Positions 1 to 64,000 of a DNA stretch of 64,000 bases are shown piece after piece. Source of the DNA: Caldilineaceae bacterium (GTDB lineage Bacteria > Chloroflexota > Anaerolineae > Caldilineales > Caldilineaceae); NCBI GenBank assembly GCA_022827195.1, contig JAJDTL010000045.1:1-64000 (forward strand). The letters are read 5' to 3'. The position numbers and the translations under genes were made by a program. How positions within the stretch are numbered: position 1 is the stretch's first letter; each line of letters begins with the position of its first letter. Below the pieces are notes generated by a model, which saw only the letters and a list, made by a program, of their open reading frames with translations, did not search any database and was not told where the DNA came from.

Positions 1-200
1 CCAGCCCAGCCAACTGTCAAACCCCCAAGCTGTTTCTTCGTGCCCCTTCGTGCTAATTCGTGGATAGCCCAAAGAGTTTAGGCGAACCAAGGCCCCCCCT
101 CCCCAGCCCAGCCTACCGTCAATCCCCCAAGCTGTTTCTTCGTGCCCCTTCGTGCTAATTCGTTGATAGCCCAAAGAGTTTAGGCGAACCAAGGCTCCCC
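1..200. repeat. Two tandem copies of a 102-bp intergenic repeat
   Basis: Positions 1-98 and 103-200 are nearly identical with a period of 102 bp; they differ at a handful of bases. Each copy holds the phrase TTCGTGCTAATTCGT followed by an AAAGAGTTTA box. Related shorter copies occur at 4351-4372 and 6228-6267, always between genes. The left copy starts at the window edge, so the array may continue outside. No open frame is supported. Confidence 0.85.
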
Positions 201-227
201 TTCTAAACTGCAAAGCCGTCTGGGTCC

Positions 228-791
228 TCACAGCCGCACAATCCGAAAATCCTCAAAACGGATCCAGTGCTCCGCGTCGGACGGCCCGTTGTAACACTGG
301 ATGCTGACCTCCTCCTCCTCCCCCGGCGGCAAATCGCCCGCCCCGGCCATCTCATACTCCGTCGCGCCCGGCGCTCGAAACTGCGCCTCCCACGAGTCCT
401 CGTCCACCACCAGCCGCAGCCGTACCCCTTCCGTCGGCACCGGATTGCCCCCCGGAATGATGCACAGCACGCCGTCCACCAGCTCCTTCACCTCCTTGAA
501 CACCGGCTCGCCCTCCTGGTACCACGTGATGCCCCCCTGCTCGTACTGCTGCTTCGGCGCCGTGTGATTGATTATCATCACCTCGATCGCATATGGCCCA
601 TCGTTCCGGTCCGGCGCCGGCCGCACCAGCGCGTTCTTGACAGTGTCCGCCAGCCCCGGCTCCACCATGATCTCCAGCCCGCCATCACACAGCCGCCAGC
701 GGTCCGGGTCCTCACGTATCCATCGCCAGCCCGCGTCCAGTTCCCCGCCAAACTGTTCACTGAAGATCACCTGCCCCCCAACCTCGCTCAT
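228..791 (-). CDS. Hypothetical protein, DUF1349/concanavalin-like fold
   Basis: 187 aa, soluble, no signal peptide. The order of features (an early FGGELDAGWRWIRED strand, a GGLEIMVEPG strand, a middle GGITWYQEGEPVFKEVKE segment and a C-terminal WIRFEDFRI strand) looks like the small beta-sandwich proteins of the DUF1349 / concanavalin A-like group, which often bind or act on carbohydrate. The start ATG at 791 has GGAG eight bases upstream. It is transcribed away from the PhyH gene at 1076. Fold assignment is by resemblance only; no catalytic residue is evident, and the substrate is unknown. Confidence 0.65.
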   Translation of the reverse strand: MSEVGGQVIFSEQFGGELDAGWRWIREDPDRWRLCDGGLEIMVEPGLADTVKNALVRPAPDRNDGPYAIEVMIINHTAPKQQYEQGGITWYQEGEPVFKEVKELVDGVLCIIPGGNPVPTEGVRLRLVVDEDSWEAQFRAPGATEYEMAGAGDLPPGEEEEVSIQCYNGPSDAEHWIRFEDFRIVRL

Positions 792-973
792 TCTGGCCGC
801 TCCATTCGCTGTTTTCTGCTCTGTCCCTGTAAATAACCCATTCTATCACCACCCGTTCCCCCGCCGCTACAGCACTTTCCCGCCCTGGCCGCTCCCCTTC
901 TATACGCACAACCTCCGGTTCACCGTCAGGCAGCCGCCTCACCTGGGCTGCAGGCCATCCCTCCCCCACAGGT

Positions 974-1002
974 TTGACTATCGCACGCCCCCCATCTATA
1001 CT
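974..1002 (+). promoter_or_regulatory. Sigma-70-type promoter for the PhyH gene at 1076
   Basis: TTGACT (974-979), a 17-bp spacer and TATACT (997-1002) make a near-consensus housekeeping promoter about 75 bp before the ATG at 1076, in the divergent spacer between the two first genes. Confidence 0.65.
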
Positions 1003-1075
1003 TCCTACCGGAAAAGAGTAGCGTTTTCTGCTACGGGTCGCGCCTCCGTCCTCCCGCTTGCGAAAGGATGCTCCC

Positions 1076-2119
1076 ATGGCCCAGGAAATCCGCGAATTCC
1101 GCGTCTCCAACGACGCCATCGACGAACCCGCCGAGCTGCAGCGCCGCATCGCCGACGAAGGCTACCTCTTCTTCAGACGCATGCAGGACCCTGATAAGAT
1201 GCGGGAGCTCCGCCGCCTGATGATGACCCGCATCCAGGAGGCCGGCTGGCTCCTGCCAGACACCGACCCCGTCGACGGCATCGCCGACGTCTCCAAGCAG
1301 TGCACCGAAGGCCACCAGGCCTACACCGCCGGCTACGGACACGTCTACAAGCTCGAAGCCTTCCATCGTGCCGCCCACTGGCCCGAAGTCACCACCATGA
1401 TCGATAAAATCATGGGCCGACCCTCTATGCCCCATCCACAGCAGATCGCGCGCATCTGGTTTCCCCAATACACCGAACACACCACCCCAATCCACCAGGA
1501 CTTCGTCCACTTCCAGGGCAACTTCGAGACCCTCACCAGCTGGGCCCCAATCGGCGACTGCCCCATCGAGCTCGGCGGCCTCGCCGTCATCCCCGGCTCC
1601 CATAAGGTCGGACGCGTCCTCGACCATCACTTCTCCCTCGGCGCCGGCGGCCTGTCCGTCAACGTCGAAGGCGCAGAGGAATTCGACCCCACCTGGTACT
1701 CGACCGACTACGAGGCCGGCGATACCCTAATCTTCCCCGCCCTCACCATCCACGGCGCCCTCCCCAACGAGACCGACGACAAGCTCCGCCTCTCCCTCGA
1801 CAACCGCTACCTCGCTGTCGGCGACCTCATCGCCGACCATATGCTCGACCCCCACGGGCCCAGCGGACTCAACTGGGAACAGGTCTACGAAGACTGGGAA
1901 TCCGACCAATACAAATACTACTGGAAGGATGTCGACAACCCCGTCGTCGCCTTCGACTCCACCTACCGCGATCGCGGCTTCGCCGAAGCGCTCGAGCTCG
2001 CCCGCGCCGGCCACGAACAGGCCCTCTACAGACTCCGCCGCACCATCAGTAGCGACCCCGATTCCGAGGACGCCCAGTCCGCCAGGGAGGTTCTGGCAGA
2101 AATCGGCGCACCCGCCTGA
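1076..2119 (+). CDS. Phytanoyl-CoA dioxygenase (PhyH) family protein
   Basis: 347 aa Fe(II)/2-oxoglutarate-dependent oxygenase of the PhyH family. Visible iron ligands are HQD at residues 140-142 and the distal His at 226 (LTIHGALP), with a basic residue (Arg238) after it for 2-oxoglutarate. ATG 1076 is chosen because AAAGGA lies seven bases upstream; an in-frame TTG at 1058 has no ribosome site. The C-terminus is longer than usual and ends in an acidic, helical stretch. It is followed after 29 bp by a second PhyH gene, probably in one transcript from the promoter at 974. PhyH members hydroxylate diverse small molecules, so the name does not mean phytanoyl-CoA is the substrate. Confidence 0.9.
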   Translation: MAQEIREFRVSNDAIDEPAELQRRIADEGYLFFRRMQDPDKMRELRRLMMTRIQEAGWLLPDTDPVDGIADVSKQCTEGHQAYTAGYGHVYKLEAFHRAAHWPEVTTMIDKIMGRPSMPHPQQIARIWFPQYTEHTTPIHQDFVHFQGNFETLTSWAPIGDCPIELGGLAVIPGSHKVGRVLDHHFSLGAGGLSVNVEGAEEFDPTWYSTDYEAGDTLIFPALTIHGALPNETDDKLRLSLDNRYLAVGDLIADHMLDPHGPSGLNWEQVYEDWESDQYKYYWKDVDNPVVAFDSTYRDRGFAEALELARAGHEQALYRLRRTISSDPDSEDAQSAREVLAEIGAPA

Positions 2120-2148
2120 GGCGCGCCCCACCCCAATTACTTCGGCCG

Positions 2149-3114
2149 ATGAGTCTGTCCGCAAACGAACTGGGCCTCTTCCATGCCCAGGGCTACCTCC
2201 TCAAACCCGGCCTGTTTTCTGACGAAGACCTGCAGCCTCTGCGCGCCGCCATAACCGAGATCATCGACCGCGAGGCCCGCGTCCCCTGTTCAGAAGGGGA
2301 GCTGACGCAACTCTACACTGATGAGCCCTTCGGCAAGCGGCTCGCCCGCATCCATGCCGAAAGCCCCGCCGCCGGCCGGCGCATCGCCCTCGCCGTCATG
2401 GGCAAAGGCGGCGGCGGCTTCAAAGGGCCCGCCATGCTGCAGACCATCCGCCACGCCCCCCTCCTCTCCTGCATCGAAAGCCTCGTCGGCCCCGATATCG
2501 TCGGCTCCTCCGTCTACCGCATCCGCCCCAAACTGCCCGGCTGGGACCGCGGCGAGGTCCCCTGGCACCAGGACGCCGGCTACACCCTCGCCCACTGCGA
2601 CCGCCACCTCATCGTCACCTGCTGGCTCCCCCTCGTAGACGCCACCCTCGAAAACGGCTGCCTCCACGTCATCCCCAACGTCCACAAAGAAGGCATCCTC
2701 CGCCACTTCACCGGCGGCCACGCCGGCTTTCTCGAAGTCCCCCACGAAGCGCTGCCCTCCCAGGAGCCGGTCGCCGTCCCCATGAACGCCGGAGACGCCC
2801 TCCTCCTCACCAACCTCACCCCCCACGCCTCCTTCGCCAACACATCCGACGTGGTCCGCTGGAGCGTCGACCTCCGCTACCAGGGCGCCGACGTCCCCAA
2901 CAACACCTCCGAAGACCCCGCCGCCTACACTCCCGAACGCGACCCCGTCACCATGGCCTGCTACCCCCCCGAAGCCGACTTCGTCATCCGCGACTCCAAC
3001 AACCCCGCCGGCGAAGTCCGCTCCGCCGAACACTTCCGCCAAATCCGCGACCGCTACGAAAACAACCGCCCCGCCATGCCCGGCCGCGGCTGGACCCCCC
3101 TCCACAACCGCTGA
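2149..3114 (+). CDS. Phytanoyl-CoA dioxygenase (PhyH) family protein
   Basis: 321 aa, second of a tandem PhyH pair. Iron ligands are His140/Asp142 in PWHQDAGY and His226 in LTPHASFANTS; Arg237 is the likely 2-oxoglutarate ligand. The N-terminal YLLKPGLFSDEDL segment and the ENGCLHVIPNVHK strand are typical of the family. Sequence similarity to the preceding paralog is low outside the motif positions, suggesting a different substrate rather than a recent duplication. The ribosome site is weak (the gene starts 29 bp after the previous stop), in keeping with translation from the upstream message. The actual substrate cannot be read from the sequence. Confidence 0.9.
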   Translation: MSLSANELGLFHAQGYLLKPGLFSDEDLQPLRAAITEIIDREARVPCSEGELTQLYTDEPFGKRLARIHAESPAAGRRIALAVMGKGGGGFKGPAMLQTIRHAPLLSCIESLVGPDIVGSSVYRIRPKLPGWDRGEVPWHQDAGYTLAHCDRHLIVTCWLPLVDATLENGCLHVIPNVHKEGILRHFTGGHAGFLEVPHEALPSQEPVAVPMNAGDALLLTNLTPHASFANTSDVVRWSVDLRYQGADVPNNTSEDPAAYTPERDPVTMACYPPEADFVIRDSNNPAGEVRSAEHFRQIRDRYENNRPAMPGRGWTPLHNR

Positions 3115-3173
3115 CCCCTCGCCCCCCGCGCCGCGCCTCGCTCTCGACCGGCAGGCACCAGCTCCCGCAGTCC

Positions 3174-3201
3174 GAATCACAAATCACGAATCACGAATCA
3201 C
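3174..3201. repeat. Heptamer array, four GAATCAC-type units
   Basis: Four consecutive 7-bp units (GAATCAC, AAATCAC, GAATCAC, GAATCAC) in the spacer after the PhyH pair. One of four heptamer arrays in this window, each with a different unit. Confidence 0.85.
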
Positions 3202-3226
3202 GGCCGTTCAGGCCGTTCCGGCCCTC

Positions 3227-3263
3227 CCTTGTGCGGGGGGACACCCCCCGCAACGCCCCCCTG
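3227..3263. repeat. Dispersed GC-rich hairpin repeat, copy 1
   Basis: CCTTGTGCGGGGGGAC followed by ACCCCCCGCAACGCCCCCCTG. The centre folds into GCGGGGGG / CCCCCCGC with a three-base loop. A close second copy lies at 41693-41729, also downstream of a PhyH gene. Its position about 110 bp after the stop of the PhyH pair allows a role in transcript 3' end formation, but there is no T tract, so this is only a possibility. Confidence 0.7.
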
Positions 3264-3347
3264 TAGCAATGCCACCGTGCCCGCGCGAAACCACCCAATC
3301 GCGCGTTCGACCAGCGCCCACCGTCCCTTCCAGTCCCTGGCCACCGA

Positions 3348-3377
3348 CCACTATCCACTATTCACTATTCACTATCC
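3348..3377. repeat. Heptamer array, four CCACTAT/TCACTAT units
   Basis: Four tandem 7-bp units (CCACTAT twice, TCACTAT twice) plus a partial fifth. Same period as the arrays at 3174, 4448 and 27184 but a different unit sequence. Confidence 0.85.
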
Positions 3378-3670
3378 AAAGGTTGCATAAGACCCCAAAG
3401 TGTAGTACAGTAGTTCGAATAACTGTGCCAAATCAATCGCGGCCCAGCCGCAGAGCCATACATGCCAGGATCAATAGGAGCCTCACGCCTCCCGTTACAC
3501 ACAGATCAACACGGCCAAACGCAGGGAACCGCCGCCCTACCGCGATCGCAGTTGCCGCAGCCCTATACCGCCGGTCGTGCCCCCAATTCGAGCCTTGCCC
3601 TGCCCAAACCCGCGTTCAATAGCCGGTATTCGCCGGCACGCGACCGGCCTACACCGCACGCCCCCGCAAC

Positions 3671-3730
3671 CAGACGATCTCGCACAAGAAGCCATTTTCG
3701 ATCGTCTGAGATCGTCTGAGATCGTCCGAA
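3671..3730. repeat. 10-bp phased repeat with an inverted partner
   Basis: ATCGTCTGAG occurs at 3701 and 3711 and continues as ATCGTCCGAA at 3721, an exact 10-bp spacing. CAGACGAT at 3671-3678 is the inverted form of the unit core. Sites on one face of the helix, with an inverted copy 30 bp away, could be protein-binding sites; there is no gene close by to regulate. Confidence 0.6.
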
Positions 3731-4031
3731 TGCGTCGAGTCTAATCAAAGAAATGCCGCGATATCCTGCCCCCCCACCCCCAACCCACATCCGCCCGGCC
3801 CGACCGAACCAAAAGCATCTCAGACTAGAAGCTCTCTCAATCTACCAAAGTAGGTCCCTTATGGAACACCGACCTATTTGCAAAATTGCACATACGAAAC
3901 ACGGACAAATCGCCGCACCCACGTCGGGAAGAAAACTTTGGTCCATTGGGGAAATACTAAATATCCGGATACTGAAAGCCAATCAACGAAAACTCGAGAC
4001 GAACAATGCATCACCACTCCCGAAAAAAATA

Positions 4032-4233
4032 TATGGCGACATTGGAGGACATTGGGGGACATATGTCCCCCTTTAGCGGCACCACGAGAGGCTCCCGGTC
4101 CCGACAGGCTAACGCCCCGGAAATCCGCTATGTCAGGTTCACGCACTCGCAGAAGACGGGACCAACGGCCGGAAAAACCAGGACAGATCTTACAGGTCTC
4201 AAAAAAAGGAAACTCTTGCTTTCATTGGGGAAA
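4032..4233 (+). repeat. Degenerate composite intergenic element, copy A
   Basis: Aligns with the reverse complement of 24791-24990. Shared landmarks in the same order and nearly the same spacing are: a 10-bp array with GAC.TTG units (4037-4066), CGAGAGG (4085-4091), then 33 bp to the identical 17-mer CCGCTATGTCAGGTTCA (4125-4141), then CCAGGACA (4178-4185), then GAAACTCT.G.TTTCAT.G.GGA (from 4209). On the minus strand both copies open a frame beginning M(R/C)EPDIA with GP..SR..AKG further on (here from GTG 4146 down to 3874). Whether it is a decayed small gene or a noncoding repeat is unresolved. Confidence 0.55.
4054..4071. promoter_or_regulatory. Perfect 18-bp palindrome
   Basis: GGGGGACATATGTCCCCC is perfectly self-complementary and sits at the end of the 10-bp array of composite element A. 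The other element copy lacks it. It could be a dimeric protein-binding site or a cruciform-forming sequence; function unknown. Confidence 0.6.
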
Positions 4234-4350
4234 CAGTTAAGGAACGAAAAGCAATAGAAGTAAGACTCAAATCATGTCCATCAGAGAAATCAAACAAATC
4301 CTGGATCAAAAAACTGTCAACTCAATCAAAAAGGCACCCATGAGCAACCC

Positions 4351-4372
4351 TTCGTGCCCCTCCGTGGATAGC
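4351..4372. repeat. TTCGTG-type dispersed motif
   Basis: TTCGTGCCCCTCCGTGGATA closely matches part of the 102-bp repeat at 1-200 and the copy at 6228. Short and noncoding. Confidence 0.55.
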
Positions 4373-4447
4373 ATAGATGTTGCCGGCTCAACCACTCAAT
4401 GCGCTCAACACCAAAAAAGCACAACGAAGACTAGAGCCTCCCGCAGT

Positions 4448-4489
4448 GAACTAAAAACTAGAAACCAAAAACAAGAAACTAAAAACTTA
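4448..4489. repeat. Heptamer array, six AAACTAR-type units
   Basis: Six imperfect 7-bp units (GAACTAA, AAACTAG, AAACCAA, AAACAAG, AAACTAA, AAACTTA) directly upstream of the promoter region of the desaturase-Rieske gene. The A-rich, phase-locked run may also bend the DNA there. Confidence 0.75.
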
Positions 4490-4634
4490 ACCGTCTCCCG
4501 TTCACACAAGTGCAAAATCTACCGTTTTCGACTACAATAGGACAACCGCACACACGATTTCGCGCAAGCCTGTACCCTTTCCGCCCGCTAGGACTTTCCG
4601 AAACGAATCGCCCGTTCCCGAAAGGAGACCACCC

Positions 4635-6041
4635 ATGGCTGTGCAGACCTTTTCCAGAGATTACAGCCTCTCCGGCGGCCACAGCGACGCCGTAGAGCTC
4701 GACGGCGACCGCATCGAACAGCGCATGGAAGAAACCTGGTGGCGCCCGAAACTCACGCGCCAGCAGATGCGCGAAATCATGCAGCGCCGCGACGGACCCG
4801 CATTCTTGCACTTCGGCCTCTGGTTTCTCGTCCTCGCCGGCAGCGGCTACCTAGCCTTCCTCTCCTGGGGCACATGGTGGGCCATCCCGGCCTTCCTCAT
4901 CTACGGCACCATCTACACCTCCTCCGACGCCGCCTGGCACGAATGCGGCCACGGCACACCCTTCAAGACCCACTGGCTCAACGAAGCCCTCTACCACTTC
5001 AACTCCTTCCTCACCCTGCGCGAAGCAATCATGTGGCGCTGGAGCCACTCCCGCCACCATACCCACACCTACATCGTAGGCCGCGACCCCGAAATCCAGG
5101 TCACGCGCCCAGCCGACCTGCTCAAAATCCTGATGGACTTCTTCTACCTCCGCAGCGGCCCACCCGAAGTCTGGCGCGTCATCCGCAACGCCGCCGGCCG
5201 CCCCAGTGACCACGTCCGCGATTTCATGCCCGAACGCGAGCTGCCCAAGATGTACTTGTCCAGCCGCATCTACGTCGCCATCCTCTTGGCCGTCGCCGCC
5301 TGGTCCATCGCCATCGGCAGCTTCCTGCCCATGATGTTCGTCCTCCTGCCCCGCTTCTACGGCGGCTGGCTGCACCAGCTCCTCGGCCTCACCCAGCACG
5401 CCGGCCTCGGCGAAGACACCTACGACCACCGCGAAAACACCCGCACCGTTTTCATAAACCCGGTCTTCGCCTTTCTCTACATGAACATGCAGTACCATAT
5501 CGAGCATCACTCGATGCCCATGACCCCCTTCCACGCCCTGCCCAAGCTGCACGCGGCCGTAAAGGACCAGATGCCGCCGGCCTATACAAGCCTTTGGCAA
5601 TGCTACAAGGAGATGATCCCCGCCCTCATCAAGCAGGCCACCGGCCAACCCGACTACGTCATCCCGCGGCCCATTCCAAAGGACCCCGAGACCGAGGATG
5701 CCGAAGTCGCCAGCGCCCCCGAGGCCGCCGGTGAGTGGATCGAGGTCTGCCCCGTCGAAGACATCGAGGAAGAGGACGTAATCCGCATCGACCACGGCAG
5801 CCGCACCTTTGCCGTATACCGCCTCAAGGACGACCGCTTCTACGCCACCGACGGCCTGTGCACACACGAGTTCGCATACCTCGCCGACGGACTCGTCATC
5901 GACGGCGTCATCGAATGCCCGCTCCACAACGGCCGCTTCGACGTCGCCACCGGCCGCGCCCTGCGCGCACCCGCCTGCGACCATCTCGAGACCTACCCGG
6001 TCGAACGCCGCGGCAACACGCTCTACCTCCGCATCGAATGA
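4635..6041 (+). CDS. Membrane fatty-acid-desaturase-type oxygenase fused to a Rieske ferredoxin (MocD-MocE-like)
   Basis: 468 aa. Residues about 40-335 are a membrane di-iron desaturase/hydroxylase domain with the three histidine boxes HECGH (102-106), HSRHHTH (138-144) and HIEHH (288-292), an extra His255 and hydrophobic segments near 57-97 and 211-240. A Pro/Glu-rich linker (about 343-368) leads to a C-terminal Rieske [2Fe-2S] domain with CTH (409-411) and CPLH (428-431). In rhizobial rhizopine catabolism the desaturase-like MocD and ferredoxin MocE are separate proteins; here both are one chain, so the ferredoxin delivers electrons in cis. AAAGGAG precedes the ATG. The following Gfo/Idh and isomerase genes mirror MocA and MocC. 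The substrate is inferred, not shown; a lipid or methylated sugar alcohol is possible. Confidence 0.88.
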   Translation: MAVQTFSRDYSLSGGHSDAVELDGDRIEQRMEETWWRPKLTRQQMREIMQRRDGPAFLHFGLWFLVLAGSGYLAFLSWGTWWAIPAFLIYGTIYTSSDAAWHECGHGTPFKTHWLNEALYHFNSFLTLREAIMWRWSHSRHHTHTYIVGRDPEIQVTRPADLLKILMDFFYLRSGPPEVWRVIRNAAGRPSDHVRDFMPERELPKMYLSSRIYVAILLAVAAWSIAIGSFLPMMFVLLPRFYGGWLHQLLGLTQHAGLGEDTYDHRENTRTVFINPVFAFLYMNMQYHIEHHSMPMTPFHALPKLHAAVKDQMPPAYTSLWQCYKEMIPALIKQATGQPDYVIPRPIPKDPETEDAEVASAPEAAGEWIEVCPVEDIEEEDVIRIDHGSRTFAVYRLKDDRFYATDGLCTHEFAYLADGLVIDGVIECPLHNGRFDVATGRALRAPACDHLETYPVERRGNTLYLRIE

Positions 6042-6227
6042 GCCAACCCGCCGCGGCGAGGACCCAAGCACCTCCGTCACGGCCTTGAACGAAAATGGAT
6101 CGCATGGCAAACCACGATTCTGACAAGAAGCAGTGCCGCGAGCGCCGGGGTCCTGGCCCCTCCCATCTGCCGGCAGCGCCCTCCGGTGGCCCGGTAGCAA
6201 CTCAGGATGAGCAAATCCTCAAGAGTT

Positions 6228-6267
6228 TTTCTTCGTGTAAATTCGTGGATCGATTAAAGAGTTTGGG
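6228..6267. repeat. TTCGTG-type dispersed repeat, third locus
   Basis: TTTCTTCGTGTAAATTCGTG, then GGAT and an AAAGAGTTTG box, matches the core of the 102-bp tandem repeat at 1-200. It lies in the 284-bp spacer between the desaturase-Rieske and Gfo/Idh genes, so it would be within their transcript if they are co-transcribed. Confidence 0.65.
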
Positions 6268-6325
6268 AAAACTGAACTCTTCGGTCCCATTCGGCATGCT
6301 GTTTCGCTAGCGAGGAACGCCAAGA

Positions 6326-7282
6326 ATGCGAATCGGATTCATCGGCGTAGGCGGGATCACCCGCAGCTACCTGGAAAGCCTCAACAAGCTCTGCCGCCCC
6401 GTCACGGCCGTCTGCGACATCAACCCCGAGACTGCCGCACGCGTCGCCGCCGAACAGGACTGCATCAGTTACACCGACCACCGCGAGATGCTCGCCCGCG
6501 AAGCGCTCGACGCCGTCTTCGTCGCAATCCCCCCTGCCGCCCACGACACCCAGACCCTCGACGTCGTCGAAGCCGGCGCCCACCTCTTCGCCGCCAAGCC
6601 CGTCGCCATGGACCTCGACACCGCCCGCCGTACCGAGGACGCCATCGCCCGCGCCGGATGCGTCAATCAGGTCGGCTACATGGCCCGCTACTCCGACATC
6701 ACCGACCGCGCCAAAGAGCTCGTGCAGGGACGCGAGCTCGGCATGGGCCTCGGCCGCTTTATGGCCCGCATGCCCTCCTCCCATCCCTGGTGGGGCACCT
6801 TCGCCGTCAGCGCCGGCCAGATCGTCGAACAAAGCACCCATCTCTTCGACTGGCTCCGCTTTTTCCTCGGCGACATCGAGTCCGTCCACGCTCTCGGCCA
6901 CGACGGCCCCGATGACGAAATCGCCGACTTCGAAGACTGCACCACAGTCAACCTGCGCTTCGCCGGCGGCGCCGTCGGCAGCGTCATCAGCACCTGCTCA
7001 GCCCGCGTCCACGATACCTTTGTCGCCGAGCTCTTCGGGCGGGAATTCTACCTGCGCCTCAAAATGGACACCGAGCTCATCGGCTACATCGGTGCCGAAG
7101 AGATCTCCTTTCAGGGCGAGGAACGCGGCTACTTCCGCCAGGTCGAGCTCTTCCTCGCCGCCGTCGATGCAAACGACCAGGGCCTCGTCCGCTCATCCTA
7201 CGCCGACGCCGTCAAGTCGCTCTCCGCAACCCTGGCTGCCAACCGCTCGCTCTACTCCGGCCGCGTCGAAACCGTGGAGTAA
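6326..7282 (+). CDS. Gfo/Idh/MocA-family NAD(P)-dependent oxidoreductase
   Basis: 318 aa cytoplasmic dehydrogenase. The N-terminal Rossmann fold shows GFIGVGGITRSY (4-15), Asp31 after the second strand, and AKP (90-92) where most members have EKP; the Lys91 of this motif is the usual catalytic or nicotinamide-orienting residue. The C-terminal half has the family's QIVEQSTHLFDWLRFF segment. A GAGGAA-type ribosome site precedes ATG 6326. It ends three bases before the next gene, so the two are surely one operon. Substrates in this family are sugars, inositols and their amino derivatives; the context with a MocD/E-like oxygenase and an isomerase suggests an inositol- or sugar-type alcohol. Confidence 0.9.
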   Translation: MRIGFIGVGGITRSYLESLNKLCRPVTAVCDINPETAARVAAEQDCISYTDHREMLAREALDAVFVAIPPAAHDTQTLDVVEAGAHLFAAKPVAMDLDTARRTEDAIARAGCVNQVGYMARYSDITDRAKELVQGRELGMGLGRFMARMPSSHPWWGTFAVSAGQIVEQSTHLFDWLRFFLGDIESVHALGHDGPDDEIADFEDCTTVNLRFAGGAVGSVISTCSARVHDTFVAELFGREFYLRLKMDTELIGYIGAEEISFQGEERGYFRQVELFLAAVDANDQGLVRSSYADAVKSLSATLAANRSLYSGRVETVE

Positions 7283-7285
7283 CTC

Positions 7286-8113
7286 GTGAAGATAGGAACG
7301 CTGCAAAACGTTATCGAACAGCCGCTCGACTCCCTCTTCACCACCGCCTCCCAGCTTGGCTTCGACGGCGTCGAGCTCGACTGGAGCGACCCGGATTGGG
7401 CCCGGCCCGGCGGCCGGCTTGCGCCCGACAACCGCCCAACCATCCGCCGCGCCGCCGCCGAAGCCGGCGTTGAAATCCCCTCCGTTGCCGCCCACTTCCT
7501 CAGCAGGGGCGGCATCACACTTGAGGAAACGGAGGCCTTCGGTCTCGAAATCGTCCGCACCGGCATCCGGATCTGCGCCGACCTCGGCGCCCGCTACCTG
7601 CTGGTGCCCTTTTTCGCCGCCGCCGAGATCAAAGGCATCTCAACCGTTTCCCGCCTCGTCAAGAACCTGCAGCAGCTCGCCCCCGACGCCGAAGTCGCCG
7701 GCATTGTCCTCGCCATCGAGCACACAATGCCCGCCGAGCTCACCGCCGAGGTGCTCGACAACGTCAGCTCCCCCAACGTCGGCAACTACTGGGACATGGG
7801 CAACAGCATGGCGCTCGGCGCCGACCCCCTCGAAGAGATCGCACACCTCGGGCCCCGCATCGCCCGCGTCCACGCCAAAGAGTACCACCAGGGCTCCGAC
7901 CCGCCCGGCTCAAGGTACGCGCTCCACTTCGACGGCCTCAACCGCAGACCGTTCGGCCAGGGCGACGTGCCAGTCCCAGCCGTCCTCGACGCCCTCCTTC
8001 AGGTCGGCTACGACGACTACATCGTCCTTGAAACCGGAAAGTTCGACGATCCCGCCGGCTCAGCCCAGGCCGCGCTCAACTACCTGCGAACGCTGACCGC
8101 CGCGCAATCCTGA
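7286..8113 (+). CDS. Sugar phosphate isomerase/epimerase (xylose-isomerase-like TIM barrel)
   Basis: 275 aa of the AP endonuclease-2 / xylose isomerase-like barrel family that includes IolE, IolI and MocC. Metal-binding acids are visible at the ends of strands: AIEHTMP (Glu), NYWDMGN (Asp), HAKEYH (His/Lys) and VLETGKFDD (Glu near the end). The start is GTG 7286, three bases after the previous stop. Members isomerise or epimerise keto-sugars and keto-inositols made by Gfo/Idh enzymes, so these two genes probably act in sequence. Exact substrate unknown. Confidence 0.85.
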   Translation: MKIGTLQNVIEQPLDSLFTTASQLGFDGVELDWSDPDWARPGGRLAPDNRPTIRRAAAEAGVEIPSVAAHFLSRGGITLEETEAFGLEIVRTGIRICADLGARYLLVPFFAAAEIKGISTVSRLVKNLQQLAPDAEVAGIVLAIEHTMPAELTAEVLDNVSSPNVGNYWDMGNSMALGADPLEEIAHLGPRIARVHAKEYHQGSDPPGSRYALHFDGLNRRPFGQGDVPVPAVLDALLQVGYDDYIVLETGKFDDPAGSAQAALNYLRTLTAAQS

Positions 8114-8179
8114 TCGCCCGGCACTGTGGACCGCCAACCAAAGGCAGAACCGTCAGAAAGAGATGCAAGCGAGAGCCCA

Positions 8180-8968
8180 ATGGACTACACAGTTGATGCA
8201 CAGACCTCGCGCCGGCAACCGCAGATCGCCTTGGACGCCTTTACCCGCGACGGCTTCCTCGCCCTGACCGCCTTCCTCACCCCCGATGAGGTGGCCGAGA
8301 CGCGTACCGAGGTCGCGCGCTTCATCCGCGATCGCGTACCGCAACTTCCCCGCGAGCAGGTCTTCTACGAGACCCTTGGCGAGCCTGATACGCTGAAGCA
8401 GATCGTGTACCTATATCAACACGAAAGCTACTTCGAGCGTCTCATGTTCGACAGCAAATTCGAGCAGCTGGCCGAACTGCTCCTGCAGGGCCCGGTTGTC
8501 GGCAAGAACATGCAGTACTTCAACAAGCCGCCCAGGATCGGCAAGGCGACCCCGCCCCACCAGGACGGCTTCTACTTCATGCTCGACCCCTGCGAAGCCC
8601 TGACGATGTGGCTGCCCCTGGAAGCGGTCGACGAGGAAAACGGCTGCGTCCGCTATGTGCGCGGCTCCCACCGCCGCGGCCTACGCCCACACGGCCGCAC
8701 CCAGACACTCGGCTTCTCGCAAGGCGTAACCGACTATGGCACCCCGCAGGACAGGGCCGACGAAGTCGCCTTCCCCGCCCAGGCCGGCGACCTGCTCATC
8801 CACAACGCCATGACGATCCACCGCGCTGACGGCAATCGCAGCGAGACGCGCACGCGCCAAGCCCTCGGATTCGTCTACTATTCGGAACGCGCAAAGGTTG
8901 ACGAAGAAAGGCACGCCGCATATCAGAAGCGGCTTGCCGAGGAAATGAAAGCAAAGGGGAAAATCTGA
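8180..8968 (+). CDS. Phytanoyl-CoA dioxygenase (PhyH) family protein
   Basis: 262 aa. Fe(II) ligands are His127 and Asp129 in PPHQDGFYF and His214 in MTIHRADGN; Arg224 or Arg226 would hold 2-oxoglutarate. The start is uncertain: the frame is open to a GTG at 8126 without a ribosome site, while ATG 8180 gives an N-terminus that begins at the usual distance from the FTRDGFLALTAFLTPDE motif, so 8180 is preferred. It is the last plus-strand gene of the desaturase-Gfo/Idh-isomerase group and may hydroxylate an intermediate of the same pathway. It converges on the minus-strand SDR gene. Confidence 0.88.
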   Translation: MDYTVDAQTSRRQPQIALDAFTRDGFLALTAFLTPDEVAETRTEVARFIRDRVPQLPREQVFYETLGEPDTLKQIVYLYQHESYFERLMFDSKFEQLAELLLQGPVVGKNMQYFNKPPRIGKATPPHQDGFYFMLDPCEALTMWLPLEAVDEENGCVRYVRGSHRRGLRPHGRTQTLGFSQGVTDYGTPQDRADEVAFPAQAGDLLIHNAMTIHRADGNRSETRTRQALGFVYYSERAKVDEERHAAYQKRLAEEMKAKGKI

Positions 8969-9187
8969 CCGCTACGCCAGCGCCCGCCCAGGCGTCCACT
9001 GCACTGCGATAGGCTCGGCACCGCCCTCGAACCGGATTCTCAGCCGCTCCATCCGCAACTGCGCCGAACTCTGCGGCGGGGTCGAAGTAACGCCGTTTTT
9101 CCTTTCCAGAAACTGAATCGTCGATTGTCGCTGAGGTGTTTGGCCTTCGAGCAGGCGACACTTCGCCGGCCATCAGCCCGCCAGGTG

Positions 9188-10171
9188 TCAGTCCTGCACG
9201 CCGCTGGAATAGGCGCTGTCGCCCTCCGCGCGGTCTTCCTCCAGCCCGCCAGCGTCAACCCACGCTTTGATGCTCAGAATCGTCTCGCGCATCGAATAGC
9301 GCGGCTCGAAGCCGAGCAGCCGCTTTGCCTTCGACATGTCGAACTCGATCTCCCCACCCTGCGCCATACTCCAGGGAAAGCCGGTCTCAACCCGGATGCC
9401 GGGAATGATGCTTTCGAGGATAGCGGCGAACTCGGATCCGCGCGTCGGGCCAGGTCCGCAGCAGTTGAAAAACTCACCTGCTGCATTCGGATGCTCGCCC
9501 ACCGCGATATGCATGCGGGCCACGTCCCGCAGGTCAACATAATGGCACAGCTCGTCGAGCGAGAAGTGGGGAATCTGGACCGATTCACCCTCCGCCAGCA
9601 TCTCCGCGAACTCGCGCCAACCGCGCCCGCCGCCGCGGCCGCCCGGTCCCACCACGGCCGTCAAACGCAATGCAGAAACCGGCAGCCCGTATTGGTGGTA
9701 AAAGGTGAACGCCAGCACCTCCTGCAAAAGCTTCGTTGAGGCGTACATGTCCTTCGGCCGCGCTGGATGCTTCTCGTCGACCGGCATGTAGTCAGGCGGC
9801 GCGAACTTTGTCGCCGGATACCATTCATACGCGGAAATGCTGCTGGACAGAACGAACCGTTTCACCCCCGCATCGCGGGCGTACACCAGCAGGTGTGTCA
9901 GCCCCAGCAGGTTGACCGTTACCATCTGCAGCGGGTCGCCCGTATCACCGGGCAGAGACGCCACATGGTAGATGACATCCAATTCGAGACCGCCGAGAAC
10001 GGCGCCTATCGAGTCACTAGACGTGATGTCGCCCTGCAACCACCTGCCGGGCATGCCCTCAGGCTGCCGCGAGCGCCCCAATACAAGGACTTCGTCACCG
10101 CGCGATGCAAGTTGACGAACAAGCTCGCGACCAATGTATCCTGAACCGCCGACTACGAGAGATCTGGTCAT
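9188..10171 (-). CDS. NAD-dependent epimerase/dehydratase (extended SDR)
   Basis: 327 aa. The GGSGYIGRE motif (8-16) is the extended-SDR nucleotide-binding loop, and Tyr143-x3-Lys147 (YASTK) with a Ser around 111 forms the catalytic triad. The DIT near 48-50 and the HVASLPGD segment fit the sugar-nucleotide epimerase / dihydroflavonol reductase branch. AGGAG precedes ATG 10171. It is the last gene of the long minus-strand block and follows the GMC oxidoreductase by 27 bp. Members reduce or epimerise sugars, lactones or aldehydes; which one applies here is not evident. Confidence 0.88.
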   Translation of the reverse strand: MTRSLVVGGSGYIGRELVRQLASRGDEVLVLGRSRQPEGMPGRWLQGDITSSDSIGAVLGGLELDVIYHVASLPGDTGDPLQMVTVNLLGLTHLLVYARDAGVKRFVLSSSISAYEWYPATKFAPPDYMPVDEKHPARPKDMYASTKLLQEVLAFTFYHQYGLPVSALRLTAVVGPGGRGGGRGWREFAEMLAEGESVQIPHFSLDELCHYVDLRDVARMHIAVGEHPNAAGEFFNCCGPGPTRGSEFAAILESIIPGIRVETGFPWSMAQGGEIEFDMSKAKRLLGFEPRYSMRETILSIKAWVDAGGLEEDRAEGDSAYSSGVQD

Positions 10172-10198
10172 CGTCCTCTGCTCCTGTCAAACGTCTGT

Positions 10199-11803
10199 TC
10201 ACGAATTTCGCTTGCGATTGAGACGCTCCGCCATGTGCTCGCCTATCATCACCGTCGTCAAGTGCGTATTGGCGCGCGGCACCTCAGGCATGATCGAAGC
10301 GTCGATCACGCGCAAGCCCTCGACCCCTTTGACGCGACAGTCCGGGTCAACCACCGCCAGCGGGTCGTCGGCCGCGCCCATGCGGCAGGTCCCGACAATG
10401 TGATAGCAGTCCGCACACTCCTGCAGCAGCCACGCATCGAGTTCTGCGTCATCCCCGAAACTCTCGATGCCGCGGCGATCCTCGCTGAGGGGATCTCCTA
10501 CCGACATCTCTTCTGAAATCTCCTCGAAGGCGGGGTGCCTTCCGATCGCAAACAGCCGTCGCACGCCGTCACGCAATCGGACCAGGTCTCTTTCGTCCGT
10601 CAGCATGCGCTCCTCGATGACCGGATTGACTCCGGATTCGGGCGAGGTAAGGCTAAGCCTGCCCTTCGAAAACGCCTGAAACACCGAGACCACAACGATC
10701 CCCCGTTTGAGCGCCTCTCCCTCGATGCCGTAAACGTTGCAGCTGGCAATCAGCATGTCATTAAAGCCCGTCCCGGCCAGGCCCGATGTATAACGAAGGC
10801 AGCAGTTGGTGCGACGGGCATGAGCGCTGCCGGCCTGCGCCTCGGGGCGCAACGAAAGGTGAAGCCCGACGGCCGGGTGGTCGAGGACGTTTTCGCCGAC
10901 GCCCGGCAGGTCAACGAGCGGACCGACGCCCAGCGATTTCAAACTCTCCGCCGGTCCGATACCGGAGCGCATCAGAACGGCCGGCGAATGGACCGCCCCG
11001 GCGCACAAAAGGACCTCCTTGCTACTGAAGATTGTCGGCGCGCTATCGCCAGAACTTTGCCCCGCTCCAACTGCCCCGCCCTGTAGGCGCACGCCCGTCG
11101 CGCGGCCTGCCTCAAGCTCAATCCGTTCGACCAGCGCATCGCCAATGATCTCCAGATTCGGGCGGCCGCGCGCCGGCTCCAGGTAGGCGTCATTGGTCGA
11201 GACGCGTACGTCATCTCTCATCGTTAGAGCAACCGGCGAAATCCCAGTGCTGCCCGGAGCGTGGCAATCTTCCGACCAGCCGTGTCCGAAGTCGAGCGCG
11301 GCCCTTTGCAGAGCTCGGTCAACCGGCCCCCACTCCTCCAGGGGGATGCGTTGAATCGGAATCGGGCCGCCGCGACCGTGATACGCAGGGTCACCATAGT
11401 TGAGATCGTCTTCCAGGCGAATAAAGGAGGGCAGGACCTCTTCCCCTGACCATCCCCTACAGCCCATCTTCACCCAGCGGTCAAAGTCGTCCGGCTCACC
11501 CCGCAGCGCGATCAGACCATTGATGGCCGAGCTGCCCCCTAAGCCGCGTCCTCTGATGAACTCTCTCGGCTCCTGCTCCTCGCTGCGCCTCGCCGCGAGG
11601 TCAGGCCACTGGTACAAAGGCTTGTACGCCTCCGATAAGAGAATCTCGCCGTGATTGTGGCTCCGCATCGCCGCCGGCGCCTCGCTAGAGCGGTAATCAG
11701 GACCGGCTTCAAGCAACAGCACCGAAACCGAAGGATTTTCCGTAAGCCGGGCCGCCAGAACAGCGCCCGCCGAACCTGCGCCAACGATTATGTAGTCGTA
11801 CAC
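10199..11803 (-). CDS. GMC-family FAD-dependent oxidoreductase (choline-dehydrogenase-like)
   Basis: 534 aa. The N-terminal dinucleotide fold IIVGAGSAGAVLAARL (5-20) with LLLEAGPD binds FAD, RGLGGSSAINGL is the first GMC signature and GAVHSPAVLMRSGIGP the second. Catalytic residues are His468 (CYHIVGTCRMG) and the RANTHLTT segment around 510-517. No signal peptide, so it acts in the cytoplasm on an alcohol or sugar. The start is GTG 11803; the ribosome site is poor. Together with the SDR downstream and the AtuA-like pair upstream it may oxidise an alcohol of a terpenoid-like or sugar compound. Confidence 0.9.
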   Translation of the reverse strand: MYDYIIVGAGSAGAVLAARLTENPSVSVLLLEAGPDYRSSEAPAAMRSHNHGEILLSEAYKPLYQWPDLAARRSEEQEPREFIRGRGLGGSSAINGLIALRGEPDDFDRWVKMGCRGWSGEEVLPSFIRLEDDLNYGDPAYHGRGGPIPIQRIPLEEWGPVDRALQRAALDFGHGWSEDCHAPGSTGISPVALTMRDDVRVSTNDAYLEPARGRPNLEIIGDALVERIELEAGRATGVRLQGGAVGAGQSSGDSAPTIFSSKEVLLCAGAVHSPAVLMRSGIGPAESLKSLGVGPLVDLPGVGENVLDHPAVGLHLSLRPEAQAGSAHARRTNCCLRYTSGLAGTGFNDMLIASCNVYGIEGEALKRGIVVVSVFQAFSKGRLSLTSPESGVNPVIEERMLTDERDLVRLRDGVRRLFAIGRHPAFEEISEEMSVGDPLSEDRRGIESFGDDAELDAWLLQECADCYHIVGTCRMGAADDPLAVVDPDCRVKGVEGLRVIDASIMPEVPRANTHLTTVMIGEHMAERLNRKRNS

Positions 11804-11914
11804 TTTCTATTCCATCCGCTCTCTTGTTGTGCCCCAGTCTCCTATTGCAGAAGTACGGTCCGACTCCGCGATGCTCGCTCTGCGCGGCTAGCCGCTGCCC
11901 GACTGTTGCTGGTG

Positions 11915-12238
11915 TTACTCTTCAGGGACTTCCACTTCAAGACTCAACAGCACCGAACTGAGGACCTTGCCGTAACCGTCCAGCGTAAGCGTGCGCGTCG
12001 CGCCGCCATCCAATGCATCGCGCAACACAAAATTCAGCGCGCCCATTCGCGGCAGCTCGTAACGTTTCACCTCGCCCTTCACGCTGTCCTGAAACAGGCT
12101 TCTGACCCTTTCCGGCGTAACCTGTTCTCTTATCAGCTCATAGTTTTTCTTATCGTAAACGATCAGACCAATGTTGGCGTGGAAGCCCTTATCGCCCGAG
12201 CGGGCGTGGCAGATCTCACGCAACTGGACCTTCTTCAT
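11915..12238 (-). CDS. AtuA C-terminal-type (ferredoxin-fold) small protein
   Basis: 107 aa. The segment LREICHARSGDKGFHANIGLIVYD corresponds to the GDKG..NIG motif of the domain that forms the C-terminus of full-length AtuA, the acyclic terpene utilisation protein. Here it is a separate gene starting three bases after the larger part stops; GAGG lies eight bases before its ATG. The two products probably form one complex. Biochemical role of AtuA is not established, so the function stays open. Confidence 0.8.
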   Translation of the reverse strand: MKKVQLREICHARSGDKGFHANIGLIVYDKKNYELIREQVTPERVRSLFQDSVKGEVKRYELPRMGALNFVLRDALDGGATRTLTLDGYGKVLSSVLLSLEVEVPEE

Positions 12239-12241
12239 CGA

Positions 12242-13615
12242 CTAGGCCTCCTCGACAATCACCTCTGTGTTTACCGCCTCTCTGGGGATAAACGTCGAAT
12301 AGTAGCCCAGGATTTCGGTAATCGCCTCGCTCCTCAGGCCGCGGCCGATCGCAGCCGGACCATTGTTGTCGATCGTTTCCAGCTCGTGCATAATCTTCCA
12401 CGCCTCGGCCCGCTCCTGCGTTCTGCCCGCAACGCGCAGCCCGACCTCCCATGGTGGGCCGTTCGCAACATTCGCCGGCCCGTACAACGCGCTGATGCCG
12501 ATTAAGTCGAATCGAAGCGCGTCGGCTTTCAGATGAGTAACCTGCTCCAGCCGCTTCCGGATCACATCGGCCGCGAGCTTTGCCCTCTCGTACGCGCCCG
12601 GACCGGCGTAGAAAACCGTCCCTTCCGCTCTGAAACCCTCCCTGACGCCCAGGTTGACCTTGAGCAATTCCGGTTTTGGCTTGCCTCGGACCTTCCCCGT
12701 TATCGCCACCCGGTCCAGCCCCACCTGCTCAAATCCGATATCCGAAAAGTCGGCGACGACGTCCGCTTCGATATAGTTGGCCGGATCATCGGTCTCATAC
12801 AGCATCTGTTCAGCGCACGTGGCAGGGCTGACAACGCCGCCACTGCCCGGCGTCTTAGTGACGACCATCTGGCCGTCGGCAGCGATCTCGGCGATCGGGA
12901 AGCCCAGACGATGCAGTTCAGGCACAACCTTGTGAGGCGGGTCGGCGAAATAGCCTCCAGTGACCTGCCCGGCGCATTCGAACAGATGGCCCAGCACGAT
13001 CCCTTTAGCCAGCAGGTCCCAGTCATCCTCCTCCCAGCCAAACTCGTGGACCATCGGCGCCAGAAAGAGAGATGCATCCCCAACTCTGCCGGTGATGACC
13101 AGGTCCGCCCCCTGTTGTAATGCGTCAACGATCGGGTCGGCCGCGATATAGGCATGCGCGGCGATCAGCCTGTCTCCGAAAGCGCTGACCGGCTCCTGCG
13201 TTTCGTTCACGACCGGATTCAGCTCTCTGACCGAATCAAGTACATTGTCGCCCAGGACCGCCGCCACTCTCTGACCGCTTAGCCCCAGTTCCCGCGCGAC
13301 CCTGATCGCAAGCTCCTGCGCCCCGCGCGGGTTGGCCGCCCCCATATTCCCGATGATGCGTGTCCCGTTGCTTGCGCATTGCGGCCAGATCCTTCGCAGC
13401 CGCCGCTCAGTATATGTGTCGTAGCCTTCACCTGGCCGGCTCATCTTGTGCCGCTCGAAAGCCAGCATTTCGCTCTCCGACAGCGAATCAAAGACGATGT
13501 AGTCGATGTTTCCCTTTTCGACCAGCTCGATCGCCGGCTCAATCCTCTCGCCCGGACAGGCCGACCCACCCCCAAGTCGTAACAGGTTTTCGGCCCGATC
13601 TTTGTCGTTTCTCAT
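12242..13615 (-). CDS. AtuA-family (DUF1446) protein, N-terminal part
   Basis: 457 aa, DUF1446-type. GGGSACPGERIEPAIELVEKG near 14-34 and IIGNMGAANPRG around 92-103 match the conserved N-terminal features of AtuA-like proteins, and LITGRVGDASLFLAP is typical of the middle. In Pseudomonas-type AtuA this region and the ferredoxin-fold tail are one polypeptide of about 590 aa; here they are split into adjacent genes. AtuA-like genes usually sit with acyl-CoA enzymes of terpene catabolism, but no carboxylase or acyl-CoA gene is present here, so a terpene substrate should not be assumed. Confidence 0.82.
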   Translation of the reverse strand: MRNDKDRAENLLRLGGGSACPGERIEPAIELVEKGNIDYIVFDSLSESEMLAFERHKMSRPGEGYDTYTERRLRRIWPQCASNGTRIIGNMGAANPRGAQELAIRVARELGLSGQRVAAVLGDNVLDSVRELNPVVNETQEPVSAFGDRLIAAHAYIAADPIVDALQQGADLVITGRVGDASLFLAPMVHEFGWEEDDWDLLAKGIVLGHLFECAGQVTGGYFADPPHKVVPELHRLGFPIAEIAADGQMVVTKTPGSGGVVSPATCAEQMLYETDDPANYIEADVVADFSDIGFEQVGLDRVAITGKVRGKPKPELLKVNLGVREGFRAEGTVFYAGPGAYERAKLAADVIRKRLEQVTHLKADALRFDLIGISALYGPANVANGPPWEVGLRVAGRTQERAEAWKIMHELETIDNNGPAAIGRGLRSEAITEILGYYSTFIPREAVNTEVIVEEA

Positions 13616-13763
13616 CAGAGGATGCTCTTACTCGTGAACAATTGGTTCGCGGCGGACCGTCCGGCTCCAAAGCAAACGTGGAGTAGGCAGCGGCGCCCTC
13701 CGCTTCCGAACGGACAACGTGACGTTGTCCCCAGTCCAGGGCATCTGAACGTCCGGCTCCCTC

Positions 13764-14633
13764 TCAGCCCTTTATCGCGCCCGCCGTCAACCCGGACACG
13801 ATATAGCGTTGAATAAATAGCGTCAGCAGCACCGCCGGCAGTGTTACCATGATTGTGGCTGCCGCCAGCGGGCCCCAGTTCACCGTTTCAAAACTCAGCA
13901 TGTTATAGACGGCTACCGGAAGTGTCCGTGTCTTCGGGCCCGACAGCACCACCGAGAACATGAAATCGTTCCAGGAAGTAATGAACGCCATGATTGCCGA
14001 CACCACGAGGCCCGGAAGCGTCAAGGGCAAGGCAATTCGGAAGAAACTCCCGTACGGCCCGCACCCGTCAACCGACGAAGCATCCTCCAGTTCGGGATTC
14101 AGGTCTTCAAAGAAACCGATCATGATCCAGACCACGAGCGGCAATCCGGCCACCATGTGACCTAGGATTAGCGCGATGTAGCTGTTTGAAAGTCCCAAAC
14201 TGCGCGTCGCGGCAAACCAGGGTATCAGGAAACTCATCGGTGGCACCAGCCTGGCGAGCAGGATCAGCAGTGCCATCTCATAGCGTCTCCACTTGACGAT
14301 TCCATACGCGGCCGGTACGCCAACCAGGAGGGCGATGCCGGTCGCGCCAAATCCCGCAATCGTGCTGTTTCTGGCGTACTGCGGAAATGGATGCTTGCGG
14401 AATACCTCGGCATAGCTTTCAAGTCCAAGGCTGCTCGGCACGAAGACCGGCGGATAGGCTGTGTTCTCAACCTGGCTCTTGAACGAAAGCGAAATCATCC
14501 AGAAGAAAAAGAATAAGGCAGGCAGCATGAGCGCAAGGATGACCAGCCAGAAAGCGCCCTTTCCCGCTAAGCCGTATAGTAGAGCGAATGGCCGGCCTTC
14601 CCGACCGCCCCAGGCCGATCCCCTCACTACCAT
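13764..14633 (-). CDS. Carbohydrate ABC transporter permease (MalG type)
   Basis: 289 aa inner-membrane subunit with six predicted helices and the EAA loop LEDASSVDGCGPYGSFFRIALP that contacts the ATPase. The C-terminus (RYIVSGLTAGAIKG) is the standard MalG-type ending. It overlaps the stop of the MalF-type gene by seven bases (ATGGTAG), so they are translationally coupled. It pairs with that gene and the binding protein at 15801. Confidence 0.93.
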   Translation of the reverse strand: MVVRGSAWGGREGRPFALLYGLAGKGAFWLVILALMLPALFFFFWMISLSFKSQVENTAYPPVFVPSSLGLESYAEVFRKHPFPQYARNSTIAGFGATGIALLVGVPAAYGIVKWRRYEMALLILLARLVPPMSFLIPWFAATRSLGLSNSYIALILGHMVAGLPLVVWIMIGFFEDLNPELEDASSVDGCGPYGSFFRIALPLTLPGLVVSAIMAFITSWNDFMFSVVLSGPKTRTLPVAVYNMLSFETVNWGPLAAATIMVTLPAVLLTLFIQRYIVSGLTAGAIKG

Positions 14634-15565
14634 GACGGATCCCTTCTCAGTCGAGTCAGGACCAGCGCCGCCCCCACAACCAGTATGAAGAGCATCACCA
14701 CCATCGAGGCGCTGTAGCCTACGTGATAAAAGTTGAATGCCTGCAGGAAAAGCAGGATGTTAATCGTCTCAGACGCGCGTCCCGGTCCTCCTTGCGTAAG
14801 AACGAAGATGGAGTCAAACGCCTTGAGCGCGTCGACAGAACGAATCAGCAGCACGACAACGATGTATGGCCAAACGAGAGGCAGCGTCAGGTACCTGAAT
14901 CGCTGTATCGCACTGGCCCCATCAATTTTGGACGCCTCGTACAGTCCGGCGGGGAGGGCGGCCAGGCCGCCAAGTATGACGAGTGCAGCAAAAGGGGTTG
15001 CTTGAAACGACTCTACCAGCGCCACGCTAGGGATAACTGTCTGAGACGAGGCAACCCACAGACTGGGCGGAAGGTTGACAAGGCTCAATAGGTAGTTGAA
15101 CACGCCCAAAGCGGGATGGTACATCAGCTGCCAGATCAGCGCCACCGCGACAGGCGTCGCCATCATTGGCAAAGCGAAGACCGACCGCAGCAAACCGCGG
15201 GCAAAAAAACGTTCGTTAAAAGCGAGCGCGGCCCCGAGTCCCAGAGTCGTCGGTATCAGCGTTGCCAACACTGAGTAGTACAGTGTCTTGAAAACACCCT
15301 GGTGAAACCTGGGGGCTGAAAGCGCGTTGATGTAGTTCGTGAGACCGATAAACTCCGGCGGTTGCCTGCCGAGCTCCCATTTCTGCAGGCTCATGTACAG
15401 ATTCCAGACGAGGGGATAGCCGATCAGCAAGAGCACGGCGAAAACGGCAGGGGCGATGAAGACCAGACTGGCGCGTCGCTCAATCCAGTCGCCTATGCCC
15501 ATTCTGCGCCAGCGGTTGGTCTCTTTCACCGCGGCCCCGTCGGCGTCACGATGAGTCTCTTGCAT
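14627..15565 (-). CDS. Carbohydrate ABC transporter permease (MalF type)
   Basis: 312 aa inner-membrane subunit, first helix at about 32-52. The EAA loop is YEASKIDGASAIQRFRYLTLP, and the FVLTQGGPGRASETINILL segment is typical of MalF/UgpA-type subunits. AGAGG precedes ATG 15565. The gene follows its binding protein after 235 bp that contain a strong stem-loop, which would give more binding protein than permease. Confidence 0.93.
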   Translation of the reverse strand: MQETHRDADGAAVKETNRWRRMGIGDWIERRASLVFIAPAVFAVLLLIGYPLVWNLYMSLQKWELGRQPPEFIGLTNYINALSAPRFHQGVFKTLYYSVLATLIPTTLGLGAALAFNERFFARGLLRSVFALPMMATPVAVALIWQLMYHPALGVFNYLLSLVNLPPSLWVASSQTVIPSVALVESFQATPFAALVILGGLAALPAGLYEASKIDGASAIQRFRYLTLPLVWPYIVVVLLIRSVDALKAFDSIFVLTQGGPGRASETINILLFLQAFNFYHVGYSASMVVMLFILVVGAALVLTRLRRDPSW

Positions 15566-15659
15566 TTACAGCCCTCTGCCGGCCTGGACGAATCTTGAAG
15601 TCCTTCGGCCCGTGGCATTGATGGGAGCACCGCATCCTTTGACCCTGCAAAGCCCAATC

Positions 15660-15699
15660 CCCTGACCCCCGCCCTATGACGGAAAAGCGGGGGCCAGGG
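15660..15699 (-). promoter_or_regulatory. Intercistronic stem-loop after a solute-binding-protein gene
   Basis: Arms 15660-15672 and 15687-15699 (CCCTGACCCCCGC / GCGGGGGCCAGGG) pair over 13 positions with one A-C mismatch; loop 14 bases. It lies between the binding protein and its permeases, with no T tract after it, so protection of the upstream message or partial termination is likely. Confidence 0.75.
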
Positions 15700-15800
15700 T
15701 TGTAAGCCTAACGACTATCCTCTCTGGTACTGCGAAGCGACAGGAATGACCACGCTTGCGGGCCAGTCAAAGGGTTCCGTCGTGGGCACATCTTGTCCGT

Positions 15801-17168
15801 CTAAGACTGGGATGCACGCATTACGGGTTCCAGCTCGTCCTGGGCATTCTGCAGCAGCTGCGCCACGTCGCCGCCCTCAATCGCCTGGGTCAAGGCGTTG
15901 CTGACCGCCTCACCGAACTCGTTGACCGGAATAATCTCCGGAATCATCGGCACTGCCACACCGTCCTTGAGCGATTCCACACAGGTATCGATCCAGTCCT
16001 GCGGAACGAGACTGTTGGCAGCGAAATCCGGGTGCTCCCATGCAGATACCCGGGCCGCCGGGGAACCGCTTATCATCGCCCGCAGCTGGTTGCTCTTGTT
16101 GGTCGCCCACTGGAGGAAGTAGAAAGCTGCCTCCTTCTTCTGGCTGAAGGGGCTGATCGCCCAGCCCACACAGGCTACCGGGCCGAACTGGCCGCCCGGT
16201 CCCTCCGGCAGCAGCGAGTATCCGATCTTGTCGGCAATGACGGAATTCTCAGGGTTCTCGGACTTCGCGATCAGGTCCGAACCGTCCACCCACATCCCTG
16301 CCTGACCCTGGCTGAACAGTGAACTGCATTCGAGCCAGTCATATCCGGTTGACCCTGGCGGGCCGTAGTTCTGGAGAAGCCGCACGTACGTCTCGGCCGC
16401 TTCGATCGCTTCAGGCGTGGCTATCGCCAGGTTGCCGTCCTCATCCTGCCAGCTCCCGCCCATGTTCCACAGGAACGCCCCCCACATGACCCAGACCGCC
16501 GCCTTGCCGCGCAGCGTAATCCCGTACATGTTGGGCGGATCGTGCAACGCAGCGGCGGCCGCCTCCATCTCCTCTAGCGTCTTCGGCGGCTCGATGCCCT
16601 TCTCCTCCAGCAGGTCCCGGCGGAAGGCGTAGATGATCTGCGGCACAAAAGAGGGCAGCGCATAGATATCCCCGTTGTCCAAGGTCACCCACTGCCAGCC
16701 GGCGGCCGCGATGTCGTCGGCGTCCCAATCGGGGTCACTGAGGTTCGGGTCTTTGAGGAGGTCGTTGATCGCGAAATACCAGCCCTCGCTCTGGAACTTC
16801 AGTTTCTCGATCGGAATGGCCGTCTCCCATACGTCGAGACCGGTGTCCTGGCCCTGCATGTAAAGGAGAGTCTTCTGTCGAGCCTGCGCCTCGGGGGCCA
16901 GCTCCCATTCAAGTGAGATGCCGGTCAACTCCAGGAACTCCTGATCAACCTCTGCTACCAGTTCCGAAATAGGGTGATTCTCACCATGGATGAAGAGACT
17001 CTCCCCGTCGAAGCGTTTGAAATCAAACCCTTCCATCGCCGGCTCAGCCGCGGGAGCCGGCGTGTCCACTGGCGCCACACAAGATACCGTTGCAAGCACG
17101 GAGGCGCCGGCCGCGCCAGCAGTCATGAGCCTCAGAATCTCCCGGCGGTTCATCTTTCGCGTTTCCAT
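15801..17168 (-). CDS. ABC transporter sugar-binding lipoprotein (family 1)
   Basis: 455 aa. The N-terminus has a twin-arginine motif (NRREILRLM) and ends in VSC, a lipobox-like site, followed by an acidic/Pro/Ala linker; the mature protein would be held on the outer face of the membrane. The body is a cluster-B type sugar-binding fold (ISLEWELAPEAQARQKTLLYM, GVAVPMIPEIIPVNEF). AAGGAGG lies upstream of ATG 17168. It delivers a saccharide or sugar alcohol to the permeases at 13764-15565. The Gfo/Idh gene upstream suggests the ligand is oxidised after entry. Confidence 0.92.
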   Translation of the reverse strand: METRKMNRREILRLMTAGAAGASVLATVSCVAPVDTPAPAAEPAMEGFDFKRFDGESLFIHGENHPISELVAEVDQEFLELTGISLEWELAPEAQARQKTLLYMQGQDTGLDVWETAIPIEKLKFQSEGWYFAINDLLKDPNLSDPDWDADDIAAAGWQWVTLDNGDIYALPSFVPQIIYAFRRDLLEEKGIEPPKTLEEMEAAAAALHDPPNMYGITLRGKAAVWVMWGAFLWNMGGSWQDEDGNLAIATPEAIEAAETYVRLLQNYGPPGSTGYDWLECSSLFSQGQAGMWVDGSDLIAKSENPENSVIADKIGYSLLPEGPGGQFGPVACVGWAISPFSQKKEAAFYFLQWATNKSNQLRAMISGSPAARVSAWEHPDFAANSLVPQDWIDTCVESLKDGVAVPMIPEIIPVNEFGEAVSNALTQAIEGGDVAQLLQNAQDELEPVMRASQS

Positions 17169-17620
17169 TTCTCTACCCCTCCTTGGGTTGTGGTGTGGGA
17201 GCGATCAGTCGCAACCCACACTCTGATTTGGGAAATGCACGAAAACTACCTCGAGAATCGACGCGCCACACTTAACTGATCGTGGGCAAATGCTGCCGGT
17301 TTTGTCTGTCGCCGCAGGGCCTACTGTCCGCACGACCTCGTCAGGAACCCATTAGGCCTCTGGTTAAGGGGGGCACTGGTTCAGGGACACCTTCCTTTCA
17401 GATCGGCAGAGACTGTGACGATCAGGCTGTCCAAGTCTTGCCGCCGGCCAAGTCAACTGCCAGCAACCACAGAATGCAGGCCTGTCTCCCAATGCGGAGG
17501 CGCCCCGGTCAGGGATCTCAACCAGCCGTCGGGCCTTGGCAATGGAGGGAAGCAAATGCTGTCTGCCTGTCGCTCCCGTCAATGTGGACTCTAAGCCCTC
17601 TCGAATGCGCGTGCTAGAAC
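17169..17620. other. 452-bp spacer upstream of the binding-protein operon
   Basis: No coding frame is supported. It must hold the 3' end of the Gfo/Idh transcript or the start of the next one. A leader hairpin is seen at 17193-17221; I find no convincing -35/-10 pair and no T-tract terminator. Confidence 0.6.
17193..17221 (-). promoter_or_regulatory. Leader hairpin just upstream of the binding-protein ribosome site
   Basis: GTGTGGG (17193) pairs with CCCACAC (17215), and inside it GCGA pairs with TCGC around a TCAG loop. It ends about 25 bp before the start codon, close to the AAGGAGG site, so it could be an operator or affect translation. Confidence 0.5.
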
Positions 17621-18802
17621 TTAACCTTCGATGGGCATCGGCACGTAGTGCGGCGGAATAATCTCTTCCTGCAGCGGCAGCTCCACCCACGCACCGGTCT
17701 CCATCGACTTGTACACGGCGCACATGACCTCAATCGCCCTTGCGCCGTCCTCGCCGGATACGAGCGGCTCCTCATCATGAATGATGCAGTCCATAAAGTG
17801 GCGCGTCATATTGGTGTAGTTGCTCGGTTCGCGCGGGGGGTGCAGCGCGGTCCAGCGCTTCTGGACAGGCCGGTTGACGATATCCTCGACCCAGAACAGC
17901 TGAGGCCAGCGATGGTTGCGCAGAATCTCGGGCAGTTCTTCGATCGCGTAGTCGCGATTGGTGTAAACCGCCATCGGCACGCTCTGGAAGGGATTGGTGG
18001 CATCGGTTGTCGTGTAAATGGTGCCTTCAGTCCCGTACAACTCGGTCGCTTGCGATACTGCATGCGAGAAGCGATTGCAGCTCACGCAACCCTGCGCGCC
18101 GTTCTCATAGTCGAGCAGGAGCCAGACGGTGTCATCGCACAGCGTGTAATCGGCCGGCATCGCCAGCCTCTTGGCCACGCCGACGGCCCGCTTGACGGGC
18201 GACCCGATCAGCCAGGTCAGCAGGTCAATCGCGTGCGCGCCTGTGTCCGGCAAGGCCGCGCCGCCCGCCACATCTGCGCGCAGCCGGAAGTCGGTCTTGG
18301 CGACGTGGTTCTGATAGAGGTGCCAGTGTTCGTGCAGCGACGCGCGCGCCATCAGCACCTGGCCGATGACGTCGTCCTCGATCAGCTGCTTGGCCCACTG
18401 ATTCTGCGTCCAGAACCGCCGGTCGCAGCCCACCATCAACTTGACACCGGCCCCGCGGCAGGCCTCGACAATGTCCCAGGCCTCTCTGTTCGTGACCGCC
18501 AGCGGCTTCTCGACAACCACGTGCAGACCCGCCTGGGCCGCAGCGATTGCCTGGTTCCGGTGGTGGTTGTTCGGCGTGGCAATGATCACCGCCTCCAAGT
18601 CGCTGCGCTCCGCGTACATCGCCCGGTAGTCGGTGTACCACGCTTCGGCCCCGTACTTCTCAGCAGCGCCTGCCGCCGTGTCCGGGTTGATGTCGCAACA
18701 TGCGATCAGTCTCGCCTCCGGCGTCTTCGCAATCGACGCGAAGTGCGCGATCTCGGCGATGCTTCCGCAGCCTACAATGCCAAATCCAACTGTCTCCGTC
18801 AT
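17621..18802 (-). CDS. Gfo/Idh/MocA-family oxidoreductase
   Basis: 393 aa. GIVGCGSIAEIAHF (8-21) is the NAD(P) loop, VVEKPLAV holds the conserved Lys of the EKP motif, and DTGAHAIDLLTWL carries the catalytic-site Asp/His of the family. ATG 18802 overlaps the stop of the aldolase gene by four bases (ATGA), with a GGGGGAG ribosome site. The coupling to a DeoC-type aldolase suggests that a sugar is oxidised and cleaved by the same operon. Specific substrate unknown. Confidence 0.92.
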   Translation of the reverse strand: MTETVGFGIVGCGSIAEIAHFASIAKTPEARLIACCDINPDTAAGAAEKYGAEAWYTDYRAMYAERSDLEAVIIATPNNHHRNQAIAAAQAGLHVVVEKPLAVTNREAWDIVEACRGAGVKLMVGCDRRFWTQNQWAKQLIEDDVIGQVLMARASLHEHWHLYQNHVAKTDFRLRADVAGGAALPDTGAHAIDLLTWLIGSPVKRAVGVAKRLAMPADYTLCDDTVWLLLDYENGAQGCVSCNRFSHAVSQATELYGTEGTIYTTTDATNPFQSVPMAVYTNRDYAIEELPEILRNHRWPQLFWVEDIVNRPVQKRWTALHPPREPSNYTNMTRHFMDCIIHDEEPLVSGEDGARAIEVMCAVYKSMETGAWVELPLQEEIIPPHYVPMPIEG

Positions 18803-19512
18803 CTCTCCCCCACCTGCGCTACCTGGATTTCCACCTGCTCTCCGTACTTGGCCTCAAACTCGTTCAGAATCGTCTCCGCATCCTCGGGATTGGCGCCAAT
18901 CGTCGTTGCGCCCGCCCTGATCATGGCCATGCAGGTGTAAAGGTCCGTAATGTCGCCCGCAGCCTTGATGCCGATATCCACATTCTCCCGGATCAGCTGC
19001 ACGTCAACCAGACGCGCGCAGTAGGTGCCGTACCCGGTCGATGTCTTGACATAGTTGGCGCCTGCCTCCTTTACGAGCCGTGCAGCCTTCACAATTTCGG
19101 CCTTGGTCAGAAAGCAGGTCTCGATGATCACCTTTGTCGTGTTTCCCCCTACGGCCTCGACCACGCCGCGAATGTCATCCTCCACATAGGTATATTCGCC
19201 CGATTTGAAGCGCTGTACGTTCATCACCATGTCGAACTCAACTGCCCCTTCCTCCAGTGCCTGCCGGGCCTCCGCAATCTTCATCTCCGGGCTCGTCGCG
19301 CCAAAGGGGAAAGCGATTGGAATGCCCAGCCTCGTCCGGCTGCCGGCGATCGCGCGACCAACCAGCGACAGGTAGCTCAAATTCGCGTAGGCCACGCCCA
19401 GACCCAACGCCCTGGCGCTTCGGCACAGCTTCAGAACCTCCTCCTTGTTGGAGTAGGGCTCGAGGCGCCCGCATTCCATCATCCCTGCCAGTTTCTGTTT
19501 CGTTAGCAGCAT
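18799..19512 (-). CDS. deoC: Deoxyribose-phosphate-aldolase family protein
   Basis: 237 aa, the normal DeoC length. The class I aldolase residues are visible: Asp94 (EFDMVMN), the Schiff-base Lys156 (YVKTSTGYG) and Lys183 (GIKAAGD). The third conserved glycine of the usual GIKASGG motif is Asp here (AAGD), a small departure. DeoC cleaves 2-deoxyribose 5-phosphate to glyceraldehyde 3-phosphate and acetaldehyde. In this operon, between two sugar permeases and a Gfo/Idh enzyme, it may act on another aldol substrate; the gene symbol indicates family rather than proven activity. Confidence 0.88.
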   Translation of the reverse strand: MLLTKQKLAGMMECGRLEPYSNKEEVLKLCRSARALGLGVAYANLSYLSLVGRAIAGSRTRLGIPIAFPFGATSPEMKIAEARQALEEGAVEFDMVMNVQRFKSGEYTYVEDDIRGVVEAVGGNTTKVIIETCFLTKAEIVKAARLVKEAGANYVKTSTGYGTYCARLVDVQLIRENVDIGIKAAGDITDLYTCMAMIRAGATTIGANPEDAETILNEFEAKYGEQVEIQVAQVGER

Positions 19513-19569
19513 CGACCAATTCGTGTCCTTTGCTCGGTCCCCTTGATTCCTTATCCCAGCCCGTTCACC

Positions 19570-20454
19570 CTACTCGACCATCCCGAATGTGAGGCCGCGC
19601 ACCAGGTGCCGGTGCAATGTCGCCGCCAACAGCAGAACCGGCGCAGCGATGATCAGATTCATGGCGAAAAGCTCGCCCCACTCGACGCGGACCCGCGTCA
19701 CGTATGTAACCGCGTGGATTGGCAGCGTCGCCGTGTTGCGCCCAGTAAGGATGAGCGCCAGCATGTACTCATTCCACGCCACCATCGCCACCAGCAGCGC
19801 TGTCGCCGCCAGCCCCGGCATGACGACTGGCAAGAGTACCCGAACTACGGCCTGCAAACGGCTGCATCCGTCCACCATGGCCGACTCTTCCAGGTGCGGC
19901 GTACGCGCGAAGTAGCCGCGCATGATCCAGATAATCATGGGAATGCTGAACGAAAGATAGGTCAGCGACAGCCCGACATACGTATCATACAGCTTCATTC
20001 GATCGATGAGCACGAAGAAGGGCAGCGCCACGACCACGGGAGGAATCATGCGCAGCGAAATGATCCATCCCAACAGCTGCTGCCGGCCCTTCATACGCAG
20101 GCGCGCAAGCGAGTATGCCGCCGGCACACCCACCAGGAGCGAGACGCTGATCGAGAGGACCGTCACGATGATGCTGTTGCGTAAATTCAGCAGACCCTTC
20201 TTTGCGATCAAAACCCGCTCGAAATTGTCAGCAGTTGGCTGGAATAACCACACAGGCGGGCTGGCAATCTGGATCGGGCCTGGCTTGAACGCGGTAACGA
20301 ATCCGGCCAATATTGGGATCAGAACGAACACGCAAACAAGGATCACCACCAGATAGGCAACCGCTGTGCTCCAATGGCGCCGCACAAGCCGCCCGAACGT
20401 TCGCCGACTTCGCATGGGTCCTTGTACTCGCTTGACCTCAGCTCCCATTTTCAA
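19570..20454 (-). CDS. Carbohydrate ABC transporter permease (MalG type)
   Basis: 294 aa inner-membrane protein with EAA loop LEESAMVDGCSRLQAVVRVLLP and the C-terminal HRHLVRGLTFGMVE ending. Its ATG overlaps the stop of the MalF-type gene at 20451 by four bases. No binding-protein gene lies next to this pair; the nearest unpaired one is at 31156. DeoC follows 57 bp downstream. Confidence 0.92.
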   Translation of the reverse strand: MKMGAEVKRVQGPMRSRRTFGRLVRRHWSTAVAYLVVILVCVFVLIPILAGFVTAFKPGPIQIASPPVWLFQPTADNFERVLIAKKGLLNLRNSIIVTVLSISVSLLVGVPAAYSLARLRMKGRQQLLGWIISLRMIPPVVVALPFFVLIDRMKLYDTYVGLSLTYLSFSIPMIIWIMRGYFARTPHLEESAMVDGCSRLQAVVRVLLPVVMPGLAATALLVAMVAWNEYMLALILTGRNTATLPIHAVTYVTRVRVEWGELFAMNLIIAAPVLLLAATLHRHLVRGLTFGMVE

Positions 20455-21377
20455 TCAAGTTCCTTGTATAGGAATCGGAAATAGACCCCCAGTATGACGC
20501 CGGCGCCGAGCAGCATAATTTGGCCCGCGGCCGCGCCCCTGCCCATCTGGAAAAACTTGAAGCCGACACGATAGATGTAGAGACTCATCACCTCGGTCGA
20601 CAGCGCCGGCCCGCCCGCCGTCATTACGTTTATCAGGTCAAACGTGCGGAAGGCGTCGACCGTTCGCAGCACGAGGACCACCAGGATAACCGGCGTCAAC
20701 AGCGGCAAAGTGATGCGCCAGAACATCGCCCATGGCCCCGCCCCGTCGAGGTCGGCGGCCTCGTATGGCTCGCGTGGCAGCGTCGACACCCCTGCGTACA
20801 GGATCAGAAAGACCAGCGAGGTCCATTGCCAGATGTCGACGACGAGTATAGCCTCCATCGCCGAATCCGGACTGCCGAGCGGCGCCTGTTGCGGCAGCCC
20901 AAAAAGACCCAGAAAAGGATTGAGCAGCCCGAACAGTGGATTGTAAATCCAACGCCACGTCAAGCCCACCACCGGCGGCGCAATCGCCATCGGCGCAATC
21001 AGGATCAGGTGAAATATCGTGCGTCCCCAGTGGATCTTCTGCATCAGCAGCGCAAGACCAAGGCCGAAGACAAATGTCAGACTCACACTGACGGCAACGT
21101 AGAACAGCGTCTTGGAAATACTGTTGAGGAAGACGTCGTCCTTCAATACAAAAATGAAGTTATCGAGGCCGATGAACGGCGCCTCCTTCTGACCGAGGTT
21201 CATGTCCACAAATGAGAGGTAGATTCCGTAAATCATTGGGTAGATGATGACGGCCAGCAGCGTGAAGAGCGCCGGCGCAACCCACAGAAAGCCGGCATGC
21301 TCCCTGGCGAATCTCTGGTAACGGGCGCGCCAGGTCTGTCCCTCCCTGGCGACGGTCAGTTCCGGCTTACTTCCCAT
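20451..21377 (-). CDS. Carbohydrate ABC transporter permease (MalF type)
   Basis: 308 aa with EAA loop YEAADLDGAGPWAMFWRITLP and the DLINVMTAGGPALSTEVMS segment of MalF-type subunits. It starts 10 bp after the propeller glycosidase-like gene stops, so glycosidase and permease are co-transcribed. That link suggests import of a product of the propeller enzymes. Confidence 0.92.
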   Translation of the reverse strand: MGSKPELTVAREGQTWRARYQRFAREHAGFLWVAPALFTLLAVIIYPMIYGIYLSFVDMNLGQKEAPFIGLDNFIFVLKDDVFLNSISKTLFYVAVSVSLTFVFGLGLALLMQKIHWGRTIFHLILIAPMAIAPPVVGLTWRWIYNPLFGLLNPFLGLFGLPQQAPLGSPDSAMEAILVVDIWQWTSLVFLILYAGVSTLPREPYEAADLDGAGPWAMFWRITLPLLTPVILVVLVLRTVDAFRTFDLINVMTAGGPALSTEVMSLYIYRVGFKFFQMGRGAAAGQIMLLGAGVILGVYFRFLYKELD

Positions 21378-21387
21378 TTTGGTCGCC

Positions 21388-23139
21388 TTAGCTGCTGTCT
21401 TCCGCCGTCAAACTGTACAGTCTGGCCTGAATCATTCTGAACCGAATGTAGACCTTCTGGCCAACCAGATGGGCGAGGTCAGAGCCTCCACGCCATGTCA
21501 GCGGGGCCCGTTTGTGGTCGCCGACAATTGGATTGCTCTCCTCAAAGCTGTAACCCGGTAACACCTCTCCCATCGAGTCGAGCAACTCGGCCTGGATGCG
21601 GCCGCTCATCTCGGTCCTGGCGTTGATCAGAACGTGGGGGCCGTAGAGAATCAGCCCGGCGGTCACAAACTCTCCATGCGCTTCCGCCTCAAGTCCAACC
21701 AGCCGTTCCCCGTCCCATAGCGCCCAGCGCGAAAAGTGCTCCACCTCCACGGTCCTCGGCCACTTGTGCGCAACGTTGCTGCCGCCGTAAACAAGCCCCA
21801 TCTGGTCCCTTCCGAAGGGTACCAGCGCCGTCATTGGTATGATGAACCCGGCGCCCGGCTCAGCTGTCGGCCCCCATTCCCACGCCTCCTGCGAGATCAC
21901 CGGGCCGCCCGGCGGGAAGTTGAAGATCTCCCCGTCCAGGCTGACCGCTACGCTGATGTCGCTGCAATCATCGCCCCCGCGGCGGTACCGGGCGACAAAG
22001 CAAAGATGAACATCCTCGTGGCCGGGATAGAGGCTGTGGGCATTCGTGTAGAAGTCGGTCGAAATCGGGTCGCGCAGCTCAGGCACAAGCAGCGCCCGCG
22101 GAAAGGGCCATCTCGAAAAGTCCTTGGACACGGACTTCCCTATCGCCCGTCGCTGCGCCACGTGCCACAACCTGATGTAGGTTACGCAGGCCTCCCTCTC
22201 CACGTCGTAGTAGGCATTGTTCGACTCTGCCATGAACAACATGATCGGGTCGGGCAGAGTCCGCCAGCTCAGCCCGTCCGGCGAGACCGCGCCGAACAGC
22301 ACCTGCCCACCGGCATCCGGGAGCAGCTCAGGTGAATCGGGCAGTCCACCGGACGCCAGCGCCTCGAACTGGGCTGCAAACGCCTCGCCCTGCGAATAAG
22401 CGACCTCGGGCGGAATGCCTGTCATCAGGGACATCGGGTCGACCTGCTGGCCAGTCGCTTTGGCAAACTCCATCTGCCGCCGCGGAGACATCCGGCCGGT
22501 AAACATCACCTTGTACCGCGAGTCCGCCTCGGCCGACGGGTCCACAAATACTGAGCCGCCGCCGTACCCGATCTCGGGTTCGTTCATCGAACCGTAAACG
22601 ATATTCGACGGCGCACCGTCCAAGCGAACATGCTCCATCTGGGGCAGGCGCCAGTCGACGCCGTTGTCAGATTCGGCGTAGCGCAGCACATTGCCCAGGT
22701 GCCCCAGGTCGAACCCCCGTCGCGAAGACGTTTCCTTCGTTGCCGCCGAAACGAATCCCTCAGGCTCTGTCGTGGGATACCATAGCCGGTAGGTGCCGCC
22801 GTCGTGGAGCATCGTGCCGCCTACCAGCTGCGTCTCCATCCCTTCCAGACTGATCTGCGGCCCTTTCCGCGCCGGCTCAGTTGCGAACGATACCCCAAAT
22901 GGCACGCGAAATTCGCGGCCGACGACGTCCTCCCTCGCCAATTTGCGCTCGCCGTAAAACTCGAGCCCTGCATGAAGAGGGTGGGCTTCCCCCGACCCGC
23001 TGTCTTCCCAGATTATCATTCCGGGAAACACGAGTCCCAGGTCCAGAAACAGGAGCGGCTTCTCGTCCAGGTCGTAGACGAGCTCAACGCTCTTTATGTC
23101 CTTGTATCGGCAGTAGACGTTGCGCGCACCCTGGTACAC
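21388..23139 (-). CDS. Beta-propeller glycosidase-like protein, paralog 1
   Basis: 583 aa, no signal peptide. Repeated bladed motifs (LRYAESDNGVDWRLP, GGGSVFVDPSAEADSRYKVMFTGR, GAVSPDGLSWRTL, AHSLYPGHEDVHLCF, ISVAVSLDGEIF) are those of five-bladed propellers related to GH32/GH43/GH68. It shares this plan with the genes at 23176 and 25496 and has an insert around 200-240 that the others lack or have changed. Start GTG 23139. The C-terminal quarter forms a beta-sandwich. It probably acts on or binds a saccharide in the cytoplasm; the catalytic acids cannot be assigned with certainty. Confidence 0.75.
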   Translation of the reverse strand: MYQGARNVYCRYKDIKSVELVYDLDEKPLLFLDLGLVFPGMIIWEDSGSGEAHPLHAGLEFYGERKLAREDVVGREFRVPFGVSFATEPARKGPQISLEGMETQLVGGTMLHDGGTYRLWYPTTEPEGFVSAATKETSSRRGFDLGHLGNVLRYAESDNGVDWRLPQMEHVRLDGAPSNIVYGSMNEPEIGYGGGSVFVDPSAEADSRYKVMFTGRMSPRRQMEFAKATGQQVDPMSLMTGIPPEVAYSQGEAFAAQFEALASGGLPDSPELLPDAGGQVLFGAVSPDGLSWRTLPDPIMLFMAESNNAYYDVEREACVTYIRLWHVAQRRAIGKSVSKDFSRWPFPRALLVPELRDPISTDFYTNAHSLYPGHEDVHLCFVARYRRGGDDCSDISVAVSLDGEIFNFPPGGPVISQEAWEWGPTAEPGAGFIIPMTALVPFGRDQMGLVYGGSNVAHKWPRTVEVEHFSRWALWDGERLVGLEAEAHGEFVTAGLILYGPHVLINARTEMSGRIQAELLDSMGEVLPGYSFEESNPIVGDHKRAPLTWRGGSDLAHLVGQKVYIRFRMIQARLYSLTAEDSS

Positions 23140-23175
23140 GGTTCCACCCTATTCCTTGTCAGATGGGCACAATCT

Positions 23176-24681
23176 TCATACCCACTCAAAGCCGAACAAC
23201 TCCGCCGACCGTAGCTTGAAATGCAATGTCACAGGCTCGCCATCCGCGCTGCCTATGTCGCTGTTGCCTCCCCAATAGACGGGCGCCGACAGGCTGTCCC
23301 CCGTGAAGGCAGCGCAATCGCTTACCGAACGGCCGGCGACCTCCTCCCTCTGCGAATAGAGGTCGCGTAGGTGGAATCCGCCTTCCGCCCGCCCCGACCT
23401 GATAACACCCACGCGTACCTCGCCTCCACCCCGCGTGCGGGCGTTCAGACGGAGCGATCGGCCCGCCGGAACCGTGGCAAATGTGAAAAACTCACCCTCC
23501 TCGTCAGCAACCACCGCGCTCAAGCGTCCCTTCTGCCACCAGACCCATCCCACGCGATGCGATTCTAGCACATTGTCCCAGCGCGGATACTTGTGCGGGA
23601 ACGGCGTCCCGTGATAGGGGACCGCGATGCGATCGCTTCCAAACGGCACCAGGTCCCGGCCCGCCGCAATAAACTCGCTGTCCCAGGCTCCAATCGCCCC
23701 GGGAGAAATGACCGGGCCTCCTGGCACTTGGAACCAGACGATGCCATCGCTCGAAGAGTACATGCGGACCTCAGATGCCTGCGTGAAGCGATCGTAGAGC
23801 ATCGGGAACATGAGATGATACTGCGGCGCCCCTGGGTACACCGACCTGGCGTTCAGATAGATGTCGGTCGTCGGCGGCCACGACAGCTCCGGCCAGACCA
23901 TCGGCTCAATCCCGCCCCACTCGCGAAAGTTCCCCGACTCCGCACGCCCTATCCAGCGGCGCTCCTGCCAGTACATGCGCGTGTACAGGACGTAGCGTTC
24001 CAGCCATTCGTCCCAGTAAACCGTCGTGTCGGTGTCGCTCTGGTGGACCATCAGCGGTTCGGACAGCATCTTCCAGTCGAGACCATCGGGCGAAACAGCG
24101 GCATAGAGACATTGCAGGTTGTACTCGGTCATGCGCGGCTCGTGGTAACGAGGGTGCAGCTCCTGGTACGCCGCCCACAGGGCCGCCCTCTCACTTTCCG
24201 GCGGGCGCGCGCAGAATACCATCTTGTACCGTTCCTCAGCCGGCCCGTGCGGGTCAACCAGGAAGGTCGGCCCGTCGTACCCGACAAGTCCGGGATTCTC
24301 CAGCGGCGAGTCGGCCACAATCCGCCAGTCGAAACCGTCATCCGACTCCGCATAGCGTACCGTGACCGACGAGGGCACAGTGTAGTAAAAGTCGCGTGCG
24401 TCCGCGCCGGGCGGAACTTCCCAAACGACGTTCCACGAGCGGTACATCCCGCCTTCGTAGATGACTCTGCCCGGCGGCGGCTGCTCCAGCGGCCCGGTCT
24501 TGGTCGCCGGCTGGGCCGCGAGCCGGATGCCGCGCGGTTGAAACCCGAGAGCGGCATGTGACTCCGTTTGCGGCAGCGGCGGACGCACAACCGGCAGCAG
24601 CTCTCCCTCCGGCGAGAACCATTCGAGGTCGCCGCAGCGGATGTGCCGCAAATCAGTGAAGAGTACTGTTTTTTCTGACAC
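23176..24681 (-). CDS. Beta-propeller glycosidase-like protein, paralog 2
   Basis: 501 aa from GTG 24681, which lies six bases after AAGGAG; an in-frame ATG at 24687 touches that site and a longer frame reaches 24777 without support. Shares with its paralogs VTVRYAESDDGFDWRI, DPHGPAEERYKMVF, AAVSPDGLDWKML and a C-terminal PVYWGGNSDIGSADGEPVTLHFKLRSAELFGF segment. The same fold and order suggest a common enzymatic or binding role on saccharides. 36 bp separate it from paralog 1. No signal peptide. Confidence 0.75.
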   Translation of the reverse strand: MSEKTVLFTDLRHIRCGDLEWFSPEGELLPVVRPPLPQTESHAALGFQPRGIRLAAQPATKTGPLEQPPPGRVIYEGGMYRSWNVVWEVPPGADARDFYYTVPSSVTVRYAESDDGFDWRIVADSPLENPGLVGYDGPTFLVDPHGPAEERYKMVFCARPPESERAALWAAYQELHPRYHEPRMTEYNLQCLYAAVSPDGLDWKMLSEPLMVHQSDTDTTVYWDEWLERYVLYTRMYWQERRWIGRAESGNFREWGGIEPMVWPELSWPPTTDIYLNARSVYPGAPQYHLMFPMLYDRFTQASEVRMYSSSDGIVWFQVPGGPVISPGAIGAWDSEFIAAGRDLVPFGSDRIAVPYHGTPFPHKYPRWDNVLESHRVGWVWWQKGRLSAVVADEEGEFFTFATVPAGRSLRLNARTRGGGEVRVGVIRSGRAEGGFHLRDLYSQREEVAGRSVSDCAAFTGDSLSAPVYWGGNSDIGSADGEPVTLHFKLRSAELFGFEWV

Positions 24682-25495
24682 TGTCATCTCCTTGATGACC
24701 TCACGAACTGCTCTTGACCTTGCCCTGCCTGACAACTTCCACTGCCCACAAAGCAATCGAAGCCACTGATCAGCCAATCCTCGATGAAATCGAGAGTTTC
24801 GGCCTTCTCACCCCGTCAGACGTGTCCTGGAACTTCGGGCTTTCTGCCTCACCGATTGCATGTGTGAACCTGACATAGCGGTTGTCTGTCGCATGTGTCC
24901 AACGGGGCCAAAGTCCTCTCGAATTAACGCCAAAGGTCGACTTTTGTCGACCAGAGTCGACCAAAGTCGGTCAATGTCGACCGAAATTTTCTTTCTTCGT
25001 ACGGACGGTCCGCTGCCAGGAGCGGCGGAAATGGACGCGATCCATGCCGGCTCCTTCGGTTGGACCGGCATGAAGATGACAGCGCAGCACGGTTTCCGGG
25101 ATTCTGCCTCTCTTGATAAAAAAGGGGGCCGCACTGGCTGGGCAGTTTTTGCATGCCATTGGGGTCGAAGCATTGTCGGAGCGCTTTTGCGCTGTATTGC
25201 GCCCTTTATCGCCATCTTTCGTCAGTTCTCGTCTTGGGCCGGTCATTTATTCGTTTTCAGTTTTTCGTCGGCCGTCGCTTTGGCCGGTTGTTCGTGCTTA
25301 TGTCAGAGTAGCACACCTGAAAGCCGTTTGCTCGGGGGTCTTTGCTGTCTTGGTCATTCTTCGTCGTTCGAAATTCCCTTTTGTGCGATTCCCTTGTCAA
25401 TTCACGGCTAACCAAGAGAGGGACAGGGCGGATTCATGGCCGGTCCGACGGCGCGGCTGTTTGGCAGAACCTCTAAGTTTCAATGAGGAAGCAGT
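24682..25495. other. Long spacer between two propeller genes
   Basis: Richer in T and A than the genes around it. A frame of 183 codons on the plus strand from 24860 has poor codon usage and no domain; its beginning (MCEPDIA) is part of composite element B. The stretch 25100-25490 is T-rich on the plus strand and holds no gene that I can support. It separates a co-oriented paralog pair and may carry the promoter of 24681. Confidence 0.6.
24791..24990 (-). repeat. Degenerate composite intergenic element, copy B
   Basis: Reverse-complement partner of 4032-4233. On the plus strand: GAAACTC landmark (inverted) at 24794-24800, TGTCCTGG at 24823-24830, the 17-mer TGAACCTGACATAGCGG at 24865-24881, CCTCTCG at 24915-24921 (33 bp further) and a 10-bp array with GTCGA at 24936, 24946, 24956, 24966 (GTCGG) and 24976. 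Each landmark keeps its order and nearly its spacing relative to copy A. The array differs from A in base content but keeps the 10-bp period. Confidence 0.55.
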
Positions 25496-27106
25496 TCAGA
25501 TCAGCTGAAAGGCGAACAGCTGGGTCTTGCTCATCCGAAAAGCCAGCGAAATCGGCTGTCCCGAAAACCGGCCAATGTTTGCCTCGCCGCGCCATGTCAC
25601 CCGCCTGTCCACACTGTCGTCACAAATCGGGTCCGCGTCAGCAAAAGTGTATCCCGCCAGCGGCTGGCCCCCGGCATCGCGCAGTTCCACCAGGACCGAG
25701 CCCGCCTCCCGGCACTTCAAATTCAGCGACAGTTGGCTGCCTTCGATGACCATCTCAATCGTGGCGAACTCTCCCAATTCGTCGGCTTCGAGCGCAGCCA
25801 ACCGTCCTTCCTTCCACGTTGCCCAGCCGGGCGCGCCAAATGGCTCGCTGCCGCGCGGGAACTTGTGCGCGTGAACATAGCCAACCACCGGCACAGCAAT
25901 TCGTCCTCCCGACAGAGGAACCAGTCCCTGGCTGGTGCTGATGTCCCCACCGTTCCAACCCCCCATCTCTCCCCGGCCAACCACAGGCCCGGCGCTCGGC
26001 ACCCATTGCCAGTTGATGCCGTCGACGCTGGAAGCCATATAAACCTCCCGGCTGTCGTCCAGCCTGTGGTAGATGGCTGGAAACATCAGGTGCGTATTTC
26101 CGCTGCCGGGATATATGACCTTGGCGTTGGTGTAAACGTCATCGGAGGGGTGGCGCTCCAGCGGGGCCTGCAGCACCGTATCCGGTGTCGAAGGCCAGTA
26201 GCGAAAGTCCTCCGTCTCGGCGCGCCCCACACAGCGCCGTCCGTACCTCCATGTGCGGAAATACCCAACGTACCGTCCCAGCGAAGCATCCCAATAGGCC
26301 GTATTCAGCGTGTCGCTGAAATGGACCATCAGCGGCTCGGTCAGCCCCGTCCAGTGCAGTCCGTCGGGCGAGACCGCCCCCGCCATCCAGTTCACCTGCG
26401 GCCGCCGCTCCCGGTCGAGATGGCCGGTCGCTCCCAACAGCCGGCCCGACTGCCCGCTGTTTCGCGCCGTCATCGGGTCCAGGTCTTCTCCAAAGCGCTC
26501 AGCCATCTTCGCACGCCAGGCGGCGGCGTCCGACTCTTCGGCAGAACCCATGTAGATGAGTTTATAGCGCTCGGCCGGCGGCGCGCTCGGGTCTTTGAAT
26601 ACGCTGCCGCCGTGCAGACCGTTCGGGCTCAGTTCGCGGCCGTAGACGATGTTCGTTCTCTCCTCACCGTGGTAAGAGGCCAGGCCGAGCGCAGGCTTTC
26701 GCCAGTTGAACCCGTCGTCGGACTCGGCATAGCACATCAGGTTGCCGTGACCCTTAGGCCAGCCGACGTCCAGACCCCTGAAGTGGTCCTCCGGTACGCA
26801 CTCATACCACGCCCGGTAAACGCCCTCGTCATACAGAACGGTGTTGATATGATAGGTGTACTCCCACGGCTTGTCGCGCGCCATGTTCGGCCCAACCGTC
26901 TCCTCCGCCGGCTGAGCCTGCAAACGTATCCCGTAGGGCGCCTCGGGCCTTCCAACGGTGTTTTCCGGCGCCGGCTCCCAAACACCCACGCGATCAGCGT
27001 CCGCGTACCAGCCGACGAATCCGGCCTTCACAAAACGCCAGTCCACAAAACATTGCGGCCCCTCAGGCCGCATCGGTTCTAGTTGACCTTCGACCGGAGT
27101 GCGCAT
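25496..27106 (-). CDS. Beta-propeller glycosidase-like protein, paralog 3
   Basis: 536 aa, no signal peptide. Motifs in order: LMCYAESDDGFNWRKP, GGSVFKDPSAPPAERYKLIYMG, GAVSPDGLHWTGLTEPLMV, VYTNAKVIYPGSGNTHLMFP, YMASSVDGINW and a final RRVTWRGEANIGRFSGQPISLAFRMSKTQLFAF. These are the same blades as in the genes at 21388 and 23176. GGGGGAAGGG sits before ATG 27106. It directly follows the Dpp-type permeases, so a small oligosaccharide or glycoside imported by that system could be its substrate. Family membership by visible motif only. Confidence 0.75.
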   Translation of the reverse strand: MRTPVEGQLEPMRPEGPQCFVDWRFVKAGFVGWYADADRVGVWEPAPENTVGRPEAPYGIRLQAQPAEETVGPNMARDKPWEYTYHINTVLYDEGVYRAWYECVPEDHFRGLDVGWPKGHGNLMCYAESDDGFNWRKPALGLASYHGEERTNIVYGRELSPNGLHGGSVFKDPSAPPAERYKLIYMGSAEESDAAAWRAKMAERFGEDLDPMTARNSGQSGRLLGATGHLDRERRPQVNWMAGAVSPDGLHWTGLTEPLMVHFSDTLNTAYWDASLGRYVGYFRTWRYGRRCVGRAETEDFRYWPSTPDTVLQAPLERHPSDDVYTNAKVIYPGSGNTHLMFPAIYHRLDDSREVYMASSVDGINWQWVPSAGPVVGRGEMGGWNGGDISTSQGLVPLSGGRIAVPVVGYVHAHKFPRGSEPFGAPGWATWKEGRLAALEADELGEFATIEMVIEGSQLSLNLKCREAGSVLVELRDAGGQPLAGYTFADADPICDDSVDRRVTWRGEANIGRFSGQPISLAFRMSKTQLFAFQLI

Positions 27107-27183
27107 CCCTTCCCCCTACGGCATACAATAGGACATCAAACGACACATTCCGCTGACCACTGAAAGTTTTCCAACTGGCAACC

Positions 27184-27212
27184 GACCACTGACCACTGAC
27201 CACTGACCACTG
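27184..27212. repeat. Heptamer array, four GACCACT units
   Basis: GACCACT repeats exactly four times at 7-bp intervals in the 124-bp spacer between a propeller gene and the Dpp-type permease. Single related units (TGACCACTG at 27154, ACTGGCAACCGGCAACTG after it) flank the array. Confidence 0.85.
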
Positions 27213-27230
27213 GCAACCGGCAACTGCCCT

Positions 27231-28157
27231 TCAGCGTTCAATCGCCATCGGATCTGCCGCGTCGCGCAGACCGTCGCCAATGAAGTTGACCGCCAGCACA
27301 GTCATGAAAATCAGAACCGCAGGCGGGATCCAGCGCCACCACATCTCTCGCAGCACGGGCAGCTGCATCGCATGCGTCAACATGCTGCCCCAACTTGGCG
27401 TCGGCTCCTGTACGCCCAGCCCCAGAAAGCTCAGCGTCGCCTCCGTCATGATCGCGCCCACCAGCCCCAGCGTCCCGCTGACGATGATCGGGGCCAGCGT
27501 GCCGGGCAGAATGTGCCTGAACACGATACCCGGCCAGCGCACGCCCACGGCCCGCGCCGCCAGCACATAGTCGGTCTCGCGCAAGGAGAGAAACATCGAG
27601 CGCACAACGCGCGACATGCCCGGCCAGCCGAAAATGCCCAGCACGATCATCACGTTGTAAATGCTTGGCTCCAGGAAGGCGGTAACCGTAATTATCAGAA
27701 TGAACGAAGGGAACAGCATCACAGCCTCGGTGAAGCGCTGCAAAATCGTGTCAATCGCCCCGCCAAAGTAGCCCGAGATTCCCCCAATAATGACCGCGAT
27801 CACGATCGTAATTCCAACAACAACGAATCCGACCGACAACGAGATGCGCGCGCCATAAACCAGGCGCGCCCACATATCGCGCCCGATGCCGTCAGTGCCC
27901 AGGATATGCTTGGCGCTTGGGGCGTTGTTGATCTCCCCGAAGTTCGGTTCGCTCGGGTCCACACCCAGTGCCGAGACCGGCGCGAAAATCGCCAGAACCA
28001 GCAGAATACTCACCACCACGATGCCCGCCACGGCCGGTTTGTGACGCCAGAAGCGCCGCCTCAGCCGGGCCCACGTACTCCCGCTGCGCGTCTTGCGAAC
28101 GCCAAGCTCCAGGTCCAGCTCGGCACTCTTCGGATCGGGCCGAGAAGACTGACTCAT
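27231..28157 (-). CDS. Peptide/oligosaccharide ABC transporter permease (DppC/OppC type)
   Basis: 308 aa. The cytoplasmic N-terminus leads to a first helix (about 40-60), and LTEATLSFLGLGVQEPTPSWGSML is the hallmark near the C-terminus of DppC-type subunits. Its ATG overlaps the stop of the DppB-type gene by four bases, with GGAGG upstream. Works with the permease at 28154 and the binding protein at 29243; the ATPases (DppD/F type) are absent from the window. Confidence 0.93.
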   Translation of the reverse strand: MSQSSRPDPKSAELDLELGVRKTRSGSTWARLRRRFWRHKPAVAGIVVVSILLVLAIFAPVSALGVDPSEPNFGEINNAPSAKHILGTDGIGRDMWARLVYGARISLSVGFVVVGITIVIAVIIGGISGYFGGAIDTILQRFTEAVMLFPSFILIITVTAFLEPSIYNVMIVLGIFGWPGMSRVVRSMFLSLRETDYVLAARAVGVRWPGIVFRHILPGTLAPIIVSGTLGLVGAIMTEATLSFLGLGVQEPTPSWGSMLTHAMQLPVLREMWWRWIPPAVLIFMTVLAVNFIGDGLRDAADPMAIER

Positions 28158-29143
28158 GCCTGCCTCCCCGCCGTGATCCTGATGCGCGGGTCCACCCAGC
28201 CTATGGCTATATCCGCAAACAGGCTTGCCAGCAGCACCAGGCCCCCGTTCAGAATCAGACCGCCCAAAAGGACAGGATAGTTATAGTGGAGCGCCGCGTT
28301 CAGGCTATAGCTGCCAACCCCCGGCCAGCTGAAGACATACTCGACGATGAACGAGCCGCCGATCAGCTCAGGCAGCCCCAGCACCACGCCCGTAACAAGC
28401 GGCAAGGACGCATTGCGTAGCACGTGACGAAACCGCACCACTCTCTCTCGCAGACCTTTCGCGCGCGATGTTCGTACATAGTCCGAGTTAAGGACCTCAA
28501 GAATCGTAGCACGCATCAGACGCTGGGTCGCCGCGATTCCGGCCAGGCTCAAAACAGCCACCGGCAACACCATGTGATGGATCGATTGCAATATGGTGGG
28601 GTTCTCTACGCCTATCGGCTTTTCATGCCCGACCGGGAAGATCGGAAGAGCCAGCGCAAACAGATAGAGCAGAAAGATCGCAAAGACAAAGAGCGGCGTC
28701 GATATCCAGATCAGCCCGAACGCTGTGAGCACGTGGTCGAGTGCCGAATACTGTCTGAAGGCGCTCGCCATCCCCAGCATTACGCCCACCGCGACATAGA
28801 TGAGCAGGGCCGTTCCCTGCAGCTTCAGGCTCATCGGCCATCGCTGCGTCAACTCCGTCAGTACGGGTGCCCCAGTGACCAGGTCTGTGCCCAGGTTTTG
28901 AAAGACCACCAGCTCCTTTACCCAGATGAAGTATCTCACGTAGGGCGGCTTGTCAAAGCCGTAGCGCGCTCTCAGCCGTTCCCGCTCTTCCGGCTCGAGC
29001 CGGATCCCGAACGCCGTATCAGGCGGCACCAGCGCATCCACAAACTCACCCGGCGCCAGCTCGATCATCGTAAAGGTGATCGCGGTCATCAAGAGCAAGA
29101 GCGGAATGATGTAAATGAGCCGTCGGAAAATGTACCCAATCAT
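28154..29143 (-). CDS. Peptide/oligosaccharide ABC transporter permease (DppB/OppB type)
   Basis: 329 aa from ATG 29143, chosen because GAAAGG lies seven bases upstream; an upstream TTG at 29161 lacks a site. The first helix IFRRLIYIIPLLLLMTAITF and the GLPELIGGSFIVEYVFSWPGVG motif are typical of DppB. In many environmental genomes such systems carry plant or algal oligosaccharides rather than peptides, which would fit the propeller genes directly downstream. Confidence 0.93.
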   Translation of the reverse strand: MIGYIFRRLIYIIPLLLLMTAITFTMIELAPGEFVDALVPPDTAFGIRLEPEERERLRARYGFDKPPYVRYFIWVKELVVFQNLGTDLVTGAPVLTELTQRWPMSLKLQGTALLIYVAVGVMLGMASAFRQYSALDHVLTAFGLIWISTPLFVFAIFLLYLFALALPIFPVGHEKPIGVENPTILQSIHHMVLPVAVLSLAGIAATQRLMRATILEVLNSDYVRTSRAKGLRERVVRFRHVLRNASLPLVTGVVLGLPELIGGSFIVEYVFSWPGVGSYSLNAALHYNYPVLLGGLILNGGLVLLASLFADIAIGWVDPRIRITAGRQA

Positions 29144-29173
29144 GGTGAACCCTTTCACCAATGGCTCGCAGGG

Positions 29174-29200
29174 AGCAGAAAGCGGGGGCTGCTTTCCGCT
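29174..29200 (-). promoter_or_regulatory. Intercistronic stem-loop after a solute-binding-protein gene
   Basis: Arms AGCAGAAAGC (29174) and GCTTTCCGCT (29191) pair at nine of ten positions around a seven-base loop. Located between the family-5 binding protein and the DppB-type permease, as in the other ABC operons here. Confidence 0.55.
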
Positions 29201-29242
29201 GCCTGCTATCCACTTTCCATACTACCCACTTCCCTCTGCCGT

Positions 29243-31009
29243 CTATGCCTTTGACCAGGTCCAGGCATTCGACTTCGTGCAGAACACGTCGAAGTTCCAC
29301 AACACCGTATCGGGATTGTCCACCCCAACGATGTCGTCCTTGTGCGAGATCCAGCGGTTGTAGCGCGCCAGCGTCATCCACGAGGTCCCCTCATTCGCCG
29401 TGCGCTCCTGGATCAGCTTCAGCAGCTCCGACTTGCGCTCCGGTGTTGCGGCCCGGTACTCCTCCAGCGCCTCTTGCGCCCAATCGGGATGGAATCCCAT
29501 CAGATTGCCGGCTTTTGGCGAGCGCCCCTCGGCATACTCGCCGTACTCGTTGCCGTCCGCGTCCACCCAAACAGGGTCGTCATACTGGCCGGGCCACACA
29601 GTAACCGAAGGAATGCCCCATGAGCCGTCATACCAGATGTCGACGTTGCCTGTGTAGTAATACTCGGTCAACGCCGGCCCCTGTAACACCTTGGGCGTCG
29701 CCTTGATGCCGACCTGCCCCAGCATCGCCGCGATCGCAGGCAGCAGCTCCGCCGTCAGCGGGTCGGTGTAGTCGGTCAGCAGGTCGATTTCCTGGTTCGG
29801 GTCCCAGCCGGCCTCCTCCAACAGCCGCTTCGCCTCCTCCGGATTGTAGGGGTTGTGGTCAAAGCCTTCGGTGCCCGGTCCCATCTGCCGCCACGCGATG
29901 CAGGCCTCGTCCAGCACCTGGGCGCACAGCACCGAACGGTCCAGCGCCATGTCGATCGCCTTGAATACGCGCACGTCATTCAGATAGGGCTGGTTCCAAT
30001 TGTACCGCAGCATACGCACGTAGTAGTCGGGCGTGTCGTACGTCTGCGTTCCCGCCACCGCCGCCATGCTCGGCACGTATGCCGCATCGTTGGTCGCCAT
30101 CACGTCAACCTCACCGCGCTCAAACGCCACCAGACAGGCGTCGGCGCTGCCGTAGGTGATGAACTCGACCGCGTCTAGTTGCGGTTCCGGCCCGTGGTAC
30201 AAAGGATTCTTCACGTACCGCATGAAGACTTCCTTCTCACCCTTCTCGTAGATGTAAGGGCCCGTCCCTACCTGCAGCTCCGGATCGAGCATGATCGGCG
30301 TCTCGAAGTCACGCAAGGCGGTGCGCGCTTCCTTGTCCTCGAAGATCTTGCCGTAGATGTGCCAAGGCAGTGTCTGCTGACCACCGACAATGTTCCAGAT
30401 TGCATCGCTCCACGGCTCGAGCATCTCTACGCGGAACGTGTAGTCGTCCTCGAGAATAAGCCCTTCCGGCAACTCCTCCGTCGACCCGATCCAGTAGTCC
30501 TTCACGCCTTTGACCAGCTGCAGCGCCGACTCGACACCCTTGGCCGCGCTCGTGTCCGGCGTAATCGCCATCAACGTCGTGCCCCACACATCCTGCGCCG
30601 TGACAGGCTCGCCGTCACTCCACTGCAGGCCCTCCCGGATCTTGACCGTAAACCCCGTGAAGTCGTCATTGTACTCCGCCGACTCCGCCAGGTTCAGTTC
30701 AAGCTCCAGGTTGGCGTTGCGGAAAAACGGCCCTTCGTGGCTCATCTTGACAAGAGGTGTGTGGTTAACGCCGCCGGCCATCGTCCATGGGAACTGTTTA
30801 CCGATGTAGCCCGTATCCCAGTGTCCCCAGCGCAACACATTTTCTTCCATCGCCGGTTCCGCTGCGGTCTCCGACTCGCTTGCCGCCGGCGCTTCTGCTG
30901 CCGGCGCCTCGGCCTCTGGCCCAGTCCCGCAGGCCGCCAAAAGAAGTCCCCCCGTAGTTACACCGGTGAACCTCAAGAAATCACGACGGGAAAATCTGCG
31001 ACGTTCCAT
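29243..31009 (-). CDS. ABC transporter substrate-binding lipoprotein (family 5)
   Basis: 588 aa. MERRRFSRRDFLRFTG is a twin-arginine signal and LLLAAC a lipobox, followed by a Glu/Ala-rich linker. The body shows the DppA/OppA-type plan (TVKIREGLQWSDGEPVTAQDVWGT, NPYNPEEAKRLLEEAGWDPNQEIDLL, a C-terminal RYNRWISHKDDIVGVDNPDTVLWNFDVF). AAGGAGAG lies nine bases before ATG 31009. It captures peptides or, in many relatives, oligosaccharides for the permeases downstream. Confidence 0.93.
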   Translation of the reverse strand: MERRRFSRRDFLRFTGVTTGGLLLAACGTGPEAEAPAAEAPAASESETAAEPAMEENVLRWGHWDTGYIGKQFPWTMAGGVNHTPLVKMSHEGPFFRNANLELELNLAESAEYNDDFTGFTVKIREGLQWSDGEPVTAQDVWGTTLMAITPDTSAAKGVESALQLVKGVKDYWIGSTEELPEGLILEDDYTFRVEMLEPWSDAIWNIVGGQQTLPWHIYGKIFEDKEARTALRDFETPIMLDPELQVGTGPYIYEKGEKEVFMRYVKNPLYHGPEPQLDAVEFITYGSADACLVAFERGEVDVMATNDAAYVPSMAAVAGTQTYDTPDYYVRMLRYNWNQPYLNDVRVFKAIDMALDRSVLCAQVLDEACIAWRQMGPGTEGFDHNPYNPEEAKRLLEEAGWDPNQEIDLLTDYTDPLTAELLPAIAAMLGQVGIKATPKVLQGPALTEYYYTGNVDIWYDGSWGIPSVTVWPGQYDDPVWVDADGNEYGEYAEGRSPKAGNLMGFHPDWAQEALEEYRAATPERKSELLKLIQERTANEGTSWMTLARYNRWISHKDDIVGVDNPDTVLWNFDVFCTKSNAWTWSKA

Positions 31010-31109
31010 GGTTCAGTCTCTCCTTCCTCCTTCTGGAGGCAAATTGGGCATCTGGCGATTCCCAAGAAGACGAAGCAACCACGAGCTTAAACCGCAAAAC
31101 TCGGGGCGC

Positions 31110-31141
31110 CCCGGCATTTGCCCGTAAAGGGAAATGCCGGG
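31110..31141 (-). promoter_or_regulatory. Stem-loop after the orphan solute-binding-protein gene
   Basis: CCCGGCATTT-G-CCC (31110-31123) pairs with GGGAAATGCCGGG (31129-31141) with one bulged G and a GTAAA loop. It lies 15 bp after the stop of the binding-protein gene at 31156 (minus strand). No T tract follows. Confidence 0.75.
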
Positions 31142-31155
31142 ACAGCCCTGTCCTG

Positions 31156-32634
31156 TTAGCAGTCGGGATGCTGCACGCCCAGACTTGCCAGCTCAGCGCA
31201 AGCCTGTCCCTCCTTTTCCGTCGGTGTGTAGTTCTTGAATACCCCGGCATAGCCGGCGTCGGCCACGATCTGCTCGGCCTCGGCCTGCGCAGCTGCCAGC
31301 GCCTCTTCAATCGTCATCTCACCGGCCATGTACTTGCCCACATTCGAGGCAAAAGCAAACTCGGCCTCCGGCCACCAGGCCTCGCTCGGCCGCGGCACCA
31401 TGATCTCCATCTGACCCAGGTTGATCGGGAAATATGGATACATGGCAGCGTAATCCGAGTCGGAGCAGTCCGAGATGCGATAGCACCACTGCTGCTCTTC
31501 GGCCAGGATCTTGGCGTTCGACTTTCCCTGCATGAACTGGATGTATGCCCAGGCCGCGTCCTTGTTCTGGCTATGGGCGTTGATCGCCCAGCCGCCCGCG
31601 CCGGCCATCGTGCCGCGATGAATCTCGCCCGTCTCAGGGTCTTCCCAGCCGGGAATCAGCGCCCAGCCCAGGTTTTCCGCCATCGGCGAACGCGAAGGAT
31701 CCATCAGGTTGGAAATGGCCCAGTTCTCGGTGATGTACATCGCCACCTTGCCCTGCATGGCGTTGAGCATCACATCGTCGGTGAAATATCCTTCCTTGCC
31801 GGGAGGCTGCGCAGCGAGGAACTCCTCGCTGGTGAAGAAGCCGAGCGCATCCTGCATTTCAGGCGTATTGAAGGTCGGGTTCCAGTCGCCGTCAAAGAGT
31901 GACGCGCCGCGCGAGAACGCGAAGCCGATCAACAGGTCGCCCATCAGTGATGAGGGGTTGCCGTAACGGTGGTTGAATCCCCACAACCCTTCATCGGGAC
32001 GGGTGAAGAATGTGCCGATGTCGAGGTACTGACCCCACGTCTCCGGCACCTGCAGGTCGTATCCGTACTCCTCCTTGAACGCGGCCTGCTCATCCGGATC
32101 GTTGAACAGGTCCATGCGGTAGGCCAGCATGCCGACCGCCGCAAACTGCGGAATCACGTAGAACGTCTCGTTGTATGTGCCCAGCACGGCCAGCGAACGC
32201 AGCGGGTAATCGTCTAGCGCAATCTCGCCCGAGTCGTTGGCAATGTAGTCCGACAGATCCTCCAGGCAGCCCTGCGACACGAACAGGCCATACCACGGAC
32301 CGTCAAGCCACATGACGTCGTAGAGATCGCTGCCCGACTGACACATGGTTGTCACCTTAGCAACATAGTCGGTGAACGGTGGGAAATCCGCCTGCAGGTC
32401 AACCCCCGTTGCCGCGGCAAAGTCCGGATCCAGGCGTTCATGCTGCGTTCCCAGGGCAGGCAGAGCATCGCCGATGCTGCCGACGCGCAGCGTAGTTCCC
32501 GCCAGCGGCATATCATCATCGCCCATCATGTCGTCCCCGGAATCTGCCGGCGCGACAGGCGCAGCACAGCCGACCACTATGAGGCTCAGGCAGGCGATGA
32601 AAACAACAAGCGACTGAATACGAGTTCGTTTCAT
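31156..32634 (-). CDS. ABC transporter sugar-binding lipoprotein (family 1), without adjacent permeases
   Basis: 492 aa. A Sec lipoprotein signal (LVVFIACLSLIVVGC) is followed by an Asp-rich linker. The body is the family-1 sugar-binding fold (YVAKVTTMCQSGSDLYDVMWLDGPWY, NMAGAGGWAIN-like AGAGGWAINAHSQNKDAAWAY). AAGGAG lies ahead of ATG 32634. The genes next to it are a PEP-mutase-family enzyme and a family-5 system, and no MalF/MalG pair directly follows; the nearest unpaired permeases are at 19570-21377. The last 60 residues contain several Cys and an Ala-rich helix. Confidence 0.92.
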   Translation of the reverse strand: MKRTRIQSLVVFIACLSLIVVGCAAPVAPADSGDDMMGDDDMPLAGTTLRVGSIGDALPALGTQHERLDPDFAAATGVDLQADFPPFTDYVAKVTTMCQSGSDLYDVMWLDGPWYGLFVSQGCLEDLSDYIANDSGEIALDDYPLRSLAVLGTYNETFYVIPQFAAVGMLAYRMDLFNDPDEQAAFKEEYGYDLQVPETWGQYLDIGTFFTRPDEGLWGFNHRYGNPSSLMGDLLIGFAFSRGASLFDGDWNPTFNTPEMQDALGFFTSEEFLAAQPPGKEGYFTDDVMLNAMQGKVAMYITENWAISNLMDPSRSPMAENLGWALIPGWEDPETGEIHRGTMAGAGGWAINAHSQNKDAAWAYIQFMQGKSNAKILAEEQQWCYRISDCSDSDYAAMYPYFPINLGQMEIMVPRPSEAWWPEAEFAFASNVGKYMAGEMTIEEALAAAQAEAEQIVADAGYAGVFKNYTPTEKEGQACAELASLGVQHPDC

Positions 32635-32833
32635 CGGAGTTCTCCTTGTACGAAGAGTGTGGTTCCTACGACCGCTTACGACCGACAGTATGGAATCGCC
32701 GTACTATCCCGGAGTGCCGGTCAAACATGCGCGACTGTGTGTCTTTCCCACCTCCTTTCCCAAGCCCAACGCGTGGTGAACTGTGGACTAAGGCACGCGT
32801 AATCTGCCTGGCCGTCCGGCCGACATAGCAAAA

Positions 32834-33679
32834 TCAGGGGATCTTGTAGCGGCGCCAGAGATCACCGTACTTCTCCAGGCCGACGATGTCGAAGAACTCC
32901 TCGTCGTTGATCATCTTGTCCTGCACCGCGTTCCAGTCCCCCGTGTCCTTGAGCGCCTTCAGCCCGTCGACGAGCCCCCGCCCTGCCATGTATAGCGACA
33001 CCAGCGACCCGATCACCATCTGACACCCGGCCTTCTCGAACTCCTTGATCGCGATCGGCTCGACCGTGGCGAAAATGCCAACGAGCGGGGCCTTGATTCT
33101 GTCAGCAAAATAGTCCAGCTCCTCGACGGTCAGCGCCATAACAAAGATGGCATCGGCTCCGGCCTCAGCATAGGCGTTGCTTCGGTCCACAACCTGGTCG
33201 ATCATATTCTCGCGGTAATAGGTGTCGAGATCAGTCGTCGCAATAACATCCGAACGCACGATGATCTTGAAGTTCGGATCGTAGCGGGCGTCGAGCGCGG
33301 CGCGTATCTTGCCGCACATCTCCTCTTCGCTGATCAGTTCGCTGCGCGGGATGCCGGCCAGAAAGGGGCACTTCGACGGCAGCGCCTGGTCGTCTATGTG
33401 CACGCCGGCCAGGCCGATCGCTTCGAAATCGCGCACCGCATCCATCATGCTGATCGCGTTGCCGTATCCCTCCTCCATGTCGGCAATGACCGGCACATCG
33501 ACCGCCTTCACAATATTGCGCGCGATCATCAACCGCTCGGTCTTGGGCATCAAGGCCAGGTCCGGCTGACCGAGAAAGGTCGCCTCGGTGGCGAAACTGC
33601 CGATGTAGACTGCATTAAAACCGGCCCGCTCCACCAGCACCGCCGACAGCGCGTCGTGCGCCCCGATGGCAACCACCAT
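32834..33679 (-). CDS. Isocitrate lyase / PEP mutase family enzyme
   Basis: 281 aa from ATG 33679, but translation probably begins upstream: the frame before it reads RLQTLIDNGE, the usual N-terminal helix of the family, and an AAAGGAGGGA site sits eight bases before an in-frame ATC at 33724; no ATG, GTG or TTG exists there. GAHDALSAVLVERAGFNAVYIG and VPVIADMEEGYGNA are the barrel motifs. The metal-binding pair is Asp-Met-Glu where most members have Asp-x-Asp, and the catalytic-loop Cys is in SKCPFLAG instead of KKCGH. Likely a C-C lyase or phosphomutase relative with a changed substrate. Sits between a Gfo/Idh gene and an ABC binding protein. Confidence 0.85.
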   Translation of the reverse strand: MVVAIGAHDALSAVLVERAGFNAVYIGSFATEATFLGQPDLALMPKTERLMIARNIVKAVDVPVIADMEEGYGNAISMMDAVRDFEAIGLAGVHIDDQALPSKCPFLAGIPRSELISEEEMCGKIRAALDARYDPNFKIIVRSDVIATTDLDTYYRENMIDQVVDRSNAYAEAGADAIFVMALTVEELDYFADRIKAPLVGIFATVEPIAIKEFEKAGCQMVIGSLVSLYMAGRGLVDGLKALKDTGDWNAVQDKMINDEEFFDIVGLEKYGDLWRRYKIP

Positions 33680-33786
33680 CTCTCCGTTGTCGATGAGCGT
33701 CTGTAATCGATCAGGCCCTCGGATTTTGGGTCCCTCCTTTCAACGACCGCGGGCTGTCAGTAGCCTGTTCGCCGCGGATTCAGTTT

Positions 33787-34974
33787 TTATGCAGCCGCTG
33801 CGGCATTGCAGAAGTTGCTCTTGATCTCATACTCCCGGTCCAGCTCGGCCTGCGTCGTGATTTCATCCAGGTAGACGTCCCGCTCTTCCTGCGCCGAAAG
33901 GTAGGCCGCGATGATATATCGCGTTATCTCCCTGCCCTCCTCGCCGCTGAAAACAGGCCTGGAATCGTCTCTGACGGCCTCGACAAAGTGGCGCGTCGCC
34001 CCGACAAACGACGAAGACCAGCTGCGCTCTTCCGGCGGGACCTCCTCCATGTAAGTTGTGACCTCGCCGTCGACAAAAACCGCGATCGGGGGAAAGGCCG
34101 GGCTGCCCGACATATTGCAGGCTTGGAAATAAGCGCGGTCCTTCCCGCCCGTACACTGGTTGATCCACATAACGCCCTTTTCGCCGAAGATCTCGACGAA
34201 ATCCTCCAGCCAGAAGCTGCAGGGCAGCGCCATGCGCGGCGAGAACGAAAAATCCAGCTGCGCATACTTCGGCTTTCCGGCGGAGTCTCTGAAGCGCGCG
34301 CGAATCATCGCCGGCGCATCCAGGGGCGTGTCCCCGTCGATCCAGGCGCCAATCTTCTCAAAGTCCCGCTCCATGAACCAGCGCGCCAACGAAAACTTGT
34401 GGAAGCCGTCGTCGCCCACCAACGGTCCCGTGCCAGAACGGCTGAAGTCCATCCGCCAGCTGGTCGGGTCCCAGAATATGGGCCACGGCGCGCCCTCCTT
34501 TACTCCGCCCATCGTGTTCACGCGGACCGAAATCGGCTCGCCGATTACGCCTTCCTCGATCAGCGCTTTGGCTCGCTCGAAGGCCGGATAGAACAGGAAG
34601 TTCTCGTATACCCGCAACTTCACTCCGTTCCGCCTGCAGGCCTCAATGATTCTGTCGCACTCCGCCAACCCATGCGCCATCGGCTTCTGCAGGCTCAATC
34701 CTCTGACGCCGGCCTGCGCGCAATCGACCGCCAGCGCGCAATGAAGATGGTGCGGCGTCAGGACCTCAACGATGTCGAGCGACTCCTTCTCCAACATCTC
34801 CTCGTGATTATCGTAGAGCGTCGCCTGCCCCTGTTCCCACCGCTCCAGCCACCGTCGTCCGGCCTCGCGATCAAGGTCGCAAACCGCCGCGATCTCGGCA
34901 TCAGGATTGTCCAGATATCCCAGCACATGTTCGTTGCTGACGATGCCGAGGCCGATGAAGCCTACTCTGAGCAC
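33787..34974 (-). CDS. Gfo/Idh/MocA-family oxidoreductase
   Basis: 395 aa. VGFIGLGIVSNEHV is the nucleotide loop; the EKP motif is replaced by QKP (SLQKPMAHGL), and the later D.G.H..D motif reads DDGFHKFSLARW, so the second Asp is Ser. These changes suggest an altered active site though the Lys is kept. Start GTG 34974 with GGAG six bases upstream. It starts 20 bp after the permease gene at 34994 and belongs to that ABC operon. Confidence 0.9.
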   Translation of the reverse strand: MLRVGFIGLGIVSNEHVLGYLDNPDAEIAAVCDLDREAGRRWLERWEQGQATLYDNHEEMLEKESLDIVEVLTPHHLHCALAVDCAQAGVRGLSLQKPMAHGLAECDRIIEACRRNGVKLRVYENFLFYPAFERAKALIEEGVIGEPISVRVNTMGGVKEGAPWPIFWDPTSWRMDFSRSGTGPLVGDDGFHKFSLARWFMERDFEKIGAWIDGDTPLDAPAMIRARFRDSAGKPKYAQLDFSFSPRMALPCSFWLEDFVEIFGEKGVMWINQCTGGKDRAYFQACNMSGSPAFPPIAVFVDGEVTTYMEEVPPEERSWSSSFVGATRHFVEAVRDDSRPVFSGEEGREITRYIIAAYLSAQEERDVYLDEITTQAELDREYEIKSNFCNAAAAA

Positions 34975-34993
34975 GTTGGTCTCCTCCGGGAGA

Positions 34994-35821
34994 CTACCCT
35001 TTGATGCCGGTCTGCGCGGCGCTTTCTATGATACGCTGCTGGGCAAAAAGAAAGATCAAGAGCAGCGGCGTGGCCATTACCACCGAGACCGCCAGCAGCC
35101 AGTGCGCCGGCGCCTGGTAAAGCGACTTGAGATAGGAGATGCCCAACGGCAGCGTGGCCAAATCCTGGTCGCTGATAACGATCAGCGGCCACAGAAACTC
35201 GTCCCAGCTCGCCAGCGCCGCCAGCAGCGCAAGCGTAACCAGCGCAGGTTTCACCATCGGTACCACAATCTGAAAGAAAATGTTCAGCTCGCCCGAACCG
35301 TCGACCCGCGCCGCGTCGATGTACTCGGTTGGGATCGAAGTGATGAACTGCCTCATAAAAAAGACGGCGAACGCGTTCACCGATATCGGCAGGATGAGCC
35401 CAGGATAGGTGTTGATCCAGCCCAGCTGCTTGACGATCACGAAGAGCGGGATCATGATAATCTGGAGCGGCAGCAGCGACATGCCCAAAATGATGACGAA
35501 CATGATCTCTTTGCCGGGAAAGTTGTGCTTGGCAAAACCGTAACCGGCCAACGACGGAAAAAACACCTGGATCCCCACCTGCGCAAACAGCACGATCAGG
35601 CTGTTCATCAGATTGCGAGTGAAGTTCTCAGATGTCCACGCCTCGGGATAGTTGCGCCACTGAATCGGGTCCGGAATCCATTTCACCGGAATGAGAAATA
35701 CCTGCTCAAGCGGTTTGAGCGAACCCGAAACAATCCAGACCATCGGGAACAGCATGACCGCGGCGAAGATACAGAGCAGCCCGAATCGCACGACCTGCAT
35801 AATGTTGCTGCGGCCACTCAT
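34994..35821 (-). CDS. Carbohydrate ABC transporter permease (MalG type)
   Basis: 275 aa, six helices, EAA loop YIDAARVDGSGELNIFFQIVVP, C-terminus QRIIESAAQTGIKG. ATG overlaps the MalF-type stop at 35818 by four bases. Pairs with 35818-36729 and binding protein 36813. Confidence 0.93.
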   Translation of the reverse strand: MSGRSNIMQVVRFGLLCIFAAVMLFPMVWIVSGSLKPLEQVFLIPVKWIPDPIQWRNYPEAWTSENFTRNLMNSLIVLFAQVGIQVFFPSLAGYGFAKHNFPGKEIMFVIILGMSLLPLQIIMIPLFVIVKQLGWINTYPGLILPISVNAFAVFFMRQFITSIPTEYIDAARVDGSGELNIFFQIVVPMVKPALVTLALLAALASWDEFLWPLIVISDQDLATLPLGISYLKSLYQAPAHWLLAVSVVMATPLLLIFLFAQQRIIESAAQTGIKG

Positions 35822-36729
35822 TCTTCAATCCCTTCGTGCACGCGAAAAAGGCGCAGCTGTACAATCGTGAGGACCAGGATCAAGACGAAGCCGACCATCG
35901 ACACGGCGCTGGCACGGCCCATGCGCAGGTCGCGCAGCCCCTCGTGGTAGATGAGCATCGCCATCGATCGTGTGGCGTTGTTCGGGCCCCCGCCCGTCAT
36001 GATGAACATCGGCGTAAACACCTTCATACCCGCGATGATCGTGTGAATCACGACAAAGGCGAAAATCGGCCGCAGCATCGGCAGCGTGATGTGCCGCATT
36101 AGTCGCCACCGATTCGCGCCGTCGATGGCCGCCGCCTCGTAAAAGGTCTGCGGGATCGATTGGAGCCCGGCCAGGAATACGACCATGAACCAGCCGACGC
36201 CCTGCCAGGCCGACATGATGACAATGCCCCACAGCGCACTGTTCTGCTTGGTCAGCCAGGATACGGAAAGTCCCAGCATCGCGTTGAGAGGGCCGTTCTG
36301 GCGCAGCAGCAGGGACCATGCCGTGGCCATCGCTACCGCCGAGAGAATGGTGGGCGCGAAAAAGACCGAACGGAAGAAGAAGCGCCCTATCAGCTTTTCC
36401 CTGATCAACGATGCGAAGACAAAGCCAATCACCCAGGCCGGCGGTCCGAAAAACAGGGTAAAACTGAGCGTCACCCGCATTGCCGACCAGAAGTTCTTGT
36501 TGCCGGCCAGGTTCTGGTAGTTCTCCAGGCCCACCCAGGTCATCGGGCCGAAGAGGTCGAACTCATGAAAACTGATGACGATCGCGCTTACAATCGGATA
36601 TATGTTAAAGACTAGAAAGAAGGCAAGCACGGGGAGCGTGAAGAGGAATCCGACCACCTTCATGCGTGTATGGTAACGCCAGTTTTCGGGCCAGAGCCGA
36701 CCCAACCGCAGCGATTCCATCTTTTCCAC
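35818..36729 (-). CDS. Carbohydrate ABC transporter permease (MalF type)
   Basis: 303 aa, first helix around 27-47, EAA loop YEAAAIDGANRWRLMRHITLP and the FTPMFIMTGGGPNNATRSM segment. Start GTG 36729 or ATG 36720; neither has a strong ribosome site, which fits an operon-internal gene behind a stem-loop. Transport partner of the MalG-type gene it overlaps. Confidence 0.92.
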   Translation of the reverse strand: MEKMESLRLGRLWPENWRYHTRMKVVGFLFTLPVLAFFLVFNIYPIVSAIVISFHEFDLFGPMTWVGLENYQNLAGNKNFWSAMRVTLSFTLFFGPPAWVIGFVFASLIREKLIGRFFFRSVFFAPTILSAVAMATAWSLLLRQNGPLNAMLGLSVSWLTKQNSALWGIVIMSAWQGVGWFMVVFLAGLQSIPQTFYEAAAIDGANRWRLMRHITLPMLRPIFAFVVIHTIIAGMKVFTPMFIMTGGGPNNATRSMAMLIYHEGLRDLRMGRASAVSMVGFVLILVLTIVQLRLFRVHEGIEE

Positions 36730-36758
36730 TACACGACCCCTGTGCCTGGCGGCTGGCG

Positions 36759-36790
36759 GACAGCCGATGGCGCAATCACCATCGGCTGTC
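36759..36790 (-). promoter_or_regulatory. Intercistronic stem-loop after a solute-binding-protein gene
   Basis: GACAGCCGATGG (36759-36770) and CCATCGGCTGTC (36779-36790) are perfect 12-bp complements around an 8-base loop. It fills most of the gap between the binding-protein stop (36813) and the permease start. Confidence 0.8.
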
Positions 36791-36812
36791 TACGAACCAC
36801 TACGTTCTTTTT

Positions 36813-38177
36813 CTATCGCCCGTCGACAATCGAATTGATCTCTTCCACTGCTTCGTCCAGGCTCGCCTGGACATCGGCGCCCTCAAAGGCCATCGCCTCA
36901 ATCTTGCCGCGCAGGATGCGCGCCACTTCGGCGTAGTGCTCGGTTACGAAGATCGCCTGGCCTCCCTCCGCCGCGGCCGCGACGAGGTCAGCATAGGGAA
37001 CTCGCCCTGCGCCCCAACCCTTCTCGATGTCCGGCAAGGGCTGCCAGATCCCCGAAGCCGTCGCCTGTCCCTGCGGGTCGGCTTCCAGGAAGCGGAGGAA
37101 CTCCCACGCGGCCTGCTTGTTCTCCGACGCCGCGTTGACCACCCAAGCCCAGCCCCAGAAGACGTTACCAGGCGTGCCGGCCTCGATCGCAGGCATGCCG
37201 TAAGCATGATAGCCGCTCTCTACCACAGGGCTCCCGGTTGCCACGAGGAAGGCCTCATACATCCACGGACCGGCCAGGTCGCAGGTCATCTCGCCCGAAC
37301 CGAACGCCGCATGGACCTCGCCGGGAATCACCGGACCGATGTTGGGATCGCCCAGCTCCCTGCTTACCCGCATCATCCACTCGACGGCCTCTGCGCCTGC
37401 AGCGTCGTTGATCGTCGCCGACGTACGGTCGTCGCTCAAGACGCTGCCGCCGGCCTGCGCAAGGAAGGTCGTCAGCACCTGCATCGACCACGTATCGTCG
37501 AAATACATCGGCAGCTTGATGAAGTTGCGCTTGAAGTTGCCGTCATCGTCAAGATAGAAGTCGGGGTTGCCTTCGATCACCTGCTTTCCAACCGCAATGA
37601 GGTCGTCCCAGGTCTCAAGCGTGACCGCATCGGGATCGACACCTGCGTCGCGGAAGTGCTGGTCATTGCAGTAGAGAACGAGCCAGCTCAACTCCCAGTG
37701 GTAGCCGTAAGGTGTACCGTCGGCGGACGACCAGGAATCGAACGCGCCCGGCAAGCGGCTGGCCTTGAGCGCCTCAACCGAGTCAAAGCCAAGCGCCCCC
37801 ACCGCCGCATCGTCGATCGGCGCCAGCTGCCCCTTGTTGATCAGCTTGATCGCCTGTGGGTTGATGACAGCGAAGATGTCTGGCGCAGTGCCGGTCGCGA
37901 GCGCGCTCGTCACCTTGTCTTCGAATCCGCCTTCACCCACGGGGGGAATGCTATGGTCGAAGTCGATTGTGACGTGCGGATTGTCGTTCATATAGATGCG
38001 GACTCGTTCGGCCTGGTACTCATAACCGGGCGGCCAGTTGAAATACCACATCGACAGTTCGACAGGCTGGTCCTCGGCTGCCATGTCCGACGCCATCGGG
38101 GCCGGCGCGACACATGCCGCCAACAGTAGCGTCAGCAGAGCAAGAATGATAGCGCTGCGTTTCCGGGTCTTCATCAC
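36813..38177 (-). CDS. ABC transporter sugar-binding lipoprotein (family 1)
   Basis: 454 aa. A short Sec lipoprotein signal (IILALLTLLLAAC) with the Cys at about residue 21. The body is the family-1 fold: FEDKVTSALATGTAPDIFAV near 90-110, WELSWLVLYCNDQHFRDAG and MTCDLAGPWMYEAF. GGAGGAG precedes ATG 38177. Delivers a saccharide to the permeases at 34994-36729, with Gfo/Idh downstream and PfkB kinase upstream in the same direction. Confidence 0.93.
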   Translation of the reverse strand: MMKTRKRSAIILALLTLLLAACVAPAPMASDMAAEDQPVELSMWYFNWPPGYEYQAERVRIYMNDNPHVTIDFDHSIPPVGEGGFEDKVTSALATGTAPDIFAVINPQAIKLINKGQLAPIDDAAVGALGFDSVEALKASRLPGAFDSWSSADGTPYGYHWELSWLVLYCNDQHFRDAGVDPDAVTLETWDDLIAVGKQVIEGNPDFYLDDDGNFKRNFIKLPMYFDDTWSMQVLTTFLAQAGGSVLSDDRTSATINDAAGAEAVEWMMRVSRELGDPNIGPVIPGEVHAAFGSGEMTCDLAGPWMYEAFLVATGSPVVESGYHAYGMPAIEAGTPGNVFWGWAWVVNAASENKQAAWEFLRFLEADPQGQATASGIWQPLPDIEKGWGAGRVPYADLVAAAAEGGQAIFVTEHYAEVARILRGKIEAMAFEGADVQASLDEAVEEINSIVDGR

Positions 38178-38243
38178 ACTCCTCCTGTATGAAAATTGAG
38201 TATCCTACGCCCATTTTTTGAGCGCATTCTGATTGTCCCGTGA

Positions 38244-39203
38244 CTATGGGCTGGCAACCAGCATCCTTTTCTCGACCTCATCTCTGGTGGGCATCCGTGT
38301 TTTGTGCACCCCTCCTGACCGTTCGATGACATGAATTACTGCTGCGGCGCCAAGTCTGGCCGCCCATCGCGCGTCGCCGCTGCGCCGGTACCCGCTCAGA
38401 AAGACGGTCGAAAATGAGTCGCCTGCCCCGGTTGTGTCTATTACCTCGCCGCTCTGGGCCGGCACCCGCTCCACGCCTTCTGCCGTCGCCAACACGCAGC
38501 CGCGCTCACCCAGCGTCAGCAATCCGATGGTGGCCCCCCAGTCCACGAACTGGTTCACGACCTTCTCCTCGCCGGCGGGAGTCGCCACCGACTCCGCTCC
38601 CAATAGGTGGCCGCAGTCTTCCACGCTGGCGCGCACGATGTCGCAAAGGGAGACCAGTTCCCGCAGCTCTGTGGGATCGCGCCGTTCCTCTGCGTTTGGA
38701 TGCTGCCGCGAATGCGCGCCGCCGTAGCCGCCCAGGTCGATCGCCAGCGTCCCGTCCAACGCGGCCAGGTCGCGGATCGTGCCCACGGGCACATCGTGGT
38801 CCATTGTCGCGATATAGAAAACGGAGGCAGTGTGGTAGTCGGGAGGGATGTCGTCAAATGAAATCGGCGGGGCCTTCTGAGGGTACTGAATCTCCTTCTC
38901 ACCCGACGCCGCGTAAATCAACTTTGTCGTCGTCGTACGGTCGCCCGGCCTGACAGAGACCCCGCGCATGTCTACCTGCGCGTCGCGAAAAGGCTGCAGC
39001 AACCCGTCCGGCATGTCCTCACCGATGATCGTGACGATGCCAACTCGCTCCCCCAGCCTTCCGGCCGCGACCGACCCATAGGCGACTGGACTTCCCAGGA
39101 CCGGGCCGATCGTCCGATCCGGGAAATGGATCATCTCCTTGACGATGTGGCCGATCAGGACGATATCAGGCTGGCAACTCTCTGAACCTCCGCAAGGCTC
39201 CAT
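38244..39203 (-). CDS. PfkB-family carbohydrate kinase
   Basis: 319 aa cytoplasmic sugar kinase. VAYGSVAAGRLG near 40-51 corresponds to the first PfkB signature region, and DTTGAGDSFSTVFLSGY (256-272) is the second, with Asp262 as the catalytic base and GAGD as the anion hole. Members phosphorylate ribose, fructose, ketodeoxygluconate, 5-dehydro-2-deoxygluconate or inosine. Being next to an inositol-phosphate synthase and a sugar ABC system, it could trap an imported sugar or inositol derivative. Starts 48 bp after its upstream neighbour stops. Confidence 0.9.
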   Translation of the reverse strand: MEPCGGSESCQPDIVLIGHIVKEMIHFPDRTIGPVLGSPVAYGSVAAGRLGERVGIVTIIGEDMPDGLLQPFRDAQVDMRGVSVRPGDRTTTTKLIYAASGEKEIQYPQKAPPISFDDIPPDYHTASVFYIATMDHDVPVGTIRDLAALDGTLAIDLGGYGGAHSRQHPNAEERRDPTELRELVSLCDIVRASVEDCGHLLGAESVATPAGEEKVVNQFVDWGATIGLLTLGERGCVLATAEGVERVPAQSGEVIDTTGAGDSFSTVFLSGYRRSGDARWAARLGAAAVIHVIERSGGVHKTRMPTRDEVEKRMLVASP

Positions 39204-39251
39204 TCGCGCCGCCCTTCGAGTTTGGAAGAGAACAGCTCCTGCTACAGCGTG

Positions 39252-40313
39252 CTATCTATCGCGCTTTCCCTGGATAAACTCCTCCAGCATCTTCAAGGCT
39301 TGCTCGTCGACAATCTGCTGCGGAGGATGTTTGCAGAAGAAGGCGGAAGCGCTTGTCAGCACCCCGCCCGTCCCGCGGTCGAGCGCAAGGCGGCAGCATC
39401 GGATCGCGTCAACCGCGACACCGGCGAAATTCGCACTGTCCTCTACCTCTAGCTTGGCGTCCAGAATGATCGGCGCATTGCTGAAGTTGGCCAGCTCAAA
39501 ATAGAAGCGGGCTGTCTTGCGGTCCTCCATGTTGGGCACATGCGCGAAACCGGCCGAGACATCCGCTTCGTAGGGGATGAGCGTCTCCACAGCCCCCCGC
39601 TTCGTCTTCTCCTTGCTCTCCCCGCGGTGAATGAGATTGTAAAAGTCTGTGTTGCCGGCGTAGTTGAGCTGGTACGTCTTCTTGATCTGTATGCCGCGTG
39701 CCAGCATCGTCTCCACCATCGCCCGGTGCAGAATCGTGCCCCCCAGCTGGCTCTTGACGTCATCTCCCACCAGAGGGACTTTGCGCATCTCCGCTTCCCG
39801 CGCAAAGGACTCGTCGCATACGATCAGTTCCGGCATGCCGTTGACAAATGCAACGCCCGCTTCGAGTGCGGCCTCGGCATAGATGCGGGCCGCCTCCGCC
39901 GACCCGGTCGGCAGCATGTTCAGCATTACCTCCGCGCCCGCTTCTCTGAGGGCGGCGACAACATCCACCGGCTGCCCCACTGCTCGCTCCATCTGACTTT
40001 GAAGGTGCGGGGGCGCCCCATCGGCGACGGGCCCCATGAGGACCTCTACCCCGCTCTCCGTCAGCTCAATGTCGGGCACTCGGTAGGCGTTGTTGGGGGG
40101 CGCGAAGATGGCATCAGACAGGTCCAACCCAACTTTGCACGCATTGACGTCAAATGCGACAGCCGGCTTGATGTCGGTTACGTCGTAGCCGCCCATTTCG
40201 CGGTGCATCAACCCGACTGATTCACCACCCTGCGCGTAGTAATGAAGACCCTGTACCAAGGCGCTTGTGCAGTTGCCGACGCCGACGATGGCAAGCCTGA
40301 TTTCCCTGGACAT
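39252..40313 (-). CDS. Inositol-3-phosphate synthase family protein
   Basis: 353 aa, the size of the short archaeal/actinobacterial myo-inositol-1-phosphate synthases, which turn glucose 6-phosphate into inositol phosphate with bound NAD. Visible hallmarks are IVGVGNCTSALVQG (10-23), GDDVKSQLGGTILHR and KKTYQLNYAGNTDFYNL with the catalytic lysines, and a C-terminal DAIRCCRLALDRGTGGVL. In this context the product might feed inositol lipids, a compatible solute or an inositol pathway. The start ATG 40313 has only a weak GAGAAG site. Confidence 0.9.
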   Translation of the reverse strand: MSREIRLAIVGVGNCTSALVQGLHYYAQGGESVGLMHREMGGYDVTDIKPAVAFDVNACKVGLDLSDAIFAPPNNAYRVPDIELTESGVEVLMGPVADGAPPHLQSQMERAVGQPVDVVAALREAGAEVMLNMLPTGSAEAARIYAEAALEAGVAFVNGMPELIVCDESFAREAEMRKVPLVGDDVKSQLGGTILHRAMVETMLARGIQIKKTYQLNYAGNTDFYNLIHRGESKEKTKRGAVETLIPYEADVSAGFAHVPNMEDRKTARFYFELANFSNAPIILDAKLEVEDSANFAGVAVDAIRCCRLALDRGTGGVLTSASAFFCKHPPQQIVDEQALKMLEEFIQGKRDR

Positions 40314-40703
40314 GTGCGATCTTCTCTGTTTCCTTTAGCCCTTCGCAGTGCACGACCCCGGTAGCCGGCGCGTGCCCCAATCTCGACGTTCTAGCGCCGG
40401 CTTACTCTCAGCGCATCCATTTTTTGCCCGGCCGGGAAGCGGCAACAGCACGTTGGGCTCCCTCGAATTGGCACTCGGGTTGAGTCGGCTGCTGCCGGGA
40501 GCCAGTACCATAACGTATGAGATCTGGTGGAGTTGCGTCGACGAATAGGATATTTTCTGGCAGACTTTGGGAGTATAATGAGTACAATTCCGTTTGTCAA
40601 CCACGTCAAATCCGGCCCCCAAAGACTCCTGTGCCCGCTGTCGCGACCCTCTTTCACGTCCGGTTCGTTGACTGTACCTGTTACAAAATAGGAGGCAAGA
40701 AAC
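40314..40703. other. Divergent regulatory region
   Basis: 390 bp between the minus-strand inositol-phosphate synthase and the plus-strand PhyH gene. It has an isolated TATAAT at 40574 on the plus strand; no coding frame is supported. Promoters for both directions must lie here. Confidence 0.65.
40574..40579 (+). promoter_or_regulatory. Candidate -10 box for the PhyH gene
   Basis: TATAAT in an otherwise GC-rich spacer, 125 bp before the ATG at 40704. No good -35 hexamer is found at the right distance, so an activator may be needed. Confidence 0.4.
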
Positions 40704-41546
40704 ATGCGAAAGAACGTGAATGTCCAAACTGCAGCGCCAATGGACGGGTTAGGCGATGACCATCAGTTGGATATCCAGATCCTGAATCTTAAAAACCTTG
40801 GCTATACAGTGGTTCGCGGCGCGATTCCTGAAGACCGGTTAGACCAGATCCGGGCAGCCTTCGACGCCAAAATGAACGAACAGATCGCAAAAAAGGGCCG
40901 CCAGCATCGCAATGCATCCAATCGTTTCGACCTGATTCCCCTTTGGCAAGACCCGGTATTTCGTCAGCTCGTGAATCTTTCAAAAATCATGCCGATCGTG
41001 CGTGGCTACATGCAGCGATATTGGCAAGACGAGCCAGTTGTCTTCGGGGCCGGCCATGGCCACTGCCTGTTTGAGCGCAGCCCCGCCCATCAGGCCTGGC
41101 ACAACGATGCGCGTGTAAACAAAAAAGCCTCCGACATGACCCCTCCGATCTATATTCGGCTCACCTTTCTGATCGAAGACGTAGATGCAGAGATGGGACC
41201 GACCGGGCTTCTCCCCGGCACCCACGGCACCCATGTCAATTCACCGCCCTGGTTCAACGCGCCCGATGGACAACCCCGCAGCGTGCCGGAAATGGTGCTT
41301 GCCACCGGCAAGGCCGGCGACTGCATGATCAACGACACCTCCATCTACCACACCAACACGCCCAACCTGAGCGATCGCGTTCGCAAGGTAATCTGGGCGC
41401 TCTACGCTGGGTCCCGGACCCCGATCTGGGTACGTAAGGACCTGCCGCAGGACTACAAAGACCAAGCCCGTCTGACGAAAACCGATGTGGGCCCCCTCGA
41501 AGACCCGGCAATGGCCGCGCTTTTTCGCAACTTTCCCGAGGAGTGA
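40704..41546 (+). CDS. Phytanoyl-CoA dioxygenase (PhyH) family protein
   Basis: 280 aa. Iron ligands His133/Asp135 (AWHNDAR) and His216 (SIYHTNTPN), with Arg225 or Arg227 for 2-oxoglutarate. AGGAGG eight bases before ATG 40704 is a perfect ribosome site. Codon use is less C-rich than in the PhyH genes at the left end. The GTHGTHVNS segment between the strands holds two extra His residues. First gene of the plus-strand region; it has a single-gene transcript on present evidence. Confidence 0.9.
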   Translation: MRKNVNVQTAAPMDGLGDDHQLDIQILNLKNLGYTVVRGAIPEDRLDQIRAAFDAKMNEQIAKKGRQHRNASNRFDLIPLWQDPVFRQLVNLSKIMPIVRGYMQRYWQDEPVVFGAGHGHCLFERSPAHQAWHNDARVNKKASDMTPPIYIRLTFLIEDVDAEMGPTGLLPGTHGTHVNSPPWFNAPDGQPRSVPEMVLATGKAGDCMINDTSIYHTNTPNLSDRVRKVIWALYAGSRTPIWVRKDLPQDYKDQARLTKTDVGPLEDPAMAALFRNFPEE

Positions 41547-41692
41547 CGCGACGGACCAACCTCGCCTGCACCTGAGAACATAAAATCACAGTCCTGAGCA
41601 ACGGAGCCATGAACAGTCCCCCGTTCGTCCTCCGGCAGATAGGGGGAATACGTCTCTTTGGACCCTTTTGGGCGGACGGGCCTGCAGCCCTT

Positions 41693-41729
41693 CCTTGTGC
41701 GGGGGGACTGCCCCCGCAACGCCCCCCTG
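41693..41729. repeat. Dispersed GC-rich hairpin repeat, copy 2
   Basis: CCTTGTGCGGGGGGACTG then CCCCCGCAACGCCCCCCTG; matches 3227-3263 except at the loop. GCGGGGG pairs with CCCCCGC. Same orientation as copy 1 relative to an upstream plus-strand PhyH gene. Confidence 0.7.
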
Positions 41730-41951
41730 AGCTACGCCTACCGCCGCGTTCAATATCAAGCGGTCCAGTGCAGCCTGCGGCCCATCGCACCTTCTCCAAT
41801 TCAGCCAGTGCCGCGGTCTCGGTAGGAGCAGGCCTTGTGCCCGCCCTTTGCCTCTCCCCAAGCCGGCGGAAAATTCTACCCGCCGCCGGCATGGGTTTCT
41901 CGCTAGACGATTCCCGCCATGAGAGAGTCGCACACGATTTCCGAAACCGAA

Positions 41952-41980
41952 TTGACAACAAAACAGGCAGGCAATATAGT
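41952..41980 (+). promoter_or_regulatory. Sigma-70-type promoter
   Basis: Perfect TTGACA (41952-41957), 17-bp spacer, TATAGT (41975-41980). Transcription would begin near 41987 and read the PhyH gene at 42152 and possibly the SH3 genes after it. Confidence 0.7.
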
Positions 41981-42151
41981 TGAATGTGGCTGCCTTCATT
42001 GCAGCAAAGACGCATCATGTATTACAGTGTCAGTAACACCCTGAAGCAGCCGGGGTTCCCTCCAATTTACCCTTCAAGTTGGGCCAGGCCCTCGCCTCCG
42101 GCGCTTTCAAACGCTTGAAACGGGTTTTCACGCAACAGCGAGAAAAGCATC

Positions 42152-42967
42152 ATGGAGTTGACGCGCGAGCAGAAACAGTTTTTTGAGACCTTTGGATTCC
42201 TCTCCCTGCCCGGTCTGCTCAAAGAGGAAGTCGGCTGGATCATCGACGAATTCGAAGCGGTCTTTCGCGGGCGAAACGTCGTCCATGACGGCAGCGAGCG
42301 CTCCTGTATCGTACCTTTCATTGACCAGAGCGCACGGCTTAGCACACTCCTCGACGACCCCAGGCTTGTTGGACTGATATCCGGCATCCTGGGAGAGGAA
42401 TTCAACTACCTTGGCGGCGACGGAAACTACTACACCGGCGACACCAGCTGGCACAGCGACGGCTTCCACACGGTGGGCAAGTACCTAAAAGTGGCACTCT
42501 ATCTGGATGGCGTCGGCCGCGATAGCGGCTGCCTGCGCGTCATACCCGGCACACACCGGTTGGACATGTTCAAAGGCTGGGAGGCCCGCCAGGCCGGCGA
42601 GTCCCCAGAGCGCTGGGGCATCGAACAGAAAGATGTTCCCGCTGTGGCCCTGGAAACACGGCCAGGAGACGTCGTCGCCTTTAACCATAATCTGATGCAC
42701 GCCTCCTTTGGCGGAAGCAAGCGGCGGCGCATGTTTACCTTGAACTCTTGCGCACGCTGCGAGACCGAGCCGGAGCTTGACGAGTTGAAGAAGTACATCG
42801 CCAACCATCATCGCTACTGGATCGATCAGATGCACTCTGACATTATGAGAGGGACCGCATCTCCGGCCCGCATGTGCCACCTCCAGCAGGTTATCGAAAA
42901 CGAGGGCCACCTTCCCGCCCTTTCGGCAAGGGCGCGCAAGGAGATGTCCGAGCCGGCGCGAGGTTAG
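42152..42967 (+). CDS. Phytanoyl-CoA dioxygenase (PhyH) family protein
   Basis: 271 aa. His101/Asp103 (SWHSDGFH) and His183 (NLMHASFGG) bind iron; one of Arg191-193 would bind 2-oxoglutarate. The LTREQKQFFETFGFLSLPGLL start is typical. Most similar in layout to the gene at 48974 (same SWHSDG / AWHRDG spacing), so these two may share a substrate type. Preceded by a strong promoter 170 bp away. Confidence 0.9.
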   Translation: MELTREQKQFFETFGFLSLPGLLKEEVGWIIDEFEAVFRGRNVVHDGSERSCIVPFIDQSARLSTLLDDPRLVGLISGILGEEFNYLGGDGNYYTGDTSWHSDGFHTVGKYLKVALYLDGVGRDSGCLRVIPGTHRLDMFKGWEARQAGESPERWGIEQKDVPAVALETRPGDVVAFNHNLMHASFGGSKRRRMFTLNSCARCETEPELDELKKYIANHHRYWIDQMHSDIMRGTASPARMCHLQQVIENEGHLPALSARARKEMSEPARG

Positions 42968-43116
42968 GCCGCACTCGCGAGTTCGATTCCGCCAGAGTTC
43001 TTGAGCACTTGGAATCGCCCACCAGAGTTGCCCAGACCAACAACCGACAGCAGTTACCCGGCGGCGAACTGCTCACCGTCTCAAGCCTGAACCGCACAAT
43101 TGACCGGGGAATAGAA

Positions 43117-44121
43117 ATGAAAAAGCTGTTGCTCATCGTCTTGATCGTGGTGTTTCTCGCTGGCATTGCTGTGCCGCTCTATGCCCAGGACGACTTGACC
43201 CTCGAAGGGCTGGCGCAAAAAGTTGAGGCCCTTGTGGAGCTACTGACTTCAATGTCCGACCGGCTGACCGCCTACGAAGAGAGGTTGGCCATTCTGGAGG
43301 CGACCGATACGCCGACGCCTACACCGACAGCATCGCCGACTGCCACTCCGACACCGACAGCACCGCCAACGCCGACGGCCACGCCAACGCCCGATTCGGC
43401 CACGGTGACCATCACGAGACGGATGAATGTGCGCGCCGGTCCGGGTACCAACTATCCAATCGTAGGCCAGGCCGTAGCCGGCAGCCAGTACCCCATCTCC
43501 GGCAAGAATCCCGCCGGAACCTGGTGGCAAATCATCTATGGCGGGCAATTTGCCTGGGTCTACAGCCCGCTGGTGACCGCAACTAATCCCCACATCGTGC
43601 AGGCGGCCTCCTTCATCCCGACACCGCCGCCGCCTCCTACGCCCGTACCCCCGACCCCGATCCCACCGACTCCTGTACCCCAGGCGGCGGCGCCGTCTCC
43701 ATCGGATCCCTGCGCGGGCATCGGCGGCGACGGCTGCAAATTCAGGTTACGCAATACCGATCTGAGGCACAACAGCGGAAGCGAGCTCAAGCTCTTCGTC
43801 GGCTTCGTCCATGAAGGACGCGGCGATGAGGTTCAGGGCATCGGGGGCAGCTACTACGTCGAGCTACACAAGGACGGGGTCCATGTCTCGGCCGTGGACC
43901 ACACAACCCGTGGTCAGAACCATACACATCATGGACCTCAGGGCAACAAGTACAACTACCTGAAGGCCGTACCACTCAGCCAGGTTCCAGGCGGAAATGT
44001 GGACGGAAACTATCGAGTTTTCGTCAGAGATGGCAACGGTGAACGGGACAGCCATGACTTCTCCTTTACTGTGACTGGAGGGCATGGAGAAGTCTGGCTG
44101 ATATTTGCCCAGAACAATTGA
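43117..44121 (+). CDS. Secreted bacterial SH3-domain protein with TPTP linker, paralog 1
   Basis: 334 aa. Sec signal peptide about 1-23 (cleavage near LYAQ), a short coiled coil (26-63, KVEALVELLTSMSDRLTAYEERLAIL), a Thr/Pro linker (64-92), a bacterial SH3 domain (about 96-155, MNVRAGPGTNYPIVGQ to WVYSPLV), a second Pro-rich linker and a distinct C-terminal beta-rich domain. Such proteins tether to the cell wall or surface polymers. ATG 43117 is preferred over the longer frame because it begins a clean signal peptide and has GGGGA upstream. The N-terminal 160 residues closely match paralog 2; the C-terminal domains do not. Confidence 0.88.
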   Translation: MKKLLLIVLIVVFLAGIAVPLYAQDDLTLEGLAQKVEALVELLTSMSDRLTAYEERLAILEATDTPTPTPTASPTATPTPTAPPTPTATPTPDSATVTITRRMNVRAGPGTNYPIVGQAVAGSQYPISGKNPAGTWWQIIYGGQFAWVYSPLVTATNPHIVQAASFIPTPPPPPTPVPPTPIPPTPVPQAAAPSPSDPCAGIGGDGCKFRLRNTDLRHNSGSELKLFVGFVHEGRGDEVQGIGGSYYVELHKDGVHVSAVDHTTRGQNHTHHGPQGNKYNYLKAVPLSQVPGGNVDGNYRVFVRDGNGERDSHDFSFTVTGGHGEVWLIFAQNN

Positions 44122-44139
44122 GATGGGATTACCGGCGGG

Positions 44140-44215
44140 AGGTCAAAGGCGATACAACACCGTTGAGAAACGAAGAGACGGCTGAAATAACAATCAGCTC
44201 TCAACGGTCTGACCT
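44140..44215 (+). ncRNA. Nested-stem RNA structure between the SH3 genes
   Basis: Three nested perfect stems: AGGTCA (44140) with TGACCT (44210); CCGTTGAGA (44160) with TCTCAACGG (44199); GCTGA (44181) with TCAGC (44194). Unpaired strands of 14 and 12 bases on one side give it an asymmetric shape. It may end the first transcript or act in the leader of the second gene. No known RNA family is recognised. Confidence 0.45.
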
Positions 44216-44313
44216 CTCCGACTACATCCTGTTTGCATGGCCTTTCTTCTGTACTTTGAACCGGGCCAGCGTGAGTCCAATCCGAGAAACGCAGCAAGAA
44301 TCGGGGCAACAAC

Positions 44314-45267
44314 ATGAAAAAGTCAATTCTGTTACTGCTGATCACAGTATGTCTCATTGGCGTCGCAGCTCCACTCTACGCCCAGGACGAGCTGACGCTC
44401 GAAGCCTTGGCCGCTAAGGTGGAGGCTATGGTAGAGCTCGTGACCACAATGTCGGACCGCGTCAACTCTTTCGAGCAGCGGCTGGCCATCCTGGAGGCGA
44501 CCGACACGCCCACGCCAACGGCGACCGCGACGCCCACTGCCACACCGACGCCGACCGTGTCGCCTACGCCCACAGCCTCACCAACGCCCGATTCGCCCAC
44601 CGTCACGATGACGAGGCAGATGAACGTGCGCGCAGGCCCGGGAACGAACTATCCAATCGTGGGCCAGGCTGCGCCCGGCTCCCAGTACCCCATCTCCGGC
44701 AAGAACCCCGCCGGCGGTTGGTGGCAAATCATCTACAATGGCCAGTACGCCTGGGTTTACAGTCCGCTGGTGACGGCTACGAACCCGGGGCTTGTGCAGG
44801 TCGCATCCTTTATCCCGACGCCCCCACCGACTCCGATTCCGCCGACAGCAACACCGGTCCCGCCCGCGCCGACCCAACCCCCGTCAACGGGACACGCGTA
44901 CTCGCTCATCGGCACCGGGACCTGCAACCGAAACGACCAGCAGACCTACTTCGAAGGCAAGATGTATGACAGGAACAACAACCTGATGAACGGCGTCTGT
45001 CTGCACGTTTCCTTCAGCGGACCCCGCAACACCAAGTGCACCGGCTGTGGCAAACCGACCGGCCACTGGGGCTTCTCCCCCTTTGGCGGCCGTGCCCCTT
45101 CAGGCACACATGTTGAAATCTGGGTCGTGCACTGCCCTGGCGGCGGCTGGGACGAATCGAGAACTGCGTCGAAGGAATTCTCCAATCTGACCCGCTTGTC
45201 GCCAACCTGGGGCAGGACCATTACCGATAGCGTCGCCTGCACAGAAATCACCTTCAAGCAGAACTAA
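44314..45267 (+). CDS. Secreted bacterial SH3-domain protein with TPTP linker, paralog 2
   Basis: 317 aa, same plan as its neighbour: signal peptide (1-24, ending LYAQ), coiled coil, Thr/Pro linker, SH3 domain (MNVRAGPGTNYPIVGQ to WVYSPLVTATN), Pro-rich linker. The C-terminal domain (about 195-317) is different: it has six Cys including CTGCG and a TGHWGFSPFG segment, which suggests disulfides or an immunoglobulin-like fold. The near-identity of the N-terminal parts points to duplication with domain exchange at the C-terminus. Followed by a terminator-like hairpin. Confidence 0.88.
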   Translation: MKKSILLLLITVCLIGVAAPLYAQDELTLEALAAKVEAMVELVTTMSDRVNSFEQRLAILEATDTPTPTATATPTATPTPTVSPTPTASPTPDSPTVTMTRQMNVRAGPGTNYPIVGQAAPGSQYPISGKNPAGGWWQIIYNGQYAWVYSPLVTATNPGLVQVASFIPTPPPTPIPPTATPVPPAPTQPPSTGHAYSLIGTGTCNRNDQQTYFEGKMYDRNNNLMNGVCLHVSFSGPRNTKCTGCGKPTGHWGFSPFGGRAPSGTHVEIWVVHCPGGGWDESRTASKEFSNLTRLSPTWGRTITDSVACTEITFKQN

Positions 45268-45304
45268 GCAGGGTTCCGCCGAAGAACAGGCTCAGTTTGC
45301 CGTC

Positions 45305-45341
45305 GAACGCCGGGGAGCAGTTCAAACGCTCCTCGGCGTTC
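45305..45341 (+). terminator. Hairpin terminator after the SH3 genes
   Basis: GAACGCCGGGGAGC (45305-45318) and GCTCCTCGGCGTTC (45328-45341) form a 14-bp stem with one G-T pair and a nine-base loop. The T-rich tail is poor, so termination may be partial or Rho-aided. It lies 38 bp after the stop. Confidence 0.65.
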
Positions 45342-45468
45342 TGCCTTGAGTCTTGCCGACCAGTCTATCAACTGACTTTCGCAAGCATCCGGAGCCCCCC
45401 CCTTGTACAGCAGAAATGCCCAGCCTTTCTCCTCGACCGACCCCCGTAGCCCGCCGGATTTTCAGCGC

Positions 45469-45497
45469 TTGCCATACCAGCCCGAAACAAATATAAT
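45469..45497 (+). promoter_or_regulatory. Sigma-70-type promoter for the permease/binding-protein operon
   Basis: TTGCCA (45469-45474), a 17-bp spacer and a perfect TATAAT (45492-45497), 43 bp before ATG 45540. Confidence 0.7.
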
Positions 45498-45539
45498 TCC
45501 TGCCAATTCCTCTCCCCTTCAGGTGCAAGAGGTTCGGAA

Positions 45540-46451
45540 ATGGCGACTACCGTGACAGGCGGCGTTTCGAGTACAACCGACGCTCGTAGCCTTCGCCGCA
45601 AGGCCGAAAGAACGCGCGCCTTGGAACGTTCGGTCATTCACGTCATTCTACTGGTCGGCTCCATTACCATGCTCTTCCCCCTATACTGGATGATTTCCAC
45701 CTCTCTCAAGCCCCAGCACGAGGTATTTCTCCTTCCCCCTACGTGGTTCCCTAGCGACTTCCAGTGGATCCACTACCGCCAGGCCTTTGTCGACTACTTC
45801 AGCTTTGCCCAATACGGCACCAATACGATGATCATCACCCTCGGCGTCCTGGTGGGCCGGCTGTTGAGCGCGTCGCTCGTAGCCTTCGGTTTCGCCCGCA
45901 TCCGTTTTATTGGGCGCGATGTCATCTTCATCCTCGTGCTGAGCACCATGATGGTCCCCGGGCAGGTCACCATCATTCCGCTCTACATCCTCTTCAAAGA
46001 TCTTGGATGGCTGAATACATTTTACCCGCTCATCGTCCCGTCCTGGTTCGGCGGCGGCGCCTTCTTCATCTTCCTCCTGCGCCAGTTCATTCTCACCATC
46101 AACCCGGAGCTCGACGATGCCGCCCGCATAGACGGCTGCGGATGGCTGGGCATCTACGGCCGCATCACAATGCCCCTCATCAAGCCCGCCCTGGCCGCTG
46201 TTGCCATTTTTTCCTTTCTGGGGACCTGGAACGACTTCTTCGGCCCTCTTATCTTCCTCCGCAGCCGTGACATGCTCACCCTCGCGGTGGGCCTCCACTT
46301 CATGGCCACTGCGGCATCGTCCTCGGTTCGCCCCAACCTCCCCCACCTGATGGCCGGCTCGACGATGATTCTGATACCGCCGCTGCTCGTCTTCTTCTTT
46401 GCGCAACGCTACTTTATACAAGGGGTTACTTTTTCCGGCATTAAGGGCTAA
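45540..46451 (+). CDS. Carbohydrate ABC transporter permease (MalG type)
   Basis: 303 aa, first helix about 38-58, EAA loop LDDAARIDGCGWLGIYGRITMP and RYFIQGVTFSGIKG C-terminus. Gene order is unusual: this MalG-type gene comes before the binding protein (46544) and the MalF-type gene (47958), whereas the other systems here begin with the binding protein. AGAGG precedes ATG 45540. Confidence 0.93.
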   Translation: MATTVTGGVSSTTDARSLRRKAERTRALERSVIHVILLVGSITMLFPLYWMISTSLKPQHEVFLLPPTWFPSDFQWIHYRQAFVDYFSFAQYGTNTMIITLGVLVGRLLSASLVAFGFARIRFIGRDVIFILVLSTMMVPGQVTIIPLYILFKDLGWLNTFYPLIVPSWFGGGAFFIFLLRQFILTINPELDDAARIDGCGWLGIYGRITMPLIKPALAAVAIFSFLGTWNDFFGPLIFLRSRDMLTLAVGLHFMATAASSSVRPNLPHLMAGSTMILIPPLLVFFFAQRYFIQGVTFSGIKG

Positions 46452-46543
46452 CGCCCACATCCTATCTGAATTTCTGTCTACAAGCCTTCTTTCGTAGTTC
46501 ATAGATGTTTCACAGTTCATTCTTCACAACGGAGGAGACAACA

Positions 46544-47863
46544 ATGTCGAACAAGCGATTTAGCCGCAGACAACTCCTGCGCGGAGCGGCAGTGGTTGGC
46601 GCCAGCGTTCCCTTCCTGCAGGCCTGCGGCGGCGGACCGGAACCAGCAGCAGAAGCTGATTCTGGCTCTGAAGCCGCCGAACCCAGCATGGAGAAGACCA
46701 CCGTTCGCTACGCCCAGGTAATCGGCCCTCTGGACAAGCAAGTCGACATGTTCAACGAGCAGAGCGACACTGTCCACGTCGAATTCGAGTTGGTTCCCTG
46801 GGGCGAACACGCCGACAAGCTCCTGATCGATGTCGCCGCCGGCACCGCCCCCGACCTCTGGTTCATCGGCGGCCCCTGGTGGATTCAGATCAAGCGCAAG
46901 AAAGTTGCCCTCTCCATCAGCGAGTTCCTGGCCAACGATCCGGACGTGGTCATGGACGATTTCGAATTCCCCGCCGACAGCGACTGGGGTATGCTCGACG
47001 GCGATATTTACGGCCTGCCCACAAACTCTGTCATCCTGCGCGGACTCGCCTACAGCGAGGACCGCTTCGCAGAGGCCGGACTTGACCTGCCTAACGACGA
47101 GTGGACTTTCGCCGACGTGGCCGCGGCCGGACCGCAGCTCAACCGCGGCGAAGAGTCTTATGCAATGACCGCCCCCCTTCTGGCCGGCGACCTCTATCTC
47201 ACCACCATCTGGCAGAACGGCGGCCAGATTATCAGCGAAGACGAGACCAAGTGTCTGCTCGACCAGCCCGAAGCCGTCGAAGCCGTCGAACAGCTCGTGG
47301 CTTGGACTGAATTCTCCATGAAACCCGGCCAGCATGCGGCTCTCGGCGACTTCCCCACTGCCAGCGGTAAGATCGCCATGTGGCCGATGGTCCTGGCCGA
47401 CTGGGACACCTGGCTGAAGGTCACCGCCAACGACGAAACCAACCAGTGGATGACCTGGTGGCCAAGCCTCACCAATCCGCCCGTGAGAAATGTCTACGCC
47501 GGCAGCGTCCACATGGAGGCCATCTGGTCACAGTCCGAAAACATTGACGCCGCCTGGGAATTCTTCATTTGGAGAGCCATCAACCAGGACTCCCTCGACT
47601 ACCAGATCACCCTCTTCCCAATCAACTATCGCATGGACGCGACGGTCAGGAGCGCCATCACCAACGAACGCCAGGCCGCCTTCCTGACACTTCACCTGCC
47701 GATCACCGATCTCTCCACCGGCGAATACTGGGGCCCCAGTACCACAGAGATCCTGAACGCCTTCCGCTCTGAGTATGAGCTTGCCGTCCTGGGCGAGAAG
47801 ACCGGCAAGGAAGCGATGGAATCCGCCACTGCTGCGATCGACGTGATTCTGGAAGACGCCTAA
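46544..47863 (+). CDS. ABC transporter sugar-binding lipoprotein (family 1)
   Basis: 439 aa from ATG 46544, which has GGAGGAG seven bases upstream; a frame open to 46505 is ignored. The N-terminus carries a Tat motif (SRRQLLRG) and lipobox LQAC, followed by Gly/Pro/Ala/Glu-rich linker. The body is a family-1 sugar-binding fold (HADKLLIDVAAGTAPDLWFI). Acts with the permeases at 45540 and 47958. Confidence 0.93.
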   Translation: MSNKRFSRRQLLRGAAVVGASVPFLQACGGGPEPAAEADSGSEAAEPSMEKTTVRYAQVIGPLDKQVDMFNEQSDTVHVEFELVPWGEHADKLLIDVAAGTAPDLWFIGGPWWIQIKRKKVALSISEFLANDPDVVMDDFEFPADSDWGMLDGDIYGLPTNSVILRGLAYSEDRFAEAGLDLPNDEWTFADVAAAGPQLNRGEESYAMTAPLLAGDLYLTTIWQNGGQIISEDETKCLLDQPEAVEAVEQLVAWTEFSMKPGQHAALGDFPTASGKIAMWPMVLADWDTWLKVTANDETNQWMTWWPSLTNPPVRNVYAGSVHMEAIWSQSENIDAAWEFFIWRAINQDSLDYQITLFPINYRMDATVRSAITNERQAAFLTLHLPITDLSTGEYWGPSTTEILNAFRSEYELAVLGEKTGKEAMESATAAIDVILEDA

Positions 47864-47883
47864 TTCCCGGCGATGATTGCACA

Positions 47884-47919
47884 CGAGATTGGCGGTGGTA
47901 TTTTTAGCCGCCAATCTCG
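47884..47919 (+). promoter_or_regulatory. Intercistronic stem-loop after a solute-binding-protein gene
   Basis: CGAGATTGGCGG (47884) and CCGCCAATCTCG (47908) are perfect 12-bp complements around a 12-base T-rich loop, 20 bp after the binding-protein stop and ahead of the MalF-type permease. Confidence 0.8.
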
Positions 47920-47957
47920 CAAACACTAAACTACCCACGACAGTCCGAGGTTCCGTC

Positions 47958-48896
47958 ATGGCAGCAACGGTCAGCGCAGCAGCACCGATCGGCCGCAAAC
48001 GGCGCATGAGCCGCACCGAACTCTTCGAAAACATAGCCGGCTTTCTCTTCATCAGCCCCTGGATTTTTGGATTCCTCGCATTCGAGTTCGGCCCTTTGAT
48101 CGCGGCCGGCTATCTGAGCCTGACCAAGTATGACATCCTTACACCGCCCAGATTTGCCGGCCTGGCAAACTTCGACAAAATGTTCACCCGCGACCCGCTC
48201 TTCTGGAAAAGCTTGTGGGTGACCGCCATCTACTCATTGAGCGTCGTCTTCCTCGGTGTCATCCTCGGTGTCATGCTGGCCGTGCTCCTTAACCAGAGAA
48301 TCCGCGGCATGTCCCTTTATCGGACGGTCTACTATCTGCCCGCTGTCGTTTCCGGCGTGGCCGTCGCCTACATGTGGTCCTGGGTCTTTCGCCCCGAAGC
48401 CGGCATTATCAACTACGGCTTGAGCCTCATCGGCATCACCGGGCCCAATTGGCTCTTCAGTACCACCTGGACGCTGCCGGCCTTTGTCATCATGAGCCTG
48501 TGGGCCGTTGGCGGCGGCATGGTGCTCTATCTTGCCGGCCTTCAGGGTGTTCCGACACAGCTCTACGAAGCCGCATCCCTCGATGGCGCCACACGCTGGG
48601 CCTCGTTCTGGAACGTCACCCTGCCCATGATCTCGCCGGTAATCTTCTTCAACTTCATCATCGGAATCATCGGCTCCTTCCAGGTTTTTACCAGCGCTTT
48701 CGTCATTACCAAGGGCGGCCCGGCCAACTCCACCCTCTTCTTCGTCCTCTATCTCTACCGCCACGCCTTCGAAAACTTCAAGATGGGCTACGCCGCCGCG
48801 CTGGGCATGATTCTCTTTCTCGTCATCATGACGCTGACCATTATTTCATTCCGCCTCTCCAACCGGCTCGTCTACTACGAGGGGCGGGTTACTTGA
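47958..48896 (+). CDS. Carbohydrate ABC transporter permease (MalF type)
   Basis: 312 aa from ATG 47958; a longer frame from 47877 runs through the stem-loop and is rejected. Helix at about 22-42, EAA loop YEAASLDGATRWASFWNVTLP and SAFVITKGGPANSTLFF segment. Completes the system started at 45540; a PhyH pair follows after 77 bp on the same strand. Confidence 0.92.
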   Translation: MAATVSAAAPIGRKRRMSRTELFENIAGFLFISPWIFGFLAFEFGPLIAAGYLSLTKYDILTPPRFAGLANFDKMFTRDPLFWKSLWVTAIYSLSVVFLGVILGVMLAVLLNQRIRGMSLYRTVYYLPAVVSGVAVAYMWSWVFRPEAGIINYGLSLIGITGPNWLFSTTWTLPAFVIMSLWAVGGGMVLYLAGLQGVPTQLYEAASLDGATRWASFWNVTLPMISPVIFFNFIIGIIGSFQVFTSAFVITKGGPANSTLFFVLYLYRHAFENFKMGYAAALGMILFLVIMTLTIISFRLSNRLVYYEGRVT

Positions 48897-48973
48897 ACCG
48901 GATGCACCAGTAAGAATTCACTGATTCCCTGCAATGCCATCAGCAAGTAACTAACTATGGAAGGAATAGAAGA

Positions 48974-49771
48974 ATGCTGACCGAAGAACAAATGGCACAC
49001 TTTCACGCCCTGGGCTTTGTAAGAGTGGAAGGCGCGCTTACCCCTGAGGAAGTCGACGAATTCTCCTGGCGCTTCGACGCCATCATAAATCGCGGCGAAA
49101 CGCAAGGAGACGAATCCGAGCCTGGCGCGCGCATCTTCCCTGACGGTCACCGCGTAATCCTCCCCTTGATCGAAGCAGACCCCCACTTCTACCAGTTGTT
49201 GGACCACCCAAACCTCGCAGCCATCGCTGAAGACCTGCTCGGCGAAGACTGCATCTACTTCGGCAGTTCAGATGGTCAGATCCATGACGGCGACACTGCT
49301 TGGCACCGTGACGGCGGCTCGCCCGGCCCGGCCGTAGAGGCAAAGTTGACCTTCTATCTGGATGAAGTAGCACCCGGCGAGGGCTGCCTTAGCTTCATCC
49401 CCGGCAGTCATCTCTGGCCCCTCCACTACAACGATCTCGAAAAGTATATCGACCAAAAGGTCCTGGGCTACTCCATGCAGGACTTTCCCGGTCGCTACGA
49501 CCTTCCCGCAGAAAAAGGCGACGTGATCGTCTTCCAGACCCGTATCTGGCACTCGTCCTGGGGCGGCGGCGCCAATCGCCGCCAAATGGCCTGGATGATG
49601 CGCACCGCGCCCCGTATGCAATGGGAGACCGATCGAATCGCCGAATTCCTGAAGTGGTATTCTGCGAAGTGGTCCAGAAAGACCGGCCGGCTCGTTACGG
49701 ACCGCCTCTTCGAAACAGCAGACGAGCGGCGAATGAAGAAGATTCAGCTGCTCAAAGATCTCGGCGCCTAG
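48974..49771 (+). CDS. Phytanoyl-CoA dioxygenase (PhyH) family protein
   Basis: 265 aa. His111/Asp113 (AWHRDGG) and His193 (RIWHSSWGG), with Arg202/203 for 2-oxoglutarate. GGAAGGA lies upstream of ATG 48974. It shares the transcription direction of the ABC operon before it, so hydroxylation of the imported compound is possible. Followed 34 bp later by another PhyH gene. Confidence 0.9.
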   Translation: MLTEEQMAHFHALGFVRVEGALTPEEVDEFSWRFDAIINRGETQGDESEPGARIFPDGHRVILPLIEADPHFYQLLDHPNLAAIAEDLLGEDCIYFGSSDGQIHDGDTAWHRDGGSPGPAVEAKLTFYLDEVAPGEGCLSFIPGSHLWPLHYNDLEKYIDQKVLGYSMQDFPGRYDLPAEKGDVIVFQTRIWHSSWGGGANRRQMAWMMRTAPRMQWETDRIAEFLKWYSAKWSRKTGRLVTDRLFETADERRMKKIQLLKDLGA

Positions 49772-49805
49772 TGCACAGCGGTCACTTCACCTAGGAGCAA
49801 CCGAA

Positions 49806-50639
49806 ATGGACTTAGAGAAGCACCTGACCGACCTAGATCAGGACGGATTCACGGTCATTCCCGACGCGCTTTCACAGCAGGAAGTGAGCGTCACGCTCCA
49901 GGCCGTCAAGGACCTGCTAGAGGAGGAGCGCGAGGTCGCTCTTGGCACCGGCACCCAGTCGGACAACCTTCTCACCTCGCACACAATCACCGGCAAGCAT
50001 CCTGTCTTCTACGAATTCTTCCTCAACCCGCCCACGATGAACGTCGTCCGCAAAATGATCGGCGACGACGCCCTCCTCTATGATGCCAACATCCGTATCC
50101 CGATGCCGACCGGCGCGGCAAACCCCCGCCAGGGCTTCCAACTCCACGTCGATCGAGAGGACTACACCGTTGTCCCCTTTGTCGGCGGCAAACATTTCCC
50201 CATGGCGATGAACGTCACCTGGTGCCTGGTCGATTTCACCATCAATAACGGTGCGACGCTGCTTTGGCCCGGCTCGCATAACTCTTGCATCGTGCCCGAA
50301 CCCGAAAGCAGACCGCCAGGTTACATCTGCGCCGAAGCCCCCGCCGGCTCGGCCGTCATCTGGGACGCCGCCATCTGGCACGCCAGCGGCATCAACTGCA
50401 GCGACAGCCCACGCTACGCCGTGCTGGCCTACTACATCCGCTATTGGATGCGAGGCAAGACCGACAGCCTGCGCTTTATCCCGCCCGACGTGCGACCGAT
50501 TCTGTCGGAAGAAGCAAAGCACCTGCTCGGCTTTCGCCCTGCGCCGCCCGACTACTCAGACGTCAAAGCGCTCAGTCCCGAGCGGCTTGCCTCTCTTTCT
50601 GTCCAGGAGAAAAAAGTTCTCGGTTTTGCTGTTTACTAG
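49806..50639 (+). CDS. Phytanoyl-CoA dioxygenase (PhyH) family protein
   Basis: 277 aa. The HxD motif is HVD (His114, Asp116: LHVDRED), and the distal His is 192 (IWHASGINC) with Arg203 after it. AGGAG precedes ATG 49806. It differs from its tandem neighbour around the metal site, so the pair probably acts on different positions or substrates. Tail of the ABC-PhyH operon. Confidence 0.9.
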   Translation: MDLEKHLTDLDQDGFTVIPDALSQQEVSVTLQAVKDLLEEEREVALGTGTQSDNLLTSHTITGKHPVFYEFFLNPPTMNVVRKMIGDDALLYDANIRIPMPTGAANPRQGFQLHVDREDYTVVPFVGGKHFPMAMNVTWCLVDFTINNGATLLWPGSHNSCIVPEPESRPPGYICAEAPAGSAVIWDAAIWHASGINCSDSPRYAVLAYYIRYWMRGKTDSLRFIPPDVRPILSEEAKHLLGFRPAPPDYSDVKALSPERLASLSVQEKKVLGFAVY

Positions 50640-50960
50640 AGCTTGACGCGCATACAGCCGCCTTCCGAACTGCGCTGGAATCGGGTTATCCTGCAGAAGG
50701 CCGGGAACAGCCATTTCAGTCCCATTGGCGCGGTTCAAAAGCGCCGTCGATCACCTCCTTTCGCCGCGTGCGCAGACGTCAAGCGCGGAACATCCAGAGC
50801 GTTCCTTACCAAGAAGGGAGCGAGTCCGACACGCTTCCGAATAGAGTCAAGTCAGCTTTCCGTTCCCGTGTACCAGCAGGCGTTCGGACGGGCTCCGCGC
50901 GGAGCCCCGAAAAATAGGCCGGTTTTCGCCCCTGAATGGTTCCCATAAGGAGGGAAACTC
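50640..50960. other. 321-bp spacer before the second binding-protein operon
   Basis: No supported gene on either strand. It contains a 14-nt stretch (GATCACCTCCTTTC, 50749-50762) that equals the conserved 3' end of 16S rRNA, and a perfect palindrome at 50890-50907. The promoter for the binding-protein gene at 50961 must lie here, but I cannot place it. Confidence 0.6.
50890..50907. promoter_or_regulatory. Perfect 18-bp palindrome upstream of a binding-protein gene
   Basis: GGGCTCCGCGCGGAGCCC is self-complementary and ends about 53 bp before ATG 50961. Could be an operator for a LacI-type repressor or a leader stem. Confidence 0.5.
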
Positions 50961-52334
50961 ATGAACGAACGAAGACAGGCAGGTGTCAGCCAACTGAGTC
51001 GACGCGGTTTCTTACAGGTTTCGGCAGCCGGCGTTGCCGGCGTGACCGCAGGGTCACTGCTCTCCGGATGTGCGCCCGTAGCCCCCGGCGCCGCACCGGC
51101 GGTTGTCAGCAGCGAACCGGTAACGATCAAGGTGATGTCCTGGTGGTGGGTGGAGAAAGGCTCCGACGTGGCCCTGCGCAACCTCGTCGAGAAGTTCGAG
51201 GCCGCCTACCCGGAGATCAAGGTCGAGGAAGTCAGCTTCCCCAGCAACATCTACGAGGACGCACAGTACAGCCAGATGGCCGCCGGCAAACTCGACGCCG
51301 ACGTGATGCACACGCTCGAGGGCACAGGCATCAAGTTGATCGAGGGCGGCTTCCTCGAACCTCTGAACGACGTTGGCAGAAGCGCCGGCATCTGGGAATA
51401 CGATGCCATCACCAAGATTCCCCCCTGGTTCTGGAGCGACCGGGCGACCTTCGATGACCCTCCCGACGACTCCGGCGATCTCTATGTCCTCATGTTCAAC
51501 ACGGCCCAGGACGGCCTCATCTACAACATGGACATCGTCGAAGCGGCCGGCGCCTCGCTTCCCGAGACCCAGGATGAAGCCTACGAGCTGGCCAAGCAGC
51601 TTACCGACCGGCCCAATCAGTTCGGTTGGGCCAACCGGCACACGGTGCCTGAGAAAGTCGGCTTCTTCCGCGACATGATCCCCTGGCTGCTCGGCTATGG
51701 CGGCGTTTACGCCGAAGGCCAGATGCCGACCGTCAACACCGACGCAATGATCAATACCCTGGCCCACTGGCGCCGGATGTACCTCGACTGCTTCCCGCAA
51801 GGCTCGGACGCCGCCACCTTCCGCCGCATGATCGCCGAGGGCAAGGTCGCACTCTACACCGACAACAACGCCCTGCCCCCGAACTTCTTCAACATGAATC
51901 CGGATTCCGAAAACTTCATCCGTTCCGCGCCGCTGCCCTGGCCCAACCGGAAGGGCGCCTCATTCCCCTCCTACTGGACATGGCCGGCAGACTCACCCCC
52001 GGAGAAAAAAGAGGCCGCACGCACCTTCCTCGAATTCTGGGCGACACCGGACAACTTCAAGGAAATGACCTGGGCGCGCAAAGATCCCCCCATGATCCCC
52101 CAGGCCAACACGCCCGAGTATCTTGACTCTCTGCCCTGGATGTCGGGATTCGCCACCACCGACGCCGTTCCCTGGCTCTTCGTCATGGGCGACTACCAGG
52201 GTCACGTTGAGGAGTTCAGGACAATCGTTGTCGAGCACGCCTCCGAAGTCGTGGTCGGCACCATCAGCCCCGAAGAGGGCGCGCAAAGGGCCCAGCAAGG
52301 CCTGGAAGTCCTGGCCGATCAGCTGTTCGGCTAA
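50961..52334 (+). CDS. ABC transporter sugar-binding lipoprotein (family 1)
   Basis: 457 aa. Tat motif LSRRGFLQVS at 13-22 and lipobox LLSGC at about 34-38. The body has the family-1 fold (GSDVALRNLVEKFEAAYPEIKVEEVSF, NMDIVEAAGASLPETQDEAYEL). AAGGAGGG is eight bases before ATG 50961. It is the first gene of a cassette with two permeases and a GH127 enzyme, so arabinose-containing sugars are likely ligands. Confidence 0.93.
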   Translation: MNERRQAGVSQLSRRGFLQVSAAGVAGVTAGSLLSGCAPVAPGAAPAVVSSEPVTIKVMSWWWVEKGSDVALRNLVEKFEAAYPEIKVEEVSFPSNIYEDAQYSQMAAGKLDADVMHTLEGTGIKLIEGGFLEPLNDVGRSAGIWEYDAITKIPPWFWSDRATFDDPPDDSGDLYVLMFNTAQDGLIYNMDIVEAAGASLPETQDEAYELAKQLTDRPNQFGWANRHTVPEKVGFFRDMIPWLLGYGGVYAEGQMPTVNTDAMINTLAHWRRMYLDCFPQGSDAATFRRMIAEGKVALYTDNNALPPNFFNMNPDSENFIRSAPLPWPNRKGASFPSYWTWPADSPPEKKEAARTFLEFWATPDNFKEMTWARKDPPMIPQANTPEYLDSLPWMSGFATTDAVPWLFVMGDYQGHVEEFRTIVVEHASEVVVGTISPEEGAQRAQQGLEVLADQLFG

Positions 52335-52348
52335 TTCGGACCCAAAAG

Positions 52349-52377
52349 GGCGGCGCGGGCACAGCGCCCGCGCCGCC
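52349..52377 (+). promoter_or_regulatory. Intercistronic stem-loop after a solute-binding-protein gene
   Basis: GGCGGCGCGGGC (52349) and GCCCGCGCCGCC (52366) pair perfectly over 12 bp around an ACAGC loop, 14 bp after the binding-protein stop. No T tract follows. The sixth such element in the window. Confidence 0.8.
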
Positions 52378-52445
52378 GCCTTCAACAGCGCCTGCTGCGC
52401 CCAGAACTGAATCTGCCCCGGCGCAGCGGACGAGAGGTCGCAACC

Positions 52446-53354
52446 TTGCTCGCACGGAAGCGTCTGTCCTTCGCCGCTCGACGCCGGCTCTTTTCGCTCG
52501 CCATGGCTCTGCCCGTGGCCGTCTACCTTCTCCTCGTCTTCGCCTACCCCATCGCCCAGGAAATCTACTTGAGCTTCACCAGGGCCCGCCTGCTCGAGCG
52601 CACGCCGCCAGTTTGGGTCGGGCTCGATAACTACCTGTCCCTGGCGGAGAGTGCGAAATTCTGGCTTGTGATCGGCAACACGCTCTTCTATGCCGTCGCC
52701 GCCAACGCAATCATCATCATTCTCGCATTGGGGCTCGCGCTGCTGCTGAACCAAGCCTTCCATGGCCGCAAGCTGGCCCGCGTCATCACCTCCCTGCCGT
52801 GGGCCTTCCCCGAGGTGGCCGCCGTTCTGGTCTGGAGCTGGATGTACAACAAAGACTTCGGCGTGATGAACGTCTTTGCCGGCTGGGTGCCGGGCATCTC
52901 CGGGAACCCCAACTGGTTGCTGGATCCCTGGACGGCCTGGTTCTCCATCGTCCTCATGACGGTCTGGAAGATCTTCCCCTTCTTCAGCCTGATCATCTTG
53001 ACCGCCCTCCAGTTGATCGATAAGGAACTCTACGCCGCCGCCAAGATAGATGGAGCCGGGTCGCTGCAGCTGTTCCGTCACATCACCCTGCCGGGAATTG
53101 CTCCGACACTGGGGATCATGATCCTTCTGATCACCATCTGGGGCTTCCGTCGCTTTCCCATCATCTATCTGCTGACCGGGGGCGGCCCCGGCGTGAGGAC
53201 CGCAACACTGGTTGTCCTCACTTATATAACCGCCATCCGGTCCCTGAATATAGGGCTGGGAGCCGCCATGGCCATCGTCGGCCTGATAATGTCATTGCTC
53301 ATCACAGTTCTCTACGTGTTCGTTACGCGCCGTCTGGGCCAGGCACAAATCTGA
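52446..53354 (+). CDS. Carbohydrate ABC transporter permease (MalF type)
   Basis: 302 aa starting at TTG 52446 with AGAGG eight bases upstream. Helix at 15-35, EAA loop YAAAKIDGAGSLQLFRHITLP and the PIIYLLTGGGPGVRTATLV segment. Partner of 53375 and binding protein 50961. Confidence 0.92.
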   Translation: MLARKRLSFAARRRLFSLAMALPVAVYLLLVFAYPIAQEIYLSFTRARLLERTPPVWVGLDNYLSLAESAKFWLVIGNTLFYAVAANAIIIILALGLALLLNQAFHGRKLARVITSLPWAFPEVAAVLVWSWMYNKDFGVMNVFAGWVPGISGNPNWLLDPWTAWFSIVLMTVWKIFPFFSLIILTALQLIDKELYAAAKIDGAGSLQLFRHITLPGIAPTLGIMILLITIWGFRRFPIIYLLTGGGPGVRTATLVVLTYITAIRSLNIGLGAAMAIVGLIMSLLITVLYVFVTRRLGQAQI

Positions 53355-53374
53355 GGATCCGGGAGCCGCTGAGC

Positions 53375-54253
53375 GTGACAGGAATTCGGAGCTACACTCC
53401 ACCGACTGTTCAAAGATGGATGACCGCCCGGCGCCGAGCCGAGCGCATCGCCCTCTACGTCACGATCGTCTTTGTCTGCCTGGTCATCGTCTTCCCGCTC
53501 TACTGGCTGGTCATAAACGCCCTCATCCCTGGACGCGAAGTCTTCCGCTATCCGCCCGCATTCTTTCCAACGTCCTTTCGGCTGGACGCCTACCGCGAGA
53601 TCATCGAGCTTCATCCCATCCTGACCTGGCTCAAGAATTCGATAGTCGTCTCGGCGGGCACCGTGGCCTTGGCTCTGGTTCTCGAAATCATGGGCGCCTA
53701 CTCCCTCAGCCGCCACGGCTGGCCCGGGCGCAGCCTGCTGGCAATGGGACTGCTGAGCACCCAGATGATTCCCTCCGCTGTTCTCGTCATCCCGATCTTC
53801 GTCATCTTTCGACAGGCGGGCCTGGTCGACTCCCACCTGGGACTCATCACTGTCGACACCGCACTGACCGTACCCGTAGGGATCTGGATTCTAAAGGGCG
53901 CCTTCGATACGATTCCCGAAGAGATCGCCGACGCTGCCTTTGCCGACGGCTGCTCCGAAATGGGCGTTCTTGTCCGCATGTTGCTGCCCCTTTCACTGCC
54001 GGCGCTTGTCGCAGTAGCCGTAATCGCCTTCTTTACCGCCTGGGACGAATTTGTCTTTGCATCCGTCTTCATTATCTCCCAGTCCTTACGCGTTTTCTCG
54101 GTCGGCATCTCGACCTTCATAGGCGAGATGGCGACACCGGTCGACCTGATATTTGCCGCCGCCAGCATCTTCGTGATCGCGCCGCTCATCTTTTACGCCA
54201 TTGTCGAACGCTATCTGCTCTCTGGCCTCAGCGCCGGCGCCGTCAAAGGGTAG
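53375..54253 (+). CDS. Carbohydrate ABC transporter permease (MalG type)
   Basis: 292 aa starting at GTG 53375, 20 bp after the MalF-type stop. EAA loop IADAAFADGCSEMGVLVRMLLP and the C-terminal RYLLSGLSAGAVKG. Six helices. Last transporter gene before the GH127 gene. Confidence 0.92.
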   Translation: MTGIRSYTPPTVQRWMTARRRAERIALYVTIVFVCLVIVFPLYWLVINALIPGREVFRYPPAFFPTSFRLDAYREIIELHPILTWLKNSIVVSAGTVALALVLEIMGAYSLSRHGWPGRSLLAMGLLSTQMIPSAVLVIPIFVIFRQAGLVDSHLGLITVDTALTVPVGIWILKGAFDTIPEEIADAAFADGCSEMGVLVRMLLPLSLPALVAVAVIAFFTAWDEFVFASVFIISQSLRVFSVGISTFIGEMATPVDLIFAAASIFVIAPLIFYAIVERYLLSGLSAGAVKG

Positions 54254-54433
54254 TCCGCTTGCACGAGTCCAACTGCCCTCGCGAAAGGCCGCTTGCTGGT
54301 CATCCAGATATGTCCTCGCCTGGCTGTGGCTTCTCTTTTGCAGGCAGGCCGTATTCCGGCGTCTGTCAAGCACCGAGCCTCACATCGAGACAGAACTGTA
54401 GCTTGCTCGACAAGCGAGTGGAAGGACCCCTCC

Positions 54434-56332
54434 ATGCACAGCGACGGTGATTCCGCCTACCCTCCGCCCAACTTTTCGGCCCCGAAGGTGCCGGGCGACA
54501 GGTACGAAGCCGAAGTGCCCGATACGCTCGACCTCGCCGAGCGCGCCGCCCTTGCCATCAACGGCATCGCCGGCGGCATCGACCGCGACCTCGACCACCA
54601 GATGTGGTTCCTCGTCAACTACGCCTGCAACCCCGCAACCATGCGCCACCACGCCGCCGACGCGACTTGCGACGCCCTGCTCGCCCCTACTTTTGCCCTC
54701 CTCCGCACCATGAGCGGCAGCACCGCCCACGTCGATACTGAAGTGGGCCTGATCGAACACCTCCTACGCGACACCTCGCCAGACGACGGCCTCTACTACA
54801 ACGTCTACAGCCCGGTCAAGCCCTGGCACTCGGAATACGGCCACGCCCACAGGGGCCTGATCCCCGAAGACTTTGCCGTTACCGTCGCCCAGGCCCACTG
54901 GCTGGAGGCAATGATCTTTTGGCGCGAGCTGACCGGAGAACCCGCCTGGGAGACGCGCATTCGCAAAATGGTGGACGGCCTGATCGACATTGCAGTCTAC
55001 AAAGACGACTACGCCTACTACCCCGACGGCGGATTCGCCGAGGTCTGCGGCTACCCCCGCTCCGGCTGGCGTCATACCGAAGAACCCGAAGATGACTACA
55101 ACAACGCCGAAGGCTCCGTCACCAGCTACTACGGCGATATCCTCCGCGTGCTGCCGCTTTGGTATCAGGCCAGCGGCGACGAACGCGCCCTCGATCTGGC
55201 CGGCCGTCTCTCACGCTTCTGCATGCAGCCCCGTTTCTGGGGCGGCAACCCCCAGACCGTGATGGTAGCAGGCAACGAACTGGGCCACTTCAACTTTCAC
55301 GCCCACAACCGCCTCCTGATCCTCGCCGGCATGGTCGAATACGCCCACGTGGCCAACGACGCGCGCGTCCTCGAGTTTGCCCAGCGCGGCTTCGAGTACG
55401 CCATGACAATCGGCGTCGCCAAGCTCGGCTGGGTTACCGCACCATTCTGGGGCGGCAATCACGTCGGCATGAACGAGGCCTGCACCTTCTTTGACCTTCT
55501 CAGGCTCGGTGTCCGGCTCAGTGACGCCGGCGCCGGCGACTATTGGGACTTCGTCGACGCCGCCGTGCGAAACCATCTCGCGGAGCAGCAGCTCCTCGAC
55601 GCCGAAGTACTCCGCAACATCGTGGAGGCAAGCCCGCCATTGCCCGAACCTACGATACCGCACGGTCAGAGCAATCAAGGCGTATCCATCGACAACGTGG
55701 TCGAGCGCACACTCGGAATGTTCGGCTCCTGCGCCACCCCCGTCGGGATTCCACAACCCTGGGTCATGCAATGTTGCAGCGCAAACGCGCCCAGGGCGCT
55801 CTACTACGCCTGGGAGGGGGCCTTGCGCCACGACAAAGGGACCGTCACGGTCAACCTGCTACTGAACCGAGCTTCAACCTGGCTGGATGTCGACAGCTAC
55901 CTACCCTACGAGGGCAAGGTGTTGATGCACGTCAAAGACGCCGCGCGGGTCGCCGTTCGCCTCGCCTCCTGGATTCCCCGCAGCGAGTTGCAAACACGCG
56001 TGAACGGGACTGCACGTGAAGGGGTAAGGCTTGGGAACTACATGCTTATCGACGAACTGAAGCCGGGCGATACCATCGCACTGTCCTTCCCGGTCCAGGA
56101 ATCCGTAGCCACCTACACCGGCAACGCACACCGCCCCGGCGGCAGCAGCAGCAAAGTGCGCGAAACCCAGTACCGCTGCACTTTCCGCGGCAGTACCATC
56201 GTCGACGTCTCACCGCGCGACGAGGATCCGACCACCTACCCCTTCTATCGACGCGATCACATGCGACAGGATGCCGCGCCGATGAAGCGCGTGACCCGCT
56301 TTGTGCCAGAACGGACCATCGTCAACTGGTAG
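54434..56332 (+). CDS. Glycoside hydrolase family 127 (DUF1680)-type beta-L-arabinofuranosidase
   Basis: 632 aa from ATG 54434, with GGAAGGA upstream; the frame is open further but the preceding region matches no family. An (alpha/alpha)6 barrel in the first two thirds (YGHAHRGLIPEDFAVTV, WLEAMIFWRELTG) and a C-terminal beta region (VTVNLLLNRASTWLDVDSYLP). Cys447-Cys448 in QCCSANAPRALYYAW match the paired Cys of GH127 that carry the nucleophile. GH127 enzymes release L-arabinofuranose, consistent with the GH51 gene downstream. No signal peptide, so it acts on imported sugars. Confidence 0.82.
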   Translation: MHSDGDSAYPPPNFSAPKVPGDRYEAEVPDTLDLAERAALAINGIAGGIDRDLDHQMWFLVNYACNPATMRHHAADATCDALLAPTFALLRTMSGSTAHVDTEVGLIEHLLRDTSPDDGLYYNVYSPVKPWHSEYGHAHRGLIPEDFAVTVAQAHWLEAMIFWRELTGEPAWETRIRKMVDGLIDIAVYKDDYAYYPDGGFAEVCGYPRSGWRHTEEPEDDYNNAEGSVTSYYGDILRVLPLWYQASGDERALDLAGRLSRFCMQPRFWGGNPQTVMVAGNELGHFNFHAHNRLLILAGMVEYAHVANDARVLEFAQRGFEYAMTIGVAKLGWVTAPFWGGNHVGMNEACTFFDLLRLGVRLSDAGAGDYWDFVDAAVRNHLAEQQLLDAEVLRNIVEASPPLPEPTIPHGQSNQGVSIDNVVERTLGMFGSCATPVGIPQPWVMQCCSANAPRALYYAWEGALRHDKGTVTVNLLLNRASTWLDVDSYLPYEGKVLMHVKDAARVAVRLASWIPRSELQTRVNGTAREGVRLGNYMLIDELKPGDTIALSFPVQESVATYTGNAHRPGGSSSKVRETQYRCTFRGSTIVDVSPRDEDPTTYPFYRRDHMRQDAAPMKRVTRFVPERTIVNW

Positions 56333-56425
56333 AATTGAATCGGGAATCGAATCGCCGCGCCTGCACCCGTCTGCACCGACAACAACAGGCAACTGGTTGG
56401 TCTTCTCTACCCGCCAAGATCCATC

Positions 56426-57400
56426 TTAGCGTGATGAAGGACGCGCCTGCGTTTCCAAACCTTCGATTTTGGGCCAGACCCGCAGGTACACATGAGATCG
56501 TTGAGAATCTGTTTTCCACGACGCCACCAGGGGAACGATCTCACCGGGCAATCGCTTAGCAAGGTTGAGAACGGCTCTGTACGTTGCTCTGCGAACGACG
56601 GTCCGGTCGTCCGCAGCCAGCCCCCACAGCAGCTTCGACAGCAGTTCAAAGTGATTGGCGGCCTCGGCTGACGACAATGCCATCGCCACATTCCACTGTG
56701 ATCGTTCGTTTTCGCTCGCCATCCCCAGCCACGCCGCGACCAGCTTGGGCTGGGCCTTCAGAAAGCTGTCGCCGATGGCATACGCCCCCATATTCTTTCT
56801 GACATACGGGTCGTCGTCCTCCATGAGCGGCCCCAGAACTTCCAGCATTAGGCGGCATCTCTCTTCCGTCAGGTCCTTCGCGGCCCATGCGCCTGCAACC
56901 GCGACCGCCCGCCTCAAATTGGGCGATTCATGGCCCGCCCACGCCTGAAGCGTAGCAAAAATAGCGTCGAATTCGCCGGCGATGATCCGTCTCAAAGCAC
57001 TGGCCGCCCACTCCCGAACCTCCCAATTCTCGCTGTCGGCCAACTCCAATACGATCTCAGTTACCTCGGCCGGGTTGCGGTCGAATTGTGGTGCAAGGAC
57101 CACCAAACCAATCTCCTGCGCCCCCTCGTTTCTGGACCGTGCAAAAGCAACGCTTGTTTTGTAAAGCGAAGCAAGTGAACCCCCGTAATGCCTCTCGATC
57201 AGCTTTACCGCCTTCAGCTTGACTGCCTGACGCGGCGTTCCCGCGTGTGCCGTCTTCTGTGAGTCCAGCACGGAGAAAAGCCCTTCCAGATCATCCTCTT
57301 CGAGCGCGGCTACGAATGCCTCTTCCCAGGAGCCGGTCTCGCTCGCGTTGCGTCTGACGGTCTGACGGGCATCTTTGCCCCCTTCGTTTGGACGTGGCAT
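56426..57400 (-). CDS. HEAT-repeat protein, DNA alkylation repair (AlkC/AlkD)-like
   Basis: 324 aa from ATG 57400, with AAAGG eight bases upstream; an upstream start at 57436 is possible. All-helical with HEAT-like units such as WEVREWAASALRRII and PYVRKNMGAYAIGDSF. This plan is that of AlkC/AlkD-type DNA glycosylases and of general HEAT scaffolds. No active-site acid could be placed with confidence. It is the only minus-strand gene within the sugar cassette and separates GH127 from GH51; it has its own divergent promoter region (57401-57537). Confidence 0.75.
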   Translation of the reverse strand: MPRPNEGGKDARQTVRRNASETGSWEEAFVAALEEDDLEGLFSVLDSQKTAHAGTPRQAVKLKAVKLIERHYGGSLASLYKTSVAFARSRNEGAQEIGLVVLAPQFDRNPAEVTEIVLELADSENWEVREWAASALRRIIAGEFDAIFATLQAWAGHESPNLRRAVAVAGAWAAKDLTEERCRLMLEVLGPLMEDDDPYVRKNMGAYAIGDSFLKAQPKLVAAWLGMASENERSQWNVAMALSSAEAANHFELLSKLLWGLAADDRTVVRRATYRAVLNLAKRLPGEIVPLVASWKTDSQRSHVYLRVWPKIEGLETQARPSSR

Positions 57401-57537
57401 GCTCTGCACCTTTTGAATTATGATAGTGGCATTCAACTTTCGCCCGTTGTTATAGTCAACTTCCCTGCAATTGGCAATACTGTCAAGACCAGATCGAGCC
57501 CAGGCAGACCATTTCCATTTCTAACGCAAATGCGGTC

Positions 57538-59139
57538 ATGAAAACTCCCCTCATCAGACTGACACCGCGCGCCGCCGCGCCTTCCGTCAGCCCCTTTCTC
57601 TACAGCAGCTTTGCCGAGCACTTCGGCCGCTGCATCTACGACGGCATCTGGGTGGGTCCGGACTCCGACATCCCCAACGAGGACGGCCTGCGCCGCGATA
57701 CTCTAGAAGCCCTCGCGGAACTGTCGCTGCCCGCGGTCCGCTGGCCCGGCGGCAACTGGGCCGAGTATTACCACTGGCGAGACGGAATCGGACCGCCGCA
57801 AGAACGCCCCCTCCGCTACAACATCGAGTGGGGCATCCCCGAAAGCAACGCCTTCGGTACCCACGAATACATGCGTTTCTGCCAAGCCATCGGGTCCGAA
57901 CCCTACCTCGTGCTGAACGTCGCCAGCGGCACAGTCCAGGAGGCGCGCGACTGGGTCGAATACTGCAACTCCGATCATGACAGCGAAACTGTGCGCTTGC
58001 GTCGCGCCAACGGACAGGAGCGGCCTTGGCGCGTCCGCTTCTGGGACGTCGGCAACGAGAGCTGGCACTCGGGCGGCCAGTTCCGTGCCCAGGATTACGT
58101 CGCCGCCTACCGCCGCTACTCCAACAAACTCCGCATGCTTGGTACCGGCGACCGCGACAAGGCCTCCGCCATCAGGCTGATCGCCTGCGGTTCATGCCTT
58201 CTCTACCGCGACTGGGACGCCGAATTCCTCGCCGGCATGAAGCAGACGCCGGAAATGCTCCATACGGTCGACTATATCTCCGACCATATATACCAGGGCC
58301 GCGATCTCACCGACCGTGAATTTCCCGACGACGATCACTACCGCCTCCTCAGTGAGTTGGACATCCTAGAAGCCGAGCTGCGCCGCGCCTCCGCTCTGGT
58401 CGACGCCTATAGCACCGCGCGCCACCCCATTGGCCTGGCCCTGGGCGAGTGGGGCACCTGGTACAAAGGCGTCTGGATCACCAACCGGTTCCACCAGGCC
58501 AACACACTGCGCGACGCCCTCTTCACCGCCTGCGGCTTTCATCTGCTTCACACCTTCGCCGGCACGCTCCACATGGCAAACATGTCGATGACCGTAAACG
58601 CGCTCCAGTGTCTGCTCCAGACCTGCGGGCCGGCGGCGATCAAAACACCGACTTACCATATCTTTCGTATGTACATGCCCCACCGTAACGGCATTCTCCT
58701 GGAGAGCGACCTGGTTGACGCGCCCACCCTGCCGGACCCCGAAGCGCCCGCCCGGCCCGCGCTCTCTGTCTCCGCCACCGCATCGGACGACGGGCTGTTC
58801 GTTACAGTCGTAAACGCCGACCTCTCCGCCGGCGTCGAAACGGTTCTCCTCCTGCCCGACGCGTTCACGCCGTCCTCCGTCACTTCCGAACGCTTGACCG
58901 CGCACGACATTCGCGCCGAAAATACACCTGCGGACCCCGACGCGGTCAGCCCCGGCCCGGCGGACGTTGAGATGCCCGTACGGCGACGCTGCCGCCTGCA
59001 TCTTCCTGCCAGTTCCGTGACCGCAGTCCACTTTAAAGGACAATGGGCCTATCCGCTCGCAGACATTGCTGCACAGCAAGCGCAGGCCGAACTGGACCGG
59101 CGGGCGCGCGAGCGCAGCGAGACCGAAGTCAAGATCTGA
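57538..59139 (+). CDS. Alpha-L-arabinofuranosidase (GH51)
   Basis: 533 aa, a typical GH51 length. AEHFGRCIYDGIW (26-38) and WPGGNWAEYYHW (69-80) line the active site; Glu174 in VGNESW is the acid/base and Glu304 in LGEWG the nucleophile. C-terminal beta domain from about 400. No signal peptide, so intracellular oligosaccharide processing is expected. It releases terminal arabinofuranose from arabinoxylan or arabinan fragments. A clear ribosome site is not seen before ATG 57538. Confidence 0.92.
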   Translation: MKTPLIRLTPRAAAPSVSPFLYSSFAEHFGRCIYDGIWVGPDSDIPNEDGLRRDTLEALAELSLPAVRWPGGNWAEYYHWRDGIGPPQERPLRYNIEWGIPESNAFGTHEYMRFCQAIGSEPYLVLNVASGTVQEARDWVEYCNSDHDSETVRLRRANGQERPWRVRFWDVGNESWHSGGQFRAQDYVAAYRRYSNKLRMLGTGDRDKASAIRLIACGSCLLYRDWDAEFLAGMKQTPEMLHTVDYISDHIYQGRDLTDREFPDDDHYRLLSELDILEAELRRASALVDAYSTARHPIGLALGEWGTWYKGVWITNRFHQANTLRDALFTACGFHLLHTFAGTLHMANMSMTVNALQCLLQTCGPAAIKTPTYHIFRMYMPHRNGILLESDLVDAPTLPDPEAPARPALSVSATASDDGLFVTVVNADLSAGVETVLLLPDAFTPSSVTSERLTAHDIRAENTPADPDAVSPGPADVEMPVRRRCRLHLPASSVTAVHFKGQWAYPLADIAAQQAQAELDRRARERSETEVKI

Positions 59140-59189
59140 TTACGCTACATAGCCTTCAGGAAATTCCACCGGGAGCGAGTCTGGCACAG

Positions 59190-60212
59190 ATGGATAACGA
59201 ATTCAATCTTCAGCAGATCGTCTTTTCAGATGTAGATCGCGTGGTGCTGGAGTCTACTCGGACGCAGTTCGATCTGGGTCGCAACGATGTACTGCTCCGC
59301 AATCAGTTCACCCTGGTCAGCGCCGGCACCGAATTGGCCAAGCTGACAGGGCTGCAGCAGGTCGACTATCCCTTCACCCCCGGCAACAGAGCAATCGGCA
59401 CAGTCATTGCTGCCGGTGACGATGTGACCGACGTAACTGTCGGTGACCTGGCCTTCAGCCACGCGCCCCACGCGAGCCACGCCCCGGCCAGCGCTTTTCG
59501 CATCCGTGTTCCCGAAGGCGTGGACCCCAAAGAGGCCGCTCTCGTCGGTCTGGCAATGGTGGGAATGACAGCCGCGCGCGTCGGTCAGGTCGAGCTGGGA
59601 GATCGCGCCGCCGTCATCGGCATGGGACTGGTCGGCAACCTGGCCGCTCAACTCTTGCAGCTGGCCGGAGCAGAGGTGATCGCCATCGACCTCAACGCCG
59701 CGCGCCTGGCCACAGCCCGCGCCTGCGGCCTTTCGCAAACGATTGACGCGACCCAGGAAGACGTCTGCGACGCTGTGATGATCTTGACGCGTGAACGCGG
59801 CGTAGATGTCGTAGTCGAAGCGTCGGGTGCAGCCCAGGCAGCCGAACTCGCCGTCTCGCTCACAGGCCGCGAAGGCGAAGGCATCGTCGTCCTCCTCGGC
59901 TCGCCGCGCAAAGGCCATGAGACCGATCTGACCCCTTTTCTCAACCATGTTCACCTCTGGCGCGGCGGCTCCGTGATGTTGCGCGGCGCCCACGAATGGC
60001 GCTATCCTCGCAACCACAGCCCCTACCAGAAGCATTCGATGGCCCGCAATGCAGAGATCATCTTCCGCCTCATGGCACAGGACAAACTCTGCACCGCCCC
60101 CCTTCTCACCCACGTCTACAGACCTGCTGCCGCGCCCGAGGCCTACGCCGGTCTCCAGCAGCGTCCCGACTCCCACCTGGGCGTCCTCTTCGACTGGACG
60201 GACCAACTGTGA
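59190..60212 (+). CDS. Zinc-less MDR-superfamily dehydrogenase
   Basis: 340 aa. The Rossmann part shows AVIGMGLVGNLAAQLLQLAGAEVIAID, and the N-terminal half has the GroES-like SAGTEL and RAIGTVIAAGDDV features of medium-chain dehydrogenases. The usual zinc-binding Cys and His ligands are missing. Relatives act on sugars or polyols. Start ATG 59190 is chosen as the longer frame has no support. It overlaps the next gene by four bases (GTGA). Weak ribosome site. Confidence 0.85.
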   Translation: MDNEFNLQQIVFSDVDRVVLESTRTQFDLGRNDVLLRNQFTLVSAGTELAKLTGLQQVDYPFTPGNRAIGTVIAAGDDVTDVTVGDLAFSHAPHASHAPASAFRIRVPEGVDPKEAALVGLAMVGMTAARVGQVELGDRAAVIGMGLVGNLAAQLLQLAGAEVIAIDLNAARLATARACGLSQTIDATQEDVCDAVMILTRERGVDVVVEASGAAQAAELAVSLTGREGEGIVVLLGSPRKGHETDLTPFLNHVHLWRGGSVMLRGAHEWRYPRNHSPYQKHSMARNAEIIFRLMAQDKLCTAPLLTHVYRPAAAPEAYAGLQQRPDSHLGVLFDWTDQL

Positions 60213-61057
60213 AGACTGCTTACGGCAACTACGGCATGCCCCATACGCCTTACCCGGCCATGCTCCGCGACGTCGCTGCAATTGGCTACGACGGCCTTGA
60301 GCTCTGCGTCACGCCTGGCTACCCTACCGCCCCCGGCCGGCTCGACACCGCTCAGCGCAAAGACCTTCGCCTGCGCGCCCTCGATCTGGATCTGGAATTC
60401 GACACGCTCATGCTCTCCGGAGTCTCCGTGCACGAGCCCGATGCCGCCAGGCATCGGGCGAATCTTGAACTGCTGCGCCGAATCTTCGCACTGGGTGCAG
60501 AGTTAGGCCTCGACAAACCGGTTCTGACCAGCACCCTGGGAGGCCGTACCGGCGACTGGGAGCGCGAGCGGACCGCGCTCGCAGATTGCGTCGCCGACTG
60601 GACGGCGGTGTCCGCCCAATGCGGCGGCGTCTTCGCCGCCGAGGCCCATGTTGGCGGCCTCGTTCATGCGCCGGAACGGATGCTCTGGCTTCTGGACGCG
60701 GTGAATCTGCCCGCGCTCAAGCTCAACTTCGACTACAGCCACTTCGAGCTGCTCGACATCCCGCTGACGAACGCCATCGAGCAACTGGTCCCCCACGCGG
60801 CGGGCGTCCACGTCAAGGATGTGCGCGGCCGCCCGCCTGACTTTGCTTTCCTCCTGCCCGGCGAAGGAACCCTGGACTACGCCGACTATGTACGGCAGTT
60901 AAATGCCGCCGGTTATGATGGCTACATCACCGTTGAGATCAGCGGGCAGGTCTTTGGCGCACCGGGATACGACCCGACCGCGGCCGCCGGTTTTTCCTTC
61001 CGCACTCTCTCTGAGGCGGTCAGTGCCGCAGGCCCGGGTTGCGGCCTGAGTCCATAA
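60209..61057 (+). CDS. Sugar phosphate isomerase/epimerase (xylose-isomerase-like TIM barrel)
   Basis: 282 aa from GTG 60209, which overlaps the preceding stop by four bases. Metal-binding acidic and His residues at strand ends: EAHVGGL, DYSHFELL, HVKDVRG and TVEISGQ. The same family as the gene at 7286 but distant. Acts with the two flanking MDR dehydrogenases, probably interconverting a keto-sugar they produce. Substrate unknown. Confidence 0.85.
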   Translation: MKTAYGNYGMPHTPYPAMLRDVAAIGYDGLELCVTPGYPTAPGRLDTAQRKDLRLRALDLDLEFDTLMLSGVSVHEPDAARHRANLELLRRIFALGAELGLDKPVLTSTLGGRTGDWERERTALADCVADWTAVSAQCGGVFAAEAHVGGLVHAPERMLWLLDAVNLPALKLNFDYSHFELLDIPLTNAIEQLVPHAAGVHVKDVRGRPPDFAFLLPGEGTLDYADYVRQLNAAGYDGYITVEISGQVFGAPGYDPTAAAGFSFRTLSEAVSAAGPGCGLSP

Positions 61058-61095
61058 GGTCCTCACCGGCAATCGTACAAAGGAGGCAACGTTTC

Positions 61096-62055
61096 GTGAG
61101 AGCGCTCATCGTCCGGCGAAGAGACGAGCAGACCAGGGAGAAAGTCTTCGTCAGCGACTGGCCCCATCCGCCCGCGCCGCTTGGAAACCAGGTTAGGATT
61201 CAGACCCTTTACTCCGGCATCACCAACGGCACCGAACGCAACCAGCTGCTCGAGGGCAACTACGCGCCGCCCGACGACAAACTACCAATGCCATACGGCT
61301 ACCAGACCGTCGGACGTGTCCTCGACGCTGGGCCGGAAGTCTCCCATCTGGCAGTTGGCGACCTGGTCTTCGTCGGAGCCCAAACCGGCGGCCACCTCGA
61401 GTGCATCGCCGTGGCCGAAGATGACCTTCTCGTCAAGCTCCCTGACTCGGTTGACCTGAAGCAGGCTGCCCTCTTCGGCATGGCCGCGGTGGCGCTCAAT
61501 ACCTGTCGCAATGCCGCGCTCAAAATGGGCGAGCGCACGCTGGTCGTTGGCGCCGGCTGCGTGGGTCAGATTGCCGCGCAGTTGGCCTCCTCAGCGGGCG
61601 CAAGAGTCTCAATGTGCGACGTCGATGAAAGAAGACTTGCCATCGCCCTCGCCGTCGGCGCCGCGGAAAAAGCCATTTGCGTGGCCGGAAACGGCTGGGC
61701 CGATTACATCGACGACGAAAGCTACGACACCGTCCTCGACTTTGCCGGCGTCCCGGGAATGGAGGACCAACTGATCAGGGCCGTTCGCGAGGGCGGTCAA
61801 GTCCTCTTCATTGCCGGGCGCGACACGGTGAGCTATACTTTCAACCTGGGTCAGCACCGGCTCATTACGATCAAGCAAAACAGCCACTTCTACCGCCATG
61901 ACCTCGACGACATCTCACGCCTTGTCGCGCGAGGCCTGGTCAAACTTTCACTCCTGCTGCAGGACGTGGTACCCGCCGAGGACGCAAAACGGATCTACGA
62001 CACGCTGCGCGATCGGCCCAATGAACTGCTGGGCACCGTCTTCACCTGGCAATAA
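61096..62055 (+). CDS. Zinc-less MDR-superfamily dehydrogenase
   Basis: 319 aa from GTG 61096, with an AAAGGAGG site ten bases upstream. Nucleotide loop TLVVGAGCVGQIAAQLASSAGARVSMCDVD; GroES-like region with ITNGTERNQL, like the SAGTEL of the gene at 59190. Zinc ligands again absent. Together with that gene and the isomerase between them it looks like an oxidation-isomerisation-reduction set for a sugar. Confidence 0.85.
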   Translation: MRALIVRRRDEQTREKVFVSDWPHPPAPLGNQVRIQTLYSGITNGTERNQLLEGNYAPPDDKLPMPYGYQTVGRVLDAGPEVSHLAVGDLVFVGAQTGGHLECIAVAEDDLLVKLPDSVDLKQAALFGMAAVALNTCRNAALKMGERTLVVGAGCVGQIAAQLASSAGARVSMCDVDERRLAIALAVGAAEKAICVAGNGWADYIDDESYDTVLDFAGVPGMEDQLIRAVREGGQVLFIAGRDTVSYTFNLGQHRLITIKQNSHFYRHDLDDISRLVARGLVKLSLLLQDVVPAEDAKRIYDTLRDRPNELLGTVFTWQ

Positions 62056-62071
62056 ATAGGAGACCAAAGAA

Positions 62072-62722
62072 ATGAGCACGAGATTCTCCGACAACGACAA
62101 GATCACCGTTGCCGTCATCACCGGCGGACATGACTTCGACGTGCCCGGATTTCACGAAATCTTTCGCGCCATGCCGGAAGTGGACAGCTACATCCAGCAT
62201 CAGGACAACTTCATCGAAGACGTGGCAAACGTGCGTGACGAATACGATGTGCTCCTCTTCTACAATATGCCGCGCGGCGAACCCGACAGCCGGGCACAGG
62301 CCGCATTCGAGAATCTGGGCGAAAGCGGGCAGGGCATCTTGCTGCTGCACCACGCCATACTCGCCTATCTGCCCTGGTCACTTTGGAGCGAAATGGTCGG
62401 CATCCCCGACCGCAGCTTCGGTTTCTCGATGATGCAGGACATCCCCATAGATGTCGCCGACTCCGACCACCCGATCACCAACGGCATCGCCTCCTGGCAG
62501 ATGGTCGACGAGACCTACTCCATGGCAAGCGCAGGTGACGACAGCCGCATCCTCCTCACCACCGACCATCCCGACAGCATGAACGTTCTGGGTTGGACCC
62601 GCCAGTTCAGGAATTCGCGCGTCTTCTGTCTGCAGTCGGGCCACGACAACATTACCTACGTCGACCCGAACTTCCGCAAAATCATACGCCGTGGCATCCA
62701 GTGGTGCGCAGGACGGATCTGA
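62072..62722 (+). CDS. ThuA-like domain protein
   Basis: 216 aa glutamine-amidotransferase-like fold. VAVITGGHDFDVPGFHEIF at the N-terminus, DVLLFYNMPRG, GILLLHHAI and DSDHPITNGI are the ThuA markers. ThuA acts in trehalose and sugar utilisation operons, probably to convert 3-keto-sugars, but its reaction is poorly defined. AGGAG is nine bases before ATG 62072. Last gene of the cassette, and converges on the CobQ gene. Confidence 0.88.
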   Translation: MSTRFSDNDKITVAVITGGHDFDVPGFHEIFRAMPEVDSYIQHQDNFIEDVANVRDEYDVLLFYNMPRGEPDSRAQAAFENLGESGQGILLLHHAILAYLPWSLWSEMVGIPDRSFGFSMMQDIPIDVADSDHPITNGIASWQMVDETYSMASAGDDSRILLTTDHPDSMNVLGWTRQFRNSRVFCLQSGHDNITYVDPNFRKIIRRGIQWCAGRI

Positions 62723-62828
62723 CGGTTGGAGGCAAGTAGCCCTCATCTGCCTGCCGCGGATTTCGGCGCCTACCAATCGTCATTGCCGCAACTTCAGGTG
62801 TGTACAGACGAACGATCGAGCAAACGGA

Positions 62829-64000
62829 CTACCCGATCAACTGCTCGACCGCCGCCCAGTCGACCGCCGCCTCCACCGCGTCGGCAAGACGGTCGTACGC
62901 CTGTTCCCGCATGGTGGACGTAGAGACCACCGGTCCCGTCCAACCCAATTGACGCATCCATCGGTGGCGAAATCGGTCATTCCCGAATAGTCCGTGAAGA
63001 TAGGTGCCCCAGACACGGCCGCCTTCGGCCACCGCTCCGTCGAGCACCGACACCGTTAGACCATTGCGCTCGACGATTTCGCCAAAGCGCGCCGCGCCCT
63101 CTCGCGTCTCTGTAGCCCCCGTGTGAATCTCATAGCCCGAAACGACCTCACCCGTCGGCAGACGCAGGAGAGATTGATGCGTCTCTTTCTGCCTCATGAA
63201 CTGCGTGGAAGCCGGCAGCAGACCCAAACCCCGGGTATGCCTGCCGCGTGGCCCTTCGACGCCCGTGGGGTCCCACAGCGCTTCCCCCAATATCTGGTAG
63301 CCGCCGCAAAGCCCGATCAACTGCGCGCCCCGCCGGTGGGCGGCCAGAATGGCGCTGTCCAGCCCGGTCGCCCGCACCCAGTCGAGATCGTCTAGAGTGA
63401 CCTTAGTGCCGGGGATGATGACCGCGGCAGGGCTGCCCAGCGACGCCCCCTCTTGCACGTAGCGCAGGCAGATTCCCGGCTCGGCCTCCAGCGCGTCGAA
63501 CTCGTCGAAATTCGCAACGTGCGGCAGGTGGATCACGGCAATGTCAAGTTGCCCGCCTGCGGGCCGCCTGTCCGAACGCCCCCTCTTTCCCAAAGGCACC
63601 GCATCCTCCTCGGCAATCCCGACCTCCTCCATGTAGGGGATGACACCCAGCGTCGGGACCCCGAACGCCCTCTTCCGCAACTGTTCAAGGCCGTCACCGA
63701 GCAAGGCAGGGTCCCCGCGGAACTTGTTGATCAAGAACCCGCCCACCTGTTCTCGCTCCTCCGGCTCCAACAGGAGCATCGTCCCTGCCAGCGCCGCGAA
63801 GACGCCCCCCCGGTCGATGTCCCCAACCAGCAGGCACGGCGCGCCGGCATGACGCGCCATCCGCAGGTTGACGATATCGCCCGCCTTCAGATTTATCTCC
63901 GCCGGGCTGCCCGCCCCTTCCAACACGATCATCCCGTAGCGCGCAGCCAGGCGGTCATAGGCCTGCTTCACCTCCCCCCACAACCGCTCCTTCGTCGTCA
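62829..64000 (-). CDS. cobQ: Cobyric acid synthase, N-terminus cut by the window edge
   Basis: At least 384 aa of the glutamine-dependent amidase that amidates cobyrinic a,c-diamide in cobalamin synthesis. The end of the ATP-binding domain (VLEGAGSPAEINLKAGDIVN, DIDRGGVF) is followed by the class I glutamine amidotransferase domain with the nucleophile Cys in LCGGYQILGE and His in GTYLHGLFGN. The first part of the protein lies beyond position 64000. Unrelated to the sugar cassette, with which it converges. Confidence 0.93.
   Translation of the reverse strand, partial: TTKERLWGEVKQAYDRLAARYGMIVLEGAGSPAEINLKAGDIVNLRMARHAGAPCLLVGDIDRGGVFAALAGTMLLLEPEEREQVGGFLINKFRGDPALLGDGLEQLRKRAFGVPTLGVIPYMEEVGIAEEDAVPLGKRGRSDRRPAGGQLDIAVIHLPHVANFDEFDALEAEPGICLRYVQEGASLGSPAAVIIPGTKVTLDDLDWVRATGLDSAILAAHRRGAQLIGLCGGYQILGEALWDPTGVEGPRGRHTRGLGLLPASTQFMRQKETHQSLLRLPTGEVVSGYEIHTGATETREGAARFGEIVERNGLTVSVLDGAVAEGGRVWGTYLHGLFGNDRFRHRWMRQLGWTGPVVSTSTMREQAYDRLADAVEAAVDWAAVEQLIG

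Follow-up and report, generated by a model that had tools for sequence, protein, structure and literature searches.

What does a bacterium use a desaturase-type oxygenase for when the Rieske electron donor is built into the same chain, and do the sugar-enzyme genes that follow it serve the same pathway? The question is raised by a locus in a 64,000-nucleotide stretch of a Caldilineaceae contig (the window), which begins at a contig end and so offers limited upstream context. The host is a sponge-type Chloroflexota bacterium. Methyl ethers are chemically stable, and where they decorate sugars and inositols they stand in the way of degradation. Marine sugar degraders are known to remove them oxidatively with a P450 system of three parts (PMC10033563). 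The protein described here is very probably of the MocDE type, with its donor in cis, and to judge by its family tree and gene neighbours it probably demethylates or hydroxylates a sugar or inositol.

The gene (4635..6041, + strand) has a GAAAGGAG-like ribosome site upstream of its ATG and encodes 468 amino acids, predicted to form a membrane di-iron oxygenase with a Rieske ferredoxin domain. Both Pfam domains lie in the same reading frame: an FA_desaturase-type domain (4872..5600, +; aa 80-322; PF00487, 127 bits) with the three His boxes H102ECGH106, H138SRHH142 and H288IEHH292, and a MocE-like Rieske [2Fe-2S] domain (5733..5999, +; aa 367-455; PF00355, 69 bits) with the motif C409-x-H411...C428-x-x-H431. 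The preliminary description, which had read oxygenase and ferredoxin as one protein with His boxes within 102-292 and the Rieske motif at 409-431, was exact on these points. The three boxes fit a membrane di-iron fold, and their histidines (H102/106, H138/141/142, H288/291/292) are conserved throughout the alignment; histidines 102, 106, 138, 141, 142, 255, 265, 288, 291 and 292 are kept across the MocD clade, of which H265 and H300 are markers. The fusion is no assembly accident, since the stop-free single frame is found again in same-genus loci, in a sister genus and in Anaerolineae. The predicted model of the Rieske domain matches the CarAc/NDO ferredoxins. The desaturase domain alone gave just weak, unrelated matches to PDB sequences, and its best fold matches are 8xks_K and 8xqw_M, chains of FtsHi motor complexes.

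Two trees place the fusion clade, together with a Paraburkholderia MocD, as sister of the clade containing rhizopine-locus MocD (support 95/96 and 89/86). The outgroup, other FA_desaturase proteins that include two from the fusion's own genome and no biochemically assayed lipid desaturase, lies across a 100/100 branch from the MocD side, and the desaturase domain of the fusion groups with none of its members. In a Rieske tree built from a short alignment (109 columns, several forks open) the second domain falls with MocE of moc loci, apart from the free Rieske proteins of the phylum. Its best NCBIfam model is that of the MocE-family 2Fe-2S ferredoxins (TIGR02377, MocE_fam_FeS), at 132.3 bits just under the curated cut-off of 136.15, with the next-best model at 78; here the ferredoxin is a C-terminal domain. 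The trees bear out the earlier assignment of the oxygenase to the MocD type and the ferredoxin to the MocE type, and on this kinship the fusion is very probably a MocD/E-type oxygenase.

A desaturase or hydroxylase of lipids or hydrocarbons, in which the Rieske donor replaces cytochrome b5 or rubredoxin, is suggested by the Pfam name FA_desaturase, by the long helices in the predicted model of the fusion and by a WS/DGAT acyltransferase that some same-genus loci encode a few kb upstream. Such an enzyme is highly unlikely given the 100/100 tree separation, the kinship with MocD and a conserved gene core without lipid genes; a lipid desaturase identity is disfavoured by the trees. The preliminary description had set its reading against a grouping with lipid desaturases and no conserved gene link; what was found is a domain apart from other FA_desaturase proteins and a Gfo/Idh-TIM link in all 15 other same-genus loci. 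A small polar rather than a lipid substrate is the likely one.

The fusion is followed by a Gfo/Idh oxidoreductase gene (6326..7282, +; PF01408, 79 bits), an AP_endonuc_2 TIM-barrel isomerase/epimerase gene (7286..8113, +; PF01261, 116 bits) and a gene for PhyH-family dioxygenase C (8126..8968, +; PF05721, 113 bits), the order reported earlier, all on the + strand. The gaps between these four genes (284, 3 and 12 bases) suggest a single predicted transcript. The Gfo/Idh protein retains the family-motif residues K91 and H172 in alignment, and the metal-site pattern E145-D170-H196-E249 of the TIM protein is invariant across 11 orthologues; its predicted fold matches UlaE (TM 0.80), D-tagatose 3-epimerases and the 3-keto-glucoside 4-epimerase YcjR. 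Upstream lie two more PhyH genes: that of the 2OG dioxygenase A (1076..2119, +; PF05721, 51.6 bits), with an orthologue upstream of the fusion in loci L004, L011 and L020, and that of dioxygenase B (2149..3114, +; PF05721, 85 bits), a conserved upstream partner whose 70-86% orthologue in relatives either immediately precedes the fusion or lies a few kb before it. A 72-92% orthologue of dioxygenase C is found downstream in most same-genus loci. On the - strand, an NAD-dependent epimerase/dehydratase gene (9188..10171; PF01370, 118 bits) is weakly linked, being present in L004 only, and a GMC oxidoreductase gene (10199..11803; PF00732/PF05199) marks the cassette edge, where most same-genus loci likewise have a 64-87% orthologue. 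The gap at 6042-6325 showed no remnant of a second fusion copy, that at 3115-4634 no gene remnant, and the window matched no Rfam RNA element.

All 15 of the other same-genus loci examined have the order fusion-Gfo-TIM, and most of them carry a second fusion in tandem. Within the genus these three genes stay together at 61-93% identity while flanking genes vary, but in the sister genus the fusion is kept and the Gfo/TIM link is absent. Such neighbours alone mean little, since the host genome contains 115 Gfo/Idh, 74 TIM and 148 PhyH matches. Gfo/Idh and TIM might instead form an independent module, for example for 3-keto-glycoside chemistry as partners of the DgpA or YcjR kind, with the oxygenase a mere neighbour. 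Several observations are consistent with this: in the PDB the Gfo protein comes closest to DgpA1 (68 bits), the TIM model matches YcjR, regions no more than 5 kb from a Gfo-TIM pair make up about 2.8% of the host genome, the closest linked pair is haloarchaeal (38% each) and stands with ThuA and enolase-type genes without an oxygenase, and the sister genus carries the fusion without the pair. The constant gene order amid changing flanks, together with the short gaps, argues for a joint pathway, so that we regard independence as possible but doubtful and lean towards Gfo/Idh and TIM acting in the same pathway as the fusion.

The resemblance to known systems bears on the substrate. MocD-MocE-MocF is the ferredoxin oxygenase complex of rhizopine catabolism in S. 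meliloti L5-30 and R. leguminosarum (PMC10107442 and references there). The desaturase-type oxygenase of the fusion shares 45-47% identity with MocD from moc-type loci and likewise comes with a MocE-like Rieske ferredoxin and with Gfo/Idh and TIM genes close by, but oxygenase and ferredoxin form a single chain, in Chloroflexota and not in a rhizobium. Unlike the rhizopine locus mocRABCDEF, the window has no MocF match and the genes neighbouring the fusion include neither MocB nor MocR. The neighbours had been called MocA- and MocC-like, which holds at superfamily level and not closer: the Gfo protein is 22-24% identical to MocA, in its N-terminal part only, and scores 120 bits against IolG (TIGR04380; cut-off 355), while the TIM protein is 26% identical to an IolE-type protein of L072, a reference that is not a verified MocC. 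Rhizopine itself is an extremely improbable substrate. Also similar in plan are rhizobial loci with mocDEF, LacI and TIM (Msi119-type) and the mocDEF-xylA2 cluster of P. syringae (PMC3538637, PMC5132102), in which MocD/E homologues are linked to a PF01261-type sugar isomerase without mocABC, although their subunits are separate. The TIM proteins of split mocDEF loci are 50-92% alike among themselves, and that of the window is different.

We propose a model in which an NAD(P)H reductase would pass electrons to the Rieske cluster of the fusion and on to the His-ligated di-iron centre in its membrane-embedded desaturase-type domain. This centre would hydroxylate a small polar substrate; the most likely site is an O-methyl group on a cyclitol or sugar, and the resulting hemiacetal would release formaldehyde, completing an oxidative O-demethylation. 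Gfo/Idh could next convert the freed hydroxyl to a ketone, which the metal-dependent TIM barrel would epimerise or isomerise, and the PhyH dioxygenases may act on the same or related molecules. We put the odds that the fusion oxidatively demethylates an O-methylated cyclitol or sugar at about even. Several negative results speak against the model: reductases of the MocF type (Reductase_C) and the FNR type (FAD_binding_6) were not detected in the 97%-complete genome, no gene of which scored above the cut-off of the AdhC formaldehyde model, and neither one-carbon genes of the kinds searched nor MocF, URO-D, PanB or PurU relatives turned up around the fusion, be it in the window or in same-genus loci. 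In its favour, two full iolD genes are present in the genome, away from the fusion.

Support for the demethylase reading comes from MocD/E loci elsewhere, where a survey counted iol and one-carbon genes beside MocD/E homologues over about ten lineages. Recurrent neighbours are inositol genes (iolG, iolD/E) and one-carbon genes (PurU, corrinoid/folate methyltransferases), and in rhizobia and Burkholderiaceae the MocD/E/F homologue loci sit with genes for inositol or sugars as well as for one-carbon metabolism. The moc-type loci L071 and L072 read mocA-B-R-D-E-F followed by a PanB-like gene and PurU (in L071 330 bits, cut-off 286). L077 combines mocDEF with LacI, a xylose isomerase-like gene, TIM and IolG (406 bits, cut-off 355), L074 combines MocD with Gfo/Idh, TIM, iolD and iolE, and URO-D genes adjoin the fusion in three Kiritimatiellota. 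A zinc alcohol dehydrogenase of L028/L030, considered as a formaldehyde-detoxification enzyme, gave no match to bear this out; its best model is an NDMA-dependent ADH, below cut-off.

Other observations would fit a MocDE-type oxygenase without demethylating activity, one that tailors a natural product or whose hydroxylation target is an amino or guanidino compound, as in GntB (annotated as an L-arginine hydroxylase). The desaturase domain and its homologues give weak GntB matches (22-53 bits). A distant homologue in Ruegeria lies among amino-acid ABC genes, and a third paralogue of the genus adjoins an apparent amidase and ABC permeases, as read from ORF starts. Tailoring would also suit the presence of a GMC gene and three PhyH oxygenases. 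The GntB cut-off is 380 bits, however, and these supporting relatives do not belong to the fusion's clade or are distant from it; the Paraburkholderia locus, of the immediate sister clade, reads LacI-mocD-E-F-XI-like-TIM. We consider this reading unlikely.

A literature search found no paper on fused desaturase-Rieske proteins or on O-methyl-inositol demethylation by the MocD family, no enzyme assay for any member of the fusion's immediate clade, and for the rhizobial MocDEF route a proposed role and no biochemistry. The P450 6-O-methyl-D-galactose demethylase, which works with a ferredoxin and a reductase (PMC10033563), is comparable in function alone, as an enzyme that oxidatively demethylates a methoxy sugar; it is a haem enzyme, the fusion is of the desaturase-type di-iron kind, and the two share no sequence kinship. 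In Pseudocolwellia agarivorans, an agar degrader, the fused form adjoins agarases, a reductase and a zinc alcohol dehydrogenase. We tentatively raise the possibility that MocD/E-type proteins are widespread, repeatedly fused non-P450 O-demethylases of methylated sugars and cyclitols, which in this organism would replace the P450 demethylase. A single-chain version with two or three domains would let a single gene suffice for a direct test of the reaction, would help to probe which substrates the MocD family accepts, a range so far unproven, and would point to the diet of sponge-associated Chloroflexota. Switches between the fused and the separate state number at least three, and a triple fusion of oxygenase, Rieske domain and reductase is present in two Chloroflexota; that of L081, with an NqrF-type reductase, may need no more than NADH. 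The triple fusion of G377 adjoins sugar-type ABC genes, a corrinoid protein, URO-D, a pterin-binding methyltransferase and MTHFR.

The ORF at 4635–6041 (+) encodes, in a single frame, a 468-aa protein in which an FA_desaturase domain (aa 80–322) is followed by a Rieske domain (aa 367–455). The His boxes lie at residues 102–106, 138–142 and 288–292 and the Rieske ligands are C409/H411 and C428/H431, the same residues that had been picked out in the preliminary description. Downstream on the same strand, separated by gaps of 284, 3 and 12 bases, are the Gfo/Idh (6326–7282), AP_endonuc_2 TIM-barrel (7286–8113) and PhyH genes, so that the domain content and gene order given there were also correct; two further PhyH genes lie 5' of the fusion. 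The contig begins at the window start and belongs to a 5.2 Mb genome whose nearest relatives are Caldilineaceae (Chloroflexota) MAGs; bin names read as indicating a sponge origin for related MAGs. Elsewhere in the window, a myo-inositol-1-phosphate synthase gene adjoins one for a PfkB-type kinase (38244–40313, −), and a 57-base repeat occurs at 3221–3277 and 41687–41743 (88% identity), with copies in four comparison loci (L006, L007, L012 and L015).

An AlphaFold2 model of the fusion (pLDDT 75, pTM 0.77; low confidence in residues 1–31 and in the linker 353–364) pairs a helical domain with a Rieske domain, the latter superposing on carbazole and naphthalene dioxygenase ferredoxins (Z ~19, rmsd 1–1.5 Å). 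A search of a plasmid collection returned mocD/mocEa/mocFa of R. etli CIAT 652 as named relatives. Loci of Phyllobacterium zundukense (L071) and R. lentis (L072) carry genes for Gfo/Idh, sugar-binding protein, MocR-type regulator, MocD, MocE and MocF, a layout matching the rhizopine clusters described as mocDEF, mocR, mocBA, mocC (PMC10107442); we call them rhizopine-type after this layout. Sixty-seven desaturase domains were placed in a maximum-likelihood tree. There the window protein groups with other Chloroflexota fusions and with the split MocD of Paraburkholderia (99/96); the sister of this clade is the rhizopine-locus MocD clade (95/96), and the other FA_desaturase proteins, two from the window genome among them, lie across a 100/100 branch from both. 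A second tree of 45 rows is in agreement, with 89/86 for the branch joining the fusion and rhizopine-locus clades; the outgroup of both trees consists of desaturases assigned by sequence only. Members of the MocD clade keep H265 and, with a single exception, H300; the outgroup has F/Y instead. The Rieske domain scores 132.3 against TIGR02377 (cut-off 136.15) and groups with MocE, apart from the free Rieske proteins of Chloroflexota. Half of the earlier proposal survives as a prediction from these trees, namely an oxygenase of MocD/MocE type carrying its donor in cis, while the rhizopine pathway proper, to which the genes had been likened, is not present in the window. MocD/MocE-type oxygenases are already known; the in-cis donor form is a variant new here.

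The fusion–Gfo/Idh–TIM order recurs in 15 other loci of the genus, namely those having enough sequence, generally with SDR, PhyH and GMC genes further on; genes flanking the trio differ between loci. Usually two tandem fusions are present, 76–79% and 82–84% identical to the window fusion. The fusion was found in 16/16 other genomes of the genus that were searched and 4/4 of the sister genus, where no Gfo, TIM or PhyH gene stands beside it in the loci inspected. The window genome has an extreme load of these families (115 Gfo/Idh, 74 AP_endonuc_2 and 148 PhyH matches) and 15 close Gfo–TIM pairs, whose 5-kb surroundings make up 2.8% of the genome. Because of this abundance, the arrangement supports linkage weakly when seen in one genome and moderately through its constancy across the genus. 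Along part of its sequence, the window Gfo shows 22–24% identity to MocA of L071 and L072, and the TIM protein shows 26% to an IolE-type protein, whereas a linked haloarchaeal Gfo–TIM pair, with no MocD adjoining, reaches 38% with each. Among solved structures, Gfo comes closest to DgpA, of the C-glycoside 3-dehydrogenase type, and to inositol dehydrogenases; by fold, the TIM protein comes closest to UlaE and the D-tagatose 3-epimerases, and YcjR is also among the matches. The earlier terms MocA-like and MocC-like therefore hold as superfamily names and not as statements of close kinship.

MocD/E relatives recur with two kinds of genes, inositol/sugar and one-carbon, in loci that mostly lie outside the window protein's immediate clade. 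Among the former are Burkholderia cenocepacia (mocDEF, LacI, xylose isomerase-like, TIM and IolG above the curated cut-off), R. leguminosarum (MocD, Gfo/Idh, TIM, iolD and iolE) and Paraburkholderia L022–L027 (LacI-mocD-E-F-XI-like-TIM, with more conserved genes further out). In rhizobia, LacI and Msi119 lie next to mocDEF (PMC3538637), and P. syringae has mocDEF-xylA2 without mocCABR (PMC5132102). As to one-carbon genes, PurU lies behind rhizopine-type mocDEF together with a PanB-like protein of uncertain function (match below its own cut-off), URO-D-type proteins adjoin the fusions of Kiritimatiellota, and in the Chloroflexota genome G377 corrinoid protein, URO-D, pterin-binding methyltransferase, MTHFR and sugar-type ABC genes stand beside a triple fusion. 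Methyl-ether cleavage giving formaldehyde or methyl would explain both kinds of company; in the window genus, none of the one-carbon gene types searched for adjoins the fusion. The substrate is probably a modified cyclitol or sugar, and the catalysis and order of steps are likewise predictions. Two full iolD genes lie elsewhere in the window genome, so released inositol could be used, though they leave the fusion's product unspecified. Neither Reductase_C nor FAD_binding_6, the two usual Rieske-ferredoxin reductase types, was found in this 97%-complete genome.

Fused proteins occur in Caldilineaceae, Anaerolineae, Colwellia/Marinomonas/Pontiella and a third Chloroflexota clade (G283, G377, G434), placed beside rhizobial MocD in the tree. 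The tree needs three changes of fused state, each forced by starred branches, and does not separate gains from losses. Two proteins are desaturase–Rieske–reductase fusions, of 761 aa in G377 (L081:7284–9569) and 768 aa in G434 (L097:4507–6813); the third part of the former is an NqrF-type FAD/NAD module (327 bits, cut-off 295), which a reductase stretch of the latter matches. Single-chain and triple-fusion forms make this under-studied family easy to assay.

Within the window genus, a diverged third fusion paralogue (~54% identical) at L098:7475–9016 and in L099 has ABC-transporter surroundings, unlike other copies. URO-D proteins adjoin fused MocDE in three Kiritimatiellota loci (L031:2623–5183, L032 and L033); this group is largely anaerobic, and an O2-dependent enzyme there is odd. 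In Pseudocolwellia agarivorans (L028:1728–9392), two Agarase_CBM proteins, an FNR-type reductase and fused MocDE are encoded in series, near genes for a Zn-alcohol dehydrogenase and a PocR/AraC-type regulator, a neighbourhood resembling that of the P450 6-O-methyl-galactose demethylase in porphyran degraders (PMC10033563).
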